Source: Gelidibacter sediminis
Lineage (GTDB): Bacteria > Bacteroidota > Bacteroidia > Flavobacteriales > Flavobacteriaceae
Assembly: GCF_004364975.1 (NCBI RefSeq)
Contig: NZ_SOBW01000008.1
Span: forward strand, 928,610 to 992,609
DNA length: 64,000 nucleotides
Direction: 5' to 3'
Positions 1 through 64,000 of this stretch are shown here, in pieces. The notes below the pieces were generated by a model that made no database searches, was not told the origin of the DNA, and worked only from the letters and a program-made list of their open reading frames with translations. Each line of letters begins with the position of its first letter. Positions within the stretch are counted from its first letter, which is position 1. A program made the position numbers and the translations under genes.

Positions 1-1715
1 TCTGACAGTTTCTCACGCAAATATTGACTTAAATAAGACGACAAGGGCAAACGTCCGCCCAACCAACTGGGCGTTACGGCCGATTTCCGTTTACTGCGTT
101 TTACTAAAACCGTCATGTCCTTGATGGTAACAATTTCTAAAACGCGCCCCGCCAAAATAAAATGATCATTAGGTTTTAATTTGGAAATAAAATACTCTTC
201 CACCATCCCGATATAACCTCCGGAGAAAAACTTCACTTTCAACATGGCATCACTGACGATGGCACCAATATTCATGCGGTGCAACATCGCAATGCGTCTG
301 CTTTTTACTTTGTATAATCCATCATCATCAATGATGACTTTATGGTATTCTTCATAAGATTTCAAGGTGTTCCCGCCTTCGGTGATAAAATGTAAAGCCC
401 AGTGCCAATCCTCTTCGGTCATATAATGAAAGGCATGCACTTTTTGGACGGCCGCAAACAACTCTTTTTCATTGAATCCTTCACCAACCGCCAAGGACAC
501 CATATATTGAATCAACACATCAAATGTGAGCACCATCGGCTCCCGTGCCTCAATGCGTTTGTCTTTTACCGCTTGTTTAAGAGCTGCAGCTTCTATCAGT
601 TCTAACGAATGGGTGGGAACAAAATAGATTTTGGAGGTTTCGTACGGCGAATGGCCACTACGACCGGCACGTTGCATAAATCGGGCAATACCTTTTGGTG
701 ATCCAATTTGAATGACACAATCTACAGGTTTAAAATCGACGCCCAAATCTAATGATGATGTACAGACCACAGCCCTTAAAAGTCCATCGGAAATAGCGTC
801 TTCTATCCAATTCCGCAACTCTGCGTCAATAGACCCGTGGTGAATGGCAATTTGACCCGCCAAATCTGGTTCAATTTTTAAAATCTGTTGGTACCAAATC
901 TCCGACTGATTTCGGGTATTCGTAAATATAAGCGTGGTGTTGTTTTCATAAATAATGGGTATTATTTTGGCGGCCATTTTCACACCCATATGCCCTGCCC
1001 AAGGCAAGACTTCGATTTCATCAGGTAAGACGGAGACAATTTCTATTTTCTTTTTTTCCTTGGCAACTATGCGTTTTGTTTTGATATGCTCATAAGGAAT
1101 CAAAACTCTTTGCGCTTCGTCAAGATTTCCTATGGTGGCGGTGATGCCGTAAATAAGCATTTTTGGAGATAGCGACAACAACCTAGAAACCGCCAATTCA
1201 GTTAGCACCCCGCGTTTGGAACCTAATAGTTCGTGCCATTCATCAATAGCAATGCAATTGAGGGTTTTAAAGAATCGTGAATTGTTTTTTTGAGAAAATA
1301 GTATGTGTAATGTTTCGGGAGTAGTCAGTAATACATCCGGCATCAATCGTTCCTGACGCCGACGGTCCTTTTGTGGAGTGTCGCCATTTCGGACTTCAAC
1401 TTCCCAATCCAAACCAATTTCTTCTACCGCAATGATCATAGCTTTGGCTAAATCTTTTGCCAAGGAGCGCAACGGACTTACCCATAACAGTTTCATCCCT
1501 TTTTTATAGGCTTCAGGTTGGTTTAAATAATCAATCACCACGGCTAAAAACACTGAAAATGTTTTTCCAAACCCCGTTGGTGCCACCACCATACCACTAT
1601 AACCATTATGATATTGGTTCCAGGTTTGCAACTGAAAATCAAACGGCTTCTGCCCTTTTTCGTGCATCCAATCCGCAATAATCTGATAGCCTTGTGAATC
1701 TTGAACGTTTTTCAA
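1..1715 (-). CDS. Ligase-associated Lhr-type DEXH-box DNA helicase (3' end beyond the window)
   Basis: Reading leftward from 1715 there is an uninterrupted frame of about 571 codons that leaves the window, so the C-terminus is missing (family members are about 800 residues). Visible motifs are Walker A (APTGFGKT), a DEXH box (DEWHELLG), SAT-like motif III (GITATIG) and motif VI (QRAGRSGH), in the order expected of an SF2 helicase of the Lhr-core type. A TAA lies eight codons upstream of a TTG at 1715-1713, and that TTG overlaps the stop of the ligase gene, so TTG is the likely start; the first in-frame ATG is at 1667. The gene is last in an operon with an ATP-dependent ligase and an MBL exonuclease, the context of the ligase-associated helicase subfamily, which is thought to act in DNA damage repair. 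No ORF listing shows it because its stop is outside. Confidence 0.93.
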   Translation of the reverse strand, partial: MKNVQDSQGYQIIADWMHEKGQKPFDFQLQTWNQYHNGYSGMVVAPTGFGKTFSVFLAVVIDYLNQPEAYKKGMKLLWVSPLRSLAKDLAKAMIIAVEEIGLDWEVEVRNGDTPQKDRRRQERLMPDVLLTTPETLHILFSQKNNSRFFKTLNCIAIDEWHELLGSKRGVLTELAVSRLLSLSPKMLIYGITATIGNLDEAQRVLIPYEHIKTKRIVAKEKKKIEIVSVLPDEIEVLPWAGHMGVKMAAKIIPIIYENNTTLIFTNTRNQSEIWYQQILKIEPDLAGQIAIHHGSIDAELRNWIEDAISDGLLRAVVCTSSLDLGVDFKPVDCVIQIGSPKGIARFMQRAGRSGHSPYETSKIYFVPTHSLELIEAAALKQAVKDKRIEAREPMVLTFDVLIQYMVSLAVGEGFNEKELFAAVQKVHAFHYMTEEDWHWALHFITEGGNTLKSYEEYHKVIIDDDGLYKVKSRRIAMLHRMNIGAIVSDAMLKVKFFSGGYIGMVEEYFISKLKPNDHFILAGRVLEIVTIKDMTVLVKRSKRKSAVTPSWLGGRLPLSSYLSQYLREKLS

Positions 1716-3304
1716 TTTGGATTGGTGATTAAAAGTTTAACTTGTTCAATAGTATCAATCTCCTCAACTGATTTATCACGACGCCACCTTAAGATACGTG
1801 GAAACCGTAAGGCTACGCCAGATTTATGACGGTTGCTAAACGCGATCCCTTCAAAAGCGATTTCAAACACAAGCTCAGGTTTAACAGTTCGTACGGGGCC
1901 AAATTTTTCAATGGCATTCTTATTGACAAATCTCGAAATTTCTGTTATTTCTTTATCGGTTAAGCCCGAATACGCTTTAGCTACTGTTACTAACCCGTCA
2001 TCTTTTTTAACTGCAAAGGTATAATCGGTGTATTTGCTACTGCGACGGCCACTCCCCTTTTGCGCGTAAATCATCACCGCATCAATGGTCAGCGGATCTA
2101 CTTTCCATTTCCACCAATCGCCCTTCTTTCTGCCGGTATGATATGGCGAATTTTTCTGCTTTAGCATCAAGCCCTCACTATTAAATTCTCGAGCTTTATT
2201 GCGAATGGCATCCAATTCATCCCACTCCGTAAATTCTATAATTTCTGAGATAACAAGGGTGTCATGCGCACTATTCGAACTTAAAAGTTGTTCCAATAAT
2301 TGCCTCCGGTACTGTAAGGGTTGCGTACGAATGTCATCGCCATTCCATTCCAAAACATCATACACATAAAATCCGACCGGCACTTCCTCAAGCATCTTTT
2401 TACTGACATTTTTCCGGTTGAGACGTTTTTGTAAATCGTTAAATAATAATACAGCGTTGTCCTTGAGCGCTAGAATTTCACCATCAATTACAAAGTCTTC
2501 CTTAAAGTCTTGCAATATGGTGACGAGTTCAGGGAATTGACTTGTTACCAATTCTTCACCTCTAGACCAGATAAAGATTTCATTATTGCGTTTTACAATT
2601 TGCCCTCTGATGCCGTCCCACTTGTATTCCACTTGCCACTCTTCAGGTTGTCCCAATTCTGGCAGTTCTTTTTCTAAGGAATAGGCCAAGCAAAATGGAT
2701 AAGGTTTAGAATTGTCATAATTAATATGCTCCCCATTAACGAGTTCATTAAAGCTTATGGTATCCATATCCCAATGGCCAATAATACTGTGCATGAGTTG
2801 ATTGGCATCTATACCTGAATATTTAGACAAGGCATTTACTAAAGTTTTCTTAGACACCCCAATTCTAAAACTACCTCCTATAAGCTTGTTGAAAATTAGA
2901 CGTTCTTGCATTTGCAATCCAGACCAAGCATGGAGCACATAGGCTTTTTTTTCTGCATCAGATTTTGACTTAAGCGCTTTTAGTTCGGTCATCCAGTCAC
3001 TTAAAGTTTTATCGATATGGTGAGTGGGATCCGGCAACATCAAGGCAATAGTTTCGCCTAAATCGCCCACACTGCTATAGCTTTCCAAAAACAACCATTC
3101 CGGTAGCCCAGTAATTTCTAGACACCATTGACGCATGAGCGTCGTTTTTACGGGGCGCGGTGGACGTTTGCCAGTAAATAAAGTGATCAGCCATAATTTA
3201 TCCTTTTCGGGAGCAATCTTCAAATAATCGACCAAGGCATCAATTTTTGCATTGGTTTTATTAGTGATTTCAATGGCGCTAATAAGGTCAGAAAAATGCT
3301 TCAT
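1712..3304 (-). CDS. ATP-dependent DNA ligase (ligase-associated repair operon)
   Basis: This 530-residue protein seals DNA nicks using ATP. The adenylation motif EYKWDGIRG, around residue 228, carries the nucleotidyl-accepting Lys. Further ligase motifs follow: FVIDGEIL (motif III), GLMLKQ (motif IV) and DWWKWK near residue 420 (motif V). An alpha-helical DNA-binding region fills the N-terminus and an OB-fold the C-terminus. This is the bacterial ATP-dependent ligase clade that travels with a helicase and a metallo-beta-lactamase exonuclease and is named in databases for cisplatin damage response; it is additional to the replicative NAD-dependent ligase. The ATG overlaps the stop of the exonuclease gene as ATGA (3301-3304), and its own TGA overlaps the helicase TTG, so the three are translationally coupled. 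Confidence 0.95.
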   Translation of the reverse strand: MKHFSDLISAIEITNKTNAKIDALVDYLKIAPEKDKLWLITLFTGKRPPRPVKTTLMRQWCLEITGLPEWLFLESYSSVGDLGETIALMLPDPTHHIDKTLSDWMTELKALKSKSDAEKKAYVLHAWSGLQMQERLIFNKLIGGSFRIGVSKKTLVNALSKYSGIDANQLMHSIIGHWDMDTISFNELVNGEHINYDNSKPYPFCLAYSLEKELPELGQPEEWQVEYKWDGIRGQIVKRNNEIFIWSRGEELVTSQFPELVTILQDFKEDFVIDGEILALKDNAVLLFNDLQKRLNRKNVSKKMLEEVPVGFYVYDVLEWNGDDIRTQPLQYRRQLLEQLLSSNSAHDTLVISEIIEFTEWDELDAIRNKAREFNSEGLMLKQKNSPYHTGRKKGDWWKWKVDPLTIDAVMIYAQKGSGRRSSKYTDYTFAVKKDDGLVTVAKAYSGLTDKEITEISRFVNKNAIEKFGPVRTVKPELVFEIAFEGIAFSNRHKSGVALRFPRILRWRRDKSVEEIDTIEQVKLLITNPN

Positions 3305-4323
3305 GGGCTAATGGGTTTTTCTGAGATAAGTTCTGCCTCTTCTTCTTCCGTGCCGTATTCTGTTTTCACTTCCGCAGATGGAATTCCTATTTCATTTAAA
3401 TATTTAGAAAACGTAGCCTGACTGCCATGGGTAACATACACTTTTTCAGCTTCTGTTGCTTTTACTGCAGATAAAAGTCCATTCCAATCTGCATGATCAC
3501 TGACTGCAAAACCTGCATCTACAGACTGCCAACGTCTATTACCTCTAATTTGCATCCATCCCGAGCAAATAGCGGTAGCGGCATTAGGGATTTTCTTAAT
3601 TAATTTTGATCCCAATAACCCTGGGGGTAAGATCACTATTCTATTCTGTACATCCTCTTTCTTAAAGTCATAGGTTAAAAGTTCCGTTTCCGGAAGCGGA
3701 ATGCCGGAATCTTTAATAGCAGTATTTAAATTATGGATGGCGGAGTGCACATACATTTTATCCACACCTTCCATGAGTTTCATCAGGCGTTGGGCTTTCC
3801 CAAGTGAATATCCTAAAAACACACTCGTTCTATTATGTGCTTGATTTTTCAGTACCCAATTATACATCTGTTGTTGCAATTGCGCTTCACTTAGCCAATT
3901 ATAAATGGGAAGTCCGAAGGTGCTTTCGGTAATAAATTCATGACATTTGATAGGTTCAAACGGAACGGTGATATAATCATTCTTCACTTTATAATCGCCC
4001 GTAAAAACGACAACAAAGCCTTTGTATTCCAATCGAATTTGGGCTGACCCAATTACATGTCCGGCAGGGAAAAAGCTCACCTGAACCCCATTGATCATTT
4101 TGGGTTCATTATAATTTAAGGATTCCACGTGAATATCAGCGCCTAAACGATGCTTTAATATGGCTTTGGAATCTGTTTGACACAAATAGAATTTATTACC
4201 ACGTCGTGCATGATCGGCATGTCCGTGAGAAATAATAGCATACTCAACCGGCAACCACGGATCTAAATAAAATTTCCCAGGGATGCAATAAATACCTTTT
4301 TTTGTGAATTTAACGAGTTTCAA
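3301..4323 (-). CDS. Ligase-associated DNA exonuclease, metallo-beta-lactamase fold
   Basis: The 340-residue protein has the metallo-beta-lactamase/beta-CASP pattern of SNM1-like nucleases: SHGHADHA (HxHxDH, residues about 33-40), PAGHVIGSAQ (next metal-binding His), FTGDYK (bridging Asp), and a C-terminal VSDHADW and VTHG (motif C). It should process DNA ends, presumably 5' ends at damage, for the helicase and ligase encoded immediately downstream. It is the first gene of the operon; its ATG is preceded by about 60 bp without a gene, so the promoter is probably between 4324 and 4382. The assignment rests on motifs plus the diagnostic gene order and is firm. Confidence 0.94.
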   Translation of the reverse strand: MKLVKFTKKGIYCIPGKFYLDPWLPVEYAIISHGHADHARRGNKFYLCQTDSKAILKHRLGADIHVESLNYNEPKMINGVQVSFFPAGHVIGSAQIRLEYKGFVVVFTGDYKVKNDYITVPFEPIKCHEFITESTFGLPIYNWLSEAQLQQQMYNWVLKNQAHNRTSVFLGYSLGKAQRLMKLMEGVDKMYVHSAIHNLNTAIKDSGIPLPETELLTYDFKKEDVQNRIVILPPGLLGSKLIKKIPNAATAICSGWMQIRGNRRWQSVDAGFAVSDHADWNGLLSAVKATEAEKVYVTHGSQATFSKYLNEIGIPSAEVKTEYGTEEEEAELISEKPISP

Positions 4324-4382
4324 ATGCCTTATTTATAGATTAAAAAACTCGAACCGAAGTCCGAGTTGGTGTGGATTTAAAC

Positions 4383-4883
4383 TTATGGCTTTAATGTACC
4401 ACTATCCATAGTATCAGGTTGATTTCCTGTAATGGCACCGATACCCATTTTAACTAAAGATATTAATTTATTATTCTTAGGATCCCAATAGAATGCCTCC
4501 GTAGGTTTAACCGAAATTGCGGTTATATTGGGATCATTCTTACCATCAAACCAAGCATCGTCACCACTTCCATAAAGGTCCTCAATAATAGATCGGTCTG
4601 TCGTAATGGTGGCCATTCCATAAATGTTTAAAAATTGCATATCATCCTTATCGGCATAAATGAGATGTAAGTTGGCATCATTCATAATATTTTGATTGTG
4701 GGTGCTATTTTTATGACTTAAAAACCAAATATTACCTTGGTCGTCCACTTTTTTAGTGCTCATGGGAATCATGTGCAGCGGTGTTTGTTTCAAATTGGTC
4801 GCCATCATGGTGAAGTCAATATCTTCTGCCATGTCTTTAATCTTCTTCCTAGCGTCTTCGTTATATAAATTATCAGTGCTCAT
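4383..4883 (-). CDS. Pyridoxamine 5'-phosphate oxidase-like (general stress protein 26 type) protein
   Basis: A 166-residue split-barrel protein of the pyridoxamine-phosphate-oxidase-like superfamily. It shows the family pattern of an N-terminal helix (EDARKKIKDMAEDIDF), then strands with PMSTKKVDDQGNIWFL, then the conserved VKPTEAFYWDP segment near residue 127, typical of the general-stress-protein subgroup. Such proteins bind FMN or another flavin; substrates are mostly unknown, so no specific reaction is assigned. It is transcribed alone, in the same direction as the repair operon but about 60 bp upstream of it. Confidence 0.85.
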   Translation of the reverse strand: MSTDNLYNEDARKKIKDMAEDIDFTMMATNLKQTPLHMIPMSTKKVDDQGNIWFLSHKNSTHNQNIMNDANLHLIYADKDDMQFLNIYGMATITTDRSIIEDLYGSGDDAWFDGKNDPNITAISVKPTEAFYWDPKNNKLISLVKMGIGAITGNQPDTMDSGTLKP

Positions 4884-5091
4884 AAATCCTTATTTTTTAA
4901 TTAATATTCAATCTGTTTAAGATATTGTTAAAATTACTAAACAGATCCACAGATGCATAGTGCAATCCAAAAAAATAATAGCGCAATTCCAAATTTGTGG
5001 AATCGCATTTCATTTCTTGACACACTAATTTTAGCAAATGAGCTAACCAAATAGTTATTATCGCCCTAATTTAGATGTTAAAACTACATTT

Positions 5092-5646
5092 ATGGACACC
5101 AAAAGAATATCTCAAGAAATAGAAGCTATTTTAAATGATCAAGTCACCAAAGAAGCTGAAGCGGCACAGGTTTTTCTAAGTTATGGCTGTTGGGCCGATG
5201 CTCAAGGTTATGGAGGAATTGCAAACTTCTTTTTTAGACATGTAGCCGAAGAACGTAACCATATGATGAAAGTTATGCAGTATATTATGGAGCGTGGTGG
5301 TAAAGTTAGAATTACAGCAATTAAAGCACCCCCAAAAGACCCTACAAGCTTGCAAGACTGTTTCGAAAAGACATTTCAGCATGAAGTAGATAATACATCA
5401 GCTATTTATGAAATCGTAAATTTGGCGCATGAACAGCGCGATTGGGCTACCTATAATTTTGCACAATGGTTTGTAAAAGAGCAAATAGAAGAAGAAAAAT
5501 TAGTTATGGAGCTTTTAGACAAACTTAAAATTGCTGGTGGCGAAAAAGCTAGCAATGAATCTTTATTCAATCTCGACAAGTTTATTGGTGAAGCTCCAGA
5601 TGATGTGCCTTTGGCCCGAGAAGCCACGATGGATAATCCTGAATAA
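5092..5646 (+). CDS. ftnA: Ferritin, non-haem iron storage protein
   Basis: A 184-residue four-helix-bundle ferritin. The ferroxidase ligands are recognisable: a Glu in helix A (TKEAEAAQ), ExxH in helix B (EERNH), a Glu in helix C (QHEVDN), and the Gln/Glu pair of helix D (KEQIEEE). Length and motif order fit bacterial FtnA, which forms 24-subunit shells that oxidise Fe(II) and store it in the cytosol. The gene stands alone, with a clear terminator 28 bp past its stop. No Fur-like box is evident in the 200 bp upstream. Confidence 0.93.
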   Translation: MDTKRISQEIEAILNDQVTKEAEAAQVFLSYGCWADAQGYGGIANFFFRHVAEERNHMMKVMQYIMERGGKVRITAIKAPPKDPTSLQDCFEKTFQHEVDNTSAIYEIVNLAHEQRDWATYNFAQWFVKEQIEEEKLVMELLDKLKIAGGEKASNESLFNLDKFIGEAPDDVPLAREATMDNPE

Positions 5647-5673
5647 AGCATAAGTTAGTTTAACTGATATAGT

Positions 5674-5700
5674 AATGCCTACAGAAAATTTGTAGGCATT
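5674..5700 (+). terminator. Rho-independent terminator of the ferritin gene
   Basis: AATGCCTACA and TGTAGGCATT form a 10-bp perfect stem around a 7-nt loop, followed by TTATATTG. Confidence 0.8.
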
Positions 5701-5736
5701 TTATATTGTATATATGAGAAGTCGAGAGAAATTTTC

Positions 5737-6408
5737 ATGTCTGATTTGATCAGTGTCAGAGGACAACATACGTCTACTTTAGAAGATTTAGATTTTATTC
5801 GTTTTATCTATGAAAAATATAGCAGTGCAACGCCTGAACAAGTTGATTATTTAGTAGCTATTGCCAGTCATTTCAATACTACAAGTGATCAAATTCGGGA
5901 AAACCCATTTTTCGCCTCCGATGGTTTTGCAAGTTCAACTGGTGTGATTGTCATTGGTGATGGTATTGTTTCCATGTTAGCTGAAACTGGTCGTGATTCA
6001 AAAGTTGTATGGTCTGCTATACTTGCACATGAGTGGGCGCATCAATTGCAATTCCAAAATTATGGAAATTGGGAGTATCCCGTACCAGGGTTTATTGGGA
6101 CTCCAGAATCAACACGTATGACAGAATTGGAAGCTGATTTTTTTACTGGGTATTATTTAACTCATAAGCGTGGAGGAACATACAACTGGAAACGCGTAGA
6201 GGATGTGTTATTGGCGTTTTATAATATTGGCGATTGCGGATTTAGCAACCCCGGTCATCATGGCAATCCACTGCAACGTTTAGAAGCTGCCAAACAAGGC
6301 TACATGTTGGCTGCCAGTCAACAAAAAGCAGGTCAAACTCCTGATTCACAATATATGCATGAAGCATTTATTTCTACGTTGCCGATAATTACAGAATTAG
6401 CTCAATAA
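5737..6408 (+). CDS. Predicted zinc metallopeptidase (HEWAH motif)
   Basis: A 223-residue protein with the zincin signature HEWAHQLQ near residue 99 and a downstream ELEADFF, whose Glu is the probable third zinc ligand (HExxH plus ExxxD, gluzincin style). There is no signal peptide or membrane segment, so it should be cytosolic unless exported another way. The C-terminal part has a GNPLQRLEAAKQGY element resembling the tail helix of M48-like or neutral-zinc-peptidase-like proteins. The exact peptidase family and substrate cannot be told by eye. It stands alone between two terminators. Confidence 0.75.
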   Translation: MSDLISVRGQHTSTLEDLDFIRFIYEKYSSATPEQVDYLVAIASHFNTTSDQIRENPFFASDGFASSTGVIVIGDGIVSMLAETGRDSKVVWSAILAHEWAHQLQFQNYGNWEYPVPGFIGTPESTRMTELEADFFTGYYLTHKRGGTYNWKRVEDVLLAFYNIGDCGFSNPGHHGNPLQRLEAAKQGYMLAASQQKAGQTPDSQYMHEAFISTLPIITELAQ

Positions 6409-6440
6409 AGCGTCTAACAAAATAAGATACCATAATGTTT

Positions 6441-6468
6441 AAACCACCCCTTTTGGGTGGTTTTTTTT
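6441..6468 (+). terminator. Rho-independent terminator of the metallopeptidase gene
   Basis: AACCACCC and GGGTGGTT make an 8-bp stem with a short CTTTT loop and a T8 run. Confidence 0.88.
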
Positions 6469-6550
6469 ATTTCATATCGATTTTATCCAAAAGAAGTACC
6501 TATATAACAATATCGTGCTTTCCTGTTTTAGCGCAATATGATTTAAATGA

Positions 6551-6576
6551 AAAAAGCGCACTGACAGTGCGCTTTT
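6551..6576 (-). terminator. Terminator downstream of tRNA-Arg
   Basis: AAAAGCGCACTG/CAGTGCGCTTTT is a near-perfect hairpin with A/T tails on both sides. On the minus strand it sits directly after the tRNA and ends in a T run, so it terminates the tRNA transcript. It could also catch leftover plus-strand reads. Confidence 0.82.
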
Positions 6577-6582
6577 GTGTTG

Positions 6583-6656
6583 TGAGCCCGATAGGATTCG
6601 AACCTATGACCGCCTCCTTAGAAGGGAGGTGCTCTATCCAGCTGAGCTACGAGCCC
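6583..6656 (-). tRNA. tRNA-Arg (anticodon TCT)
   Basis: The minus strand folds as a full cloverleaf: acceptor GGGCTCG/CGGGCTC (with wobble pairs), D arm GCTC...GAGC, anticodon stem CCTCC/GGAGG around CTTCTAA, and T arm ATAGG/CCTAT around TTCGAAT. The discriminator is A and CCA is not encoded. It reads AGA/AGG arginine codons. Confidence 0.96.
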
Positions 6657-6933
6657 ATTCAAGAACTAATGTTCTGAAATGATAAAACAAATTAAAGTCT
6701 ATTTAGTTTGTCTTACGGTCGGCAAATATACAATTTCTATTAAAACATTATAAATAAAAAGTAAAAAAATTACGCATTAAATACTCTATTTTTCTGCCTT
6801 GATAAATCGCTGAATGAAATGACTTAATTTTTAATAAGTTAGCAAATGTGACACTTTTATACTCAAGAAAGAAAGTAAACAACAATTTTCAAAATTTTAT
6901 CATTTGCTACTCGGGTCTAAACAATCTTTAATA

Positions 6934-7614
6934 TTACAACGAAAATTCATGGAGTGTTTTTGATTTGTTTCGTCTGTGATACCAATCATTATATACCAAC
7001 TCAAGCTTATCTACATTAAAAGCCCCAAAATAATGGTCGCGGTAACTCTCTAATATGGTTAAGAATTTCAAATTATGCTCCAATAGGTTGCTAAACCTGC
7101 AAACTGTGGCGTGGGCTGTTTGAATTAAGTACCGCTGGTCCATACTTTCTTGGAGATTTGAATTTTTGAAATTTGCTCTTAATTGATTTCTAAGCGAATT
7201 TAAAGCAGGTTCCGTAGGAAACCCCTGAATCATGATGCCAGATGGCGATGCGGTAATGCCTTTGCAGGTTATGGAAATTGGAGCTATCCGTTTAAGGCTT
7301 TTTTTTACTAACGCTATATAATCTGGAAAATGTAATACATCACTATCAAGGCCATCATAACATGAAATTATTGAAAGTACTGTAATATGTATGTCTGTAG
7401 CGGGATAATAATACTGATTTGGCGCAGTATTATAAAGTTCTTTTAGGAACATCTGTATGGCGGTCTTAACCGACTCTGGTGGTCTTATGATGAGCGACAA
7501 CCCATAACGCTGATCCTTATTGGAATGAATTAATGGATCAACCTCATAGGTGTTGGAGATGATGTGTTTTACAGCGTTTTTATACATGTTGCGATACCGT
7601 TCCTCTAAAAGCAC
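6934..7614 (-). CDS. 2H phosphoesterase / 2'-5' RNA ligase-like protein
   Basis: The 226-residue protein carries two HxT motifs, IHITV near residue 76 and AHATV near residue 168, separated by about 90 residues. This is the defining arrangement of the 2H phosphoesterase superfamily (2'-5' RNA ligase LigT/ThpR, cyclic phosphodiesterases, AKAP7-like). These enzymes act on 2',3'-cyclic phosphates or 2'-5' linkages. Which substrate this one uses cannot be read from the sequence. It is transcribed alone towards the tRNA-Arg gene. Confidence 0.8.
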   Translation of the reverse strand: MLLEERYRNMYKNAVKHIISNTYEVDPLIHSNKDQRYGLSLIIRPPESVKTAIQMFLKELYNTAPNQYYYPATDIHITVLSIISCYDGLDSDVLHFPDYIALVKKSLKRIAPISITCKGITASPSGIMIQGFPTEPALNSLRNQLRANFKNSNLQESMDQRYLIQTAHATVCRFSNLLEHNLKFLTILESYRDHYFGAFNVDKLELVYNDWYHRRNKSKTLHEFSL

Positions 7615-7694
7615 TGGATATGTTCTTTAACGTTATTAACTATAAATTTTCAATTAGACTTTTTTTGTTTTTGAGAGTAAACCGTTTCATTATT

Positions 7695-7727
7695 AAAAAA
7701 GGTAGCTCCACAAATGGCACTACCTTT
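7695..7727 (-). terminator. Terminator of the pta-ackA operon
   Basis: On the minus strand AAAGGTAG...CTACCTTT forms a long imperfect stem with an inner GCCA/TGG pairing, then TTTTTTAATAA. It begins about 20 bp past the ackA stop. Confidence 0.7.
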
Positions 7728-7749
7728 AACACAAAACCATATTGTAAAT

Positions 7750-8934
7750 TCAATTTACCAAAGCAAAAGCTTGTTTGGCAATTTCTAACTCCTCGTTGGT
7801 TGGAATTACTAATATTTTTACTGGTGAGTCTGCAGTATTGATTTCCCTAATATCTTTTGACCTGATGTTATTCTTTGAATCCTCTAAATATATTCCAAAT
7901 ACATCCATCTCGGCACAAACCAATTTTCTAATCATACTAGAATTTTCTCCAATGCCTGCAGTAAATACAATAGCATCTAAACCGTTGAGTGCAGCTACGT
8001 AGGCGCCAATATACTTCTTAATGCGATAGGCATTAATGTCTAGAGCGAGTTGGCATTCTCTATTGCCTTTCTCGGCTTTAGCTTCAATGTCTCTTAAATC
8101 CATATGTCCGGTCAGTCCCAACATGCCACTTTTATTGGTGAGCAAGGTTTTCACTTCATCTAGCGAGTACTTCAAATTATTAACCAAATGAAATATGATA
8201 GCATGGTCAATATCACCGCTGCGAGTCCCCATGACCAAACCATTAGAAGGCGTAAACCCTAAGCTTGTATCAATACTTTTACCATTCTTTACGGCCGTCA
8301 TACTGCACCCATTACCCAAATGGATGGTTATGATTTTTGAAGCATCCATTCCTAAATAAGTAATAGCTTTTTCTGATACATATTGGTGACTCGTGCCGTG
8401 AAATCCATAAACCTGAATTTTGTGTTTTTCATAAAGTTCATTTGGTACGGCATACCGCTTTGCATAATCTGGAATGCTTCGATGGAAGGCAGTATCAAAA
8501 ATAGCAACTTGTTTGGCCAATGGAAAAATTTCTTCACACACAAAGATGCCTTCAAGATTTCCCGGGTTATGTAAAGGCGCCAATGTAGCGTATTCTTGAA
8601 TATTGTCCTTTACCTCTGGTGTAATTAATGTGGTGTTTGAAAATGAATTGCCGCCATGTACTACCCTATGCCCTACTATACTTATTTCCTTGGTATTATT
8701 TATAACACCTTTATCGGCGTCTTGCAGCAATTCCACAATCATGTTCAATCCTTCACTATGAGTACCAATACTTTTCGTAATTCGAAGTTCATCAAGGTTT
8801 GTTTTATAGTTGATAATAGCATCATTAGAGCCTATACGCTCTACTAGACCGCTGCAAATTAAAGTTTCAGAAGGCATTTCCATCAATTGAAATTTAATGG
8901 AAGAACTTCCAGAATTTATTATTAATATCTTCAT
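7750..8934 (-). CDS. ackA: Acetate kinase
   Basis: A 394-residue ASKHA-fold kinase that interconverts acetyl phosphate plus ADP with acetate plus ATP. Visible hallmarks: N-terminal INSGSSSIKFQL (phosphate-binding), VVHGG, FDTAFHRSIPDYA (catalytic Asp, near residue 145), YGFHGTSH, HLGNGCS and GIGENSSMIR. Length matches the family. It follows pta with a 12-bp gap and a terminator closes the operon, so the two act as the acetate overflow/assimilation pair in the cytosol. Confidence 0.97.
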   Translation of the reverse strand: MKILIINSGSSSIKFQLMEMPSETLICSGLVERIGSNDAIINYKTNLDELRITKSIGTHSEGLNMIVELLQDADKGVINNTKEISIVGHRVVHGGNSFSNTTLITPEVKDNIQEYATLAPLHNPGNLEGIFVCEEIFPLAKQVAIFDTAFHRSIPDYAKRYAVPNELYEKHKIQVYGFHGTSHQYVSEKAITYLGMDASKIITIHLGNGCSMTAVKNGKSIDTSLGFTPSNGLVMGTRSGDIDHAIIFHLVNNLKYSLDEVKTLLTNKSGMLGLTGHMDLRDIEAKAEKGNRECQLALDINAYRIKKYIGAYVAALNGLDAIVFTAGIGENSSMIRKLVCAEMDVFGIYLEDSKNNIRSKDIREINTADSPVKILVIPTNEELEIAKQAFALVN

Positions 8935-8946
8935 TATGTTTTGTAT

Positions 8947-11055
8947 TTAGATGCCTTGGGCTTGTATGGCGGTAACGATAACTGTATTGTAAATGTCATC
9001 TACCGTACAACCCCTGCTCAAATCATTAACAGGTTTGTTTAAGCCTTGAATAATAGGTCCTATTGCTAATGCTTTTGTTTCACGCTGCACCGCTTTATAA
9101 GTGTTATTGCCAGTATTTAAATCAGGGAAGATAAAAACATTAGCTTGGCCAGCGACTTCAGAATCTGGAAGCTTTAATCTGCCAACAGTAGCATCTACTG
9201 CGGCGTCATACTGGATAGGACCTTCAACTTTTAAATCAGGTCGCTTGTTCTTTACAAGTTTAGTGGCTTCACGAACACGTTCAACGTCTGCACCCACACC
9301 AGAAGTGCCTGATGAATAGGAAAGCATTGCTATTTTTGGATCAATTCCAAACATCATACTGGTTGCAGCAGAAGAAATAGCAATATCAGCCAATTGAATT
9401 GAGGTCGGATTCGGGTTAATGGCACAATCTCCATATACAGAAACGCGATCATCCAAACACATAAAAAACACAGAAGAGACAATAGGCGCTTCAGGTTTAG
9501 TTTTAATAAATTGTAGTGCAGGCAAAATGGTATGTTGGGTGGTATGGGCGGCACCTGAGACCATCCCGTCAGCATCTTCTTTATACACCATCATGGTACC
9601 AAAATAGGATACATCTTCCATCAAATCTTTAGCCATGGCGAGATTAACGTTCTTATGCTTCCGCAATTCAAATAAGGTTTCGGCATAGGCTTCAAAATAC
9701 ACAGATTCGATAGGGTTGATGATATTGACTTTATTTAAATCTAAACCAATGTCAAGCGTTGCGACTTTATCGTCTATTTGTTTTTTGTTTCCAAGCAGTG
9801 TTATACTTACAACATCCAAATCAACAAGGCGTTTGGTAGCTCTTAAAACACGTTCATCATTACCCTCTGGCAAAACAATATGTTTTTTATTGGCTTTGGC
9901 TCTTTGAAAAAGATTGTACTGAAACATGCGAGGCGTTACTCCATTGGTTTCGAAAGTTATAAGGCGCTCAATTAACGCCTCTACATTAACATATTTTTCA
10001 AAAACTTTAATGGACGTGGTAATTTTTTCAGTGTTTTGAGCGTAAATCTGCGATTTAATGTTTCCTAGTCGATTTGTCACGGAAAAAGTGCCACCTTCAA
10101 CCAAAATAATTGGAACGACCTCTGAAAGGCCTTCTATCAGTTTAAGTATCGGTTCCTCAGGCATTAATCCACCAGTCAGTACAATTCCCGAAATACTTGG
10201 ATAATTATGTGAAATATTGGCTTGTAATGCACCTAAAATTATATCAGCGCGATCACCTGGTGTAATTACTAAGGCATTTTCTTTTAAATGAATGAGGTAA
10301 TTGCGCAATTGCATGGCACCGACACTAAAATTCCCAGCTTGATTGTTAATAAAAGCCTCCCCAAATAATACTTTGGCATCTAAAGTGTCAACAATTTCCT
10401 TGATGGATGGATTCGCCAATACGTAATTGAGCGGAATTGCATTGACGATAACTTCTTTAGGTAGGTATTTTTCTAATTCAGAAGTAACTAAGGTAAGGTT
10501 TCTTGGTTCTATTTTATTGGCAATTACAGACAAGACTTCAACGCCTTTATCTTTAAATGAATCGAATGCCATTTGCAAGTTCCCTACCAATTCATCCAAG
10601 GTTTTACCTACGCCACCACCAATGATGATAGCAGGAACGGCAAGGTTCTTAGCAATCAACACGTTCATGTCGAACTCCATAATAGAACCTTCACCAATAA
10701 AACTGGAGCCTTCTACTAGCACAAAATCAAATCGGTCTTCTAAAGCTTTATACTTCTCAATTATTCTACCAATAATTTCGTCATCCTTATTTTCGTTTAT
10801 TTTTTTTATCACCTCACTTCTGGTGTAGGCATAAGCATCTTCAAATTGAAGATCTAAATTAAAATATGTAGAAACGGTGTTGATATGGTTATCGATTTCT
10901 CCTGGATTGAAGTTATCAATTATAGGCCTGAAATAGCCAACCTTAGCGGCTTTTCCCAATAACGATTGCATCAAACCAAGTGCAATAATAGATTTTCCAA
11001 TATTGGGTTCAGTAGTGGCAATATAGATGCCTTTGTTTGTGTTTTTTCTTGTCAT
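8947..11055 (-). CDS. pta: Phosphate acetyltransferase, long (DRTGG-containing) form
   Basis: A 702-residue enzyme converting acetyl-CoA and phosphate to acetyl phosphate. Three modules are visible: an N-terminal P-loop/AAA_26-like domain (ATTEPNIGKSIIALGL, residues about 12-27), a central DRTGG-type segment (PGDRADIILGAL), and a C-terminal catalytic PTA_PTB domain from about residue 375, with LPEGNDERVLRA, YSSGTSGVGADVERV and FPDLNTGNN. This is the same architecture as the long E. coli-type Pta, whose N-terminal part is regulatory. It is first in the pta-ackA operon; a candidate promoter and palindromic operator lie upstream. Confidence 0.97.
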   Translation of the reverse strand: MTRKNTNKGIYIATTEPNIGKSIIALGLMQSLLGKAAKVGYFRPIIDNFNPGEIDNHINTVSTYFNLDLQFEDAYAYTRSEVIKKINENKDDEIIGRIIEKYKALEDRFDFVLVEGSSFIGEGSIMEFDMNVLIAKNLAVPAIIIGGGVGKTLDELVGNLQMAFDSFKDKGVEVLSVIANKIEPRNLTLVTSELEKYLPKEVIVNAIPLNYVLANPSIKEIVDTLDAKVLFGEAFINNQAGNFSVGAMQLRNYLIHLKENALVITPGDRADIILGALQANISHNYPSISGIVLTGGLMPEEPILKLIEGLSEVVPIILVEGGTFSVTNRLGNIKSQIYAQNTEKITTSIKVFEKYVNVEALIERLITFETNGVTPRMFQYNLFQRAKANKKHIVLPEGNDERVLRATKRLVDLDVVSITLLGNKKQIDDKVATLDIGLDLNKVNIINPIESVYFEAYAETLFELRKHKNVNLAMAKDLMEDVSYFGTMMVYKEDADGMVSGAAHTTQHTILPALQFIKTKPEAPIVSSVFFMCLDDRVSVYGDCAINPNPTSIQLADIAISSAATSMMFGIDPKIAMLSYSSGTSGVGADVERVREATKLVKNKRPDLKVEGPIQYDAAVDATVGRLKLPDSEVAGQANVFIFPDLNTGNNTYKAVQRETKALAIGPIIQGLNKPVNDLSRGCTVDDIYNTVIVTAIQAQGI

Positions 11056-11101
11056 TTGATCCTCAATTTCTAAAATTATACTATGACGCCAAATTTTTTA
11101 A

Positions 11102-11109
11102 CAAAAATA
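11102..11109 (-). promoter_or_regulatory. Candidate -7 box of the pta-ackA promoter
   Basis: TATTTTTG on the minus strand fits the Bacteroidetes TAnnTTTG box and would start transcription about 40 nt upstream of the pta ATG. No convincing -33 element was seen. Confidence 0.4.
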
Positions 11110-11141
11110 ACGATTTCAAACAGTATAACAAGATAAGGCCT

Positions 11142-11157
11142 TATGACATTGGTCATA
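11142..11157. promoter_or_regulatory. Palindrome TATGAC-N4-GTCATA upstream of pta
   Basis: A perfect 6-bp inverted repeat with a 4-nt spacer (ATTG). Spacing and half-site form resemble binding sites of Crp/Fnr-family dimers. It lies about 90 bp upstream of the pta start and just upstream of the candidate promoter. Binding is inferred only. Confidence 0.4.
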
Positions 11158-11341
11158 GTTAAACCAATGAATTTTACAATTTATTACATTTTCATTGCTG
11201 GTTTAATAATGAAGAATTGTAGCCTAAAAAAACATGTCGCAGTTTAAGGTTTATCCTTTATTTTGTATATGTATGCATCTAGGGTATCCTAGTCCATTGG
11301 TTTGTGGTTATTGCTCCTTTGTAATCTAACAATTATGCTAG

Positions 11342-12346
11342 TTAATTTTTCAATACTATTCTAAATCGTGCTTTACCACTTTCTAGGTGTTCTATAGCTT
11401 CATTAACCTTTTCCATAGGAAATTCCTCTACTTGTGGATAAATGTTGTGTCTGACACAAAACTCGAGCATGGTCTTGGTTAATGCGGGACTGCCTATTGG
11501 ACTTCCTCCTACTGATTTTTCGCCCATAATTAAAGAGAATGCAGGAATTGCCATTGGTTCCAAAACAGCTCCTACCGTATGGAATCGTCCTTTTGGTGCT
11601 AATGCGGTCAAATAAGAATTCCAATCTAATGAGACGTTGGTTGTATTTAATATAAAATTCAGTTTCCCTACTACACTTTCCAATTCTTTTGGTGAGGTTG
11701 AATCAATAACCTGACTTGCACCCATATTTAAAATAGCGTCCTTTTTCGCTGCATTTGAACTAAAGGCTATCACTTCACATCCCCAATGCTTTAAAAATTT
11801 TATGGCCATATGTCCTAAGCCTCCAATACCAATAACACCAACCTTATCTGTGGGTTTAACTCCTGCAAGGATAATTGGATTGAAAACGGTAATGCCTCCA
11901 CATAATAAGGGGCCCGCTTTGCTCATGTCAATGTCATCAGGAAGCGGAATTGCCCAAGACCAATGGGCGCGAACTTTATCAGCAAATCCACCATGTCTTC
12001 CTACAATAGTTGCCTCGCTCTTTGAACAAAGATGGTGGTCTCCATCCATACATTGATCACAACTCATGCATGATGCCGAGGTCCAGCCCAAACCGACTTT
12101 GTCTCCAACGATTACATTTTTTACTGCATTTCCGACAGCTATCACCTCTCCAATTATTTCATGACCAGGAACTATTGGGTATTTCGTCATTCCCCAATCA
12201 TTATGTATCATACTTAAATCAGAATGACAAATGCCACAATAGGACACTTTGATATCAACCTCTTCAGAACCTAGTGCTCCTAAGTTATAGGAATAAGCTG
12301 TTAGCTTTGCTTTTGGCTCAGTGGCCGCATATCCGTTTACTTTCAT
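11342..12346 (-). CDS. Zinc-dependent NAD(P) alcohol dehydrogenase, YahK/cinnamyl-alcohol type
   Basis: A 334-residue medium-chain dehydrogenase. CGICHSDL and GHEIIGEV supply catalytic-zinc ligands, CMSCDQCMDGDHHLC gives four structural-zinc cysteines (residues about 97-111), and GIGGLGHMA is the Rossmann dinucleotide loop near residue 173. The GHEI...CHSDL...WSWAIPLP pattern resembles the YahK/cinnamyl-alcohol dehydrogenase branch, usually NADP-linked aldehyde reductases with broad substrates. The family is normally nearer 350 residues but no motif is missing. It is the last gene of the minus-strand accessory cluster, separated from the EthD gene by 337 bp, so it may have its own promoter. 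Confidence 0.9.
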   Translation of the reverse strand: MKVNGYAATEPKAKLTAYSYNLGALGSEEVDIKVSYCGICHSDLSMIHNDWGMTKYPIVPGHEIIGEVIAVGNAVKNVIVGDKVGLGWTSASCMSCDQCMDGDHHLCSKSEATIVGRHGGFADKVRAHWSWAIPLPDDIDMSKAGPLLCGGITVFNPIILAGVKPTDKVGVIGIGGLGHMAIKFLKHWGCEVIAFSSNAAKKDAILNMGASQVIDSTSPKELESVVGKLNFILNTTNVSLDWNSYLTALAPKGRFHTVGAVLEPMAIPAFSLIMGEKSVGGSPIGSPALTKTMLEFCVRHNIYPQVEEFPMEKVNEAIEHLESGKARFRIVLKN

Positions 12347-12683
12347 AATATATAAAGTTTAAGTTTTATAGTTTTTTTAAATTATTAAACAATGCTATTG
12401 AAGTAAGTAGCCCCATCATATAGCTAACGTCTGAAAACCTTAGTCATCTCTATAAAATTGGGATGGGTGTGTCTTTTGCATTTTAAAAACTGGTACTTCA
12501 ATACCCCAAATTATTTTATTAAATAGCGTAGTCAAAAAATTTCAAGATTGCAAGAACACATCCATTATATACAAGTTTGGACATCAGCCTCAATAACTTA
12601 ACTGACCCCATAGCAGTTAAATTTTAAAAATACTATCAGCATCAATTATACAATTGGCAACTGTACAAACATCTGTGCTGGCC
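12347..12683. other. 337-bp gene-free stretch; possible remnant of an AraC-type regulator
   Basis: No intact gene is visible. On the minus strand around 12440-12545 one frame ends with KTHPSQFYRDD and a stop, preceded by NFLTTLFNKI after an in-frame TGA. Together these resemble the C-terminal helices of AraC-family HTH proteins (F..FK...G.TPSQFR), with a short insertion. This is weak and may be chance. Confidence 0.2.
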
Positions 12684-12989
12684 TTACACCTGCGTACTTC
12701 CAACCAAGAAAGTCACATTATCTGCTGCAAAATTGCTAAGATCTGCTGCCGTTTCCTGTCCTGCAGGAGAATCCATTGTGGTTTGCAAAGCTTCGGGACT
12801 AGCAAACCAGAACTCTGCCATTCGGTAATACCTAGCCTCCGACTCGTCAGGAGTGCTTAAAAATTTTGTTAGTTCAAATTTTTCATAGCCTTTCATTTTA
12901 GATGCTATGGGCAAATGTGTTTTAGAATAGTAGTTTTCAAACGCCACTGTATCCTTTGGGTGGCCGTAAAGTATGGTTAATTTTATCAT
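12684..12989 (-). CDS. EthD-family small protein
   Basis: A 101-residue protein with the ferredoxin-like EthD pattern: an N-terminal strand (IKLTILYGHP), AFENYY..THLPIA near residue 25, and a C-terminal QETAADLSNFA...VTFLVG. EthD proteins form small alpha/beta-barrel dimers. The founding member supports ethyl tert-butyl ether degradation, but most have unknown ligands. The gene lies 16 bp downstream of the broken lipoprotein-RidA gene and so is probably in one transcript with it. Confidence 0.8.
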   Translation of the reverse strand: MIKLTILYGHPKDTVAFENYYSKTHLPIASKMKGYEKFELTKFLSTPDESEARYYRMAEFWFASPEALQTTMDSPAGQETAADLSNFAADNVTFLVGSTQV

Positions 12990-13005
12990 GACCTTAAAAT
13001 TTTAA

Positions 13006-13590
13006 TTAATTTGATTTATATACTTCCATTTCAATCTCAATCATAAATTCTGGAATAGCCAATTCTCTTACGCCAATCCACGACCCAGTGGGATAACGTC
13101 CTTGATATAGTTTGTTTCGATAGGTCGCAACTTCAAGAAATTTGGGCATATGAGTAGTGAACACGTTTTCAACAATAACATCATCGAAGCTACAATCAAA
13201 ATGTTTTAATATGCGTTCTAAATCAGCATAACAATTTATCATTTGTTGTTCCAAATCACCTATAGCAGTAGGATTGCCCTCAGCATCCATACTTACGGCA
13301 CCTGAGATTTTAATTGTATTTCCAATTTTTACTGCATGTGAGTAGCCTTAGGCACGCTCTACTTCTGGTCTCAAATTAAAATATTCAGGAACATCCTTAG
13401 CGTCAGAATTTAGAGCTATTGAAGGTTGATTTAAAACAGGTTTGGCATTGGTTTGTTGGTTACAACCTGTAAAGGATAAAGTTATGAATAACATAATGCC
13501 TAAGAGAATACCTTTAATTTCTTGTAGTATTCCTCGTAGTTTCAGGTCATTTAGAATCCTGAATTTGAAAGCTATTGTTAGTGGTTTCAT
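13006..13590 (-). pseudogene. Lipoprotein-anchored RidA-family protein interrupted by an in-frame TAA
   Basis: Two ORFs are in one frame and separated only by a TAA at 13350-13348. The upstream one (13590-13348, 80 codons) has a lipoprotein-like signal with FTGC and ends PEYFNLRPEVERA. The downstream frame continues without a gap as GYSHAVKIGNTIKISGAVS, which is the normal start of a RidA/YjgF domain, and runs to 13006. The expected residue at the stop looks like Tyr (TAT or TAC to TAA is one substitution). Joined, the product would be 194 residues. The only later start in the second half (ATG at 13290) removes the first RidA strands. RidA proteins deaminate reactive enamines/imines; subfamily function is uncertain. 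Sequencing error and stop readthrough are alternatives. Confidence 0.75.
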
Positions 13591-13683
13591 ATAGTATTAA
13601 ATTATAAGTAAAAATTAGATTCTGAAGTCTTAGGATTGATCATTACAATTTTGGTTTTAGCCATATAGCTACAATCAAAATTG

Positions 13684-13719
13684 AAAAAAATGTGCGATAC
13701 GGCATACCGCTACCGCACA
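13684..13719 (-). terminator. Terminator after the unknown secreted-protein gene
   Basis: On the minus strand TGTGCGGTAGCGG and CCGTATCGCACA pair with one bulge around TATG, followed by a T7 run. It separates the upstream three-gene unit from the RidA/EthD unit. Confidence 0.7.
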
Positions 13720-13734
13720 TTGAGGTGGTCTTTT

Positions 13735-14559
13735 TTATTTTCTCTCAGAAACTTTTACATCGCCACTAATTCCGCTTAATTCTGGACGTAATATCCAAAT
13801 TTCCGTCTCAACACCATCCGTCAAAGCCATCCAATCTTTTAGGAATGTTGCCCAACTGCTTTTGCCATAAACCGACTCATATTTAGAAACGAAATTGTTA
13901 TCTCTACCCAACCAAGACGATTTATCGAAAAATGAAATGACTGCCATATCCCGGCCTTCCTTAGTGCTCGAAAATTCATTGGTATATATGCCATAAGTTT
14001 CCTCCGGACTCTTGTCAGCATAAACTTTATTAATTTTTTTAACTAAAGCTTTGGCATCATTCATTTTACCACGTTTCATATCCCAATAGTTGACTTCCAT
14101 ATTTTTGATTGTAAAATCTTTAGGAAATCGAGACATTTCAGCCTCAAAGCGCCAATAGCTGGTATGTCCACTATCTGCAGTAGTATATGGTGCCACATTG
14201 GTGTTCCAGTCGTCATCATGGCCATCTTTTTGCGTTGGTCTGTTATCTAATGAACTCCATGGAAACGGCCCCATAACCCACACATAACTTCCCGTGTTTG
14301 GTCCGTTGGATATCCAATAGACTCGTGTAGCATATGGTCCGTTGCCATGAAATTTCTTATTGTGTGCCATGAGTCCCTGTTCAAATTGAGTCACTTGCGC
14401 TGGGTTGGCCCTGAGTATAGCATTTTCAAAGACGCCATATTCTGCTGTATTTTGAGAGAGGCCTATAAAAGGTATCAATAATACTATTAAGGCTGCTTTT
14501 TTTAATAAATCCCAAATTGGGTTGGTTTTTAAATGTCTATTTTTTTGTAAAAGTATCAT
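13735..14559 (-). CDS. Secreted protein of unknown function
   Basis: I do not recognise a family. From the ATG at 14559 the product is about 274 residues; an upstream ATG at 14610 adds 17 residues. A hydrophobic segment (KKAALIVLLIPFIGLSQ, ending about residue 36) looks like a signal peptide with a long basic front part. The mature part is Trp/Tyr-rich, with VYWISNGPNTGSYVWVMGP, a central KNMEVNYWDMKRGK and a final ETEIWILRPEL. Two similar segments each containing a strand-rich core suggest a duplicated dimeric alpha/beta-barrel fold, but this is a guess. It sits 40 bp downstream of the NTF2-like gene and is followed by a terminator, so it belongs to that transcript. Confidence 0.75.
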   Translation of the reverse strand: MILLQKNRHLKTNPIWDLLKKAALIVLLIPFIGLSQNTAEYGVFENAILRANPAQVTQFEQGLMAHNKKFHGNGPYATRVYWISNGPNTGSYVWVMGPFPWSSLDNRPTQKDGHDDDWNTNVAPYTTADSGHTSYWRFEAEMSRFPKDFTIKNMEVNYWDMKRGKMNDAKALVKKINKVYADKSPEETYGIYTNEFSSTKEGRDMAVISFFDKSSWLGRDNNFVSKYESVYGKSSWATFLKDWMALTDGVETEIWILRPELSGISGDVKVSERK

Positions 14560-14649
14560 AATATATATTTTGTGTTCGTTAATTACGAACTGGTTAAAAC
14601 TTATTCTCAAACTTCAATTATGATTTGGGAATTATGGTGAAAAGCACTA

Positions 14650-15582
14650 TTAATCCAATAATTTGGCATTATAATAGGCTGTTTCTGATATTATTTTTCC
14701 GTCCTTATTAAAATCCATGATATAATGAATTGGTAGGATAAGTGCTTTCTTATCAGCTTTGCGAATAAAATTAATATTCCACCACGATTGAACCACGCGT
14801 GCATCGCCCATCTCATAATGCAAATAGTCAGGATAACCCACCATATCAATACTGCTTACTTCAAATTTTTCTAAGATTTGTTTGTCAATTGCTTTCTGTT
14901 CCTCTAATGATTTACCTTCAAAAGTTGGAGAGCTGGAATCGAGAAAACGGACGCCTTCGTCATAAAAACTATACACTTTTTCCCAATCATTATTCTCAAT
15001 GGCATATATCATCTTTCTCACTGTATTAATGTTTTCATGATTATTGTATATAGTGCCATTAGACCTTTCAGCATAGCTTGCTCTGATTTCATCAATGACG
15101 ACTTCATTGCCATAGTCTATAATCATTTTAATTTTATGATCTTTGGTCACTGTGTATAAACGATGGGCTGCGGCATCAATTTTTACCCCAGACTTCTTGT
15201 GTACACCTTTTAATATGTCCCAAGTTTGTACCCACACTTCTTTATTGGGATTATCTTTTTTGTACTCAATTGCATCTGGGTATGAACCGGGATAGTTTTC
15301 ACGTGCATAGTAATCAAGTTGATTATAATATACCATCTGATTGTTTAAAAATGCCTCTTTATCTCTTCCTTTGTCATTCTGATTGGTAGATGTTCCGTTA
15401 TAAGCCTTAAAATCCTCACTTAAATAACTGGCCAATTTACTTTTATCTCCAGCTATAGAGGCTTTAACAAAATCCTGTACGACGTCTATGCTTGGATGCT
15501 CCATATAAACGGTTCCATTATTTTTTTGGGCATAGGTCATAAATGCACTAAGCATCAGTACCACATAAATTATTTTTTTCAT
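14650..15582 (-). CDS. Secreted protein with two NTF2-like (SnoaL-type) domains
   Basis: The likely start is the ATG at 15582 (MKKIIYVVLMLSAF, a standard signal peptide ending at TYAQ); a start at 15627 would add 15 residues. The 310-residue product holds two repeats with the SnoaL/NTF2 pattern: IDVVQDFVKASIAGDKSKLA...L.EDFKAY near residue 35, and INTVRKMIYAIENNDWEKVY.FYDEGVRF near residue 190. Each is followed by a W-rich strand and an MIIDYG/IMDFNKDGKI end. Such domains act as small binding pockets or isomerase/hydrolase folds; no catalytic residue is clear. It lies between the SDR gene and the unknown secreted gene in one unit. Confidence 0.78.
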   Translation of the reverse strand: MKKIIYVVLMLSAFMTYAQKNNGTVYMEHPSIDVVQDFVKASIAGDKSKLASYLSEDFKAYNGTSTNQNDKGRDKEAFLNNQMVYYNQLDYYARENYPGSYPDAIEYKKDNPNKEVWVQTWDILKGVHKKSGVKIDAAAHRLYTVTKDHKIKMIIDYGNEVVIDEIRASYAERSNGTIYNNHENINTVRKMIYAIENNDWEKVYSFYDEGVRFLDSSSPTFEGKSLEEQKAIDKQILEKFEVSSIDMVGYPDYLHYEMGDARVVQSWWNINFIRKADKKALILPIHYIMDFNKDGKIISETAYYNAKLLD

Positions 15583-15644
15583 ATTATTTGGTTTTATCGT
15601 TGCTCTCGCAAACTGGTTAGTATTCAATTGTTCTTATTAGTATT

Positions 15645-16574
15645 TTAATTATGTAGTGTTGCTTTAACAGTTCGGAATGGAATTTTTAAATCCTGAACTG
15701 CCAATCGGTTTTGATAAATGATTTTAGGTTGATTTTTGGGTTGTTTTCCATTTAACATTAAACTAACGTCAGATACGGGATAAGTTTCACTGGAAAGCAA
15801 GTAGTTTTTACCATGTAACCCAAAGGTGGTAGCAGCTTTATAGATGCCATGAGCCACATCATTAACATCTACAACCGCAAACTCTGCATCTGTATCATAA
15901 AGCATTTTCACAAATGCATTGGGTGCAAGATTATTTTTGATTAAAAACTGTAAGCCTGTGGAGGTGGAATCTTCTCTTTTGGACATCGATTCTCCAAAAA
16001 CGGCTACCGGCGAAACACTAGTGATTTCAACATCGAGATCTGGATGTTCTTTTATATATCCTTCAACAGCTTTGTTGGCGATATACTTAGCTTGGGCATA
16101 CGGATGGCTTTCATTGCTTAAAAAAGGTGGATCGTTCTCAGAAATTGTATCTGTTGCCATTTTACCTTGAGGCGGTAAAGGAAAATTAGTGTTCCAGGCA
16201 GCAACCGAAGCTATAAATACAATCTTTTTTATCTTTGGACTTTCGGAAAGCACATCCAAAAAGTTTTCTGTACCACGTATCGTAGGGTCCAAAAGCTCCT
16301 TCTGCGCATCTTTAACCTCCAATTGAAATGGAGTGCCCCCATGAATCACTACATCACAATCATTAACAAAGGATTTAAGTTTTAATTTGTTTATAACATC
16401 TAACTCTTTAATCTCTAAATGCTCAGAATTATGAAGCGTTTGTAAGTGCTGATACTTATCTTTTTTGGAAATATCTGTAACAGACACCTTCACTTTATAC
16501 CCTTGATCTAAAAACTGTTTGGTAATATGACTTCCAATAAATCCAGATCCCCCAATAACGCCTACTGTTTTCAT
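15645..16574 (-). CDS. NAD(P)-dependent epimerase/dehydratase (extended SDR, dihydroflavonol-reductase-like)
   Basis: A 309-residue extended short-chain dehydrogenase. GGSGFIGSH at residues 8-16 is the dinucleotide-binding loop, VIHGGTPF and FIASVAAW are the central strands, and YAQAKYIANKA supplies the YxxxK catalytic pair near residue 158. The overall pattern resembles dihydroflavonol-4-reductase/cinnamoyl-CoA-reductase relatives acting on carbonyl groups. Substrate is unknown. It is the first secure gene of the minus-strand unit that diverges from the sensor kinase. Confidence 0.87.
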   Translation of the reverse strand: MKTVGVIGGSGFIGSHITKQFLDQGYKVKVSVTDISKKDKYQHLQTLHNSEHLEIKELDVINKLKLKSFVNDCDVVIHGGTPFQLEVKDAQKELLDPTIRGTENFLDVLSESPKIKKIVFIASVAAWNTNFPLPPQGKMATDTISENDPPFLSNESHPYAQAKYIANKAVEGYIKEHPDLDVEITSVSPVAVFGESMSKREDSTSTGLQFLIKNNLAPNAFVKMLYDTDAEFAVVDVNDVAHGIYKAATTFGLHGKNYLLSSETYPVSDVSLMLNGKQPKNQPKIIYQNRLAVQDLKIPFRTVKATLHN

Positions 16575-16576
16575 AA

Positions 16577-17062
16577 TTAAAGGTTTTTATGAGTTATGAC
16601 AAGCGTCTCAACACTGTGGTTATAAAGCCTCCTATTATTAGTTATGATATCCTGTAAAATATTAAAATTTGTAAATCGCTTTATTAAAGGCAGCTTACCC
16701 ACTAAGGGCATGGTGATGATTAGGTTGTCTAATGGTTGTGAACTTAAAGTGGCGGATGGGTTTGGAACTGTGAATAAGATGTGGTAACAAATCAATAAAA
16801 TTCCAATAATGATTAATTTTGAAAATCGATGATTTTTTAATTGATGGTTGTTAAGGTTTTCTAATTTCTGGACAGATTTATCCTGTGGATTTTTGACGGT
16901 GACACATAAAAATGAGAAAAATTTTATATGGAAATTAGCGACATTAATTGCCCTTGCGGTTTGAGAATATAATTTATGCCCTTTAGTTTTCATAATAATT
17001 TGCATGTATTGGAACACATTTAAAAGCTCAGGCTTTAAAAATCTGCACTGCTTTGCTATCAA
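16577..17062 (-). CDS. Possible small membrane protein, doubtful gene
   Basis: An open frame of 161 codons ends 2 bp before the SDR start; a more likely start is the ATG at 16993 (138 residues). It has one clear hydrophobic segment (KLIIIGILLICYHILF) and otherwise no recognisable domain. Its position immediately upstream of the SDR gene would suit translational coupling, but composition (many Asn, Lys and His) is also what random AT-rich DNA gives. I list it as a candidate only. Confidence 0.25.
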   Translation of the reverse strand: MIAKQCRFLKPELLNVFQYMQIIMKTKGHKLYSQTARAINVANFHIKFFSFLCVTVKNPQDKSVQKLENLNNHQLKNHRFSKLIIIGILLICYHILFTVPNPSATLSSQPLDNLIITMPLVGKLPLIKRFTNFNILQDIITNNRRLYNHSVETLVITHKNL

Positions 17063-17173
17063 TTATTATAAGCTTAATCAGGTTCTAGGGGAAGTGGGTT
17101 AGCTTAAAAAAAAATGTCAACATGATCGACCATTTTAATATTTACTAAATTACACTGTACATTGCTCATTGTC

Positions 17174-17193
17174 AACCACATATTAATGTGGTT
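17174..17193. promoter_or_regulatory. Perfect inverted repeat AACCACAT-N4-ATGTGGTT before the sensor kinase gene
   Basis: Eight-bp perfect arms with a 4-nt spacer. It covers the expected -33 region of the kinase promoter and lies in the divergent region shared with the accessory cluster. A related copy, CCACAT-GATA-ATGTGA, precedes the response regulator gene. This suggests an operator, possibly for the cognate regulator; not proven. Confidence 0.5.
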
Positions 17194-17209
17194 TTAGCTT
17201 ATCTTTTTG

Positions 17210-17217
17210 TATATTTG
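17210..17217 (+). promoter_or_regulatory. -7 box TATATTTG of the sensor kinase promoter
   Basis: Matches TAnnTTTG exactly, 32 bp before the TTG start, with the palindrome directly upstream. Confidence 0.55.
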
Positions 17218-17249
17218 AATGTTACCAACCTTTTCCATTCTTAAAAGCT

Positions 17250-20200
17250 TTGAAACCTCTTATAAAGAAAATAGCTTTTGTCACCTTTATTTATTTGCTT
17301 TTTGTAAATAATGTGCTCAATGCACAAAACCCTTCCCAAATAGACATCCTCACTACTGAACAAGGCTTAATTTTTAGAGACGTTACTTCTATTGCACAAG
17401 ATGCTAATGAAATGATGTGGTTTGGAACAGATTTGGGTTTGGTTAGGTATGATGGGTACAATTTTAAAGTCTATAATTCTGATAAAAGCAATCCCTTTTA
17501 CATTAAGGAAGAATTAATTACCGGAGAATTGGTTTATAACGCCCACACCAATGAGCTTTGGTATATGGCTAATGAAAAGCTGTTTAAAATTCAACTTTCT
17601 ACAGATGCTGTAACAGCATACAATAGTAATCATAATTTGAAAGGAAATGTACTGCGCATACTTAAGGACTTAAATGGCGATATATGGGTCATTACAGATG
17701 ATTTTGTTACCGCAGATTATGGTCAGGCAAAGCATTACCTTCAAAAATTAATTAACGGTTCGTTTGAAGTGAAATATAGTATTCCAAGAAATAAACACCC
17801 CTACAGCCGATTAATTTGTGACAAAAAGGGTGATTTGTTATGGAGTGCACCCTTATATAGTTTAAAATTCGACACAGATGGTACGTTACTAAAGACCTTT
17901 AATTTCCCAACTTTTGAATGGCATGGAAATTTATTACAGTTTACGGTATCTTTCTATGACAGTCAGAATACACATTATTACTTTTCTCAAAAAGACAGGG
18001 GTGTTTCAAGATTAAATGAAGAAAATCTTAACACAACACGTGTATTCGATATTGAGCATCAGTTTTATTATGGTATTGAAGATTATCAGAAACATTTATG
18101 GTTTGCTAGTAACAAAGAATTATACCGGATGCATCCAGATGGTCATGTCAAAGATTTCACTGCTCAATTACAGGCACGTTTTGAGTACTCAAAAATTAAT
18201 TGTCTTTTTATAGATGTCAATAAATTACTTTGGGTAGCCACTGATAACGGATTATTTAAGATACGGATAGGTGAAGAATTATTTACACCGCTCTTTAAAT
18301 CAGATAATAAAGGATGGGGCAATACCATGCGTGGTGTTTTTGAAGATGCCAATGGGACTATTTTTGCCAAATGTGAAAACAAAAATAAGTTGATTTACAA
18401 AACTATTTCTGGAAATATTGACACACTAACCATTCAAATAGATAGTGTCGCCTTAGAAGGGTTACAGTATACAGCAAATTTTTATGTGCTTGATAAAAAC
18501 AAGCGGCATGCTTACACATTAGGTGAAAACTTGTTGAAAATTAATTTAAAGACAGGCGCCACCAAGAGTTACGATGAATTTAGGCCAAACGTAACCTTCA
18601 AAGCCCATAATCCATTAATCAAATTAAAGAATGGCAAATTACTTTTTGGTCAAAGTCTGTCAAGATTAGTGCTTTTTGATCCTGACACAGAGACGAGTGT
18701 GCCTGTCTTTAAAAACTTTAATAAGGCTAATGACATTGCCGATTTAACCTATTTTAAAGAAAGTATACACGACAGCATTTTCTATATTGGCACCCGCAAT
18801 GACGGCTTACTAAAAGTACATCTCAGTGGCCAAATTGAAACGATCTTCAACACCAACTCACACCCCACTATTTCCAGGAATTTTGTACTTGTTATTGAAG
18901 AAGAACCAAATGGAGCACTTTGGGTAGGAACCTATGGAGGTGGCTTAAATTTTATTTCCGACGATGGTCTGATTGGAAAAATTTATAATAAGTATAATGG
19001 GTTGCCTGATGATAATGTTGTAGGTATCCTGACTGACGATCAGGATAACTTATGGATTAGTACATATAATGGCCTGTCTCATTTTGACAAGAATACAGAA
19101 ATCTTTCAGAATTTTTATCCTGAAGATGGCTTGTCTCATTATGAGTTCAATTACACCTCATTTTTTAAAGACAGTCGTGGCAATTTTTATTTTGGTGGTA
19201 TGAATGGTCTTAACCAATTCAAACCTTCTGCAGTATTGAAATATTCTGATCCACCAACATTACGGTTGTTAGGCGTTTCGGGCTATAACAGTAAAATGAA
19301 ATCAAGGTTTTTTACTGATTTCACCCAAACCCAAACAAATGCCTTAAACCTAACAGCATATGATCAGTACTTCGAAATTAACTGGACGATGCCAAGTTAT
19401 TTCCAAAACCAAAAAAACAGTTATTCAACCAAATTAGAAGGCCTGGAAAAGCAATGGTTTTATAGAGGTAACGTGGCCTCCATACGCTACAATCAACTGC
19501 CTGCTGGAAATTATGTGTTAAAAATAAAAGGTAAAGATTCGAGGGGCAATGAAAGCGAGGCAATGTTGGCCATTCCAATTCATGTACGTGAGATTTATTA
19601 TAAACAATGGTGGTTTAAAGTGCTTTTGATGCTCACTATTATTGGAATTATGTTTGTCATATTTAGATATCGTTTTCAACAAGCCTTAGCTATGGAACGG
19701 TTGCGGACAAAAATATCGAGCGATCTTCATGATGATGTTGGGTCTTTGCTATCCGGATTAGCAATGCAAACTGAACTCATGGAAATGAATGCCAGTGAAT
19801 CTGATAAATTCAAACTTCAAAAGATTGCAGGTATAAGTAGAAATGCCATTTCGCAAATGAGAGACTTAGTCTGGAGTATTGATAGTAGACGGGAAACTGT
19901 TAAAGATTTGATTGAACGGATGCAAGAGCTGGCTGAAGAATTAGTATTACCAAAAAACATCTCATTTCATATTGATAGCGCGAGTGTTAAACATCCCAAT
20001 AGGAAGTTATCAGCACAAACCAAACAACATATATTTATGATTTATAAAGAGGCAATTACTAACATTATTAGGCATTCTGATGCTAGCAGTGTAACCATAA
20101 CTATACTGAGTAATGCGCATAATACGGACATTATTATTAAAGATAATGGGCAGATAAAAATGCCTCATAAATCGACAGGATTTGGTTTGGCAAATATGGT

Positions 20201-20288
20201 GATGAGGGCAGAAAAATTAAATGGCACTATTAAATTTAAAAAAAACCATGGATTTGGGGTGTTTTTACACTTGCCATTCGCACTATAA
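17250..20288 (+). CDS. Two-component propeller sensor histidine kinase (Y_Y_Y, HisKA_3-type)
   Basis: A 1012-residue sensor. The start is TTG at 17250, giving a signal peptide (FVTFIYLLFVNNVLNAQ). A periplasmic two-component-propeller region follows, with many blades of the type MWFGTDLGLVRYDG, LWVATDNGLFKI, LWVGTYGGGLNFI and LWISTYNGLSHFD. Next come a Y_Y_Y domain ending in LPAGNYVLKIKGKDSRG and one membrane helix near residue 790. The kinase core carries SSDLHDDVGS with the phospho-accepting His827 and an HATPase end GFGLANMVMRA. It has no fused receiver or HTH, so it should signal through the NarL-type regulator encoded 73 bp downstream. Propeller sensors of this kind often detect small molecules or glycans in Bacteroidota. 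The ligand here is unknown; the divergent oxidoreductase cluster is the natural candidate target. Confidence 0.93.
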   Translation: MKPLIKKIAFVTFIYLLFVNNVLNAQNPSQIDILTTEQGLIFRDVTSIAQDANEMMWFGTDLGLVRYDGYNFKVYNSDKSNPFYIKEELITGELVYNAHTNELWYMANEKLFKIQLSTDAVTAYNSNHNLKGNVLRILKDLNGDIWVITDDFVTADYGQAKHYLQKLINGSFEVKYSIPRNKHPYSRLICDKKGDLLWSAPLYSLKFDTDGTLLKTFNFPTFEWHGNLLQFTVSFYDSQNTHYYFSQKDRGVSRLNEENLNTTRVFDIEHQFYYGIEDYQKHLWFASNKELYRMHPDGHVKDFTAQLQARFEYSKINCLFIDVNKLLWVATDNGLFKIRIGEELFTPLFKSDNKGWGNTMRGVFEDANGTIFAKCENKNKLIYKTISGNIDTLTIQIDSVALEGLQYTANFYVLDKNKRHAYTLGENLLKINLKTGATKSYDEFRPNVTFKAHNPLIKLKNGKLLFGQSLSRLVLFDPDTETSVPVFKNFNKANDIADLTYFKESIHDSIFYIGTRNDGLLKVHLSGQIETIFNTNSHPTISRNFVLVIEEEPNGALWVGTYGGGLNFISDDGLIGKIYNKYNGLPDDNVVGILTDDQDNLWISTYNGLSHFDKNTEIFQNFYPEDGLSHYEFNYTSFFKDSRGNFYFGGMNGLNQFKPSAVLKYSDPPTLRLLGVSGYNSKMKSRFFTDFTQTQTNALNLTAYDQYFEINWTMPSYFQNQKNSYSTKLEGLEKQWFYRGNVASIRYNQLPAGNYVLKIKGKDSRGNESEAMLAIPIHVREIYYKQWWFKVLLMLTIIGIMFVIFRYRFQQALAMERLRTKISSDLHDDVGSLLSGLAMQTELMEMNASESDKFKLQKIAGISRNAISQMRDLVWSIDSRRETVKDLIERMQELAEELVLPKNISFHIDSASVKHPNRKLSAQTKQHIFMIYKEAITNIIRHSDASSVTITILSNAHNTDIIIKDNGQIKMPHKSTGFGLANMVMRAEKLNGTIKFKKNHGFGVFLHLPFAL

Positions 20289-20308
20289 TACCACATGATA
20301 ATGTGATT
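20289..20308. promoter_or_regulatory. Second CCACAT-N4-ATGTG palindrome, before the response regulator gene
   Basis: CCACAT-GATA-ATGTGA differs from the upstream palindrome by one arm base and keeps the same 4-nt spacing. It lies 7-22 bp past the kinase stop and about 60 bp before the regulator ATG. Confidence 0.4.
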
Positions 20309-20361
20309 GCGCGCATGAGTTAATAAAAGTACCTTACATAACCTAACTATTCTATACCAAC

Positions 20362-20994
20362 ATGAAAGACATTAGGCTGGCCATTATAGAAGATGATGCC
20401 TTAGTACAAGAGAGCTTATGCAGTTTTTTTGAAGTTCTCAATCATACCGAATGTCTCTTGGTAGCCTCCTCTATAGAAACTTTTCTAAAAGACTTTAAAG
20501 ACTTAAAAGTACCCCCTGACATCATTTTATTAGACATCAATTTACTTGGAATGTCTGGAATTGAAGGTATTCCATTACTAAAAAATGAATTACCTAAAAC
20601 AGATATCATCATGCTCACCACTTTTGATGATAGTGATAGTATTTTTAACGCATTGTGTGCTGGCGCCTGTTCGTATTTATCAAAAAAAACCTCCTTAAAA
20701 AAGATACAGGAAGCCGTAGAAATCGTATTTGATGGAGGGTCTTATATGTCGCCTTCAATAGCCCGAAAAATTGCCAATCATTTTGCACCTAAATCGGTCA
20801 AAAACCAGATTCTCACACCTCGTCAGCAAGAGATTGTAGCCGGAATCGTTGATGGCAAGAGTTATAAAATGATTGCTGAAGATTTATTTGTTTCACTAGA
20901 CACTGTTCGGAGTCATATTAAAAATATCTATAAAACTTTAGAAATTAACAGTAAGGCTGAACTGATTAAAAAGTCTTATAATAATGAAATTTAA
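20362..20994 (+). CDS. NarL/LuxR-family response regulator
   Basis: A 210-residue regulator. The receiver domain has the acidic pair IIEDD (residues 8-12), phospho-acceptor Asp58 in LLDINLLGMSG, TTFDD and the conserved Lys of SYLSKK. A LuxR-type HTH fills the C-terminus (LTPRQQEIVAGIVDGKSYK, then DTVRSHIKNIYKTL). It follows the sensor kinase on the same strand and is the obvious partner for that HisKA_3-type kinase. The palindromes at 17174 and 20289 are possible binding sites, since NarL-type dimers bind inverted repeats. Confidence 0.94.
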   Translation: MKDIRLAIIEDDALVQESLCSFFEVLNHTECLLVASSIETFLKDFKDLKVPPDIILLDINLLGMSGIEGIPLLKNELPKTDIIMLTTFDDSDSIFNALCAGACSYLSKKTSLKKIQEAVEIVFDGGSYMSPSIARKIANHFAPKSVKNQILTPRQQEIVAGIVDGKSYKMIAEDLFVSLDTVRSHIKNIYKTLEINSKAELIKKSYNNEI

Positions 20995-21203
20995 ATCAGG
21001 CATTAACGATGTACACGTATTAAAAATAACATGATGCGAACGTTTATTGTAGATATGAATTCAAAATAGTTGCTCATTATAAGCCTAAAACCGCGAAGGG
21101 CGATTTTAGAGTCTTTTTTCATCTATTCGCTCATGCGCAACTCCGTTGGCACCGCCACATATAAAAAAAGCCTAACAAATCTTATGATTTGTTAGGCTTT
21201 TAG

Positions 21204-21222
21204 TGGTCGGGATGGCAGGATT
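21204..21222 (-). pseudogene. 3'-terminal relic of tRNA-Pro
   Basis: TGGTCGGGATGGCAGGATT matches the CCA end, acceptor and part of the T arm of the intact tRNA-Pro at 21385, with one substitution. Similarity ends abruptly at 21222. Confidence 0.7.
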
Positions 21223-21344
21223 AACTTGGTTGATCCTGAGTAAGGGTCGTTGCTCATTATAAGCCTAAAAACCGCGATAAGCGGTTTTAGCGTCTTTTTT
21301 CATTTGTTCGCTTATGCGCAACTCCGTTGGCACCGCTACACATG

Positions 21345-21383
21345 AAAAAAGCCTAACAAATCTCATGATTTGTTAGGCTTTTA
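21345..21383 (-). terminator. Terminator downstream of tRNA-Pro
   Basis: AAAGCCTAACAAATC and GATTTGTTAGGCTTT form a 15-bp stem around TCAT, flanked by A/T runs. A second copy lies at 21164-21202 in the duplicated segment. Confidence 0.8.
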
Positions 21384-21384
21384 G

Positions 21385-21462
21385 TGGTCGGGGTGGCAGG
21401 ATTCGAACCTGCGACCTCCGCGTCCCAAACGCGGCGCGATAACCGGGCTACGCTACACCCCG
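21385..21462 (-). tRNA. tRNA-Pro (anticodon TGG)
   Basis: Minus-strand cloverleaf: acceptor CGGGGTG/CACCCCG, anticodon stem CCGCG/CGCGG around TTTGGGA, T arm GCAGG/CCTGC around TTCGAAT. The discriminator is A and the CCA is encoded. Confidence 0.96.
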
Positions 21463-21523
21463 AAATCAACTACTAAAGTTGAATTCTTTTAAAATTGCTA
21501 TCCGGTATTATTAGCAATTGTTG

Positions 21524-21607
21524 CGGAGAGACAGGGACTCGAACCCTGGCGACAGTTTCCCGTCGACAGATTAGCAATCTGCTCCATTACCACTCTGGCA
21601 CCTCTCC
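21524..21607 (-). tRNA. tRNA-Ser (anticodon GCT)
   Basis: Minus-strand class II tRNA: acceptor GGAGAGG/TCTCTCC, anticodon loop TTGCTAA on a CAGAT/ATCTG stem, a long variable arm (GTCGACGGGAAACTGTC) and T arm CAGGG/CCCTG. CCA is not encoded. Confidence 0.95.
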
Positions 21608-21699
21608 TATTGTTAAAGAACATCCTTAAATGCGGATGCAAATGTAGCCCTTCATTACAAAGAAAACAACTATTTTTTAAAAATTTTATAGGAATTTTT

Positions 21700-23748
21700 T
21701 TATTCCGGATATTCTATCCTGAGATGGAAGATGTTAGCCAATTTATTCTTTAAAATTTTCTTGATAGATTCAATCTCCTTAAAGGTAATATTGGCATTTA
21801 AAAACTGTCCGTCCTCCATCTGTTTGTTGATAATATTTTCAACAAAATGATTGATTTTTGTTGATGAAGGATCCTTCAAACTTTTAGAAGCAGCTTCAAC
21901 ACTGTCGCACATCATCAAAATTGCAGTCTCCTTACTAAAAGGCTTTGGCCCTGGGTATCTAAAATCATCAGCATCCGTGGCAATATCAATCTCCTTTTCC
22001 TTCATATAAAAATAATACACCATACTCGTCCCGTGATGTGTCCTGATAAAGTCAATAACACGATCTGGTAAATTGTTCTTTTTAGCTATTTCAATACCAT
22101 CCAATACATGGGAAAAGATGATGGCAGCACTCTCTTGGGCCGACAATTCATCATGAGGGTTTAATCCTGTAGATTGATTCTCTGTAAAATACGTAGGGTT
22201 CTTCATTTTACCTATGTCATGGTATAATGCTCCTACCCTGACCAACATTGCATTTGCCCCAATTTCATTGGCTGAAGCTTCGGCTAAATTGGCAACGTTT
22301 AAACTGTGATGAAACGTACCAGGTGCCTTGTTAGACAATTCTTTTAACAACTTCGTATTGGTATCTGAAAGTTCCAATAATGACACGTCTGACACTAGAC
22401 CAAACAAGCGTTCATATATGTAAATAAGCGGTTGCACAAACAAGGTTGCCAATCCACATAAAATAAACATTCCAAAGGCTTCCAAATCGAGCTCAATAAT
22501 ACTGCCTTCGTGAATTACGAAAAACGCAAAATACGTTACGATATACACTAGTGTAATTTGCCCAACAGAAATAAAGAGGTTTGCACGTTTATACAACTCT
22601 GAAACGGTAAGGATGGTTACGATGCCGGCAGTAATTTGCAAAAACATATATTCATAACTATTTGGCACCACAAAGCCCAACAAGAGTACCGTTAAAACAT
22701 GTGCAAATAAACCGAGTCTGGCATCAAAAAAGGCCTTCAATACTAATGGCAATACACATAGTGGCACAACATACACAAATTTAGAATTGTACTTTACAAT
22801 AAGCGTAGTGAGCAAAACCATTAAGAGAATATTGAAAAATATAAAGGTTACTTTGGTGTTGTCCAAAAAGACATCTTTGCGGTATTTCCTTAAAAAAAGC
22901 AGTAACATTAATAACGTTAGGGCTACTAAAAGGGAATAGGAAATGACAACCCAGGTATAATTTGAAGCACTCCAGACCTGCGATTCATACTCCGACTCTA
23001 AAGATTTAAGAATATCGTATTTATGGCCTTCTACCAATTCTCCTTTAGAAATTATCAGCGTTTCACGCTCAACATTCCCTCGTGTAGATGATATTTTATC
23101 AAGTTCTTCATTTAGGGCGTTTTGGGTAATGGATTTATTGACCTTTAAATTAGGCTCAATCAAATCAAAAAACATTGACACAAAGACGGCACTAAAGTTA
23201 GAATTCCTTTTTTCTTCAAGTTGTTTTTCCAAAATCTTTCTGAAAGCATCAATTTTGGCCAATTCGGAATAGGTGGTTGTGGCAACTTGATTTTGACCAT
23301 CTAATAAAATGACACTCTTGTCGTTAGGGTAATTATAGTCTTCTTCTAAAACACCATTTTTATAGATTTGGTCAAGTACGAGCTTCCCTATCCTGTACAA
23401 CTCGGTTTTTTTCCTGCCAAGTGAGTCATCAAATGTAGCGTTGAATTTTTTATTATAGTCTTCGTAAACAAAGTCTTTAACCTCGCTAAAAAGATCAAAA
23501 TAAACCGCACTATTTTTTACAATAGCAGACTTTTCCTTTTCAAGTTCCTCCGGTGTTTTTTGTATGGCAAAATCAAATGGAGCATAAAGATTCTCAGATT
23601 GCCACGGTTTGTTTTTGTCAAAATTATATTTGAATTTACCACTCTTTGGAAAGAGGTAAACAATTAAAAAAGTAGTTCCTATAAAAAGGAGAATTTTGTA
23701 AATAAGTGCATGATTCTTGTACCACTTACTAATAAGATTTTTCATCAA
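21700..23748 (-). CDS. PgpH-type 7TM-HD phosphodiesterase (7TMR-HDED)
   Basis: A 682-residue membrane protein. It has a first helix (YKILLFIGTTFLIVYLF), an extracellular 7TMR-HDED region with FDFAIQKTPEELEKEK and ISKGELV, then about seven hydrophobic helices (residues about 270-450). The cytosolic HD domain carries TFHHSLNVANLAEASA, LYHDIGKMKNP and THHGTSMVYYF, whose His/Asp residues are the metal ligands. In Listeria and others PgpH hydrolyses the second messenger c-di-AMP; the same role is likely here by family. A 127-bp gap separates it from the divergent thiolase gene. Confidence 0.92.
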   Translation of the reverse strand: MMKNLISKWYKNHALIYKILLFIGTTFLIVYLFPKSGKFKYNFDKNKPWQSENLYAPFDFAIQKTPEELEKEKSAIVKNSAVYFDLFSEVKDFVYEDYNKKFNATFDDSLGRKKTELYRIGKLVLDQIYKNGVLEEDYNYPNDKSVILLDGQNQVATTTYSELAKIDAFRKILEKQLEEKRNSNFSAVFVSMFFDLIEPNLKVNKSITQNALNEELDKISSTRGNVERETLIISKGELVEGHKYDILKSLESEYESQVWSASNYTWVVISYSLLVALTLLMLLLFLRKYRKDVFLDNTKVTFIFFNILLMVLLTTLIVKYNSKFVYVVPLCVLPLVLKAFFDARLGLFAHVLTVLLLGFVVPNSYEYMFLQITAGIVTILTVSELYKRANLFISVGQITLVYIVTYFAFFVIHEGSIIELDLEAFGMFILCGLATLFVQPLIYIYERLFGLVSDVSLLELSDTNTKLLKELSNKAPGTFHHSLNVANLAEASANEIGANAMLVRVGALYHDIGKMKNPTYFTENQSTGLNPHDELSAQESAAIIFSHVLDGIEIAKKNNLPDRVIDFIRTHHGTSMVYYFYMKEKEIDIATDADDFRYPGPKPFSKETAILMMCDSVEAASKSLKDPSSTKINHFVENIINKQMEDGQFLNANITFKEIESIKKILKNKLANIFHLRIEYPE

Positions 23749-23840
23749 AGTCGTCTCAATTGTCTTTCAAAAGTAATAAAATATTAAGGGACTTGTTGGT
23801 TTAACGTGAGGTTTCATTCCGAAATCAATTAAAAAATGTT

Positions 23841-23848
23841 TAATTTTG
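23841..23848 (+). promoter_or_regulatory. -7 box TAATTTTG of the thiolase promoter
   Basis: Exact TAnnTTTG match 28 bp before the ATG. Confidence 0.5.
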
Positions 23849-23875
23849 CGTTAATCAAATCAAAACCCATATAAA

Positions 23876-25054
23876 ATGAGTAAAGAAGTCGTTATTGTAT
23901 CAGCAGCAAGAACTCCGATAGGTAGCTTTTTAGGCGCTTTATCAACAGTTACTGCACCCAGATTAGGAGCCGTTGCCATTAAGGGAGCAATGGATAAAAT
24001 TAACCTAAAACCTGAATTGGTACAAGAAGTGATTATGGGCAACGTAGTTCAGGCTGGCACAGGCCAAGCACCTGCGAGACAAGCCGCAATTTATGCTGGA
24101 ATTCCGGACACTGTTCCGTGTACTACCGTAAATAAAGTTTGTGCTTCAGGTATGAAAGCAGTAATGCAAGCGGCCCAAGCAATTGCGTTGGGAGATGCTG
24201 ATATTATTGTTGCCGGCGGAATGGAAAACATGAGTTTAATTCCGCATTATCTTCACGCAAGAACGGGAACAAAATTTGGTCCTGCCACATTAATTGATGG
24301 CATGCAAAAAGATGGTTTAGTAGATGCTTATGATGAAAACGCCATGGGTGTTTGTGCAGATGCATGTGCTACAGAATATAAATTTAGTAGAGAAGATCAG
24401 GATGCTTATGCAATTCAGTCTTATGAGCGTTCTTCAGCAGCATGGGCTGCGGGAAAATTTGATAATGAGGTAGTTCCGGTAGAAGTTCCTCAACGTCGTG
24501 GTGATGCTGTTGTAGTTTCAAGAGACGAAGAATATACCAATGTAAAAATGGATAAAATACCATCATTGAGACCTGCCTTTTCTAAAGATGGTACTGTAAC
24601 AGCTGCCAATGCCTCAACTATTAATGACGGTGCTGGCGCTGTTGTTTTAATGAGCAGGGAAAAGGCTGACGAATTAGGTTTAAAACCATTGGCTATCATA
24701 AAAGGATATGCTGATGCGGCCCATGAGCCAAAATGGTTTACAACTGCGCCAGCTAAAGCTCTACCAAAAGCATTGGATAAAGCGGGAGTTGCAATAGAAG
24801 ATGTCGATTTTTTCGAATTTAATGAAGCTTTTGCGGTGGTTGGTTTAGCCAATATGAAACTTCTAGGTCTTAATGATAGTAACGTTAACGTTAATGGCGG
24901 TGCCGTTTCTTTGGGTCATCCATTAGGATGTTCGGGGGTAAGAATTATCATTACCTTAATAAATGTATTAGAACAAAATAATGCGAAGCTAGGTGCTGCG
25001 GCAATATGTAACGGTGGTGGAGGTGCATCTGCAATTGTAATAGAACGTGCATAA
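23876..25054 (+). CDS. Thiolase (acetyl-CoA C-acetyltransferase/acyltransferase)
   Basis: A 392-residue thiolase. The nucleophilic Cys is in NKVCASGMKA (near residue 88), the catalytic His in GGAVSLGHPLG, and the second Cys in CNGGGGAS near the end; the mid-protein GGMENMS signature is also present. Length and motifs match degradative or biosynthetic thiolases that cleave or form acetoacetyl-CoA. Specificity cannot be told by eye. It is monocistronic, with its own promoter. Confidence 0.94.
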   Translation: MSKEVVIVSAARTPIGSFLGALSTVTAPRLGAVAIKGAMDKINLKPELVQEVIMGNVVQAGTGQAPARQAAIYAGIPDTVPCTTVNKVCASGMKAVMQAAQAIALGDADIIVAGGMENMSLIPHYLHARTGTKFGPATLIDGMQKDGLVDAYDENAMGVCADACATEYKFSREDQDAYAIQSYERSSAAWAAGKFDNEVVPVEVPQRRGDAVVVSRDEEYTNVKMDKIPSLRPAFSKDGTVTAANASTINDGAGAVVLMSREKADELGLKPLAIIKGYADAAHEPKWFTTAPAKALPKALDKAGVAIEDVDFFEFNEAFAVVGLANMKLLGLNDSNVNVNGGAVSLGHPLGCSGVRIIITLINVLEQNNAKLGAAAICNGGGGASAIVIERA

Positions 25055-25168
25055 ACTAGTCTTGTTCTAAAAATCATCGCATTGCAATCATTACATTTGT
25101 TGTTACCAATTTTTCAGGTCTTATAAACTGAAAATTTATAAAAATAGTCAATAGACCATTTCACCCCT

Positions 25169-25918
25169 ATGCCATACGGAATTGCCAACTTAAGCATCAT
25201 CCCTTTAAGAATTGAACCTGCTGATTCTACTGAATTGTTATCTCAAGTACTCTATGGCGAAATTTTTAAGGTGACCGAACGACGGAAAAATTGGAGTAAA
25301 ATTCGTTTGGTGTATGATAATTTTGAAGGATGGATTGCAAATAACCAGTACTTGGAAATTACGGAAACGGACTATGAAACATTAATCGGATTACCATCAC
25401 GACTTTCTGGAGACTTACTTGAATTTATACAAGATCAGCAGAATCAGTTGATCACGATTCCTTTAGGCTCAAGTTTGTCAGCTCTCAATTACCTAAACCA
25501 TACATATGATGGTTATATACTAGAAGGCATTCAATCAAAATCCAATATTATTGATACTGCATTTTTATATCGAAATGCACCATATTTATGGGGTGGTAAA
25601 ACACCTTTTGGTATTGATTCCGCTGGATTTACGCAGATGGTCTATAAATTGAATGGTTATCAACTGTCTCGTGCTGTTGAACAGCAAGCAAAACAAGGCG
25701 ATGCGCTTAGTTTTATTGAAGAAAGTGAAGTTGGCGATTTGGCTTTCTTTGATGACAATGAAGGACAAATTATTCATGTAGGAATTATCATGCCAGACAA
25801 TTATATTATACACGCCCATGGTAAAGTTCGTATTGACCGCTTAGATCATTCTGGAATTTATAACGTAGATACTAAAATGCACACCCACAAATTAAGGGTA
25901 ATTAAAAAAATCATATAA
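25169..25918 (+). CDS. SH3-NlpC/P60-like protein with catalytic Cys replaced by Ser
   Basis: A 249-residue protein. An N-terminal SH3-like region (YGIANLSIIPLR...FEGWIANNQYLEI) is followed by an NlpC/P60 (C40) fold: YLWGGKTPFGIDSAGF, EVGDLAFFDD, IIHVGIIM and YIIHAHGKVRIDRLDH. In C40 peptidases the first of these reads DCSGF and holds the catalytic Cys. Here it is DSAGF, with Ser151 encoded by TCC at 25619. The His of HVGII and the third residue region are kept. The protein may be a non-hydrolytic peptidoglycan-stem binder or a serine variant. No signal peptide is visible, which is also odd for a wall enzyme. Confidence 0.88.
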   Translation: MPYGIANLSIIPLRIEPADSTELLSQVLYGEIFKVTERRKNWSKIRLVYDNFEGWIANNQYLEITETDYETLIGLPSRLSGDLLEFIQDQQNQLITIPLGSSLSALNYLNHTYDGYILEGIQSKSNIIDTAFLYRNAPYLWGGKTPFGIDSAGFTQMVYKLNGYQLSRAVEQQAKQGDALSFIEESEVGDLAFFDDNEGQIIHVGIIMPDNYIIHAHGKVRIDRLDHSGIYNVDTKMHTHKLRVIKKII

Positions 25919-25921
25919 AAA

Positions 25922-25946
25922 AAGGCTATCTTTTAAAGATAGCCTT
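25922..25946. terminator. Bidirectional terminator between the C40-like and TPR genes
   Basis: AAGGCTATCTTT and AAAGATAGCCTT form a 12-bp perfect stem in a convergent gap; A and T runs flank it. Confidence 0.75.
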
Positions 25947-25974
25947 CTTCTAAACATATAGTTTTTGTGCCGTA

Positions 25975-27246
25975 CTATTGACCACTTTCTAAAGCTTCCA
26001 CTTTAAGTTTCATTTCCTTCATTTTTGCAGTTTCACCCAAAGCGCTATAAATATTCACTAAAGTCTTTGCCGCTTGTAAATCTGTAGGTCTTAACTTTAA
26101 AGTTGTTTCCAAATAAGGAATAGCCTCTGCATACAACTGAGATCTTTTCTCTTTCAACTCGTCATATTTCTTATTATCAGCAGCTGAACTACCTAAAGCA
26201 TTCATCTGCTCAATAATGCTTTGCTCTTGACTCAAGATTAAGACTGCCATGTTATTATGAACGTCAGTATAATCTGGCTTGATTTGTAAGGCTTTATTGT
26301 AATATTTTTTTGCAGTTTCAGCATCTCCTCCTTCTGCAGATACAATCCCTAAGTTGAATAACAATTCTGGATTATTAGGGTCACTTACCAAGGCTTGTTC
26401 AATTAATTTTTTGAATTCGTCCTTATTCCCCATCTTTAATTGCATATTAGCTTCAGAAATAATTAAGCTCGCATCATCAGGGTTAGCTTTTCTTGCATCC
26501 TTCATAGCTGCAATTGCTTTTTCGTTATCACCTCGCGTCATATAGATCAACGCGATGTTTTTAACAATCTCTCCTCTCTTAGACTCAGATTTCTTAGTAG
26601 CCGGTGAAATATGTGTTCCAGCTTTTACAGAGATATCCATGATACTTTTGGATGGAAAACTCTCCTCTTCCCCAGTTTCCTTGTTAACTGCAACGTATTC
26701 CGTATCAATACCCACATAGCCTAAATCTTTCAATTCTTCGTAATGTTTTAAGGCATTGTCATAATCTTCACCATTTACCGCAGTTGCAGCTGCATAATAA
26801 AGATACAAAGTGTCTTTTGTTGACATTCTATAAGCTTTTTCAAAACCTTTAGAAGAAGCTACATAGTTTTTCTTTTCTAAAGCGCCATTCGCGTTAGTTA
26901 AGAAAGATTCTAACATTTTTTGCTTTATTTCCTGAACATCATCAGCATATTTTCCATCTTTCCCTTCTACTTTAGCTACCATGTCCAAACTTTCAATAGC
27001 AGCATCCATATCAGCATCTGATCCTGCACCATTGGCATAGAGTGCCTGTCCCTTTAAGAAATAAAAGTTAGCCTTCATTTTATCATCTGCATTGCCTATT
27101 AAAGATTCAGCAGCGTTAATTGCAGATTTAGCTTCTGCATAATTGTTTTTCTTTATTGCTTTTTCAGCATCTTTTAGCTCACTCTTCTGTGCGAAAGACA
27201 TAGAGCCTACTAAAAGTGCGAAAGCGACTGTGACTTGTTTTTTCAT
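25975..27246 (-). CDS. Exported TPR-repeat protein
   Basis: A 423-residue protein with a signal peptide (KKQVTVAFALLVGSMSFAQ) and about six tetratricopeptide-like repeats. Examples are AEKAIKKNNYAEAKSAINAAE near residue 30, IALIYMTRGDNEKAIAAM, ELLFNLGIVSAEGGDAETAKKYY and DVHNNMAVLILSQ. TPR arrays mediate protein contacts; no enzymatic domain is seen. It lies 35 bp downstream of gyrA and is probably co-transcribed with it, but a functional link is not evident. Confidence 0.88.
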   Translation of the reverse strand: MKKQVTVAFALLVGSMSFAQKSELKDAEKAIKKNNYAEAKSAINAAESLIGNADDKMKANFYFLKGQALYANGAGSDADMDAAIESLDMVAKVEGKDGKYADDVQEIKQKMLESFLTNANGALEKKNYVASSKGFEKAYRMSTKDTLYLYYAAATAVNGEDYDNALKHYEELKDLGYVGIDTEYVAVNKETGEEESFPSKSIMDISVKAGTHISPATKKSESKRGEIVKNIALIYMTRGDNEKAIAAMKDARKANPDDASLIISEANMQLKMGNKDEFKKLIEQALVSDPNNPELLFNLGIVSAEGGDAETAKKYYNKALQIKPDYTDVHNNMAVLILSQEQSIIEQMNALGSSAADNKKYDELKEKRSQLYAEAIPYLETTLKLRPTDLQAAKTLVNIYSALGETAKMKEMKLKVEALESGQ

Positions 27247-27281
27247 TTTTAGTTGTTTAAATATTAAGGATTAATTATAAA

Positions 27282-29846
27282 TTATTGGTTTTCGTCTTCT
27301 GTGTTATCAAGAGTTGTGCCATTATCTGAAACACCATCATTATCAGCAAGCTCATCTAGTGCCTCTTCTATTAATGGATCCTCTTCATCCTTCATCACTT
27401 TTGCGACAGCCGCAATAGAATCGTTACCCTTCAAATTAATCAATTTTACACCTTGTGTAGCACGTCCCATTACGCGAAGATCCTGAACGGCCATACGGAT
27501 GGCAATTCCTGATTTATTGATAATCATTAAATCATTATCATCACTCACAGACTTAATAGCCACAAGACTTCCTGTTTTTTCAGTAATAGAAATTGTTTTC
27601 ACACCTTTTCCACCTCTGTTGGTAATTCGATATACAGCTTCACCATCTTCTGGATCATCAATATAGGTGCGCTTGCCATAACCATTCTCAGACACTACCA
27701 ATACTGACTCTTCCTGCGGGTTTTCAATAGTCACCATTCCAATAACTTCGTCTTTAGGATGCGCTAAGGTTATCCCTCTTACTCCAGAAGCATTTCGTCC
27801 CATAGGGCGTGTTTTTGCTTCTTCAAAACGAATTGCCTTACCAGATTTAAGTGCCAACATGACCTGGCTGTTACCGGTAGTCAATTTAGCCTCTAGTAAA
27901 ATATCATCATCTTTAATAGTGATGGCATTAATACCGTTGGTTCTTGGACGGGAATACTGTTCTAGTGAGGTTTTCTTGACTTGACCATTTTTGGTTGCCA
28001 TAATGACATAATGACTGTTAATGTAGTCTTCATCCTTAAGGTCTTGAGTACAGATAAACGCTTTCACCTTATCATCTTGTTCAATATTAATCAAGTTTTG
28101 AATGGCTCTACCTTTTGATGTTTTGGTGCCTTCCGGAATTTCGTACACGCGCATCCAGAAACATTTTCCTTTTTGAGTAAAGAACAACATGTATTGATGA
28201 TTGGTACCCACAAATAAATGTTCCAGGAAATCTTCATTACGCGTCGTTGACGCTTTCTGACCAACCCCTCCTCTATTTTGGGTTTTATATTCTGTTAAAG
28301 AGGTACGTTTAATATACCCTGCATGAGAAATTGTAATGACCACTTGCTCATCAGGAATCATATCCTCAATACTTAAGTCGCCACCTGCATATTCAATAGT
28401 AGAACGGCGTTCATCACCATACTTATCTTTAACAACGACCAACTCATCTTTAATGATTTGCATACGACGCTCTTTTTTATCAAGAATATCCTTCAAATCT
28501 TCAATGGTTTTCATCAAATCTTCATACTCAGAACGCAATTTATCTTGCTCCAGTCCTGTCAATTGACGTAAACGCATCTCAACAATGGCCTTGGCTTGTA
28601 ATTCAGAAAGTTCAAAGCGTTCAATTAATTTCTCTCGAGCTTCATCGGCATTAGATGATGCACGGATAAGGGCAATAACTTCGTCAATATTATCAGACGC
28701 AATAATTAAACCTTCTAAAATATGAGCGCGCTCTTCTGCTTTACGAAGTTCATAGGTAGTCCTTCTAACAACCACCTCATGTCTGTGCTCCACAAAATGG
28801 TGAATCAACTCTTTTAGATTCAGCAATTGAGGACGCCCATTGACCAAGGCAATATTATTGACACTAAACGATGACTGTAATGCTGTATATTTATATAAGG
28901 TATTTAAAACGATGTTAGGAATGGCATCACGTTTCAACACGTAAACGATGCGCATCCCATTTCTATCTGACTCATCACGAATCATGGAAATACCGTCAAT
29001 TTTCTTCTCATTAACCAAATCAGCCGTTTTCTTAATCATATCAGCTTTATTGACTTGGTACGGGATTTCAGTCACTACTATAGACTCTCTACCTTGTACC
29101 TCTTCAATATTGGCTTTACCTCTCACAACAATTCTTCCACGACCTGTTTTAAATGCTTCAATCACTCCATCATAACCATAGATTGTTCCACCTGTAGGAA
29201 AATCTGGTGCTTTAATATGGGTAATCAATTCATCTATTTCTATATCATGATTCTCGATATAGGCAATGATACCGTCCACAACTTCACTTAAATTATGTGG
29301 CGGCATATTTGTAGCCATACCAACAGCAATACCAGAAGCACCATTAACTAATAATCCTGGAATACGTGTAGGCAATACGGTTGGCTCTTGCAACGTATCA
29401 TCAAAATTCAGTTTATGGTCTACAGTCTCCTTATCAATATCTGCCAACATGTCTTCTGAAATCTTGCGCATACGTGCTTCTGTATAACGCATTGCTGCCG
29501 GACTATCACCATCAACTGAGCCAAAATTCCCCTGACCATCAACTAACATGTAACGTAAACTCCATTCCTGGGCCATACGTACCATCGCATCATAAACAGA
29601 GGTATCGCCATGTGGATGGAATTTACCTAATACCTCACCAACAATTCTCGCCGACTTTTTATGTGCGGTGTTAGATCTCACTCCCAGTTCATGCATGCCA
29701 AAAAGCACACGTCTATGCACAGGTTTTAGACCATCTCTAACATCTGGTAATGCACGTGACACAATGACCGACATTGAATAATCAATGTAAGCCGATTTCA
29801 TTTCATCTTCAATGTTGATAGGAATCAATTTTTCTCCTTCTGCCAT
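27282..29846 (-). CDS. gyrA: DNA gyrase subunit A
   Basis: An 854-residue type IIA topoisomerase subunit. The N-terminus [19 protein letters not shown] is characteristic, the active-site Tyr is in AAMRYTEAR, and the quinolone region reads [10 protein letters not shown]: Thr where E. coli has Ser83 and Asp at the 87 position. As far as I recall, Thr there is usual for flavobacteria, so this is not evidence of resistance. The C-terminal domain has repeated GYVKRT/GKRTYI-like beta-pinwheel blades, and a gyrase-box-like [10 protein letters not shown] favours GyrA over ParC. An acidic tail follows. It is divergent from clpC across 259 bp. Confidence 0.96.
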
Positions 29847-30105
29847 ATATAAATTAATTAGATTTTTTGTAGGTTTTCAAATCGTGCTAAGATAACCAAT
29901 TCATGAGTTATAACGCCACTTTAATAAGGCTTTTTTGGTGTTTTTTATTAACAATATCGCATCTTTTATATTTAATAAGTATCTCGTTAAATGTTTTGAA
30001 ATTGTGAAGTTTTTTTTGTCACTTAGCAACTATAAAACATTTAAGGAATAGTTTTTGCCCTAATACACTTGTTTTTACTATTTTTAATGCAGAAAGGATT
30101 TTACT

Positions 30106-32655
30106 ATGGATGATAATTTTTCCCCAAGAGTCAAGGACGTTATAGCCTACAGCAAAGAAGAAGCTTTAAGGCTTGGCCATGACTTTATTGGAACAGAACA
30201 TTTGATGCTCGGATTGCTGAGAGATGGCAATGGCAAAGCCATTGATATACTAAGCGCACTAGAGATTGATTTAAACCATTTACGTCGTAAGGTTGAAATC
30301 TTGAGTCCAGCAAACCTTAGCAATACCGCTATATCAAACGAAAAGAAAAACTTGCACCTCACGAGGCAGGCAGAGCGTGCCCTGAAAACAACCTTCTTAG
30401 AAGCTAAATTGTTCCAGAGCACTGCTATTAATACCGCACATCTTTTATTGTGCATCTTGAGAAATGAAAATGATCCTACAACTAAGCTTTTAAATAAGCT
30501 TAAAGTGGATTATGATAACGTGAAAGAACAATTCAAATCTATGATAACTAATAATGATGACTATACTGAGTCCCCTAAGGCTGAGTCGTTTTCTGATGAT
30601 GATATGAATGAAGATGACGCTACTAAGCAAAATCCGTTCAGTCAATCCACCGCTAAAGGTGCGAAGAAGTCAAAAACACCGGTTTTAGATAATTTTGGTC
30701 GTGATTTAACGGTTATGGCCGAAGAAGGGAAGCTCGACCCTGTTGTGGGTAGAGAAAAGGAAATACAACGTGTCTCACAAATTTTGAGTCGACGTAAAAA
30801 GAACAACCCATTGCTTATTGGCGAGCCGGGTGTTGGTAAATCGGCTATTGCCGAGGGTTTAGCACTGAGAATCATCAAACGTAAAGTATCCAGAATCCTT
30901 TTTAACAAAAGAGTTGTTACTTTAGATTTGGCTAGTTTAGTTGCCGGTACCAAATACCGTGGACAGTTTGAAGAGCGTATGAAGGCCGTAATGAACGAAT
31001 TAGAGAAGAATGATGACATTATTCTTTTCATTGACGAGATCCATACCATTGTTGGCGCAGGTGGTGCTACTGGTAGTTTGGATGCGTCAAACATGTTCAA
31101 ACCTGCTTTAGCCAGAGGCGAAATCCAATGTATTGGTGCAACTACGCTAGATGAATACAGACAGTATATTGAGAAAGATGGTGCTTTAGAGCGTCGTTTC
31201 CAGAAAGTCATTGTGGAGCCAACAACTGTTGAGGAAACAATAGAAATTCTTAATAACATTAAAGGCAAATATGAAGAACATCACAACGTTCAATATACAC
31301 CAGAAGCTATTGAAGCTTGTGTAAAACTGACCAATAGGTACATGACGGAGCGTTTCTTACCAGACAAGGCCATTGATGCCTTGGATGAAGCAGGTTCACG
31401 AGTCCATATTACCAATATTGATGTTCCTAAAAAAATATTAGAGCTCGAAAAGCAGTTAGAAGATGTTAAGGAGACCAAGAACTCTGTGGTTAAAAAGCAG
31501 AAATATGAAGAAGCTGCCAAATTGCGTGATGATGAAAAACGTTTAGAAAAAGAATTGGCTACAGCCCAAGAAAAATGGGAAGAAGAAACCAAACTTCATA
31601 AAGAAACCGTAACTGAAGATAATGTTGCCGATGTTGTGTCTATGATGACTGGAATTCCGGTAAATAGGATTGCACAAACGGAAAGCAATAAATTGGCAAA
31701 ATTACCAGAACTAATCAAAGGAAAAGTAATTGGCCAAGACGAAGCTGTCGCTAAAGTGGTAAAAGCTATTCAGCGTAACCGTGCGGGACTTAAAGATCCT
31801 AATAAGCCAATTGGTTCATTTATCTTTTTAGGTCAAACAGGTGTTGGTAAAACGCAGTTAGCCAAAGTGCTGGCAAAGCAACTTTTTGATAGTGAAGATG
31901 CCCTTGTTAGAATTGACATGAGTGAATACATGGAGAAGTTTGCAATATCAAGACTTGTAGGTGCACCTCCTGGATATGTGGGTTACGAAGAAGGTGGTCA
32001 ATTAACTGAAAAGATTAGACGTAAACCGTACGCTGTTGTCTTATTGGATGAGATTGAAAAGGCACATCCTGATGTGTTCAACATGTTGTTGCAAGTATTA
32101 GATGATGGGTATTTAACAGATAGTTTGGGTCGTAAAATCGATTTCAGAAATACTATTATCATCATGACTTCCAACATTGGAGCTCGTAAACTGAAAGATT
32201 TTGGTCAGGGCGTCGGATTTGGAACAGCTGCAAAAGCTGCACAGGCAAGCGACAACTCGAGAAGTATTATTGAAAATGCGCTGAAAAAAGCATTTGCTCC
32301 TGAGTTCTTGAACCGTATTGACGATGTGATGGTATTTAATGCTTTGGAGAAAGAAGATATCGATAAGATTATTGATATTGAGTTGGCACAATTGATTTTG
32401 CGCATTAAAGATTTAGGATACGCACTTAAATTGACGCCGGCGGCTAAGGATTATATTGCGGAAAAGGGATTTGACAAACAGTATGGTGCAAGACCATTAA
32501 AGCGTGCCATTCAGAAGTATGTTGAAGACACTTTGGCAGAAGAAATCATTACCGCGCACATCAATGAAGGTGACACTATTACTATGGATTTGGATGCCAA
32601 AACCAATGAGTTGGTTGTTTCTATAGAAAAGCCAGAAGAGGAAACAAAAATGTAG
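30106..32655 (+). CDS. clpC: ClpC, ATPase subunit of the Clp protease
   Basis: An 849-residue AAA+ unfoldase. It has two Clp_N repeats (FSPRVKDVIAYSKEEALRLG and LTRQAERALKTTFLEA), a first nucleotide domain with GEPGVGKS and LFIDEIHT, a UVR-like segment in the linker (KQKYEEAAKLRDDEKRLEKE, near residue 465), and a second nucleotide domain with GQTGVGKTQLA and LLDEIEKAHPD. The C-terminal D2 small domain includes KQYGARPLKRAIQ. With ClpP it degrades damaged or regulatory proteins in the cytosol. The UVR motif and the length separate it from ClpB and ClpA. It is followed by a strong terminator. Confidence 0.96.
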   Translation: MDDNFSPRVKDVIAYSKEEALRLGHDFIGTEHLMLGLLRDGNGKAIDILSALEIDLNHLRRKVEILSPANLSNTAISNEKKNLHLTRQAERALKTTFLEAKLFQSTAINTAHLLLCILRNENDPTTKLLNKLKVDYDNVKEQFKSMITNNDDYTESPKAESFSDDDMNEDDATKQNPFSQSTAKGAKKSKTPVLDNFGRDLTVMAEEGKLDPVVGREKEIQRVSQILSRRKKNNPLLIGEPGVGKSAIAEGLALRIIKRKVSRILFNKRVVTLDLASLVAGTKYRGQFEERMKAVMNELEKNDDIILFIDEIHTIVGAGGATGSLDASNMFKPALARGEIQCIGATTLDEYRQYIEKDGALERRFQKVIVEPTTVEETIEILNNIKGKYEEHHNVQYTPEAIEACVKLTNRYMTERFLPDKAIDALDEAGSRVHITNIDVPKKILELEKQLEDVKETKNSVVKKQKYEEAAKLRDDEKRLEKELATAQEKWEEETKLHKETVTEDNVADVVSMMTGIPVNRIAQTESNKLAKLPELIKGKVIGQDEAVAKVVKAIQRNRAGLKDPNKPIGSFIFLGQTGVGKTQLAKVLAKQLFDSEDALVRIDMSEYMEKFAISRLVGAPPGYVGYEEGGQLTEKIRRKPYAVVLLDEIEKAHPDVFNMLLQVLDDGYLTDSLGRKIDFRNTIIIMTSNIGARKLKDFGQGVGFGTAAKAAQASDNSRSIIENALKKAFAPEFLNRIDDVMVFNALEKEDIDKIIDIELAQLILRIKDLGYALKLTPAAKDYIAEKGFDKQYGARPLKRAIQKYVEDTLAEEIITAHINEGDTITMDLDAKTNELVVSIEKPEEETKM

Positions 32656-32671
32656 GCATATTTATATATAT

Positions 32672-32708
32672 AAAATAGCATCTATAAATTATAGATGCTA
32701 TTTTTTTT
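32672..32708 (+). terminator. Terminator of clpC
   Basis: AAATAGCATCTATA and TATAGATGCTATTT pair perfectly around AAT, followed by a T run. Confidence 0.9.
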
Positions 32709-32823
32709 GAATTACCTCAAATTTTGCTTAAATTAAGCTATGATTGATTTTTTAAAATTTGACTTCTGTTAGATTGAAATACATGATAGTTATGTTATTG
32801 TAACTATTGATGAAGGGGTTACA

Positions 32824-33108
32824 GTGATGCCAAAACATAACACTGTACTTGTTAATATCGTAGATACTTATTTTAGAGATCGTGAATTTGTATATATTAC
32901 GCACCGTATCAATTCGTATGCTGTAGATCCTTCTGTCTATTTTGAAACTTCAAAAATAAAGAATCTCCGAGCTTTTGTAGTGGTGTCCAACGATTACAAA
33001 GCCAAGTCGAATGCTGAGGTAGAAATGTTATTTTCATCAAAACCATTCAAAATATTCGACAATTTGGAAGATGCGGTATCATGGGTAAAATCTTCTGTTC
33101 TAGCATAA
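32824..33108 (+). CDS. Small STAS/SpoIIAA-like protein, possibly 5'-truncated
   Basis: A 94-residue product from GTG at 32824 (next codon is ATG). Features such as VYITHRINSYAVDPSVYFETSKIKNLRA, split here only to name the core, resemble a small flavobacterial family with a STAS-like beta-alpha fold; I recall these from memory, not from a search. The coding frame continues upstream as IEIHDSYVIVTIDEGVTV to a TAG at 32770-32772, and beyond the TAG as MIDFLKFDFC from an ATG at 32740. The true gene may therefore start at 32740 and be interrupted by that TAG. Alternatively translation begins at 32824 or 32827. Function is unknown. Confidence 0.5.
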   Translation: MMPKHNTVLVNIVDTYFRDREFVYITHRINSYAVDPSVYFETSKIKNLRAFVVVSNDYKAKSNAEVEMLFSSKPFKIFDNLEDAVSWVKSSVLA

Positions 33109-33158
33109 AACTCATGAATTTAACATGAGACACTCTTAGAATTACTATCATTAATAAA

Positions 33159-34118
33159 CGATTTTTTTCGTCCCTCAAAAATCACTCGAACTGACATTGC
33201 ACAGCCATTGTCAATTCGAGTGAATTCCACGATTGAAATGAGTGGAATTTGTATCGAGAATCTACCTCGATTATTGCACGGTTCTCGATACTATTTTTTC
33301 GTCCCTCAAAAATCACTCGAACTGACATTGCACCTTTGTCAATTTGAGTGAATTTCACGATTGTAATGAGGGAAATTTGTATCGAGAATCTATCTCGATT
33401 ATGGAACCGTTCTCGATACTATTTTTTCGTCCCTCAAAAATCACTCGAACTGACAGTGCACAGCCTTTGTCAATTCGAGTGAATTGCACGATTAAAATGA
33501 GTGGAATTTGTATCGAGAATCTATCACGGTTATTGAACGGTTCTCGACACGATTTTCTCGTCCCTCAAAAATCACTCGAACTGACATTGCACAGCCATTG
33601 TCAATTCGAGTGAATTCCACGATTGTAATGAGTGGAATTTGTATCGAGAATCTTACTCGCTTTTTGAACGGTTCTCGATACGATTTTTTTCGTCCCTCAA
33701 AAATCACTCGAACTGACATTGCGTAATTCTTGTCAATTCGAGTGAATTGCACGATTGAAATGAGTGGAATTTGTATCGAGAATCAATTGCGCTTATCGAA
33801 CGGTTCTCGATACGATTTTTTCGTCCCTCAAAAATCACTCGAACTGACATTGCACATCCTTTGTCAATTCGAGTGAATTGCACGATTGAAATGAGTGGAA
33901 TTTGTATCGAGAATTTATTGCGCTTTTTAAACGGTTCTCGATACGATTTTTTCGTCCCTCAAAAATCACTCGAACTGACATTGTACAGCCTTTGTCAATT
34001 CGAGTGAATTACACGATTGAAATGAGTGGAATTTGTATCGAGAATCTATCTCGATTATTGCACGGTTCTTGATACGATTTTTTCGTCCCTCAAAAATAAC
34101 CTCGAACTGACACTTGCG
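33159..34118 (+). repeat. Array 1: seven ~131-bp structured repeat units plus a leading partial unit
   Basis: CGTCCCTCAAAAAT recurs at 33169, 33300, 33428, 33559, 33691, 33822, 33953 and 34084 (periods 128-132). Each unit is bounded by inverted ends (TGTCAATTCGAGTGA ... TCACTCGAACTGACA) and joined to the next by a variable 9-14 nt spacer. Inside lie a weaker hairpin (ATTCCAC/GTGGAAT type) and a strong one (GTATCGAGAA ... TTCTCGATAC followed by GATTTTTT). Sequence changes fall mainly in loops and spacers. The last unit has a degenerate right arm. The array fills the convergent gap between the STAS-like gene and the metzincin lipoprotein gene. The open frames it contains are translations of the repeat and not genes. 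Confidence 0.95.
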
Positions 34119-34143
34119 GTTATACCTGGAACAACACACTAAA

Positions 34144-35715
34144 TTAATAAGTCGCTAATTCAGCAAGATGAGTGTAATGAAACCCTCCATGGTTGTTTTT
34201 CGTAATAAATTTGAAATAGCGATATGAAGTACCTTCAGGCAAATTCACGTATTGCCAGTTTTGCATTTTTTCTAATGAATAGTCTCCTAATTTCACCCAA
34301 CTACCGTTGGTGTTGCTGCCATAAAGTTCAAAGTCTTTGATGGCACCATTTAAATTTTCCCGATTGCCAAATGCAAAACCATTTATTTGTGTAGATTCAT
34401 TCCTGTCTAAAATAAAGTAGTGGGGATGATTTGGACGACTCGTTTTATATTGCGTATGCCAAAACGTATCTTGAAACCCATCGAGCATAGTACTTGCCAA
34501 GCCATCATCTTCCTGACTGTTAACCTCGATGATATTCCATTCTGTTGGGTGGATTAATTTTTTACTATTGATGACTTCAATATTTGGGATACCATTTTTA
34601 AATTCATATTCATAGCTATAGGTGCTATGTGAACCATTTTCATGGTAAAACCGAATTCTAAGTTGGTAGTCGCCACTTAATATAAAAAATTCAGATAGTG
34701 AGCTTTCAATATACAGACTGTCTGTGCCAACTGGTTTTACGTTCCATGCAGGTGCATCATAATCTTTATTGCCTCCGGCAGGATAAGGATCGTGCCACAC
34801 TACAATGTCCGTAACAGGTATGGCACTCTCAAAGTTCCCAGAAATTATAATTTTATTATCTTCTACCTTTCCTTTCAAATAGGTCAGTTTATTCTTGGTT
34901 GGTCCGTACCAATCCGTGCGAACTTCATTACTAAAAGCTTGACTATTCGCAAATGTAGCCGCTGTGGCGCCGGTCATAAACGTAGGAGATTTACCATAGG
35001 TATAATTGCCCGCGCCCATCAAAGCAGTGCCTTTAGTTGCTTTTTCACTCTTCTTTTCACTATTGTGAGGCGCGTTTAATCCATGGCCTAACTCGTGGTA
35101 CAATCCGCCAATCCATTTGGTGGCTAGTGCGCCATATACGCCAGTGGTTTCCAAGTGTTCCAATTTCATTTCAGGATAATCTAATGCATAGCAGAAGGTG
35201 CCCAGTCCATAAAAAGGCACACCTCCAGGGTTTAAAGGATCTCCTGATATAGACGGAAGGATGACCAAAGAATGCTCACTGTGTTTTTTGTCTGGGTTTT
35301 CAGCAAAATAAGATTTTAATTCTCTATTTATAACCGACCCTCCTCCGCTATACGGGTAAGCATCTTTGCCACGTTCAGCAAAAATGGTATTAATATTAAC
35401 GATGTTATTACTTTTTAAATCCAATCCAAATGACTTTCTTCCAAAGCCTTCCTTTTCCATATAGTCTGCACAATAGCCTTGAAAGGCTAATAAAATCTCA
35501 GAAATTCGTTTGGTATAGCCCGGAACCGTATCAACATCTATTGGCACCCAATAAATCACATTCAACTTATAGGCTTGATCTTTCCATTCATTATCAATAG
35601 TAGTATTAGAGGTAATATTTGGTGGATTGCCCTTAGATGTCCTGTTTTTTGAAGCACAACCAAAAAGTGATATTAGAACAACAATAGTTAATGCAATAGG
35701 AATGAATTTTATCAT
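34144..35715 (-). CDS. Metzincin-like lipoprotein with C-terminal discoidin (F5/8-type C) domain
   Basis: A 523-residue protein. A lipoprotein signal is present (IVVLISLFGC, Cys20). The N-terminal half holds HELGHGLNAPHN near residue 208, which is an extended HExxHxxxxxH zinc site, and LMGAGNYTYG, which could supply a Met-turn-like element. The middle part is a beta-sandwich-like region, and the last 130 residues (EDDGLASTMLDGFQDTFWHTQY ... YRYFKF) look like a discoidin/F5/8-type C carbohydrate-binding domain. It is probably an outer-membrane-anchored protease acting on a glycan-rich or host-derived substrate. It stands alone and is flanked on both sides by the same repeat array. Confidence 0.82.
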   Translation of the reverse strand: MIKFIPIALTIVVLISLFGCASKNRTSKGNPPNITSNTTIDNEWKDQAYKLNVIYWVPIDVDTVPGYTKRISEILLAFQGYCADYMEKEGFGRKSFGLDLKSNNIVNINTIFAERGKDAYPYSGGGSVINRELKSYFAENPDKKHSEHSLVILPSISGDPLNPGGVPFYGLGTFCYALDYPEMKLEHLETTGVYGALATKWIGGLYHELGHGLNAPHNSEKKSEKATKGTALMGAGNYTYGKSPTFMTGATAATFANSQAFSNEVRTDWYGPTKNKLTYLKGKVEDNKIIISGNFESAIPVTDIVVWHDPYPAGGNKDYDAPAWNVKPVGTDSLYIESSLSEFFILSGDYQLRIRFYHENGSHSTYSYEYEFKNGIPNIEVINSKKLIHPTEWNIIEVNSQEDDGLASTMLDGFQDTFWHTQYKTSRPNHPHYFILDRNESTQINGFAFGNRENLNGAIKDFELYGSNTNGSWVKLGDYSLEKMQNWQYVNLPEGTSYRYFKFITKNNHGGFHYTHLAELATY

Positions 35716-35836
35716 GCGTAAGGTTTTAGAGAATTATGTAGATTATAGTTCCGCCCCAAAAATATTGTTTAACTCTAAGAAGTAAAAGTAATTTTAGAAT
35801 TTTATAGTCGTGGAACTAAATACTTATACTTTGCCT

Positions 35837-36215
35837 ATTCGAGTGAATTGCACGATTGAAAAGAGTGGAATTTGTATCGAGAATCTATCTCGGTTGTTGC
35901 ACGGTTCTCGATACGATTTTTTTCGTCCCTCAAAAATCACTCGAACTGACAGTGCTTAAATTTTGTCAATTCGAGTGAATTGCACGATTGAAATGAGTGG
36001 AATTTGTATCGAGAATCTTACTCGATTATGGAACCGTTCTCGATACTATTTTTTCGTCCCTCAAAAATCACTCGAACTGACAGTGCTTAAATTTTGTCAA
36101 TTCGAGTGAATTGCACGATTGTAATGAGTGGAATTTGTATCGAGAATATATCTCGATTGCTGCACGGTTCTCGATACGATTTTTTCGTCCCTCAAAAATC
36201 ACTCGAACTGACAGT
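35837..36215 (+). repeat. Array 2: three units of the same ~131-bp repeat
   Basis: CGTCCCTCAAAAATC recurs at 35924, 36055 and 36186 (period 131), in the same orientation as array 1. The array begins exactly in a right arm (ATTCGAGTGA at 35837) and ends in a left arm (ACTGACA at 36216), so whole units are present. It starts about 120 bp upstream of the lipoprotein gene and ends about 10 bp from the hutH stop. Junction spacers here (GTGCTTAAATTT) differ from most in array 1. Confidence 0.95.
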
Positions 36216-36225
36216 GTCTTAAAAT

Positions 36226-37746
36226 TTAATCAAACAGCAACTCATTTTCAATCGAAAAATCAGTGATAAATTGCACCGATTTCTGCATGAGCTCATGAAA
36301 AATTAAATCTTGAGTCACAAATTGCACTTCACTTTGGTAACTATTTAAAAATGCTTCTATTAAAGGTGACGACGTTGTTGGTTTTCTAAAAGTGATGGCC
36401 TGTGAAGCATTCAACAATTCGATTGCCAAAATCTTTTCTACATTATACACTAAGGTATAGGCTTGAGTTGCAGAGTTAGCACCCATGCTCACATGGTCTT
36501 CCTGTCCGTTTGAGGACACAATAGAATCTACACTTGCAGGTGTGGCCAATTGCTTATTGGCACTGACGATACTTGCAGCAGTATATTGCGGAATCATAAA
36601 TCCGGAATTCAACCCAGGATTGTCCACCAAGAATGTTGGCAATCCGCGCAATCCTGAAATGAGTTGATAGATACGTCTTTCAGAAATGTTGCCAAGCTCT
36701 GCCATAGCTATCTTTAAATAATCTAATGCTAAGGCTAATGGCTGTCCGTGGAAATTACCACCAGAAATAATTTCGTTCTCACCAACAAACACGTTAGGAT
36801 TATCGGTTACTGAATTGATTTCGGTTTTTATGGTTGTATGGATAAACTCTAAAGTATCTTTAGTTGCGCCATGAACCTGTGGAATGCATCTAAAGGAATA
36901 CGGATCTTGAACATGCTGCTTTTGCTGAGAAATCAACTGACTGCCATCCAAAAATTCCCGAACACGTTCTGCCGTTTTCAATTGCCCATTATGAGGACGT
37001 ACCAAATGCACCAATTCATTAAACGGCTCGATTCTTCCATCAAAAGCATCCAAAGAAATACTTCCGATTAAATCGGCCAAATAAGAAAGTTTATAAGATT
37101 TCAATAATAAGTGGACACCATAAGCACTCATAAACTGCGTTCCGTTTAAAAGCGCCAAACCTTCTTTAGACAACAACGTAATAGGTTGCCAATTGAATTG
37201 CTCCATAATTTCAGAAGCTGGCTTTACCTTGCCGTCATGAAAGACTTCCCCCTTCCCTATCAATGGTAAGGCCAAATGAGCCAAAGGTGCAAGGTCTCCA
37301 GAAGCGCCTAATGAACCTTGAGTATATATAATTGGTAAGATATCATTATTATAAAAATCGACCAAACGCTGTACCGTTTCAAGCTGTACACCACTATGAC
37401 CATAACTTAACGATTGAATTTTCAGCAATAACATCAGTTTTACAATGGCATTGGGTACCTGATCTCCCATCCCACAGGCATGAGACATCACCAAGTTTTC
37501 TTGTAACTGGGTTAATTTGTCTTTAGAAATTTTTACATTGTATAACGATCCAAACCCAGTATTGATACCATAGATTGGCTCATCTTGCTCCAACATTTTG
37601 TCGTTGAGATATACTCTACACGTATTAATTTTGGAAATGGACTCCTTTGAAAGTTCAATCTTTTTGTCATAAAAAAGGATGTCGCTTATCGTAGATATTT
37701 CTAAAGTCTTCGAGGATATCGTATGCGTTAAATTCATTATTGTCAA
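36226..37746 (-). CDS. hutH: Histidine ammonia-lyase
   Basis: A 506-residue enzyme that deaminates histidine to urocanate. The MIO cofactor forms from the Ala148-Ser149-Gly150 triad in GSLGASGDLAPLAHL, and the GINTGFGSL segment at residues 60-68 supplies the catalytic Tyr region; later SVTDNPNVF and SNGQEDHVSMG motifs are conserved. Length matches the family. A start at 37737 (MNLTHTIS) is equally possible. No other hut genes are next to it, so the pathway is split in this genome. Its stop lies 10 bp from repeat array 2. Confidence 0.96.
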   Translation of the reverse strand: MTIMNLTHTISSKTLEISTISDILFYDKKIELSKESISKINTCRVYLNDKMLEQDEPIYGINTGFGSLYNVKISKDKLTQLQENLVMSHACGMGDQVPNAIVKLMLLLKIQSLSYGHSGVQLETVQRLVDFYNNDILPIIYTQGSLGASGDLAPLAHLALPLIGKGEVFHDGKVKPASEIMEQFNWQPITLLSKEGLALLNGTQFMSAYGVHLLLKSYKLSYLADLIGSISLDAFDGRIEPFNELVHLVRPHNGQLKTAERVREFLDGSQLISQQKQHVQDPYSFRCIPQVHGATKDTLEFIHTTIKTEINSVTDNPNVFVGENEIISGGNFHGQPLALALDYLKIAMAELGNISERRIYQLISGLRGLPTFLVDNPGLNSGFMIPQYTAASIVSANKQLATPASVDSIVSSNGQEDHVSMGANSATQAYTLVYNVEKILAIELLNASQAITFRKPTTSSPLIEAFLNSYQSEVQFVTQDLIFHELMQKSVQFITDFSIENELLFD

Positions 37747-37861
37747 TTATAGGCTCAAAAATCAACAATACCTTTACATTATGCAACAAATGTTAATAAT
37801 TAATAAAAGATTCTATAATGTCTCTACAAACCCTTATTTTTGGCAACCTAAAAATATAACA

Positions 37862-38899
37862 ATGAAAAAAATATTTATTTTCTTAAGTGCTTTAGCTATT
37901 GTGTCTTGTAACGAAGCACCTAAAGATTATGTTACGTTATCAGGTAAAATTACCAATAAAACGAGCGATTCTATTTTGTTAAGAAATAGAACGACCATGA
38001 AAGCAATTGTATTGGCTTCTGACGGAACTTTTTCTGATACCATTAAAGTGGATCAACCTGAAGTATTCGGTTTTTTTAATGGCGGAAGCGCTTTACCTAT
38101 CTTCTTAAAAAATGGATTTGATATAAAAGTAAATGCAGATGGTAAAGATTTTGAAGAATCTTTAGAGTTTTCAGGATCGGGAGCTGAACATAACAATTTC
38201 TTAAAAGATCAAATGCAATTAGAGAAAAAGTTATTAGATCAGGATAAATTGAGCAACTTAAGTTCTGAAGGACTTAAAGCTGAAATGGACCAGATTAGAA
38301 AAGAATTATTGGCGTTTTATGACCACGATAAAAGTATTGATTCTACTGTCGTTAACATGGCCAAATCAAACTTGAATCCCATGCTGAATATGTTTCAAAA
38401 TTACTTTGCAGAATCGATTGCCATTAGAGAGCAATTTCCTGTAGGCTCACCTTCTCCTACGTTTGAAAACTATGAGAACTTTAAAGGCGGCACAACATCT
38501 CTTAAAGACTTGGCTGGAAAATTTGTTTATGTTGATGTTTGGGCAACTTGGTGTGGACCTTGTATTGCAGAAATTCCTGCTTTAAAGAAATTGGAGGCTG
38601 ACTACGCCGATAAGAATATAGAGTTTGTAAGTATTTCTATTGACGATGCCATGCGAAGTGGCGGCGGCGATTTAGCAGTGGCCAAAAACAAATGGAAAAC
38701 CATGATTGAAGAGAAAAATTTAGGAGGCATTCAGTTGTTTTCTGATAAAAACTGGCAGTCAGATTTTATACAAAATTACAACATCAAAGGCATCCCGAGG
38801 TTTATTTTAATTGATCCAAACGGCAACGTTGTCAATGCAAATGCACCAAGACCTTCAAGCGATAAGCTTACGGAATTGTTCGACAGTTTGAAAATTTAA
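37862..38899 (+). CDS. TlpA-like thioredoxin-fold lipoprotein
   Basis: The start is the ATG at 37862, which gives a lipoprotein signal (IFIFLSALAIVSC). The upstream frame, which reaches 37679 inside hutH, is not translated. The 345-residue product has an N-terminal beta-rich DUF4369-like region (residues about 25-140), a helical linker, and a thioredoxin domain with WATWCGPC near residue 230, plus YNIKGIPRFILID with the cis-Pro. It should act in the periplasm as a thiol-disulfide oxidoreductase; in Bacteroidota these often reduce or mature cell-envelope proteins. The gene stands alone and diverges from hutH. Confidence 0.92.
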   Translation: MKKIFIFLSALAIVSCNEAPKDYVTLSGKITNKTSDSILLRNRTTMKAIVLASDGTFSDTIKVDQPEVFGFFNGGSALPIFLKNGFDIKVNADGKDFEESLEFSGSGAEHNNFLKDQMQLEKKLLDQDKLSNLSSEGLKAEMDQIRKELLAFYDHDKSIDSTVVNMAKSNLNPMLNMFQNYFAESIAIREQFPVGSPSPTFENYENFKGGTTSLKDLAGKFVYVDVWATWCGPCIAEIPALKKLEADYADKNIEFVSISIDDAMRSGGGDLAVAKNKWKTMIEEKNLGGIQLFSDKNWQSDFIQNYNIKGIPRFILIDPNGNVVNANAPRPSSDKLTELFDSLKI

Positions 38900-38922
38900 C
38901 AAATCAATTTCTACAAAAATTA

Positions 38923-38954
38923 AAAACCGCACTTTCATTAAAGTGCGGTTTTTT
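38923..38954. terminator. Bidirectional terminator between the TlpA-like gene and nnr
   Basis: AAAACCGCACTTT and AAAGTGCGGTTTT form a 13-bp stem around CATT in a convergent gap. Confidence 0.88.
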
Positions 38955-38958
38955 GGTT

Positions 38959-40515
38959 TTAGCGTTTACCTTCCTCCGCTTCATCGGTTGGTTGCGGCAT
39001 CGGCGGTTTTTCAAAAAGGCTGAGGTAAGCTCTGCCTAAATAATCTATGACATGGCTTGCTGTTAAACTTTGATACCCATAATCTTCTACAGCAATATCA
39101 GCCGATTTTCCGTGAAGATAGACTCCAAAAACCGCGGCAATTAATGGTTCATACCCTTGGCAAATAAGTCCGGTGATAATTCCTGTCAGCACATCTCCCG
39201 TTCCCGCTGTGGCCAATCCGGGGTTGCCCGTTGAATTGACATAGAATTTACTTTCAAATACGGTTATGGTATGCGCCCCTTTAATGACAAGGATACATTT
39301 ATATTTTTTGGAGAATGCTTTGGCTTTTTTCAGTTTGTCAAAGTCATCCTTCCAGGTCCCAATCAAGCGTTCCAACTCTTTCGGATGTGGCGTTAAAATG
39401 GTTTGCGGTTTTAGCAATTTGAGGTCACTTTTGTGTTTTGATACTATATTAAGCGCATCAGCATCAATTACTAAAGGTGCTGTGTTAACCTTTAAAAATT
39501 CCTGAAGTGCAAGATGTGTGTTTTTATCAGTTCCCATTCCCATACCAACGGCAATGGCAGTAGGCTCAATATCAAATTTGATGGTTGTAATGTTCTCATC
39601 ATCAATATCAGTGATGGCCATAGCTTCAGGAAAAGCCGATTGTAATGGGATGTAGCCACATTTAGGCGTAAACGTTGTGACCAGCCCAACCCCAGAGGCC
39701 AAAGCTGCTCGTCCTGAAAGCATTACTGCACCTATTTTACCATAGCTACCACCAATAATTAGAGCATGGCCAAAAGTGCCCTTATTAGAGAATTTTTCCC
39801 GGGGTTGATAAATGGGAAGCATCTCCATTTTGCCCATCAACTCTACTTCTGTATCTGTGTTCTGTAAAAACTCAGGATCAATACCAATATTTAGCACCTC
39901 CCATTGTACGGTATACTTAGAGGTTTGTGGAAGAAAAAACACCAATTTAGGCGATTGAAAACTCAGGGTGTAATCTGCCCAAACGACGCCATTCTCATCT
40001 TCAGGAACGCGATCAGCATAAAGTCCTGAAGGCAAATCAATAGCCAGTGTAAACGCTTTTGAGGCTCTAAAATGCTGGAAAAGTCGCTTTACCCAGTCAT
40101 TGGGCGGTCTATTGAGTCCAATACCAAAAACAGCATCTACAATAATATCATCGGGACCAATTGCAGGAAAATCAGCTTCACAACTTAACATCACGGGCCA
40201 TTTTTTGGTGGTTTGTTTGATCAAATCATAGTTCACCAAAAACCCTTCGGTACGCTTGTCACTACAATTGACTACATAGGTATGCACATTGTATCCGTAA
40301 ATATTTAAATGCCTCGCCACCACTAATCCATCTCCTCCATTATTACCGATGCCGCAGAACACATGAATGGGCACTTGTGCGCCTTGCATTCGCTGATGGA
40401 TCCAATTGAAGATTTGCATCCCAGCACGCTCCATTAATTCTGTTGAACTAATGTTTTGCTTTTTTGCGGTGACTTGATCGCCTTTATATATTTGTTCTTT
40501 TGAGAATATCTTCAT
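38959..40515 (-). CDS. nnr: Bifunctional NAD(P)H-hydrate epimerase / ADP-dependent dehydratase
   Basis: A 518-residue repair enzyme for damaged NAD(P)H. The N-terminal YjeF_N half (residues 1-220) shows MERAGMQIFNWI, FCGIGNNGGDGLVVAR and AVFGIGL and epimerises R-NAD(P)HX. The C-terminal ribokinase-like half shows KGTFGHALIIGGS, VIDADALN, LTPHPKE and GTGDVL, and dehydrates S-NAD(P)HX. Length matches the fused form common in bacteria. The start is ATG at 40515, divergent from the thr leader across 115 bp. Confidence 0.95.
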   Translation of the reverse strand: MKIFSKEQIYKGDQVTAKKQNISSTELMERAGMQIFNWIHQRMQGAQVPIHVFCGIGNNGGDGLVVARHLNIYGYNVHTYVVNCSDKRTEGFLVNYDLIKQTTKKWPVMLSCEADFPAIGPDDIIVDAVFGIGLNRPPNDWVKRLFQHFRASKAFTLAIDLPSGLYADRVPEDENGVVWADYTLSFQSPKLVFFLPQTSKYTVQWEVLNIGIDPEFLQNTDTEVELMGKMEMLPIYQPREKFSNKGTFGHALIIGGSYGKIGAVMLSGRAALASGVGLVTTFTPKCGYIPLQSAFPEAMAITDIDDENITTIKFDIEPTAIAVGMGMGTDKNTHLALQEFLKVNTAPLVIDADALNIVSKHKSDLKLLKPQTILTPHPKELERLIGTWKDDFDKLKKAKAFSKKYKCILVIKGAHTITVFESKFYVNSTGNPGLATAGTGDVLTGIITGLICQGYEPLIAAVFGVYLHGKSADIAVEDYGYQSLTASHVIDYLGRAYLSLFEKPPMPQPTDEAEEGKR

Positions 40516-40604
40516 ATTAAGAGTCTTTTTTTAAGATATATTTATTAATGCAGTCCTTACATTCAAAAATGAGACTGAATATTTTTTTATTAGAGTAAAA
40601 ATAA

Positions 40605-40612
40605 TACATTTG
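40605..40612 (+). promoter_or_regulatory. -7 box TACATTTG of the thr operon promoter
   Basis: Exact TAnnTTTG match. The implied start is near 40618, only about 12 nt before the leader ORF and about 185 nt before thrA. Confidence 0.55.
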
Positions 40613-40630
40613 GAAGGTATAGACCAAGAT

Positions 40631-40723
40631 ATGTATAGCATACATTACACAAAAAATCTTTTCTTCACCTTTATTTCTATTAAAGGCACTACGTCTATTA
40701 TTGGAATTACCCCTTGGGGTTAA
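40631..40723 (+). CDS. thrL: Candidate thr operon leader peptide (30 residues)
   Basis: A short ORF between the promoter and thrA reads MYSIHYTKNLFFTFISIKG, then TTSIIGITPWG. Thr and Ile make up 11 of 30 codons, concentrated in the last third (Thr20, 21, 27; Ile23, 24, 26), as in E. coli ThrL. The last four codons and the stop form an ACCCC/GGGGT hairpin (40709-40721) followed by a TTTATATATTT stretch. A ribosome stalling at Thr or Ile codons would cover this stem. This is the arrangement expected for attenuation. Peptide synthesis and attenuation are inferred. Confidence 0.6.
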   Translation: MYSIHYTKNLFFTFISIKGTTSIIGITPWG

Positions 40724-40802
40724 TTTATATATTTCATCTCGTCCACATATTCCATTTTCATTTTTTTAAAGTAGATACTTTTAATCCATTATACACGCTA
40801 CC

Positions 40803-43247
40803 ATGAACGTATTAAAATTTGGAGGAACATCAGTTGGTTCCTCAGAAAACATAAAGAAGGTTATCCAAATCTTAGATGATTATTCGCAAACTGAATCTGT
40901 AATCTGTATTGTTTCAGCCGTTGGCGGCATTACTGATAAATTGTTGAAGGCCGGTGAATTGGCACAACAAAAAAATGAAAGCTATCTTTCTGAATTTAAG
41001 ACAATTAAAACAATTCACCTCAATATTTTGTCAGAGCTAATAAACACCCATAATGAGTCTGCAAAAGAGTATATTGAAAGCACATTAGCAAGTTTAAAAA
41101 GCTTGTTGGATGGTATTTATCTCATTAATGAACTGTCTCCCAAAACCAAAGATAAGCTCGTAAGTTTTGGAGAACTCCTATCCTCCTATATGATTGCGGA
41201 AACCATGAAAACTTCTGGTTTAGATGTCGTTCGGAAGAACAGTCAGGACCTCATAATTACCAATGCCAATTTTACAAAGGCAGAAGTAAATTACAACATT
41301 ACAAATATAAATATTCAAGAGTATTTTAAGACTGCCCACCAAAAAATTACCATCCTGCCCGGCTTTGTTTCAAAATCGGAGTCTGGCGAAATCACTACCC
41401 TTGGGCGCGGCGGTTCTGATTTTACGGCTGCCATTGTCGCGGCGGCATTAAAAGTTAACCGATTGGAAGTTTGGACGGACGTTAGCGGCATGTTTACAGC
41501 CAATCCTAAACTCGTTAAACAAGCCTATCCAATTGAAAAACTGTCATATCAGGAAGCTATGGAACTGTCTCATTTTGGAGCCAAGGTCCTCTACCCACCT
41601 TCCGTTCAGCCAGTTTTAAATTTGGGCATTCCAATTCATATTAAAAATACAACGGAACCCGAAGCTCAAGGCACTATTATCACTAACGACAAGAGCAATG
41701 GGTTTTCAAAAGCTGCAAAAGGCATCACCAATATTAGCAATATTGCTTTATTAACGTTGCAAGGACATGGGATGGTGGGCATTCCTGGATTTTCTAAGCG
41801 CTTGTTTGAAACCTTGGCTCAAGAGAAAATTAATGTGATTTTTATTACCCAAGCATCCTCGGAACATTCGATCTGTTTTGGAATTGATGAGGGGGATGCC
41901 AATCTTGCCGCAATGAGTATTAATTTGACTTTCGAAAATGAAATCGCATTAAAAAAAATAGATCCTATTATTGTAGAAAAAGATCTGTCTATTGTGGCGC
42001 TTGTGGGTGATAACATGAAAAATCATCAAGGCATCAGCGGCAGAATGTTTAGTGCTTTAGGGAAAAACAACATCAATATCAGGGCCATTGCTCAAGGCGC
42101 ATCGGAAAAGAACATCTCTACAGTAATTGCACAAAAAGACGTAAAAAAAGCACTAAATACCATACATGAACGCTTTTTTGAAGACCAAACTAAACAACTC
42201 AACGTGTTTATTACAGGCGTTGGTAATGTAGGTGAACGTCTTGTTGAACAAATTAGGCAACAACGAAAATATTTGAAAGAACAATTGAAAATCAACTTGA
42301 GAGTAATTGGGTTATCCAATTCTAAAACCATGATTTTTGATGAAACAGGATTGTCTCTTAAAAATTGGAAGGAACAATTAGCTTTGGGTGAAAAAGCGTC
42401 CTTAGAAGGATTTTTAGAGCGCAACAAGAGCTTCAACCTGCGTAATAGTGTGTTTGTAGATGTAACTGCAAATGAAGATGTTTCAAAAATATATGCAGAT
42501 TATTTACAGGAAAGTATTGCTGTTGTAGCCTGCAACAAAATAGCCTGTTCTAGTGCGTTTGAAAATTATAGCAATCTGAAACGGCTGTCCGTAAAGTACA
42601 ATGCACCTTATTTATTCGAAACGAATGTTGGTGCGGGGTTGCCTATCATTGACACGTTAAACCATTTAATTGCTTCTGGTGATAAAATAACTTCTATTCA
42701 AGCAGTGCTTTCCGGAAGTCTCAATTTTGTATTTAATAATTTTGATGACAGTACAAAATTCCACGATGTTGTAAAACAAGCACAAAAAGAAGGCTATACA
42801 GAGCCTGACCCACGTATCGACTTGAGTGGTGTAGATGTGGCTCGTAAAATTCTGATCCTCGCTCGTGAGAGTGGTACCGAAATGAATTTAGAGGATATTG
42901 AAAACACTTCGTTTTTGACGGATGCAAATTTAAAAAGTGATTCTGTAGCTGATTTTTATCAAACCTTAATTGATGATGAAGCACACTTTCAAAAGCTTTA
43001 TGCGTCAGCCAAAGCGAACGATTGCCAGTTAAAATATGTGGCGGAATTTAACGATGGAAAAGCCAAGGTTGGATTAAAAGAAATCCCTAAAGACCATCCC
43101 TTCTATAATTTACAGGGCAAGGACAATATTGTCATGTTTTATACCCAACGCTATCCAGAGCAGCCCATGATCATTAAAGGTGCTGGTGCTGGTGCGGATG
43201 TGACGGCATCTGGGTTATTTGCGGATATTATTCGGATTGGGAATTAG
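40803..43247 (+). CDS. thrA: Bifunctional aspartokinase / homoserine dehydrogenase I
   Basis: An 814-residue fusion catalysing the first and third steps from aspartate to threonine. The kinase half opens with VLKFGGTSVGSS and shows TTLGRGGSDFTAAI and ELSHFGAKVLYPP. Two ACT domains follow (ALLTLQGHGMVGIPG and SIVALVGDNMKN). The dehydrogenase half starts near residue 465 (FITGVGNVGERLVEQI) and carries CNKIA, NVGAGLPI, LSGSLN and EPDPRIDLSG. Length matches E. coli ThrA. It heads thrABC and is preceded by a Thr/Ile-rich leader ORF. Confidence 0.97.
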   Translation: MNVLKFGGTSVGSSENIKKVIQILDDYSQTESVICIVSAVGGITDKLLKAGELAQQKNESYLSEFKTIKTIHLNILSELINTHNESAKEYIESTLASLKSLLDGIYLINELSPKTKDKLVSFGELLSSYMIAETMKTSGLDVVRKNSQDLIITNANFTKAEVNYNITNINIQEYFKTAHQKITILPGFVSKSESGEITTLGRGGSDFTAAIVAAALKVNRLEVWTDVSGMFTANPKLVKQAYPIEKLSYQEAMELSHFGAKVLYPPSVQPVLNLGIPIHIKNTTEPEAQGTIITNDKSNGFSKAAKGITNISNIALLTLQGHGMVGIPGFSKRLFETLAQEKINVIFITQASSEHSICFGIDEGDANLAAMSINLTFENEIALKKIDPIIVEKDLSIVALVGDNMKNHQGISGRMFSALGKNNINIRAIAQGASEKNISTVIAQKDVKKALNTIHERFFEDQTKQLNVFITGVGNVGERLVEQIRQQRKYLKEQLKINLRVIGLSNSKTMIFDETGLSLKNWKEQLALGEKASLEGFLERNKSFNLRNSVFVDVTANEDVSKIYADYLQESIAVVACNKIACSSAFENYSNLKRLSVKYNAPYLFETNVGAGLPIIDTLNHLIASGDKITSIQAVLSGSLNFVFNNFDDSTKFHDVVKQAQKEGYTEPDPRIDLSGVDVARKILILARESGTEMNLEDIENTSFLTDANLKSDSVADFYQTLIDDEAHFQKLYASAKANDCQLKYVAEFNDGKAKVGLKEIPKDHPFYNLQGKDNIVMFYTQRYPEQPMIIKGAGAGADVTASGLFADIIRIGN

Positions 43248-43250
43248 GAT

Positions 43251-43327
43251 TCAGTGGGCAGTTTTCAGTGGGCAGTAGGCAGTCTTCAGTAGGCAGTTTT
43301 CAGTAGGCAGTTTTCAGTAGGCAGTGG
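43251..43327. repeat. Short degenerate tandem repeat (GGCAGT/TTCAGT) between thrA and thrB
   Basis: About five imperfect 15-16 bp copies of CAGTAGGCAGTTTT in a 204-bp gap. It starts right after the thrA stop. No stem or gene is seen in it. Confidence 0.8.
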
Positions 43328-43451
43328 CACGAGAATTCATAATCTGATTTAAATTAGTGATAATTCGTGCCATTCGTGTCAAAACAAATTAAGTTACGGT
43401 GACTTTAATGCTCTTTTTGATATTAATTGAAACTTAAAAAATAAAGTACTT

Positions 43452-44378
43452 GTGATAAAAAACGAAATCAAAATATTCTCCCCGGCAACGGTAGCCAATG
43501 TCTCCTGCGGATTTGACGTCCTCGGGTTTTGTTTAGAGACCATCGGCGATGAGATGGTTGTCAGAAAAACAGATAAAAAAGGTATTTTCATCACAAAAAT
43601 TGAAGGTTTTGATCTCCCTTTTGAAGCTGAAAAGAATGTGGCGGGCGTTTCTGCTTTAGCGATGATTGCTGATGCGAAACCCGACTTCGGTTTTGAGATT
43701 GAAATTTATAAACGGATTAAGCCTGGTAGCGGAATTGGGAGTAGCAGCGCCAGTGCCTCAGGATGTGTGTTTGCTATTAATGAGCTTTTAGGACGACCTT
43801 ATAATAAAACCCAAGTAACTGACTTTGCCATGAAAGGCGAAGCCTTAGCGAGTGGCAGCGAACATGCTGATAATCTCGCCCCAGGAGTTTTTGGAGGATT
43901 TACTTTGGTTAAAAGCACTGTACCATTAGAAGTGTTACAATTACCAACCCCGAAAGATCTTTATGCCACTATTATCCATCCGCAAATAGAAATCAAAACT
44001 GCTGATGCACGAGCTATTCTGCCTAAGACATTTCCTTTGCAGGATGCGATTACGCAATGGGCTAATGTGGGCAGTTTTGTGCATGCTTTACACACCAACG
44101 ACTATGAATTGTTGAAAAGAGCGTTACAAGACGTCATTGTTGAGCCACACCGTAGTCAATTGATTCCATTTTTTAAAGAGGTAAAATCTGCAGCGCTCAA
44201 TAATGGCGCCTTAGGTGCGGGGATTTCTGGTGCTGGACCTTCAATTTATGCATTATCAAAAGGGATTGAGAATGCTAAAAATGTTGAGAAAGCGATGCGA
44301 GCCGTATATTCCGAAACGAATATTGCGTTTGAAACACATGTATCTAAAATTAATACAGAAGGCATAAGAGAAATTTAA
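43452..44378 (+). CDS. thrB: Homoserine kinase
   Basis: A 308-residue GHMP kinase phosphorylating homoserine. The start is GTG at 43452. PGSGIGSSSASASG near residue 95 is the ATP-binding motif, the N-terminal FSPATVANVSCGFDVLGF and C-terminal GAGISGAGPSIYAL are family hallmarks. It lies between thrA and thrC on the same strand. Confidence 0.96.
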   Translation: MIKNEIKIFSPATVANVSCGFDVLGFCLETIGDEMVVRKTDKKGIFITKIEGFDLPFEAEKNVAGVSALAMIADAKPDFGFEIEIYKRIKPGSGIGSSSASASGCVFAINELLGRPYNKTQVTDFAMKGEALASGSEHADNLAPGVFGGFTLVKSTVPLEVLQLPTPKDLYATIIHPQIEIKTADARAILPKTFPLQDAITQWANVGSFVHALHTNDYELLKRALQDVIVEPHRSQLIPFFKEVKSAALNNGALGAGISGAGPSIYALSKGIENAKNVEKAMRAVYSETNIAFETHVSKINTEGIREI

Positions 44379-44458
44379 ATTGTGAAGTTAGATCGCGGAG
44401 TTTCACAGAGAAATGTGTAAAATATTCGTGAATTCATGACGAAAAAATAAAATTGAAA

Positions 44459-45760
44459 ATGAACTACAGATCACTAAATAAAAAAGCACCAAACTCAAGT
44501 TTTAAAGACGCCGTCATTAGAGGAATTGCGCCTGACAAAGGATTGTATTTCCCGGAAAGCATCACCCCTTTACCGTATTCGTTTTTTCAAAGTATTGACG
44601 ATTTATCATACGAGGAGATTGCCTTTGAGGCTATCAAACAATTCGTTAGTCCTGATATTCCTGAAGCTGTGTTAAAAACGATTATTGCGGAAACCTTGTC
44701 ATTTGATTTTCCTGTAGTGGCAATTAATGACAATGTTTCTACATTAGAACTTTTCCATGGTCCGACAATGGCTTTTAAGGACGTAGGTGCTCGATTTATG
44801 GCCCGATGTTTAGGATATTTTAACCAGAATAACACTAAAGAAGTTACGGTGCTGGTTGCCACTTCAGGCGATACTGGCGGTGCCGTGGCAAATGGATTTC
44901 TCGGCGTAAAAGGCGTGAATGTGGTCATTCTATATCCTAGTGGAAAAGTGAGTGCTATTCAAGAAAAACAGTTAACCACATTAAAGCAAAACATCACAGC
45001 TTTAGAGGTTGATGGTGTTTTTGATGATTGTCAAGATATGGTGAAAAGAGCGTTCTTGGACGAAGACTTGACTTCTAAAATGCAACTAACGTCAGCAAAC
45101 TCAATCAATGTCGCGCGTTGGTTACCCCAAATGTTTTATTTCTTTTTCGCTTATAAGCAACTGCATAAAACGCATAAGAACATTGTGTTTTCAGTACCAA
45201 GTGGCAACTTTGGAAATATATGCGCAGGAATGATGGCGCAACAATTAGGTTTGCCAATCCATCATTTTGTGGCGTCTAACAACCAAAATAACGTGGTCAC
45301 TGAATATCTCACCACGCAATTATACCAGCCAAAACCTTCAGTACAAACCATTAGTAACGCTATGGATGTTGGTAACCCGAGTAATTTTATCCGCATTCAG
45401 GAAATCTTCAAAAATGATTTTGAGTCCTTAAAATCGAATTTATCCTCTTATAGTTTTTCTGATGATGAAACTCGCGAGGCTTTAAAAGAACTCTATAAAA
45501 CCTATGCATATGTTGCAGATCCGCATGGTGCCGTGGGTTACTTAGGTTGTAAAGCCTATCTAGGAAAGAATCAAGATGCGCATTGTGTGTTTTTGGAAAC
45601 TGCTCATCCTACGAAATTTTTGGATGTAGTAACCTCTGTAATCACAAAGGATATAGAATTACCACCACAGATTGAAGCCGTGATGGATCAAGATAAAGAA
45701 TCCATTTCAATAGGAAGTTATGATGAATTAAAATCGGTACTTTTAAATACCATAAAATAA
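44459..45760 (+). CDS. thrC: Threonine synthase
   Basis: A 433-residue PLP enzyme converting O-phosphohomoserine to threonine. The PLP-binding Lys is in TMAFKDVGARF (near residue 105); SGDTGGAVANGF, SANSINVARWLPQ and VPSGNFGN are conserved. An upstream TTG at 44453 would add only two residues; the ATG is preferred. It closes the thr operon, followed by a terminator. Confidence 0.97.
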   Translation: MNYRSLNKKAPNSSFKDAVIRGIAPDKGLYFPESITPLPYSFFQSIDDLSYEEIAFEAIKQFVSPDIPEAVLKTIIAETLSFDFPVVAINDNVSTLELFHGPTMAFKDVGARFMARCLGYFNQNNTKEVTVLVATSGDTGGAVANGFLGVKGVNVVILYPSGKVSAIQEKQLTTLKQNITALEVDGVFDDCQDMVKRAFLDEDLTSKMQLTSANSINVARWLPQMFYFFFAYKQLHKTHKNIVFSVPSGNFGNICAGMMAQQLGLPIHHFVASNNQNNVVTEYLTTQLYQPKPSVQTISNAMDVGNPSNFIRIQEIFKNDFESLKSNLSSYSFSDDETREALKELYKTYAYVADPHGAVGYLGCKAYLGKNQDAHCVFLETAHPTKFLDVVTSVITKDIELPPQIEAVMDQDKESISIGSYDELKSVLLNTIK

Positions 45761-45763
45761 AGA

Positions 45764-45785
45764 AGAGGCGTAAGCCTCTTTTTTA
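45764..45785 (+). terminator. Terminator of the thr operon
   Basis: AGAGGCG/CGTAAGCCTCT stem (GAGGC/GCCTC with GTAA loop) followed by T6. Confidence 0.85.
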
Positions 45786-45812
45786 ATACTATAAGATCTA
45801 ATATAATTACCG

Positions 45813-46439
45813 TTAAATGTTTTCAAAAGCTTTACCTATCAAGGTATCCCCCTTCACAATTTCGAAAGTAACCTTGTTAGCGGTGTTATCGTTAAGCACC
45901 CGCACCAATGTTTGTGCAACATCTGCCCTACTAATTTCGCCTTGTTGCGATAATTTAGGCTGTAGCTGGATATGATTTGTTGGTTTGTCATTGTTAAGAC
46001 TTCCTGGTCTAACAATCGCATAATTGAGGCCGCTGCTCTTTAAGTGTTCATCAGCATTTTGCTTTGCTTTTAAATAATCTTGTAGTTGTTCCGCTTTCTC
46101 TGGAGCATCTGCACCCATGGAGCTCAACATTACGAATTTTTTAATGTTGGCATGTTTTGAAGCATCAATCATGCGTTTGGCTCCTTCTTGATCTACACCT
46201 ATCACATTTTTACCGCCAGAACCGGCAGCAAAAATAACTTTATCTATATTTTCGAGTGTATGTGAGACATCCTTTTCTAAATCGCCCAAAACAGTTTGGA
46301 TTCCTTTCGTTTCGAAATCTTGCATTTGATCTATTGATCTTACCATGGCCACAGGCTTAAAATACTGTGATTCAGTTAATAATTGAACAATTTGTTTTCC
46401 AGTGGTGCCATTTGCACCTGCTACCAATACGTTTTCCAT
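45813..46439 (-). CDS. NAD(P)-binding atypical SDR (NmrA/YhfK-like)
   Basis: A 208-residue one-domain Rossmann protein with GANGTTGKQIV at residues 8-18, VIFAAGSGG, and FVMLSSMGAD. The short length and the pattern fit atypical SDRs related to YhfK and NmrA, which bind NAD(P) and often sense redox or reduce quinones/flavins. A catalytic Tyr-Lys pair is not clear. It is convergent with thrC and diverges from the small membrane protein gene. Confidence 0.88.
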   Translation of the reverse strand: MENVLVAGANGTTGKQIVQLLTESQYFKPVAMVRSIDQMQDFETKGIQTVLGDLEKDVSHTLENIDKVIFAAGSGGKNVIGVDQEGAKRMIDASKHANIKKFVMLSSMGADAPEKAEQLQDYLKAKQNADEHLKSSGLNYAIVRPGSLNNDKPTNHIQLQPKLSQQGEISRADVAQTLVRVLNDNTANKVTFEIVKGDTLIGKAFENI

Positions 46440-46582
46440 ACTATCAATTTAATAGAATTTATATCATGGCCAATTTTGGAACAGGGTTTAACTAAAGTTT
46501 ATAACTATAGCAATAAGATTGTTTGCCATATAAATCATCCTTTTAATCGTCTCTATTCATTTTTAAAACAGATAATTTTCGA

Positions 46583-46590
46583 TACTTTTG
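46583..46590 (+). promoter_or_regulatory. -7 box TACTTTTG before the small membrane protein ORF
   Basis: Exact TAnnTTTG match only 10 bp before the ATG, so the transcript would be nearly leaderless. Confidence 0.5.
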
Positions 46591-46600
46591 TGCTGCAACC

Positions 46601-46753
46601 ATGGAAGATTTTTTAGTAGGAATATTGAAGTTTTTCGGCAATACTGTCGAAAACATTATTTCAGGCCTAAGTTTAAAACAAGGACTTTTGTATGCATTCT
46701 TTATTATCGCCATTTGTTTCGCCATCGTTTACTATCTAACAATAAATAATTAA
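46601..46753 (+). CDS. 50-residue membrane protein of unknown function
   Basis: ATG at 46601 opens a 50-codon frame (MEDFLVGILKFFGN...). The C-terminal half is one long hydrophobic helix (LLYAFFIIAICFAIVYYL) after an amphipathic N-terminal stretch. A good -7 box sits just upstream and the gene ends 57 bp before gcvT. No family recognised. Its promoter and clean start argue that it is expressed, but homologues must decide. Confidence 0.5.
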   Translation: MEDFLVGILKFFGNTVENIISGLSLKQGLLYAFFIIAICFAIVYYLTINN

Positions 46754-46809
46754 ATAAACTTTCTGCAACTGAATTATAAACAGTGATTCGGAAATTAAAC
46801 AAACAATTT

Positions 46810-47892
46810 ATGAAAAACACAGCATTAACAGCCACTCACGAAGCTCTAGGAGCTAAATTAGTCCCTTATGCAGGATTTAACATGCCTGTTCAATATGAGG
46901 GTGTCAGTGTAGAACACGAAACCGTAAGGAAAGGGGTTGGTGTATTTGATGTATCACATATGGGTGAATTTTTAATTGAGGGACCTCATGCCTTAGAACT
47001 CATTCAGAAAGTGTGCAGTAATGATGCCTCGAAACTTACCATTGGGAAGGCGCAATACAGCTATTTACCAAATGAAACAGGTGGTATTGTTGATGATCTA
47101 ATTGTTTATAAAATTAAGGAGGAGACATATTTATTAGTGGTCAATGCTGGCAATATTGAAAAAGATTGGAACTGGATCAGTTCTAAAAATGATGTGGGCG
47201 CCACCATGAGAGACCTTTCTCCTGAGTATTCTTTATTGGCTATACAAGGTCCAAAAGCTGTGGAAGCCATGCAAAGCTTAACAAGCCATGATTTGTCTGA
47301 AATTAAATTCTACAATTTTGTGGTGGGCGATTTTGCAGGTATCGAGAATGTTATCATTTCTGCAACAGGTTACACTGGTAGTGGCGGATTTGAAATTTAC
47401 TGTAAGAATTCAGAAGTGAAACAGATTTGGGACAAAGTTTTTGAAGCAGGTGCTTCTTACGGCATCAAACCAATCGGGTTGGCTGCACGTGACACCTTGC
47501 GTTTAGAAATGGGCTACTGCTTATATGGCAATGATATTGATGAAAACACGTCTCCTATTGCTGCTGGTTTAGGTTGGGTAACAAAATTCACCAAAGAGTT
47601 TACCAATAGTGAAGCTTTAAAATCAGAAAAAGAGCACGGTCCAGAAAATAAATTGGTCGGTTTTGAGTTAGATGATCGAGGCATCCCACGTCATGGCTAC
47701 GATATTGTTGATGGCAATGGAAAAATTATTGGCGTAGTAACCTCTGGCACCATGTCGCCATCATTAAACAAAGGGATTGGCTTAGGATACGTACCAGCTA
47801 TTTTTGCCGAAGCAGGCAGTAAAATTAACATACAAATTCGTAAAAATGCCGTTCCAGCAACTGTTGTGAAAACGCCATTTTATAAAGCATAA
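46810..47892 (+). CDS. gcvT: Glycine cleavage system T protein (aminomethyltransferase)
   Basis: A 360-residue protein starting at ATG 46810 (an upstream GTG at 46783 would add nine residues of low plausibility). [16 protein letters not shown] and [11 protein letters not shown] near residue 45 are typical, with [18 protein letters not shown] and [17 protein letters not shown], the folate-site region. It transfers the methylene group from the H-protein to tetrahydrofolate. Here gcvP and gcvH are elsewhere. glsA follows after 3 bp, so they are probably co-transcribed. Confidence 0.97.
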
Positions 47893-47895
47893 TAC

Positions 47896-48810
47896 ATGAT
47901 TGACTACCAAAATGTCATCAATACCATACATCAAGATTTAAAGGACGAGATCAATAGAGGCGTTGTTGCTTCTTATATTCCTGAATTGGCTGATGTAGAT
48001 GCAAAAAACTTTGGAATTCATCTGAGGCTCATTAATGGAGACACTTTTGCCACTGGCAATTGGGATACGAAAATGTCCATTCAGAGTATTTCAAAGGTTT
48101 TGACGCTCGCCATGGCATTACCGATGTATCCGGAAAATTTATGGCAACGTGTAGATGTGGAGCCTTCAGGAAACCCCTTTAACCATTTATCACTATTAGA
48201 ATTGGAAGATGGTATTCCTAGAAATCCGTTGATAAATGCAGGGGCACTAGTTATTGCTGACATTTTGGTATCACTTCTTGATAACCCTAAAGAAGATTTT
48301 TTAAAGTATGTACGCTCAGTGGTTGATGATCCTACCATCAATTTTAATGAAACTGTTGCTAATTCAGAACGTCTAACGGGGTATAATAATTACGCTGCTG
48401 CAAATTTATTAAAGGCATATGGCAATTTGAAAAATGATGTGGAGGATGTGTTAGATTTTTATTTCCATCAATGTGCGATAGAAATGAGCTGTGAGCAGCT
48501 CACCAAAGCATTTTTTATGTTTGCGAACCATGGTGCTTGCTGTCAACAGAACAAACGTATTTCTGAAAGTCAGGCCAAAAGGATCAATGCCATCATGCTC
48601 ACTTGCGGATTTTATGATGAAGCTGGAGAATTCGCCTTTGAGGTTGGCTTACCAGGTAAAAGTGGCGTTGGCGGTGGTATAGTAGCACTCCTACCCAATC
48701 ATTTTACAATTTCAGTATGGTCGCCTGGATTAAATGAGAAAGGCAATTCACTTTTAGGAATGAAAGCCTTAGAGCAGTTTACAACCATGACCAAATTGTC
48801 TATTTTTTAA
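47896..48810 (+). CDS. glsA: Glutaminase
   Basis: A 304-residue serine-type glutaminase that hydrolyses glutamine to glutamate. SIQSISKVLTLAMAL near residue 60 carries the SxxK catalytic pair; NPLINAGAL, NYAAANLL and GKSGVGGGIVALLP complete the beta-lactamase-like fold. Length agrees with YbaS/YneH-type enzymes. It overlaps no gene and lies 3 bp after gcvT. Confidence 0.96.
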   Translation: MIDYQNVINTIHQDLKDEINRGVVASYIPELADVDAKNFGIHLRLINGDTFATGNWDTKMSIQSISKVLTLAMALPMYPENLWQRVDVEPSGNPFNHLSLLELEDGIPRNPLINAGALVIADILVSLLDNPKEDFLKYVRSVVDDPTINFNETVANSERLTGYNNYAAANLLKAYGNLKNDVEDVLDFYFHQCAIEMSCEQLTKAFFMFANHGACCQQNKRISESQAKRINAIMLTCGFYDEAGEFAFEVGLPGKSGVGGGIVALLPNHFTISVWSPGLNEKGNSLLGMKALEQFTTMTKLSIF

Positions 48811-48828
48811 AGAAAGTGCCCCAAATTT

Positions 48829-49677
48829 ATGATGACACCAGACCACAAACATCGCATCCTGATCTTAGGAGCCAGTGGCTTTATTGGTAATGCTTTGTAT
48901 AAAGAACTGTGTTCTTATTTCAGCACCTTTGGCACTTATCATGTAACAAACCCCGCTTTTGAACTTAACAAACACTTTTTTCAATACCGTGTTGAGGAAG
49001 ATGATATTTTTGAGATTTTAGAAGCGGTTAAACCCTCAATCATCATCTCCTGTTTGCGCGGCGATTTTCATGCGCAAGTTATCGCCCATCGGCATATGGC
49101 GGAATATGTAGTAGCACATGATTGCAAGATTCTTTTCCTATCGTCGGCTAATGTTTTTGATGCCTATAGCAAATTCCCAAGCTATGAAGATGACAAGACA
49201 CTCAGTGGCAGTATTTATGGCCATTTCAAGATAAAAATTGAAAACATGTTGATGCGACTGCCAAAGAAAAAGGTGGTGATTGTCAGGCTCCCCATGATCT
49301 TTGGGACACAATCGCCTCGGGTTAAAGTACTCAAGCAGCATATTGCCGATAAAACAGCCATTGAGGTATTTCCTAATTTGATTATGAATGTGACCACCGA
49401 TTTTAAGCTGACCCAACAAATTCATTATATCATCAATAGAAATAAACACGGCATATTTCATCTTGGAAGTTCAGATTTAGTCCATCATGACGATTTTATA
49501 ATGGAAATGGTGACTTTAATCACCTCTGAAAACGTACATTTTAAGCAGGTATATACTACAAACGAAGATCGTTATTTGGCTGTTATACCTAAATTGAACC
49601 CTTTACCAAAGCATCTTCAAATATGTAGTACAGAACTGTTGGAAGAATTGAACAATTACATGAATTATAATCCGTAG
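48829..49677 (+). CDS. NAD-dependent epimerase/reductase-like sugar-nucleotide protein
   Basis: A 282-residue extended SDR. LGASGFIGNALYKEL at the N-terminus binds the dinucleotide, FLSSANVFDAYSKFPSYED and SIYGHFKIKIENML give the YxxxK pair near residue 130, and the C-terminal half resembles RmlD-type dTDP-4-dehydrorhamnose reductases. Substrate is unknown. It follows glsA by 18 bp and so may belong to the same transcript. Confidence 0.85.
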   Translation: MMTPDHKHRILILGASGFIGNALYKELCSYFSTFGTYHVTNPAFELNKHFFQYRVEEDDIFEILEAVKPSIIISCLRGDFHAQVIAHRHMAEYVVAHDCKILFLSSANVFDAYSKFPSYEDDKTLSGSIYGHFKIKIENMLMRLPKKKVVIVRLPMIFGTQSPRVKVLKQHIADKTAIEVFPNLIMNVTTDFKLTQQIHYIINRNKHGIFHLGSSDLVHHDDFIMEMVTLITSENVHFKQVYTTNEDRYLAVIPKLNPLPKHLQICSTELLEELNNYMNYNP

Positions 49678-49732
49678 TCTTAGAGTTTGTCAATTATAAT
49701 TTATAATTTTAAGAAACTAAAAAATCTAAAAT

Positions 49733-50023
49733 ATGTCTCCACTATCTGAAGAAACCATTGAAAAAAAATTATTACATTTTCCTGATTGGGAATATTATGA
49801 CAACGCACTTCATGCAGAATTTGAATTTGATAATTTTAAGGATTGCTTTAGTGCCATGAGTAGAATAGCCTTTGAGTGTGAAGCACAAAACCACCATCCA
49901 GATTGGAAGAATGTTTATAACATGCTTACCATTTCCTTAACCACACACAGTGCGAAAGGCGTGACAGAAAAAGACTTTAAATTAGCTGAAGCGATTGAAG
50001 CCATTGTGGAAGTACAAGATTAA
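49733..50023 (+). CDS. phhB: Pterin-4a-carbinolamine dehydratase
   Basis: A 96-residue PCD/DCoH protein with NHHPDWKNVYN near residue 55 (conserved catalytic His residues), and LTTHSAKGVTEKDFKLAEAIE. It dehydrates 4a-hydroxytetrahydrobiopterin and would support aromatic amino acid hydroxylases; none is next to it. It may be cotranscribed with the three genes before it. Confidence 0.93.
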   Translation: MSPLSEETIEKKLLHFPDWEYYDNALHAEFEFDNFKDCFSAMSRIAFECEAQNHHPDWKNVYNMLTISLTTHSAKGVTEKDFKLAEAIEAIVEVQD

Positions 50024-50474
50024 AAATAGATGGTATTAGACTGAAATAGGATCCCTTCGCTTAGAGAACAAAGATTGATCATAACTGAAAAATGAGCAAT
50101 CATTATCATAAAATAAAAGTTATCCTGTCTGTCTAAAGCTTATTGACTTCAACAAACATGGTTTTAGTTTTAAGATCTTATGTTAAACTGTAAAGTATAA
50201 GGTTTATAACAAATAGTAATCAATTTTAAAATAACAGCCTTTCTTAAGGCTGTTTTTGATTAATGTATTGTCGATCTCCAATAACTTATCGTAGATGCTA
50301 AAATTAATATGCTTTAAAGATAATTTTGAGCCTACATATACCAACTCATAACTCTATTTTTTTAAATTTGTTAAGAATTTGAGATCATTCGGCTGATTGC
50401 TAAATTGTAACAATAGATGTTTATGAAATGCGTCTCAAACTCATATTTTTAAACTTTTAAACTAAAAACTTAAA
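50024..50474. other. 451-bp intergenic region with a terminator and a possible promoter
   Basis: No gene is seen. AACAGCCT/AGGCTGTT (50233-50254) with a T tail is a terminator for the upstream genes. TAAATTTG at 50363-50370 fits the -7 box and could serve yebC, about 105 bp downstream. Otherwise only AT-rich sequence. Confidence 0.6.
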
Positions 50475-51197
50475 ATGGGAAGAGCTTTTGAATTTCGTAA
50501 GGCACGTAAAATGAAACGCTGGTCAGCCATGAGCAAGGCCTTTACGCGTATTGGCAAAGATATTGTAATGGCCGTAAAAGATGGCGGTCCTGATCCTGAT
50601 ACCAATGCACGGTTGAGAGCTGTTATTCAAAATGCCAAGGCCGTAAATATGCCTAAGGACAATGTGGAACGCGCTATTAAACGTGCTTCTGACAAAAATT
50701 TAGGCGATTTTAAAGAGGTCTTATTTGAAGGATATGCACCCCACGGTATTGCCATTTTAGTAGAAACCGCTACAGATAATAATACAAGGACCGTGGCTAA
50801 CGTACGCAGTTATTTTAATAAATGTGATGGTAGCTTGGGTACATCTGGCTCTGTGGTTTTTATGTTTGACCATACTTGTAATTTCAGAATTAATGCTGAA
50901 GGTCTAGATCCAGAGGAATTGGAATTGGAGTTTATAGATTTTGGAGCTGAAGAAGTCTTTATGGACGATGACGGAATTTTAATTTATGCGCCTTTTGAAA
51001 GTTATGGGGCCATTCAGTCTGAATTGGAAAATAGAAAGATAGAAATTTTATCCTCAGGATTTGAGCGCATCCCTCAAGTTACTAAAAAACTCACGCCAGA
51101 TGAAGCTGAAGATGTAGAAAAGTTATTGGAAAAATTAGAGGAAGATGATGACGTACAAAACGTGTACCATACTATGGAAGAAACTTCTGAAGAATAA
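50475..51197 (+). CDS. yebC: YebC/PmpR-family (TACO1-like) protein
   Basis: A 240-residue protein beginning GRAFEFRKARKMKRW, with the family's NIPKD-like segment VNMPKDNVERAIKRAS and GPHGI-like YAPHGIAILVE, then TDNNTRTVANVR. YebC proteins were long annotated as transcription regulators. They are now linked to ribosome function and relief of stalling at proline tracts in some bacteria. The role here is unknown, but family assignment is firm. Confidence 0.96.
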   Translation: MGRAFEFRKARKMKRWSAMSKAFTRIGKDIVMAVKDGGPDPDTNARLRAVIQNAKAVNMPKDNVERAIKRASDKNLGDFKEVLFEGYAPHGIAILVETATDNNTRTVANVRSYFNKCDGSLGTSGSVVFMFDHTCNFRINAEGLDPEELELEFIDFGAEEVFMDDDGILIYAPFESYGAIQSELENRKIEILSSGFERIPQVTKKLTPDEAEDVEKLLEKLEEDDDVQNVYHTMEETSEE

Positions 51198-51223
51198 GCA
51201 TTATTAAGAACTCAATAAGTATA

Positions 51224-51251
51224 AAAAGCCAACAATCTCTTGTTGGCTTTT
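51224..51251 (+). terminator. Terminator of yebC
   Basis: AAAAGCCAACA/TGTTGGCTTTT perfect stem with ATCTCT loop and T-rich tail. Confidence 0.88.
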
Positions 51252-51599
51252 CTCTTTTTCATAGCAATGATTTCCGAATCACAAAAAATTCAATTCTAAG
51301 TGTTATCACTCGTAACTCATTACAAAAACGGCACTCTGTCAGTAAATTTGGAGTATGGTGGTAAAATAGGACTCATCATCATAAATTAGCAACCTTTTAA
51401 TAAAATAACTCGTTCAAATACCCATACAGGCACCACTAAAAAAAGCTATCATTTACACAGACAGCTTTTTTTATGTTTTAGAATGATTGATGTTTCTTTT
51501 TAGGGACATGAAATGTTTACTTTATGTTTCATCATCAATTCACTCAAACAGTTTCAAATTTTATGCCAAAATTAGATTAGAATGTTAAAAAAGTCATAA
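51252..51599. other. Gene-free region with one further hairpin
   Basis: Only AAAAAGCTATC/GACAGCTTTTTT at about 51438-51472, one mismatch, with T7 downstream, stands out. It could end a short unannotated transcript or be a second catch for yebC. No coding frame is convincing. Confidence 0.5.
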
Positions 51600-52148
51600 T
51601 CATGAGTAGGCATGAACTTTGCCTTTTACGCCATGAAAAAACCTGCGCATATATTTAAAATCAGCCTCTATATCATCTGTAGGGTAAAAAGGTTCTGAAA
51701 TTTTATTTTGTTTATTTTCAAAATCAAAAGTGAACATGATAATAGGCACATTTGCTTTTTTAGCAATGTAATAGAATCCTGTTTTCCAATCCTCCACTCG
51801 CTTTCTAGTGCCTTCTGGCGATAATGCCAACCTAAACTCGTCCCGATTGTGGAAGAGCTTTGCTATAGCTTCCACCTTGTTTTGGCCTGGACGTCTATCT
51901 AAAGGTGCGCCTCCAATAGCTTTAAAATAGTAACTAAATGGCCATTTAAAAAGCTCCTTTTTCGCTACAAAATTGGCTTTAATACCAATGACCTGTCGCA
52001 TTAAAAGGGCAATATAAAAATCTTCCCAACTGGTGTGTGGAGCGGCAATAATAACTGCTTTTTTTATGGTGTCTTTTGACATCGTAACGTTACCGACTAC
52101 TTTCCATCCCAACACTTTTGAATACATAAATTTAGATAACCATTTCAT
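51600..52148 (-). CDS. PlsC-like acyltransferase
   Basis: A 182-residue protein with the glycerophosphate-acyltransferase-type motif APHTSWEDF near residue 36 (H-x4-D) and SPEGTRKR (motif III) near residue 115. It is short compared with PlsC and lacks a clear membrane helix, like the small 1-acyl-glycerophosphate acyltransferase-like subfamily found in Bacteroidota. It overlaps nearly the KdnB-like stop (1-bp gap) and so belongs to the KDO-type operon. It may acylate a lipid or sugar acceptor there. Substrate is unknown. Confidence 0.88.
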   Translation of the reverse strand: MKWLSKFMYSKVLGWKVVGNVTMSKDTIKKAVIIAAPHTSWEDFYIALLMRQVIGIKANFVAKKELFKWPFSYYFKAIGGAPLDRRPGQNKVEAIAKLFHNRDEFRLALSPEGTRKRVEDWKTGFYYIAKKANVPIIMFTFDFENKQNKISEPFYPTDDIEADFKYMRRFFHGVKGKVHAYS

Positions 52149-52149
52149 A

Positions 52150-53232
52150 TTACATCTTTTCGTATAAGGTTCTCAATTTTTCTCTGGTGATGGTTTGTTT
52201 CCAATTTTTACCTAGGGCATTTTCCCATAGTGGTTCCAATCCTAAAGCCACATTAATCATGGTGTCAAATTCGTCATCGGCTAGTTGAGCGCAAATCCCT
52301 TGTGGAAGTTTGATATTATGGATCGTTTTCATGTGTTTAAATAAAGCAACGTCCTCTGGATAAAATTCTTCTAGATGATCAAAAACTATGCAATTCCCGA
52401 TACCGTGTTTCGTTCCTAAAAGATAGCCCAATCCGTAACTCAGCGCATGGGCCACACCTACTTGAGAATAGGCAATACTCATGCCGCCATGCCAAGATGC
52501 CATCATCAATTTGTCTTGTAACGCTTCTTTTGAGCCATTGGCTTCAACAAAAATTTCTTTGCACAAATCATAGGCTTTTTCACCATAACTCTGACTAAAT
52601 GCATTGAGATACGTGCCTTTTAAAGATTCCACACAATGGATAAAGCAATCCATCCCGGTATAAAACCACTGATCTGTTGGAACGTCTTTAGTCAACTCCG
52701 GGTCTAGGATGACCTGATCAAACGGCGTATAATCTGAATTGATGCCCAATTTTCGCTTTGGCCCTGTCAACACTGTAGTACGCGACACCTCTGATCCTGT
52801 TCCAGAAATTGTTGGGATACCCACATGATAAATGGCGGGCGATTTGACCAAATCCCAACCTTGATAATCTTTAGATTCGCCTTTATTGGTAAGCATTATA
52901 GATACGGCTTTTGCCAAATCTAAAAGGGTGCCACCACCAATACCAATAATGCCCGATGGACGGTCTTTATAGGTTAAAATGATATCTTCTACCAACGCAT
53001 CCACTTGAGATGTCGTGGGTTCTTTATCTGCTGAAATAAAAAGCAATTGATCTTCATAAGCCAAAGAAATTCTTGACGTTAACCAAGCATTGCCTTTAAA
53101 AACATCATCAACAAGATAAATAAATGGTGCCTTAACATTCAGTCGTTTTGGTTCTAAAATATCACTTAACTGATTAAAACTGCCACGTCCAAATACAACT
53201 CTGGACACCATTGGATAATTTTTATAAATCAT
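52150..53232 (-). CDS. Iron-containing alcohol dehydrogenase, KdnB-like
   Basis: A 360-residue group III alcohol dehydrogenase. GIGGGTLLDLAKA near residue 97 is the cofactor/phosphate segment, TISGTGSEVS is conserved, and metal ligands fall in DCFIHCVES, GVAHALSYGLG and KHGIGN. Its partnership with kdsB suggests KdnB, which oxidises C8 of KDO before transamination to 8-amino-KDO in Shewanella. No transaminase (KdnA) gene is in the operon, so this is a hypothesis, and a generic alcohol dehydrogenase remains possible. Confidence 0.82.
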   Translation of the reverse strand: MIYKNYPMVSRVVFGRGSFNQLSDILEPKRLNVKAPFIYLVDDVFKGNAWLTSRISLAYEDQLLFISADKEPTTSQVDALVEDIILTYKDRPSGIIGIGGGTLLDLAKAVSIMLTNKGESKDYQGWDLVKSPAIYHVGIPTISGTGSEVSRTTVLTGPKRKLGINSDYTPFDQVILDPELTKDVPTDQWFYTGMDCFIHCVESLKGTYLNAFSQSYGEKAYDLCKEIFVEANGSKEALQDKLMMASWHGGMSIAYSQVGVAHALSYGLGYLLGTKHGIGNCIVFDHLEEFYPEDVALFKHMKTIHNIKLPQGICAQLADDEFDTMINVALGLEPLWENALGKNWKQTITREKLRTLYEKM

Positions 53233-53244
53233 TTTGATAGGGTC

Positions 53245-53970
53245 TTAAACTTTAGATTTGGGTGTTTTCTTTAGCAAAGGAAGAACTTCCATGACACTGG
53301 ATAAGGTTTTATAATTCTTATATTCTTTTTCACTTGTTTTAACTTGCTCATGAATCCACGTGGTATGAAATGGCACATGGATAGCGTGAGCCTTGATATT
53401 TACCAATGGTAAAATATCAGATTTTAAGGAATTGCCAATCATCAAAAATTCTGAGGGTTTGATATCCAAATGATTCAGTAATTTAGAATAGTTGGCTTCT
53501 TTTTTGTCGCTCACCACCTCAATATGATGAAAATAATCCATTAGACCAGATTTCTCCAATTTGCGTTCCTGATCTAATAAATCGCCTTTGGTCACCACTA
53601 TTAAGCGATAATCATCTGCTAAGGTGGTCAACACTTTTTCAACACCTTCAAGCAATTCAACAGGTTTATTAAGCATGTCCTTACCTACATTAAGAATGGC
53701 TTCTATTGTCGTATTGCTTATGGTATTATTAGACAGTTCTATAGCAATTTCAACCATAGACAAGATAAAACCTTTGATGCCGTAACCGTATAACGGTAAA
53801 TTTTCGATTTGTCGTTTAAACAATTCCTGATCAATTTTATTGGCGGTTTCATATGGCGCCAACAGTTTTGCGAACTCAAGTTCTGCATCCCTAAAATAGG
53901 TTTCATTAACCCACAAGGTGTCATCAGCATCAAAACCAATCACTTTTATGTTCGAATAATCTATTTCCAT
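53245..53970 (-). CDS. HAD-family hydrolase
   Basis: A 241-residue haloacid-dehalogenase phosphatase. [12 protein letters not shown] (DxDxT motif I, residues 12-23) and IVVTKGD (motif II) are followed by a Lys near residue 152 (motif III) and [11 protein letters not shown] (motif IV). It overlaps kdsB by 10 bp and precedes KdnB-like by 12 bp. Its place in the operon suggests a sugar-phosphate substrate, but it is not the usual KdsC (about 170 residues, capless), so its substrate is open. Confidence 0.9.
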
Positions 53971-54689
53971 AAACGTTTTGCGCGTTCTAAGTCCTCGGGT
54001 GTATCAATTTCCACTCCCTCCACATGGGTTTCGACCATTTTTATGCGTTTACCATACTCCAAATACCGGATGCATTCTATCTTTTCAGTCGCTTCAATAA
54101 ACTGCATCGGCAAGTTATAAAAGTCTAGTAAGGCTTGTTTTCTAAAGGCATAAATCCCTTTGTGCTTAAAATAACGAGCACCCGCTTCTTTATCTCTTGG
54201 ATACGGAATTGGACTTCTTGAAAAATAGAGGGCAAAATTATTTTGATCTACAATAACCTTTACGGTATTGGGGTTACTAATATCTTCCCAATCGTGGATT
54301 TCTACCATCAGCGATGCCAAATCTATTTGTTTGTTATGGTCATCTTTAAAAGCATTGAGCACCTTTTCTAAACTTTCACGTTCAGTAAACGGTTCATCTC
54401 CTTGTACATTTACTACAATATCCACATCTAAATCCTCAACTGCTTCTGCAATCCTATCACTACCAGATTCATGCTCTTTTTTGCTCATAATGGCTTTACC
54501 TCCATTATTGACTATTTCGTCATAAATGATGTTACTATCCGTCACCACATAGACGTCATCAAACAAATTGGTGGCCACGGTAGCCTCATAGGTTCTAAGG
54601 ATAACGGTTTTACCCGCTAAATCCTGCATCAGCTTTGCTGGAAATCGTGATGCGCTGTAGCGCGCCGGAATCATTGAAATTATCTTCAT
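53961..54689 (-). CDS. kdsB: 3-deoxy-manno-octulosonate cytidylyltransferase
   Basis: A 242-residue nucleotidyltransferase activating KDO, or the 8-amino derivative, with CTP for lipopolysaccharide. [33 protein letters not shown] and VNVQGDEPF are diagnostic, and [14 protein letters not shown] closes the protein. It is the first gene of an operon with HAD, KdnB-like and acyltransferase genes; in Shewanella the kdsB next to kdnB prefers 8-amino-KDO. Confidence 0.96.
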
Positions 54690-54734
54690 AGTTGACCGTT
54701 AATTCAAATCAAAAGTAAAACTTTTTAAGCTATT

Positions 54735-55298
54735 TCAAGGTTTGGAAGGTTTAATCTTTTTATAAAGTTTAAAAATGACAAACACTACAAAAATCACTAA
54801 TACAAAGGCGATAATAGGCAGGAAAATTGAAAAAACAGACATCACTATAGATGTCCCCGTTTCAATAGTTGACACCAGCGGATTTCCTAAACCTGCGGTA
54901 GATACTGAAGACGTCATACGAGATGCTCCGCCTGCGCTTTTAATCGTAGCAGCGGTTCCACCTCCCGCAATGATGGCAAGGGCCCAAGTAATTATCGGGC
55001 TTAAGTCGGCCACTGTAGACACCATGACGGCTGTACCTGCAATTGCGGCCAATGGAATAGCTATGGTATCCAATAAATTATCAACAAAGGGAATATAGTA
55101 TGCTAAAATTTCAATTAAGGTAGCTACGCCCAACGTTATCACTGCAGTGAGGCTACCAATCCACACCCAAGCATCATTCAGTTCCCATACATTGAAATAT
55201 GAAGCCAAACTAAGTGCAAATAAAGGCAGGAAAACTCTGAAACCTACAGATGCCGCTAATCCGATACCGAGAAAAATACTAATTATCGTTTCAGTCAT
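54735..55298 (-). CDS. DUF4126 membrane protein
   Basis: A 187-residue integral membrane protein with about four hydrophobic segments, an N-terminal GIGLAASVGFRVFLPLFALSL and a Gly-rich GGTAATIKSAGG motif near residue 117 that is typical of the DUF4126 family. Function is unknown in the family. It sits 45 bp upstream of kdsB on the same strand, and may be cotranscribed with it. Confidence 0.88.
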   Translation of the reverse strand: MTETIISIFLGIGLAASVGFRVFLPLFALSLASYFNVWELNDAWVWIGSLTAVITLGVATLIEILAYYIPFVDNLLDTIAIPLAAIAGTAVMVSTVADLSPIITWALAIIAGGGTAATIKSAGGASRMTSSVSTAGLGNPLVSTIETGTSIVMSVFSIFLPIIAFVLVIFVVFVIFKLYKKIKPSKP

Positions 55299-55420
55299 TT
55301 ATATAGAGATAGCCTACGGGGGACGCATTAATATAACCAATAATTTTTAAAGTTATTAAATTCTTGCATATGTTGACTTAAATTTAATTTGTCTTCTATA
55401 ATCCCCATTGTGTTATTAAG

Positions 55421-56845
55421 TTAGGAGATAAAAAACTCATCGGGAAACCCAATTAAATATAATTTTTCCTTTGCCCTTGTCATTGCAGTGTAAAGCCATC
55501 TCAAGTAATCTTTATCAATACCATTTGGTAAATAAGGTTGCTCCACAAACACTGTATGCCATTGACCACCTTGCGATTTATGACAGGTAATGGCATACGA
55601 GAATTTAACCTGCAAGGCATTAAAATGCTTGTTATTCTTAATTTTTAGAAATTTCTTATAGTTGGAAGATTCATCTTCGTAATCTTTTTGCACCTCCTGA
55701 TATAACCTATTTGATTCTTCATAAGGAAGTGATGGCGACTCTGCCTCTATAGTATCTAAAAGTAAAACCGTTTCAAAGGGGGACATTTTTGGATAATCGA
55801 CCATTTGCACTTTAACTTCAGCAAATCTAAAGCCGTATAATTCTTGAATACTAAAAATTTCCAAAACCTGAATAATGTCACCATTAGCAATAAATCCCGC
55901 TTCAGATGTAGGTTTTACCCAAAAATAGTTATTCTTTACCACCATCAGAAAATCGCCCACAGTAAGCTCATTTTCATTATTTAAAATGCGCTCCCTAATC
56001 TGTTTATTGTATAAATTGGCACGTTTATTACTCCTTACAATAATCGCCGTTTCTTCCTTACCCTGGTCAGAATATCCATCATTGATGGCATCCATGATTT
56101 CATAACCATCTACAAGCCTGACAATATCTGAAAAGCCTTTTAAATCAAATTTAAACGATTCATAAAACTCACCTTCCAACACGTCGCGAAGGTTGGTGGC
56201 ATTCATTAAAATTCCAGAATCTTCGGCCTGTCGCATGACTTCGTCCAATTCCGTTGAAATAACATTTTTATTGTAATTAAGATTAAGCTGAATTTGATCT
56301 AACGCCGGACTTAAATCAGATTTTACAGGTGGTAATTGTGCTTTATCCCCAATAAGTAAAAGTTTACAATTGTGACCTGAATAGACATACTGCATTAAAT
56401 CATCCAAGAGCGAACCGTTTTCAAACAATTTTGAATCAGATGGCGCATCAGGAATCATGGAAGCTTCGTCTACAATAAATATGGTGTTGCGATGTTTGTT
56501 TGGTTGCATAACAAATTTCACACCACCACCTTTATCCTTTTTAGGAAAATAAATCTTCTTATGTATGGTAAAAGCTTCCTTTCCTGAATAATTTGAAATC
56601 ACTTTTGCCGCTCTTCCGGTAGGCGCCATTAATACAGCACTCTTTTTAATATGCCATAAATTGGCTACCAACGTACCAATAATGCTTGTTTTTCCGGTAC
56701 CAGCAAATCCTTTAAGAAGATAAATTTGGTTTGTATTGGTATCAAGAACGAACTTAGAAAGCTGATCTAAGACTATATTTTGCTTTAACGTGGGTTCAAA
56801 AGGGAATTTTTGTTTTAAATGTTTATAAAAATCGGAGGCATTCAT
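55421..56845 (-). CDS. RecD/Pif1-like superfamily 1 DNA helicase
   Basis: A 474-residue helicase. Walker A is LLKGFAGTGKTSI (near residue 45), Walker B/motif II is FIVDEASMI, motif III is LLIGDKAQLPP, and the C-terminal UvrD-like part shows AITCHKSQGGQW (motif V) and YTAMTRAKEKLYLIG (motif VI). Single-subunit RecD-like helicases of this size are common in Bacteroidota, without RecBC partners. A DNA repair role is likely, substrate unknown. Confidence 0.92.
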   Translation of the reverse strand: MNASDFYKHLKQKFPFEPTLKQNIVLDQLSKFVLDTNTNQIYLLKGFAGTGKTSIIGTLVANLWHIKKSAVLMAPTGRAAKVISNYSGKEAFTIHKKIYFPKKDKGGGVKFVMQPNKHRNTIFIVDEASMIPDAPSDSKLFENGSLLDDLMQYVYSGHNCKLLLIGDKAQLPPVKSDLSPALDQIQLNLNYNKNVISTELDEVMRQAEDSGILMNATNLRDVLEGEFYESFKFDLKGFSDIVRLVDGYEIMDAINDGYSDQGKEETAIIVRSNKRANLYNKQIRERILNNENELTVGDFLMVVKNNYFWVKPTSEAGFIANGDIIQVLEIFSIQELYGFRFAEVKVQMVDYPKMSPFETVLLLDTIEAESPSLPYEESNRLYQEVQKDYEDESSNYKKFLKIKNNKHFNALQVKFSYAITCHKSQGGQWHTVFVEQPYLPNGIDKDYLRWLYTAMTRAKEKLYLIGFPDEFFIS

Positions 56846-57008
56846 ATTTCAATCGGTCATTATTCTTAAAGCGGAAAGATAAGGTTTATAAAGAATTGTT
56901 GTAACTTTATACATCGTTTTTTGAGCGTAGCCTATAATATGTCATACGTGACTATTTTTAATTTTATCATTTTTATAAGGTTTGGTTTTCGTGAATAAAA
57001 AAAAATTG

Positions 57009-57016
57009 TAGATTTG
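57009..57016 (+). promoter_or_regulatory. -7 box TAGATTTG before the 57.05 kb gene
   Basis: Exact TAnnTTTG match, 34 bp before the ATG. A TTTG at 56981-56984 could be the -33 box, though spacing (24 bp) is slightly wide. Confidence 0.5.
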
Positions 57017-57050
57017 CGTTAGACCATTTATAAAAATAAACTCACAAACT

Positions 57051-57779
57051 ATGCTAACAGTAATTCTTGCTATTGTAATTGTTATCCTTCTTACGATTGG
57101 AATCGTTTGGTTGATTGACAAATTTGTTCCTAAAAACTTTAAGCCGATTTTACATATTGTGCTCTGGGCGGCGATTGCTTTTCTAGGCTATTCTACATTT
57201 ATGTCAGTCTATGGAGAAATTGAATTTAATAAGCTCAAAGAAAAACGTTATGCGGCGGTAATTGAAAAACTGATTGACATAAGAGATTCACAAATGGCAT
57301 ACAAACAAGTAAACGGAAAATTTACCGATAACTTTGACGCTTTAGTAAGATTTATTGATACAGCTAATTATACTATCACACAACGAAGAGATTCAACCGT
57401 AGTGGATGAGGAATTAACTAAACGTTTTGGAGGTGTTACAACGACTAAAGAAATTATTATTATAGACACCTTAGGTTTTGTACCCGTTAAGGATTCATTA
57501 TTTGGCGCAGATACACGCTACAAGACCATGATGAATGTGCCTGTTGGTAAACCTGGTGCTAAGTTTACTTTAAAAGCAGGTATGTTAGACAACATTCCAG
57601 TATTTGAGGCAAGTGTAGATAAAGCCATCATCTTAGATGGCGAAGACAAAAATCTTATAGCAAAAGAAAAGCAAGTTGTTTCTGTTGACGGCGTAAACGG
57701 ACCAAAACTTATGGTAGGTTCAATGGACGAAGTTAAGACCAACGGAAACTGGCCTAAAAACTATTCAACTAGAGAATAA
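57051..57779 (+). CDS. Conserved membrane-anchored protein of unknown function
   Basis: A 242-residue protein with two N-terminal membrane helices (LTVILAIVIVILLTIGIVWLI and ILHIVLWAAIAFLGYST) followed by a soluble part with VIEKLIDIRDSQMAYKQVNGKF and many beta strands. The segment after the helices resembles the start of pilin-like or PilE-type substrate domains, but no prepilin cleavage site is evident. It is the first gene of a unit with DUF3822 and rsmD (stop to next start 1 bp). Confidence 0.82.
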   Translation: MLTVILAIVIVILLTIGIVWLIDKFVPKNFKPILHIVLWAAIAFLGYSTFMSVYGEIEFNKLKEKRYAAVIEKLIDIRDSQMAYKQVNGKFTDNFDALVRFIDTANYTITQRRDSTVVDEELTKRFGGVTTTKEIIIIDTLGFVPVKDSLFGADTRYKTMMNVPVGKPGAKFTLKAGMLDNIPVFEASVDKAIILDGEDKNLIAKEKQVVSVDGVNGPKLMVGSMDEVKTNGNWPKNYSTRE

Positions 57780-57780
57780 A

Positions 57781-58593
57781 TTGGAATCAATACACTTAAA
57801 AAAACTGTCCATTCAAATTAGTTTGAGTGGACTTTCTTTTTGTATTCTAAATACTGCTGACAAAACGGTTGACTATTTAAAGCGAATTGACTTTAAAATC
57901 AAACAGTCGCCAGAAGCTATTTTGGAACACCTTAAAAATGCTATTGCAGATGAACCGCTTTTACGCGATACTTTTGATAGCGTATTAGTGCTGTTTCAGA
58001 ATGATTTGTCCAATGTAGTCCCTCAGCAATTCTTTAATGAAGAGCATTCTTCCGATTATCTTAAGTTCAGTTCAAAAATTATAAAAACTGATTTTATTTC
58101 GCATGACACCATTGAAGTCAATAACAGTGTCAATGTGTTTGTGCCATATGTAAATATCAATAATTACATTTTTGAAGTTTACGGAGCGTTTGAATATAAA
58201 CATGCTTCAACCATCTTAATTGAACATGCATTGCAGGAGACGCAAGCTACAGAAGAGACCAAGCTGTATATAAATGTTGCGCCGGTTCATTTTGAGATGG
58301 TCGTCGTACACAACGGACAACTGCAACTTTATAATACGTTTGATTATCATACTAAAGAAGATTTTCTCTACTACATTCTTTTTGTAATTGAACAGTTAAA
58401 GTTAGATCCTGAAACACTTCTCCTTACATTATCTGGTTCTATTGAAAAAGATGATGAACTTTATAAACTATTATATACTTATATCCGATTTGTGTCGTTT
58501 GAGGAGCCATCAAAGGCCCTCTCCTTTGATCTTTTAGAATTACAGGTCTCAAAACACCAACATGCGCTTATCTTAAACAGTTTCAATTTATGA
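57781..58593 (+). CDS. DUF3822 protein
   Basis: A 270-residue protein starting at TTG 57781, 1 bp after the preceding stop. It has an ASKHA-like look (IQISLSGLSFCILN at the start, NVFVPYVNINNYIFE near residue 120, YINVAPVHFEMVVVHNGQL near residue 165), consistent with DUF3822, a family often found directly before rsmD in Bacteroidota. Function is unknown. It overlaps rsmD by 4 bp (ATGA), which indicates translational coupling. Confidence 0.88.
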   Translation: MESIHLKKLSIQISLSGLSFCILNTADKTVDYLKRIDFKIKQSPEAILEHLKNAIADEPLLRDTFDSVLVLFQNDLSNVVPQQFFNEEHSSDYLKFSSKIIKTDFISHDTIEVNNSVNVFVPYVNINNYIFEVYGAFEYKHASTILIEHALQETQATEETKLYINVAPVHFEMVVVHNGQLQLYNTFDYHTKEDFLYYILFVIEQLKLDPETLLLTLSGSIEKDDELYKLLYTYIRFVSFEEPSKALSFDLLELQVSKHQHALILNSFNL

Positions 58594-59144
58594 GAATCAT
58601 CTCAGGTCAGTATAAAGGCAGACGTATTACACCACCAAAAAAGCTTCCAGTACGCCCGACTACCGATATGGCCAAAGAAGCGCTTTTTAATATCTTAAAT
58701 AACAATTTTTATTTTGATGAGATTTCTGTACTCGATTTGTTTGCCGGTACCGGCAGCATCAGTTACGAATTTGCGTCTAGAGGTACTGAGACCATTACTT
58801 CTGTAGATGAAGATTTTGGATGTATTAAATTCATCAACAAGACAGCTGAAGAATTTGAAATGAACATTCAAACGGTCAAGAGTGATGTCTTCAAATTTTT
58901 GGAAAGTACTAAAATGCAAGCGACAGTTATTTTTGCCGATCCGCCTTACGCATTCAGTTTAGAGCAATTTGCAAGAATACCGGAATTGGTTTTTGAAAAT
59001 AACCTTTTGGAAGACGACGGTATTTTAATTGTCGAAAGTGCTAAACAAATGGACCTATCGGGGCTTCCTTTCTTTAGTTACTCCAAAAATTATGGCAGTA
59101 GCTTATTTAGTTATTTTGAAAGACCGAAATTGTCTGTTAGTTGA
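58590..59144 (+). CDS. rsmD: 16S rRNA (guanine966-N2)-methyltransferase
   Basis: A 184-residue SAM-dependent methyltransferase. RIISGQYKGRRI and RPTTDMAKEALFNIL are N-terminal RsmD hallmarks, VLDLFAGTGSISYE is the SAM-binding motif I, and ADPPYAF is the catalytic DPPY motif. It modifies G966 in 16S rRNA. It overlaps DUF3822 by 4 bp and is convergent with rnpB. Confidence 0.95.
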   Translation: MRIISGQYKGRRITPPKKLPVRPTTDMAKEALFNILNNNFYFDEISVLDLFAGTGSISYEFASRGTETITSVDEDFGCIKFINKTAEEFEMNIQTVKSDVFKFLESTKMQATVIFADPPYAFSLEQFARIPELVFENNLLEDDGILIVESAKQMDLSGLPFFSYSKNYGSSLFSYFERPKLSVS

Positions 59145-59189
59145 TCTTGCAAAATTATCAAACTAGCATTACATAAGTATAACAAACAA

Positions 59190-59215
59190 AAGCCCTTTGG
59201 AGATTCCAAGGGCTT
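59190..59215 (-). terminator. Terminator of rnpB
   Basis: AAGCCCTTTGG/CCAAGGGCTT stem around AGATT, with a T-rich tail on the minus strand. Confidence 0.75.
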
Positions 59216-59223
59216 GTATGTTT

Positions 59224-59578
59224 AAGTAAATCTATAAGCCGAATTCTGTATCACCTCTAAAAGTGACCCTTATCATTTATCTGCGTGTACTGTTACCAGC
59301 ACACTTTAGCTGTCTACCCTCCAACAATTGAGCGTGCCGCCCTCTCGCCTGTCACCATCTGTTAAAAACAAACAGCAAACAAGCAGCGTTGGTATACATG
59401 ACATTGCACCACATAGAGTTTACCTGGTTTCACTACAGCATGACCTGTACATACTTTCTGTTGCACTTTTCCTGATCTCACGACCGATGGCCATTAACCA
59501 TTATGTTGCACTACGGTGTTCGGACTTTCCTCCAAATGCTCAACCAAGTTGAACCGTCAGCGATAAGGCGATTTACTT
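59224..59578 (-). ncRNA. rnpB: RNase P RNA
   Basis: On the minus strand the ends pair as AAGTAAATC/GATTTACTT (P1). GAGGAAAGTCCG near the 5' end and ACAGAATTCGGCTTAT at the 3' end are the universally conserved P4-region sequences of type A RNase P RNA. The length (about 355 nt) is normal. TAACTTTG, a -7 box, ends 6 bp before the 5' end, which fixes the start. Small open frames here are noise. Confidence 0.95.
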
Positions 59579-59583
59579 GAGGC

Positions 59584-59591
59584 CAAAGTTA
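59584..59591 (-). promoter_or_regulatory. -7 box TAACTTTG of rnpB
   Basis: Exact TAnnTTTG match on the minus strand, 5 bp before the RNA 5' end. Confidence 0.7.
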
Positions 59592-59760
59592 GCTTAAAGT
59601 TTTAACTGCTTAAAATTATTTAAGACCTAAAATTATCCCAATAAAAATTACCTCAAAAAAAGTTCCAAATGAGGTCGTAGTTCATAAATCTACTCACAAT
59701 TTTTGTTAATAACTAATACTAAAAACGGTTGTTGTAGCTGCTTATTTCGAACTGATTTTA

Positions 59761-59768
59761 TAACTTTG
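59761..59768 (+). promoter_or_regulatory. -7 box TAACTTTG of dnaX
   Basis: Exact TAnnTTTG match, 49 bp before the ATG at 59817. Confidence 0.5.
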
Positions 59769-59816
59769 TTACTTCTAGGCTGACATCTATTGTGCAGCAT
59801 ATTTAGAGAATTATCA

Positions 59817-61547
59817 ATGGAACATTTTATCGTATCGGCTCGCAAGTATAGACCTCAGACATTTAAGGATGTTGTGGGTCAGCAGGCTATTACTAATACC
59901 TTATTAAATGCCATTGAACATAATCATTTAGCTCAGGCTCTACTCTTTACTGGACCTCGGGGCGTTGGTAAAACCACCTGTGCCCGTATTTTAGCTAAAA
60001 TGATTAATAGTGATGGTACTGAACAGGAAGACGAAGATTTTGCATTTAATATTTTTGAATTGGATGCAGCCTCTAACAACTCTGTTGATGATATCAGAAA
60101 TTTAACGGATCAGGTTCGGATTCCACCACAGGTTGGAAAATACAAAGTCTATATTATTGACGAGGTCCACATGCTTTCCCAGGCTGCATTTAATGCGTTT
60201 TTGAAAACTTTGGAAGAACCCCCAAAACATTGTATATTTATTTTAGCCACCACAGAAAAGCACAAAATCATTCCAACAATTTTGTCGCGTTGCCAAATAT
60301 TCGACTTTAAACGCATCACTGTTAAGGACGCCAAGAACTATCTCAAATACATAGCAGAAGAACAAGGTATTGACGCTGAAGATGATGCGCTTCATATCAT
60401 AGCTCAGAAAGCAGATGGTGCCATGCGCGATGCGCTTTCCATTTTTGATAGAGTGGTCAGTTTTTCTGGAAAGAACCTAACCCGCCACGCGGTTACTGAG
60501 AACTTAAACGTTCTAGATTATGAAACCTATTTTACAAGCACTGATCTGATATTAGATAATAAAATTCCTGAATTGCTCATTCAGTTTAATGAAACCTTAT
60601 CGAAAGGATTTGATGGGCATCATTATATTGCAGGTCTGGCATCGCACTTTAGAGATTTAATGGTTTGTAAAAATGAGCACACCATCGAACTTCTTGAAGT
60701 TGGGGAAGATACCAAGCTCAAATATATAGAACAGTCCAGAAAGGCCAGTTATGAATTCCTAATGAAGGGCATAGAATTGGCCAACGACTGTGATCTAAAA
60801 TTTAAAAACAGTAAGAATCAACGCTTACTTGTTGAACTGACCTTAATGCAGCTTGCCTCTATCACTTTTGATGGAGAAAAAAAAAATAGCAAACATTACA
60901 TAATACCGGCCTCCTATTTTAAGGGCAAAGGTATAAAACCCGTGCCAGTTACTCTTCCTAAAAAAGAGGCCGTAGTTACTAATACTGTGGCTGAACCCGT
61001 GCGATCAACACCAGAATCTAAGCAAAATCAACCGCATAGCCCATATGCTCAACAAGCAGTCAAAAAGATTGATTTAAAACTTGATAACAAGCGCACTTCG
61101 GGATTGTCACTTAAAAGTATCAAGGCTAAGAAGGAACATCTTATTAAACAAATGGAGGTGGTCATTGATCCTAATGATTTACCTACTGAAGATTTTTCTC
61201 AGGAAGCTTTTAACAAGGCTTGGTCCGCATACATTAGCGCTTTAAATCGAAAAGGCGAAAAAATAATGGTGTCTATGCTAGAAATGAGTAAGCCAGTATT
61301 AAAAGGAACTACTATCCATGTAGAATTTCCAAATGAATCTCTGAAAATAGAATTGGAGCGCGCTCAATTTCCTTTAATGGAACATCTCAGAAAAACACTT
61401 CGTAATTTTAATTTATCTTTAGAGATTGAGGTGAATGAAGAAATATCTAAAAAATATGCCTTTACACCAATTGAAAAATACGAAAAATTGAAGGAGAAAA
61501 ATCCGAATATTGAACTTCTAAAAAAGACCTTCGGATTAGATTTATAA
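59817..61547 (+). CDS. dnaX: DNA polymerase III subunits gamma and tau
   Basis: A 576-residue clamp-loader ATPase. The start is ATG 59817; the TTG at 59790 gives only a poor nine-residue extension. GPRGVGKTTCAR is Walker A, YIIDEVHML is Walker B, LATTEKHKIIPTILSRC gives the SRC sensor motif. The usual four-Cys zinc module between the Walker motifs is absent, replaced by an acidic stretch, as I recall in flavobacteria. Domain III ends near residue 352. A run of ten A at 60877-60886 follows, with a TAG in the -1 frame, so a short gamma-like product of 357 residues is possible beside the full tau. Confidence 0.95.
   Translation: MEHFIVSARKYRPQTFKDVVGQQAITNTLLNAIEHNHLAQALLFTGPRGVGKTTCARILAKMINSDGTEQEDEDFAFNIFELDAASNNSVDDIRNLTDQVRIPPQVGKYKVYIIDEVHMLSQAAFNAFLKTLEEPPKHCIFILATTEKHKIIPTILSRCQIFDFKRITVKDAKNYLKYIAEEQGIDAEDDALHIIAQKADGAMRDALSIFDRVVSFSGKNLTRHAVTENLNVLDYETYFTSTDLILDNKIPELLIQFNETLSKGFDGHHYIAGLASHFRDLMVCKNEHTIELLEVGEDTKLKYIEQSRKASYEFLMKGIELANDCDLKFKNSKNQRLLVELTLMQLASITFDGEKKNSKHYIIPASYFKGKGIKPVPVTLPKKEAVVTNTVAEPVRSTPESKQNQPHSPYAQQAVKKIDLKLDNKRTSGLSLKSIKAKKEHLIKQMEVVIDPNDLPTEDFSQEAFNKAWSAYISALNRKGEKIMVSMLEMSKPVLKGTTIHVEFPNESLKIELERAQFPLMEHLRKTLRNFNLSLEIEVNEEISKKYAFTPIEKYEKLKEKNPNIELLKKTFGLDL
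60876..60889 (+). promoter_or_regulatory. Candidate slippage site in dnaX
   Basis: The 0-frame reads GAA AAA AAA AAT AGC. The run of ten A contains A-AAA-AAA in the 0-frame register, and a -1 shift reads AAA TAG. Transcript slippage adding one A gives the same stop. The site falls right after domain III. Confidence 0.6.
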
Positions 61548-61596
61548 AATTATTATTATATTCTACATCGTATATAGTTGTTTAAAGAACCACAGC

Positions 61597-62157
61597 ATGA
61601 AAAATTTATTAGGTATTTTCGTCGTAATTGCCGCTATTTGTTTTAACTGCGATGGCCGGCAAACTAAAAGAGAGGCCTTTGTAAAGGCTGTGGCTGAATA
61701 TAATTTAAACACCACACCTCTGCCCGCTGTAATTTTTAGCCCTGATCGCAATGTAGAGATTGTTACGGATACTTTGATTGCAAATAGCCTAAATGTACGT
61801 ATTAGAAATTATTCTTTAATGGATGCCCAAATTGTGGTATCTCGTACAGAAATGAATAACTCAAGCCAAATACAATACCAACGCATATTTGAATCTGAAA
61901 TCACAATTACCAAAGCATCAAAATCAATTTTAAGCACTCATATCTCTGCTAAGCAATTTAAAGGATGGAGCACGGATCCCTTTTGGAAGGATGCCACATT
62001 GCAGCATACTTGGGTCAATCAAGAATTATCCAGCGCTGATGCTATTACGTTAGAGATATCGTTTATCAACCCTAATACCAAAGGGTATAAATTATATCGA
62101 ATGTATATAGATACTCATGGCAAACAAGCTTTGCATTTAATTGAAGAACACAGTTAA
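61597..62157 (+). CDS. Small secreted lipoprotein-like protein of unknown function
   Basis: A 186-residue protein with an N-terminal hydrophobic stretch (LLGIFVVIAAICFNC) whose Cys18 may be lipidated. The rest is beta-rich, with LNVRIRNYSLMDAQIVV and ITLEISFINPN, and no catalytic motif is visible. It follows dnaX by 49 bp on the same strand and precedes miaE, without a clear functional tie. Confidence 0.78.
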   Translation: MKNLLGIFVVIAAICFNCDGRQTKREAFVKAVAEYNLNTTPLPAVIFSPDRNVEIVTDTLIANSLNVRIRNYSLMDAQIVVSRTEMNNSSQIQYQRIFESEITITKASKSILSTHISAKQFKGWSTDPFWKDATLQHTWVNQELSSADAITLEISFINPNTKGYKLYRMYIDTHGKQALHLIEEHS

Positions 62158-62227
62158 TTACTAACCTTTTTAAACACTCCCAAAGGCCACCGTTATAAAA
62201 TGGGTGACTTTAAAATGATACAACATT

Positions 62228-62809
62228 ATGCTCGGACTAAAATTACCCACTGATCCACGTTGGGTCAACATTGTTGAAAAAAATATTGAAGACATTTTAA
62301 CAGACCATGCTTACTGTGAACAAAAAGCGACTAGTACTGCCATATCATTAATTGTTAGTTTTCCAGAATATACTGAACTGGTGCAAGAAATGGTAGCTTT
62401 GGTTAAAGAGGAAATTAGCCACTTTAAAATGGTACACGATAAAATACTTGAAAACGGATGGACGCTTGGTCGCGATCGTAAAGACGAGTATGTTTTACAA
62501 TTGATTACATTTTTTCCTAAAGGCGGCAGCAGGACCACACAATTGGTACACCGGTTACTTTATGCGGCCTTAATTGAAGCGAGAAGTTGCGAACGTTTCC
62601 GTTTGTTATCTGAAGAATTGGAAGATAAGGAGTTGGCCGAATTTTATCGCAGGTTAATGGTGAGCGAAGCCAATCATTATACCATGTTTTTAGGATTTGC
62701 CAGACAGTATGGAGACCGTAAGGAAGTCGATAAAAAATGGAATGATCTATTAGAGTTTGAAGCTGAAATCATGAAAAACTTGAGTAAAAGTGAAACGATT
62801 CATGGATAG
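62228..62809 (+). CDS. miaE: tRNA-(ms2io6A) hydroxylase
   Basis: A 193-residue diiron protein with a ferritin-like four-helix fold. EISHFKMVHDKI (ExxH), EARSCERF and SEANHYTMF (ExxH) are the expected iron-ligand motifs, and LPTDPRWV with EDILTDHAYCEQKA opens the family pattern. MiaE hydroxylates the isopentenyl group of ms2i6A37 in tRNA. It stands alone with its own terminator. Confidence 0.93.
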   Translation: MLGLKLPTDPRWVNIVEKNIEDILTDHAYCEQKATSTAISLIVSFPEYTELVQEMVALVKEEISHFKMVHDKILENGWTLGRDRKDEYVLQLITFFPKGGSRTTQLVHRLLYAALIEARSCERFRLLSEELEDKELAEFYRRLMVSEANHYTMFLGFARQYGDRKEVDKKWNDLLEFEAEIMKNLSKSETIHG

Positions 62810-62836
62810 GAATCCTGAACTTTAAATTCTAAGTAT

Positions 62837-62869
62837 AAAAAAAGCTCCAGTCAATGTGGAGCTTTTTTT
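62837..62869. terminator. Bidirectional terminator between miaE and the barrel gene
   Basis: AAAAAAAGCTCCA/TGGAGCTTTTTTT perfect stem with GTCAATG loop in a convergent gap. Confidence 0.9.
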
Positions 62870-62886
62870 GTTTGGAATAATAAACA

Positions 62887-63414
62887 TTAGAGCCTATACG
62901 TTACTCCAAATTGCATAACACCTTGCGTTGCTTCAAGGTTTATATCATCATTAAATACATTGGTGATTCCGTATAAATAACGGAAGTCAATTCCAAATTC
63001 GTCAGTGAGCATATATTCAGCAAACCCAACACCTGAGAATGCAAAATTTTTAAAACCATCATCATGTTTATGCACTTTTAGTCCTACCTGCGGTCCAACG
63101 CCAAGTTTCAATCCACCAACGATATTGTAGTTTAAAATGACTGGTAAATTTAAGTAGTCAGTTTTAAAATTTTGAAGATTTGCACCCTCTGGAGAATATT
63201 GCAATTCAGTCATTACCGCCAAGGTTTCAGTCAATCCAAAATCTACGAAAGCTCCAAAAACGAAGCCATTTCTATGCGGATTGGACATGATGCCGTCTTC
63301 TTTATAATCCATATTAGAAACGTTGGTACCAAAATGAACACCATATTTAATGTCTTGTGAAAATGTATAGGTAGATAAACCTATAACCAATACTAATGTG
63401 TATAATTTTTTCAT
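62887..63414 (-). CDS. Outer-membrane beta-barrel protein
   Basis: A 175-residue protein with a signal peptide (KKLYTLVLVIGLSTYTFSQ) and alternating strands such as IKYGVHFGTNVSNMDY, FGAFVDFGLTETLAVMTELQYS and KLGVGPQVGLKV, ending MQFGVTYRL with the terminal aromatic/hydrophobic pattern of barrels inserted by BamA. It is a small porin-like protein of the eight-stranded type. Ligand and function are unknown. Confidence 0.88.
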   Translation of the reverse strand: MKKLYTLVLVIGLSTYTFSQDIKYGVHFGTNVSNMDYKEDGIMSNPHRNGFVFGAFVDFGLTETLAVMTELQYSPEGANLQNFKTDYLNLPVILNYNIVGGLKLGVGPQVGLKVHKHDDGFKNFAFSGVGFAEYMLTDEFGIDFRYLYGITNVFNDDINLEATQGVMQFGVTYRL

Positions 63415-63507
63415 AATATTTGATTTGAGGATGCGAATATAACTCGAAAACCAGTACGTTTTTTAATTATTAGATGTGTTACAGAGAAAAGAAGTCAAAA
63501 GGTTATG

Positions 63508-64000
63508 TCAAACAATATTGACGCTAGAAACTGCACCAAAATAAACGCTTTTAATAATGCCATCAGAAAGTCCGATTTTTGGCACATAGATATACTTGGC
63601 ATCACTCCATTTCATAGCACTTAGATAGATTCGTGTTGCGGGTATGATCACATCAGCCCGATCCTGATTTAAATCCAATTCTGTAATACGCTCTTCATAA
63701 CTGTAGGTTTGCAACATGTTATAATACGAGGTCAAATAGAAATATGTAAGAGGCTTCCCTAAAGGTTTTCCAGAAATTTTAAAGATTTTGTTGATATTTC
63801 CTCCAGATCCCAAGAGGTCAATTTTTTCAAAATCTTTGGTATTTTGCTTAATCCAAGCCTCCAGCTCTAACCAAGCTTCCTTCTGTACAATGTCATTTAG
63901 CAACCGTACCGTTCCTATTTTAAAAGATTTTGAAGCAGTTGTTATTCCTTGATGAATAACAGAGAATTCGGAACTTCCTCCACCAACATCCACGTATAAA
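63508..64000 (-). CDS. Ppx/GppA-type exopolyphosphatase (5' end beyond the window)
   Basis: The frame enters from the right edge as LYVDVGGGSSEFSVI, which is the second phosphate-binding motif of the Ppx/GppA phosphatase family, and ends at 63508. GTVRLL and LLGSGGNINKI are further family signatures. Roughly 164 C-terminal codons are present of about 300. The family hydrolyses polyphosphate or pppGpp. It is divergent from nothing visible; its start lies outside. Confidence 0.9.
   Translation of the reverse strand, partial: LYVDVGGGSSEFSVIHQGITTASKSFKIGTVRLLNDIVQKEAWLELEAWIKQNTKDFEKIDLLGSGGNINKIFKISGKPLGKPLTYFYLTSYYNMLQTYSYEERITELDLNQDRADVIIPATRIYLSAMKWSDAKYIYVPKIGLSDGIIKSVYFGAVSSVNIV

Follow-up and report, generated by a model that had tools for sequence, protein, structure and literature searches.

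The window, by which we mean the entire 64,000-nucleotide stretch analysed here, contains two tandem arrays with a 131-bp period, detected by TRF at 33158-34117 (7.3 copies) and 35823-36227 (3.1 copies). They comprise ten complete units with inverted ends and a partial one, which together flank one lipoprotein gene on both sides, and the locus has a 94-aa gene as its neighbour on one side and an aromatic amino acid lyase gene on the other. The features, in window coordinates, are:

33160..33196, + strand: U0, partial unit (right half only) at the start of array 1
33209..33327, + strand: U1, full REPIN-like unit, TGTCA..TGACA
33209..33260, + strand: example left half-element (REP) of U1, T-GTCA-ATTCGAGTG-hairpin 1-GTATCGAGAA
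33261..33281, + strand: apical loop of U1; the equivalent loop holds a GIY-YIG gene in gene-carrying relatives (G000:C1:665.4k, 666.4k)
33282..33327, - strand: example right half-element of U1, the inverted module with hairpin 2, ATTTTTGAGGGACGAAAAAAT
33337..33455, + strand: U2, full unit with a paired change in hairpin 1
33468..33586, + strand: U3, full unit
33599..33718, + strand: U4, full unit
33731..33849, + strand: U5, full unit
33862..33980, + strand: U6, full unit
33993..34112, + strand: U7, full unit, right half decayed beside the gene
34144..35715, - strand: lipoprotein gene with lipobox LFGC, metzincin-type HELGHGLNAPH and an F5/8 type C domain, between U7 and U8
35832..35951, + strand: U8, full unit, left half decayed beside the gene
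35964..36082, + strand: U9, full unit
36095..36213, + strand: U10, full unit

As the original prediction stated, repeat arrays of a single orientation lie on both sides of the gene, and the natural unit has inverted ends, running from TGTCA to TGACA over 119-120 bp when complete. The inter-unit spacers, for which 9-14 nt had been given, measure 9-12 nt: they are 12 nt long except for one of 9 nt, and their sequence is largely repeated between units. The 1719-bp gap between U7 and U8, which contains the lipoprotein gene, takes the position of one such spacer, and the gene-facing ends of both these units are decayed. Array 1 opens with a partial right half (33160-33196), while array 2, which had been thought to start in a right arm, opens with a left half that is degenerate but complete. 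Sites resembling GTCASTTCGAGTG number 18 against 0.04 expected, and the arrays contain 18 of the 19 GTATCGAGAA sites present in the window, with 0.02 expected for the whole window; a stray single box stands outside them at 47339-47348. RNA folding of the copies tested, one of them on both strands, gave z-scores of -3.0 to -7.1. The proposal that U2 alters both sides of a stem together holds in so far as hairpin 1 carries a real paired change (C to T with G to A), but the same stem also gains one mismatch. A CRISPR array was rejected, as had been anticipated, on the repeat layout, in which units of 119 bp alternate with a 12-nt spacer that is itself largely repeated, and an integron attC array because RYYYAAC / GTTRRRY core sites are absent from the consensus unit. 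An Rfam structured RNA was likewise rejected, since the best score, 25.8 bits, lies below the gathering score of 40 and the match to snoR104 is attributable to chance. Elsewhere in the window there is a near-perfect 181-bp tandem duplication at 21069-21403 (1.9 copies, 90% match), which is not of the element family, and a short degenerate tandem repeat, CAGTAGG/CAGTGGT, at 43252-43329.

Each unit consists of two inverted hairpin modules of the form (T/C)GTCA-n-TTCGAGTG-[hairpin]-GTATCGAGAA, joined by a loop of ~20 nt, and its architecture is that of a REPIN-like doublet of hairpin REPs. We searched for modules with a pattern made of the two boxes only, leaving the gap between them free, and used the reversed pattern as control. 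The genome of the window yielded 48 modules and no control match, and modules were found in 142 of 299 family genomes, with control matches in 2, so the family is not confined to this locus, a point that the original prediction had left to a search of relatives. Although GTCA was absent from the pattern, it precedes the TTCGAGTG box in 192-198 of 200 modules per position at the fetched loci. Among 177 distinct inserts between the boxes, 91.5% form a stem of 5 bp or more from their two ends, compared with 6.5% of shuffled inserts and 35% of cross-paired halves; after clustering the figures were 85%, 6.5% and 25%, respectively. Stem sequence varies freely between modules and pairing is retained, and on this comparison of sequences we regard the stem as selected as a stem. 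Together, the inverted hairpin doublet, the orthologous empty sites described below and the distribution over the family bear out the earlier assignment to a REP/MITE-type element.

The mismatches that do occur are unevenly distributed when read in module orientation, with 56 G.T against 9 A.C, or 15 against 4 after clustering (p 0.02), these being pooled module-oriented counts of left and right arms together. Since the halves of each unit are oppositely oriented, this G.T bias suggests that each half is recognised on its own strand, as in the processing of ssDNA; the data favour such per-half strand recognition, and transcription of both strands is the alternative. At two further loci (L036, C1:1516.7 kb; L037, C1:384.7 kb) half-elements alone repeat head to tail, module to module, with a 36-37-nt period, indicating that the half-element can amplify by itself.

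A related array of the same genome, at C1:664.7-667.3 kb, is built on the same plan from units of ~174 bp, and two of these have a longer loop that accommodates a 96-aa reading frame encoding a GIY-YIG nuclease (Pfam 60.7 bits). The site of the gene is the loop between the two GTATCGAGAA boxes. The catalytic GIY-YIG residues are conserved in the nuclease family, and an AlphaFold model (pLDDT 87.7) matched best the UPF0213 proteins (PDB 1zg2, 1ywl) and then the branched-DNA nuclease Slx1; the nuclease had no match in the defence and phage protein libraries or in NCBIfam. A scan of bacterial genomes for its relatives gave 80 loci, at which the inverted-repeat score between the gene flanks had a median of 15 compared with 8 for controls, and a score of at least 14 was reached by 48 of the 80 nuclease genes but by only 1 of 138 control intervals. 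At the clade-A loci (n=39) the gene often begins 6-19 nt past GTATCGAGAA and stops 0-10 nt ahead of TTCTCGATAC. The strict +/- arrangement of modules around the nuclease was found at 18 of these 39, about half lacking it, and further loci have a degenerate gTCTCGATAC. The length of the loop between inward-facing boxes is bimodal, being mostly either 18-40 nt, without a gene, or ~280-390 nt, with one. Other GIY-YIG subfamilies of the same genomes have flanks mostly devoid of modules, and the link to modules is thus specific to the subfamily. The nuclease of G. salicanalis IC162 (NZ_VORX01000002.1) is 98% identical to that of the window's genome.

Some individual loci deserve mention in their own right. 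The window's genome has a second nuclease gene of the family (L047, G000:C1:1363.3 kb), located between inverted repeats of TGTCAGGCTGAGCGCAGTCGAAGCC type, so that two module types coexist in one genome. In G006 a nuclease copy broken by a stop codon (L208, C5:40231-40461) has four type-C repeats downstream and is likely a relic, and a record labelled Rhodobacteraceae (L165), with a flavobacterial-type nuclease and type-C repeats, is probably a binning error. A small GIY-YIG gene of the window's genome (L050, G000:C1:740.8 kb) adjoins a tRNA-like sequence and lies ahead of that sequence's second copy.

Across the 299 genomes, modules occur in 53 of 54 with a clade-A nuclease compared with 89 of 245 without (odds ratio 93, p 5e-19), where clade A is delimited by a cut-off of 141 bits, placed by eye in a thin score gap (141.1 to 137.3) after inspection of both lists; the single exception, G280, is right at this cut-off. 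Because the presence of a single copy is partly trivial, the gene's own flanks being counted, we also applied a threshold of at least three modules, which 52 of the 54 clade-A genomes and 53 of the 245 others reached. At least three module types were seen, TTCGAGTG/GTATCGAGAA, CGAGCGnAGTCGAGA and CTGAGCGnAGTCGAAG, all with a GTCA-type head, and they follow the nuclease phylogeny: all 38 type A loci fall in one 39-member clade, and the tree requires 2 changes of type compared with 27 when types are shuffled. Co-evolution of the module type with its nuclease, in Flavobacteriaceae and some other Bacteroidota, forms part of a broader reading, given below, which we hold tentatively. There are also 26 genomes with at least 10 modules in which no clade-A gene was found (for example G185, G293 and G205, with 100, 64 and 46 modules); these may harbour relic populations or another enzyme, or may reflect assembly gaps.

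The history of the window locus was compared among congeners. At the orthologous site G001 has ~10 units and G006 two, the lipoprotein gene being absent from both, and in six further congeners array and gene are both missing, so that the unit counts, including the window's genome, are 11, ~10, 2 and 0. The presence of the array without the gene in two congeners suggests that the gene split a pre-existing array. Read most simply, these sequences mean that the element was there first and that the lipoprotein gene entered later between two units, the alternative being that the gene was lost in both congeners. The original prediction of an element expanded on both sides of one gene is accordingly reinterpreted: the units do flank the gene, and the array is taken to pre-date it. 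A tree of the units of this array from the three species, which is poorly resolved, clusters the species labels. Homologs of the lipoprotein gene are patchy, occurring in 15 other genomes of the family, and modules were absent from the flanks of the six best homologs inspected, including a 75% identical one; on these grounds regular cargo was rejected, and the gene is probably a bystander.

Copy number is polymorphic at other loci as well, where the window's genome has related tandem arrays. Locus a has ~12, 7, 1 and 0 units among the compared genomes, locus d is an empty site in G006 with flanks 96-98% identical, and locus e has 4 versus 2 modules, with a 37-nt single-module expansion. A single genome, G119, contains near-identical modules at dispersed sites. 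In the window's genome arrays at different loci are only ~70-77% alike over longer matches, and spread between these loci is therefore old. G006, which has no clade-A gene, has short arrays only, which is consistent with the nuclease having a part in amplification, as one case among the three congeners, all draft assemblies, in which amplification and nuclease presence were compared.

The known system that most invites comparison is RAYT/REPIN, in which an IS200/IS605-related Y1 transposase gene lies between two inverted REPs and many doublets are gene-less (PMC2817692, PMC3116915). The elements described here share with it an enzyme gene between inverted modules, gene-less inverted doublets, tandem clusters, a 5' head tetranucleotide and hairpins kept by complementary changes. 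However, the head is GTCA rather than GT(A/G)G, in each half conserved boxes flank a hairpin whose sequence is free, and a GIY-YIG nuclease takes the place of the HUH/Y1 transposase. That a Y1 tyrosine transposase moves the elements, with the GIY-YIG gene as a passenger, would account for the shared architecture but is extremely unlikely: dozens of loci have a GIY-YIG gene between their inverted modules, no Y1_Tnp exceeds the cut-off in the window's genome, and HUH/RAYT transposases (Y1_Tnp) are not associated with modules in the 299 genomes (odds ratio 1.05, p 0.90). The linked RAYT-like transposase suggested by the original prediction is therefore not borne out, the linked enzyme being a GIY-YIG nuclease, which that prediction did not anticipate, and the system works like RAYT/REPIN but fails on the enzyme that defines the latter.

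Transcribed terminators, mRNA-stabilising structures or small RNAs acting in gene regulation would agree with the stable folds and with the intergenic position of the window arrays between convergent genes, but inverted halves that each favour their own strand are unlike one transcript running over the unit, no Rfam match passes threshold, and the orthologous site of six congeners is without the array; we consider this very improbable. Of the earlier idea of an RNA-structure element the stable folding stands, whereas a DNA element is the better fit to the strand asymmetry of each half and to the link with the nuclease. We give similarly little credence to a plain satellite, an ancient repeat that grew by slippage or unequal crossing-over, with the nuclease hitch-hiking; it is in line with copy numbers that differ among species and with locus-specific spacers, but leaves unexplained the conserved boxes with free but paired stems, the co-phylogeny and the 53/54 co-occurrence. 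A less remote but still unlikely explanation starts from Ssn of Neisseria, a GIY-YIG nuclease that is specific for ssDNA and whose target sites are repeated. Ssn resembles the present system in having a small stand-alone GIY-YIG domain with catalytic residues and a cognate repeated DNA, and its family is the nearest known idea. Under such a genome-maintenance or DNA-uptake role the nuclease would cut ssDNA, whether incoming or exposed, where it carries modules, and would so control transformation or recombination, with amplification as a side effect; the cognate repeat population and strand-asymmetric hairpins speak for it, while a gene inside the repeat and the locus-by-locus expansion of arrays have a selfish look.

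We consider it probable that the units of the window are gene-less, non-autonomous REPIN-like elements, and that a GIY-YIG nuclease with strand specificity amplifies them by making cuts that are then repaired. The sequences show the anatomy, the packing of the gene, the co-phylogeny, the co-occurrence, the pairing, the polymorphism and the array without the lipoprotein gene; from these we infer binding, cutting, strand choice, repair, amplification and action in trans on the window units. The nuclease would recognise its own module as folded single-stranded DNA and would cut at or near the GTCA head, after which repair from another copy as template would add units in place. More rarely the same route, homing-like and using host repair enzymes, would place units at new sites. 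The window units would be passive substrates, acted on in trans by the nucleases encoded in the C1:665-667 kb array. Strand transfer is not a known activity of GIY-YIG nucleases, and transposition would hence rest wholly on host repair. In spreading through cuts that are repaired from a copy, the element would resemble GIY-YIG homing endonucleases of the I-TevI type, but here an intron is absent, the protein (96 aa in total) has no additional DNA-binding domain, and the target is an intergenic hairpin repeat. The closest match in both sequence and fold is to the UPF0213 proteins, which are not known to have a repeat partner. More tentatively, and with somewhat less than even confidence, we propose a distinct class of bacterial mobile element, REPIN-like hairpin doublets that owe their movement and amplification to a GIY-YIG nuclease with folded ssDNA as its substrate, without an HUH, DDE, serine or tyrosine recombinase. 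In the part of the journal literature that was searched, we found no paper linking GIY-YIG with 'repetitive extragenic palindromic'.

So far REP and REPIN populations have been associated with a single enzyme, the RAYT transposase, and here the same architecture is found around an unrelated nuclease. GIY-YIG-partnered repeats thus point to a second, undescribed or little-known way in which bacteria keep and amplify REP-like repeats, and nuclease-partnered modules are widespread in a large family of environmental bacteria. For the small UPF0213-type GIY-YIG proteins this supplies a cognate DNA partner and, with it, a testable function, and the partnership would also explain the origin of the TGTCA-type palindromic repeats in many flavobacterial genomes.
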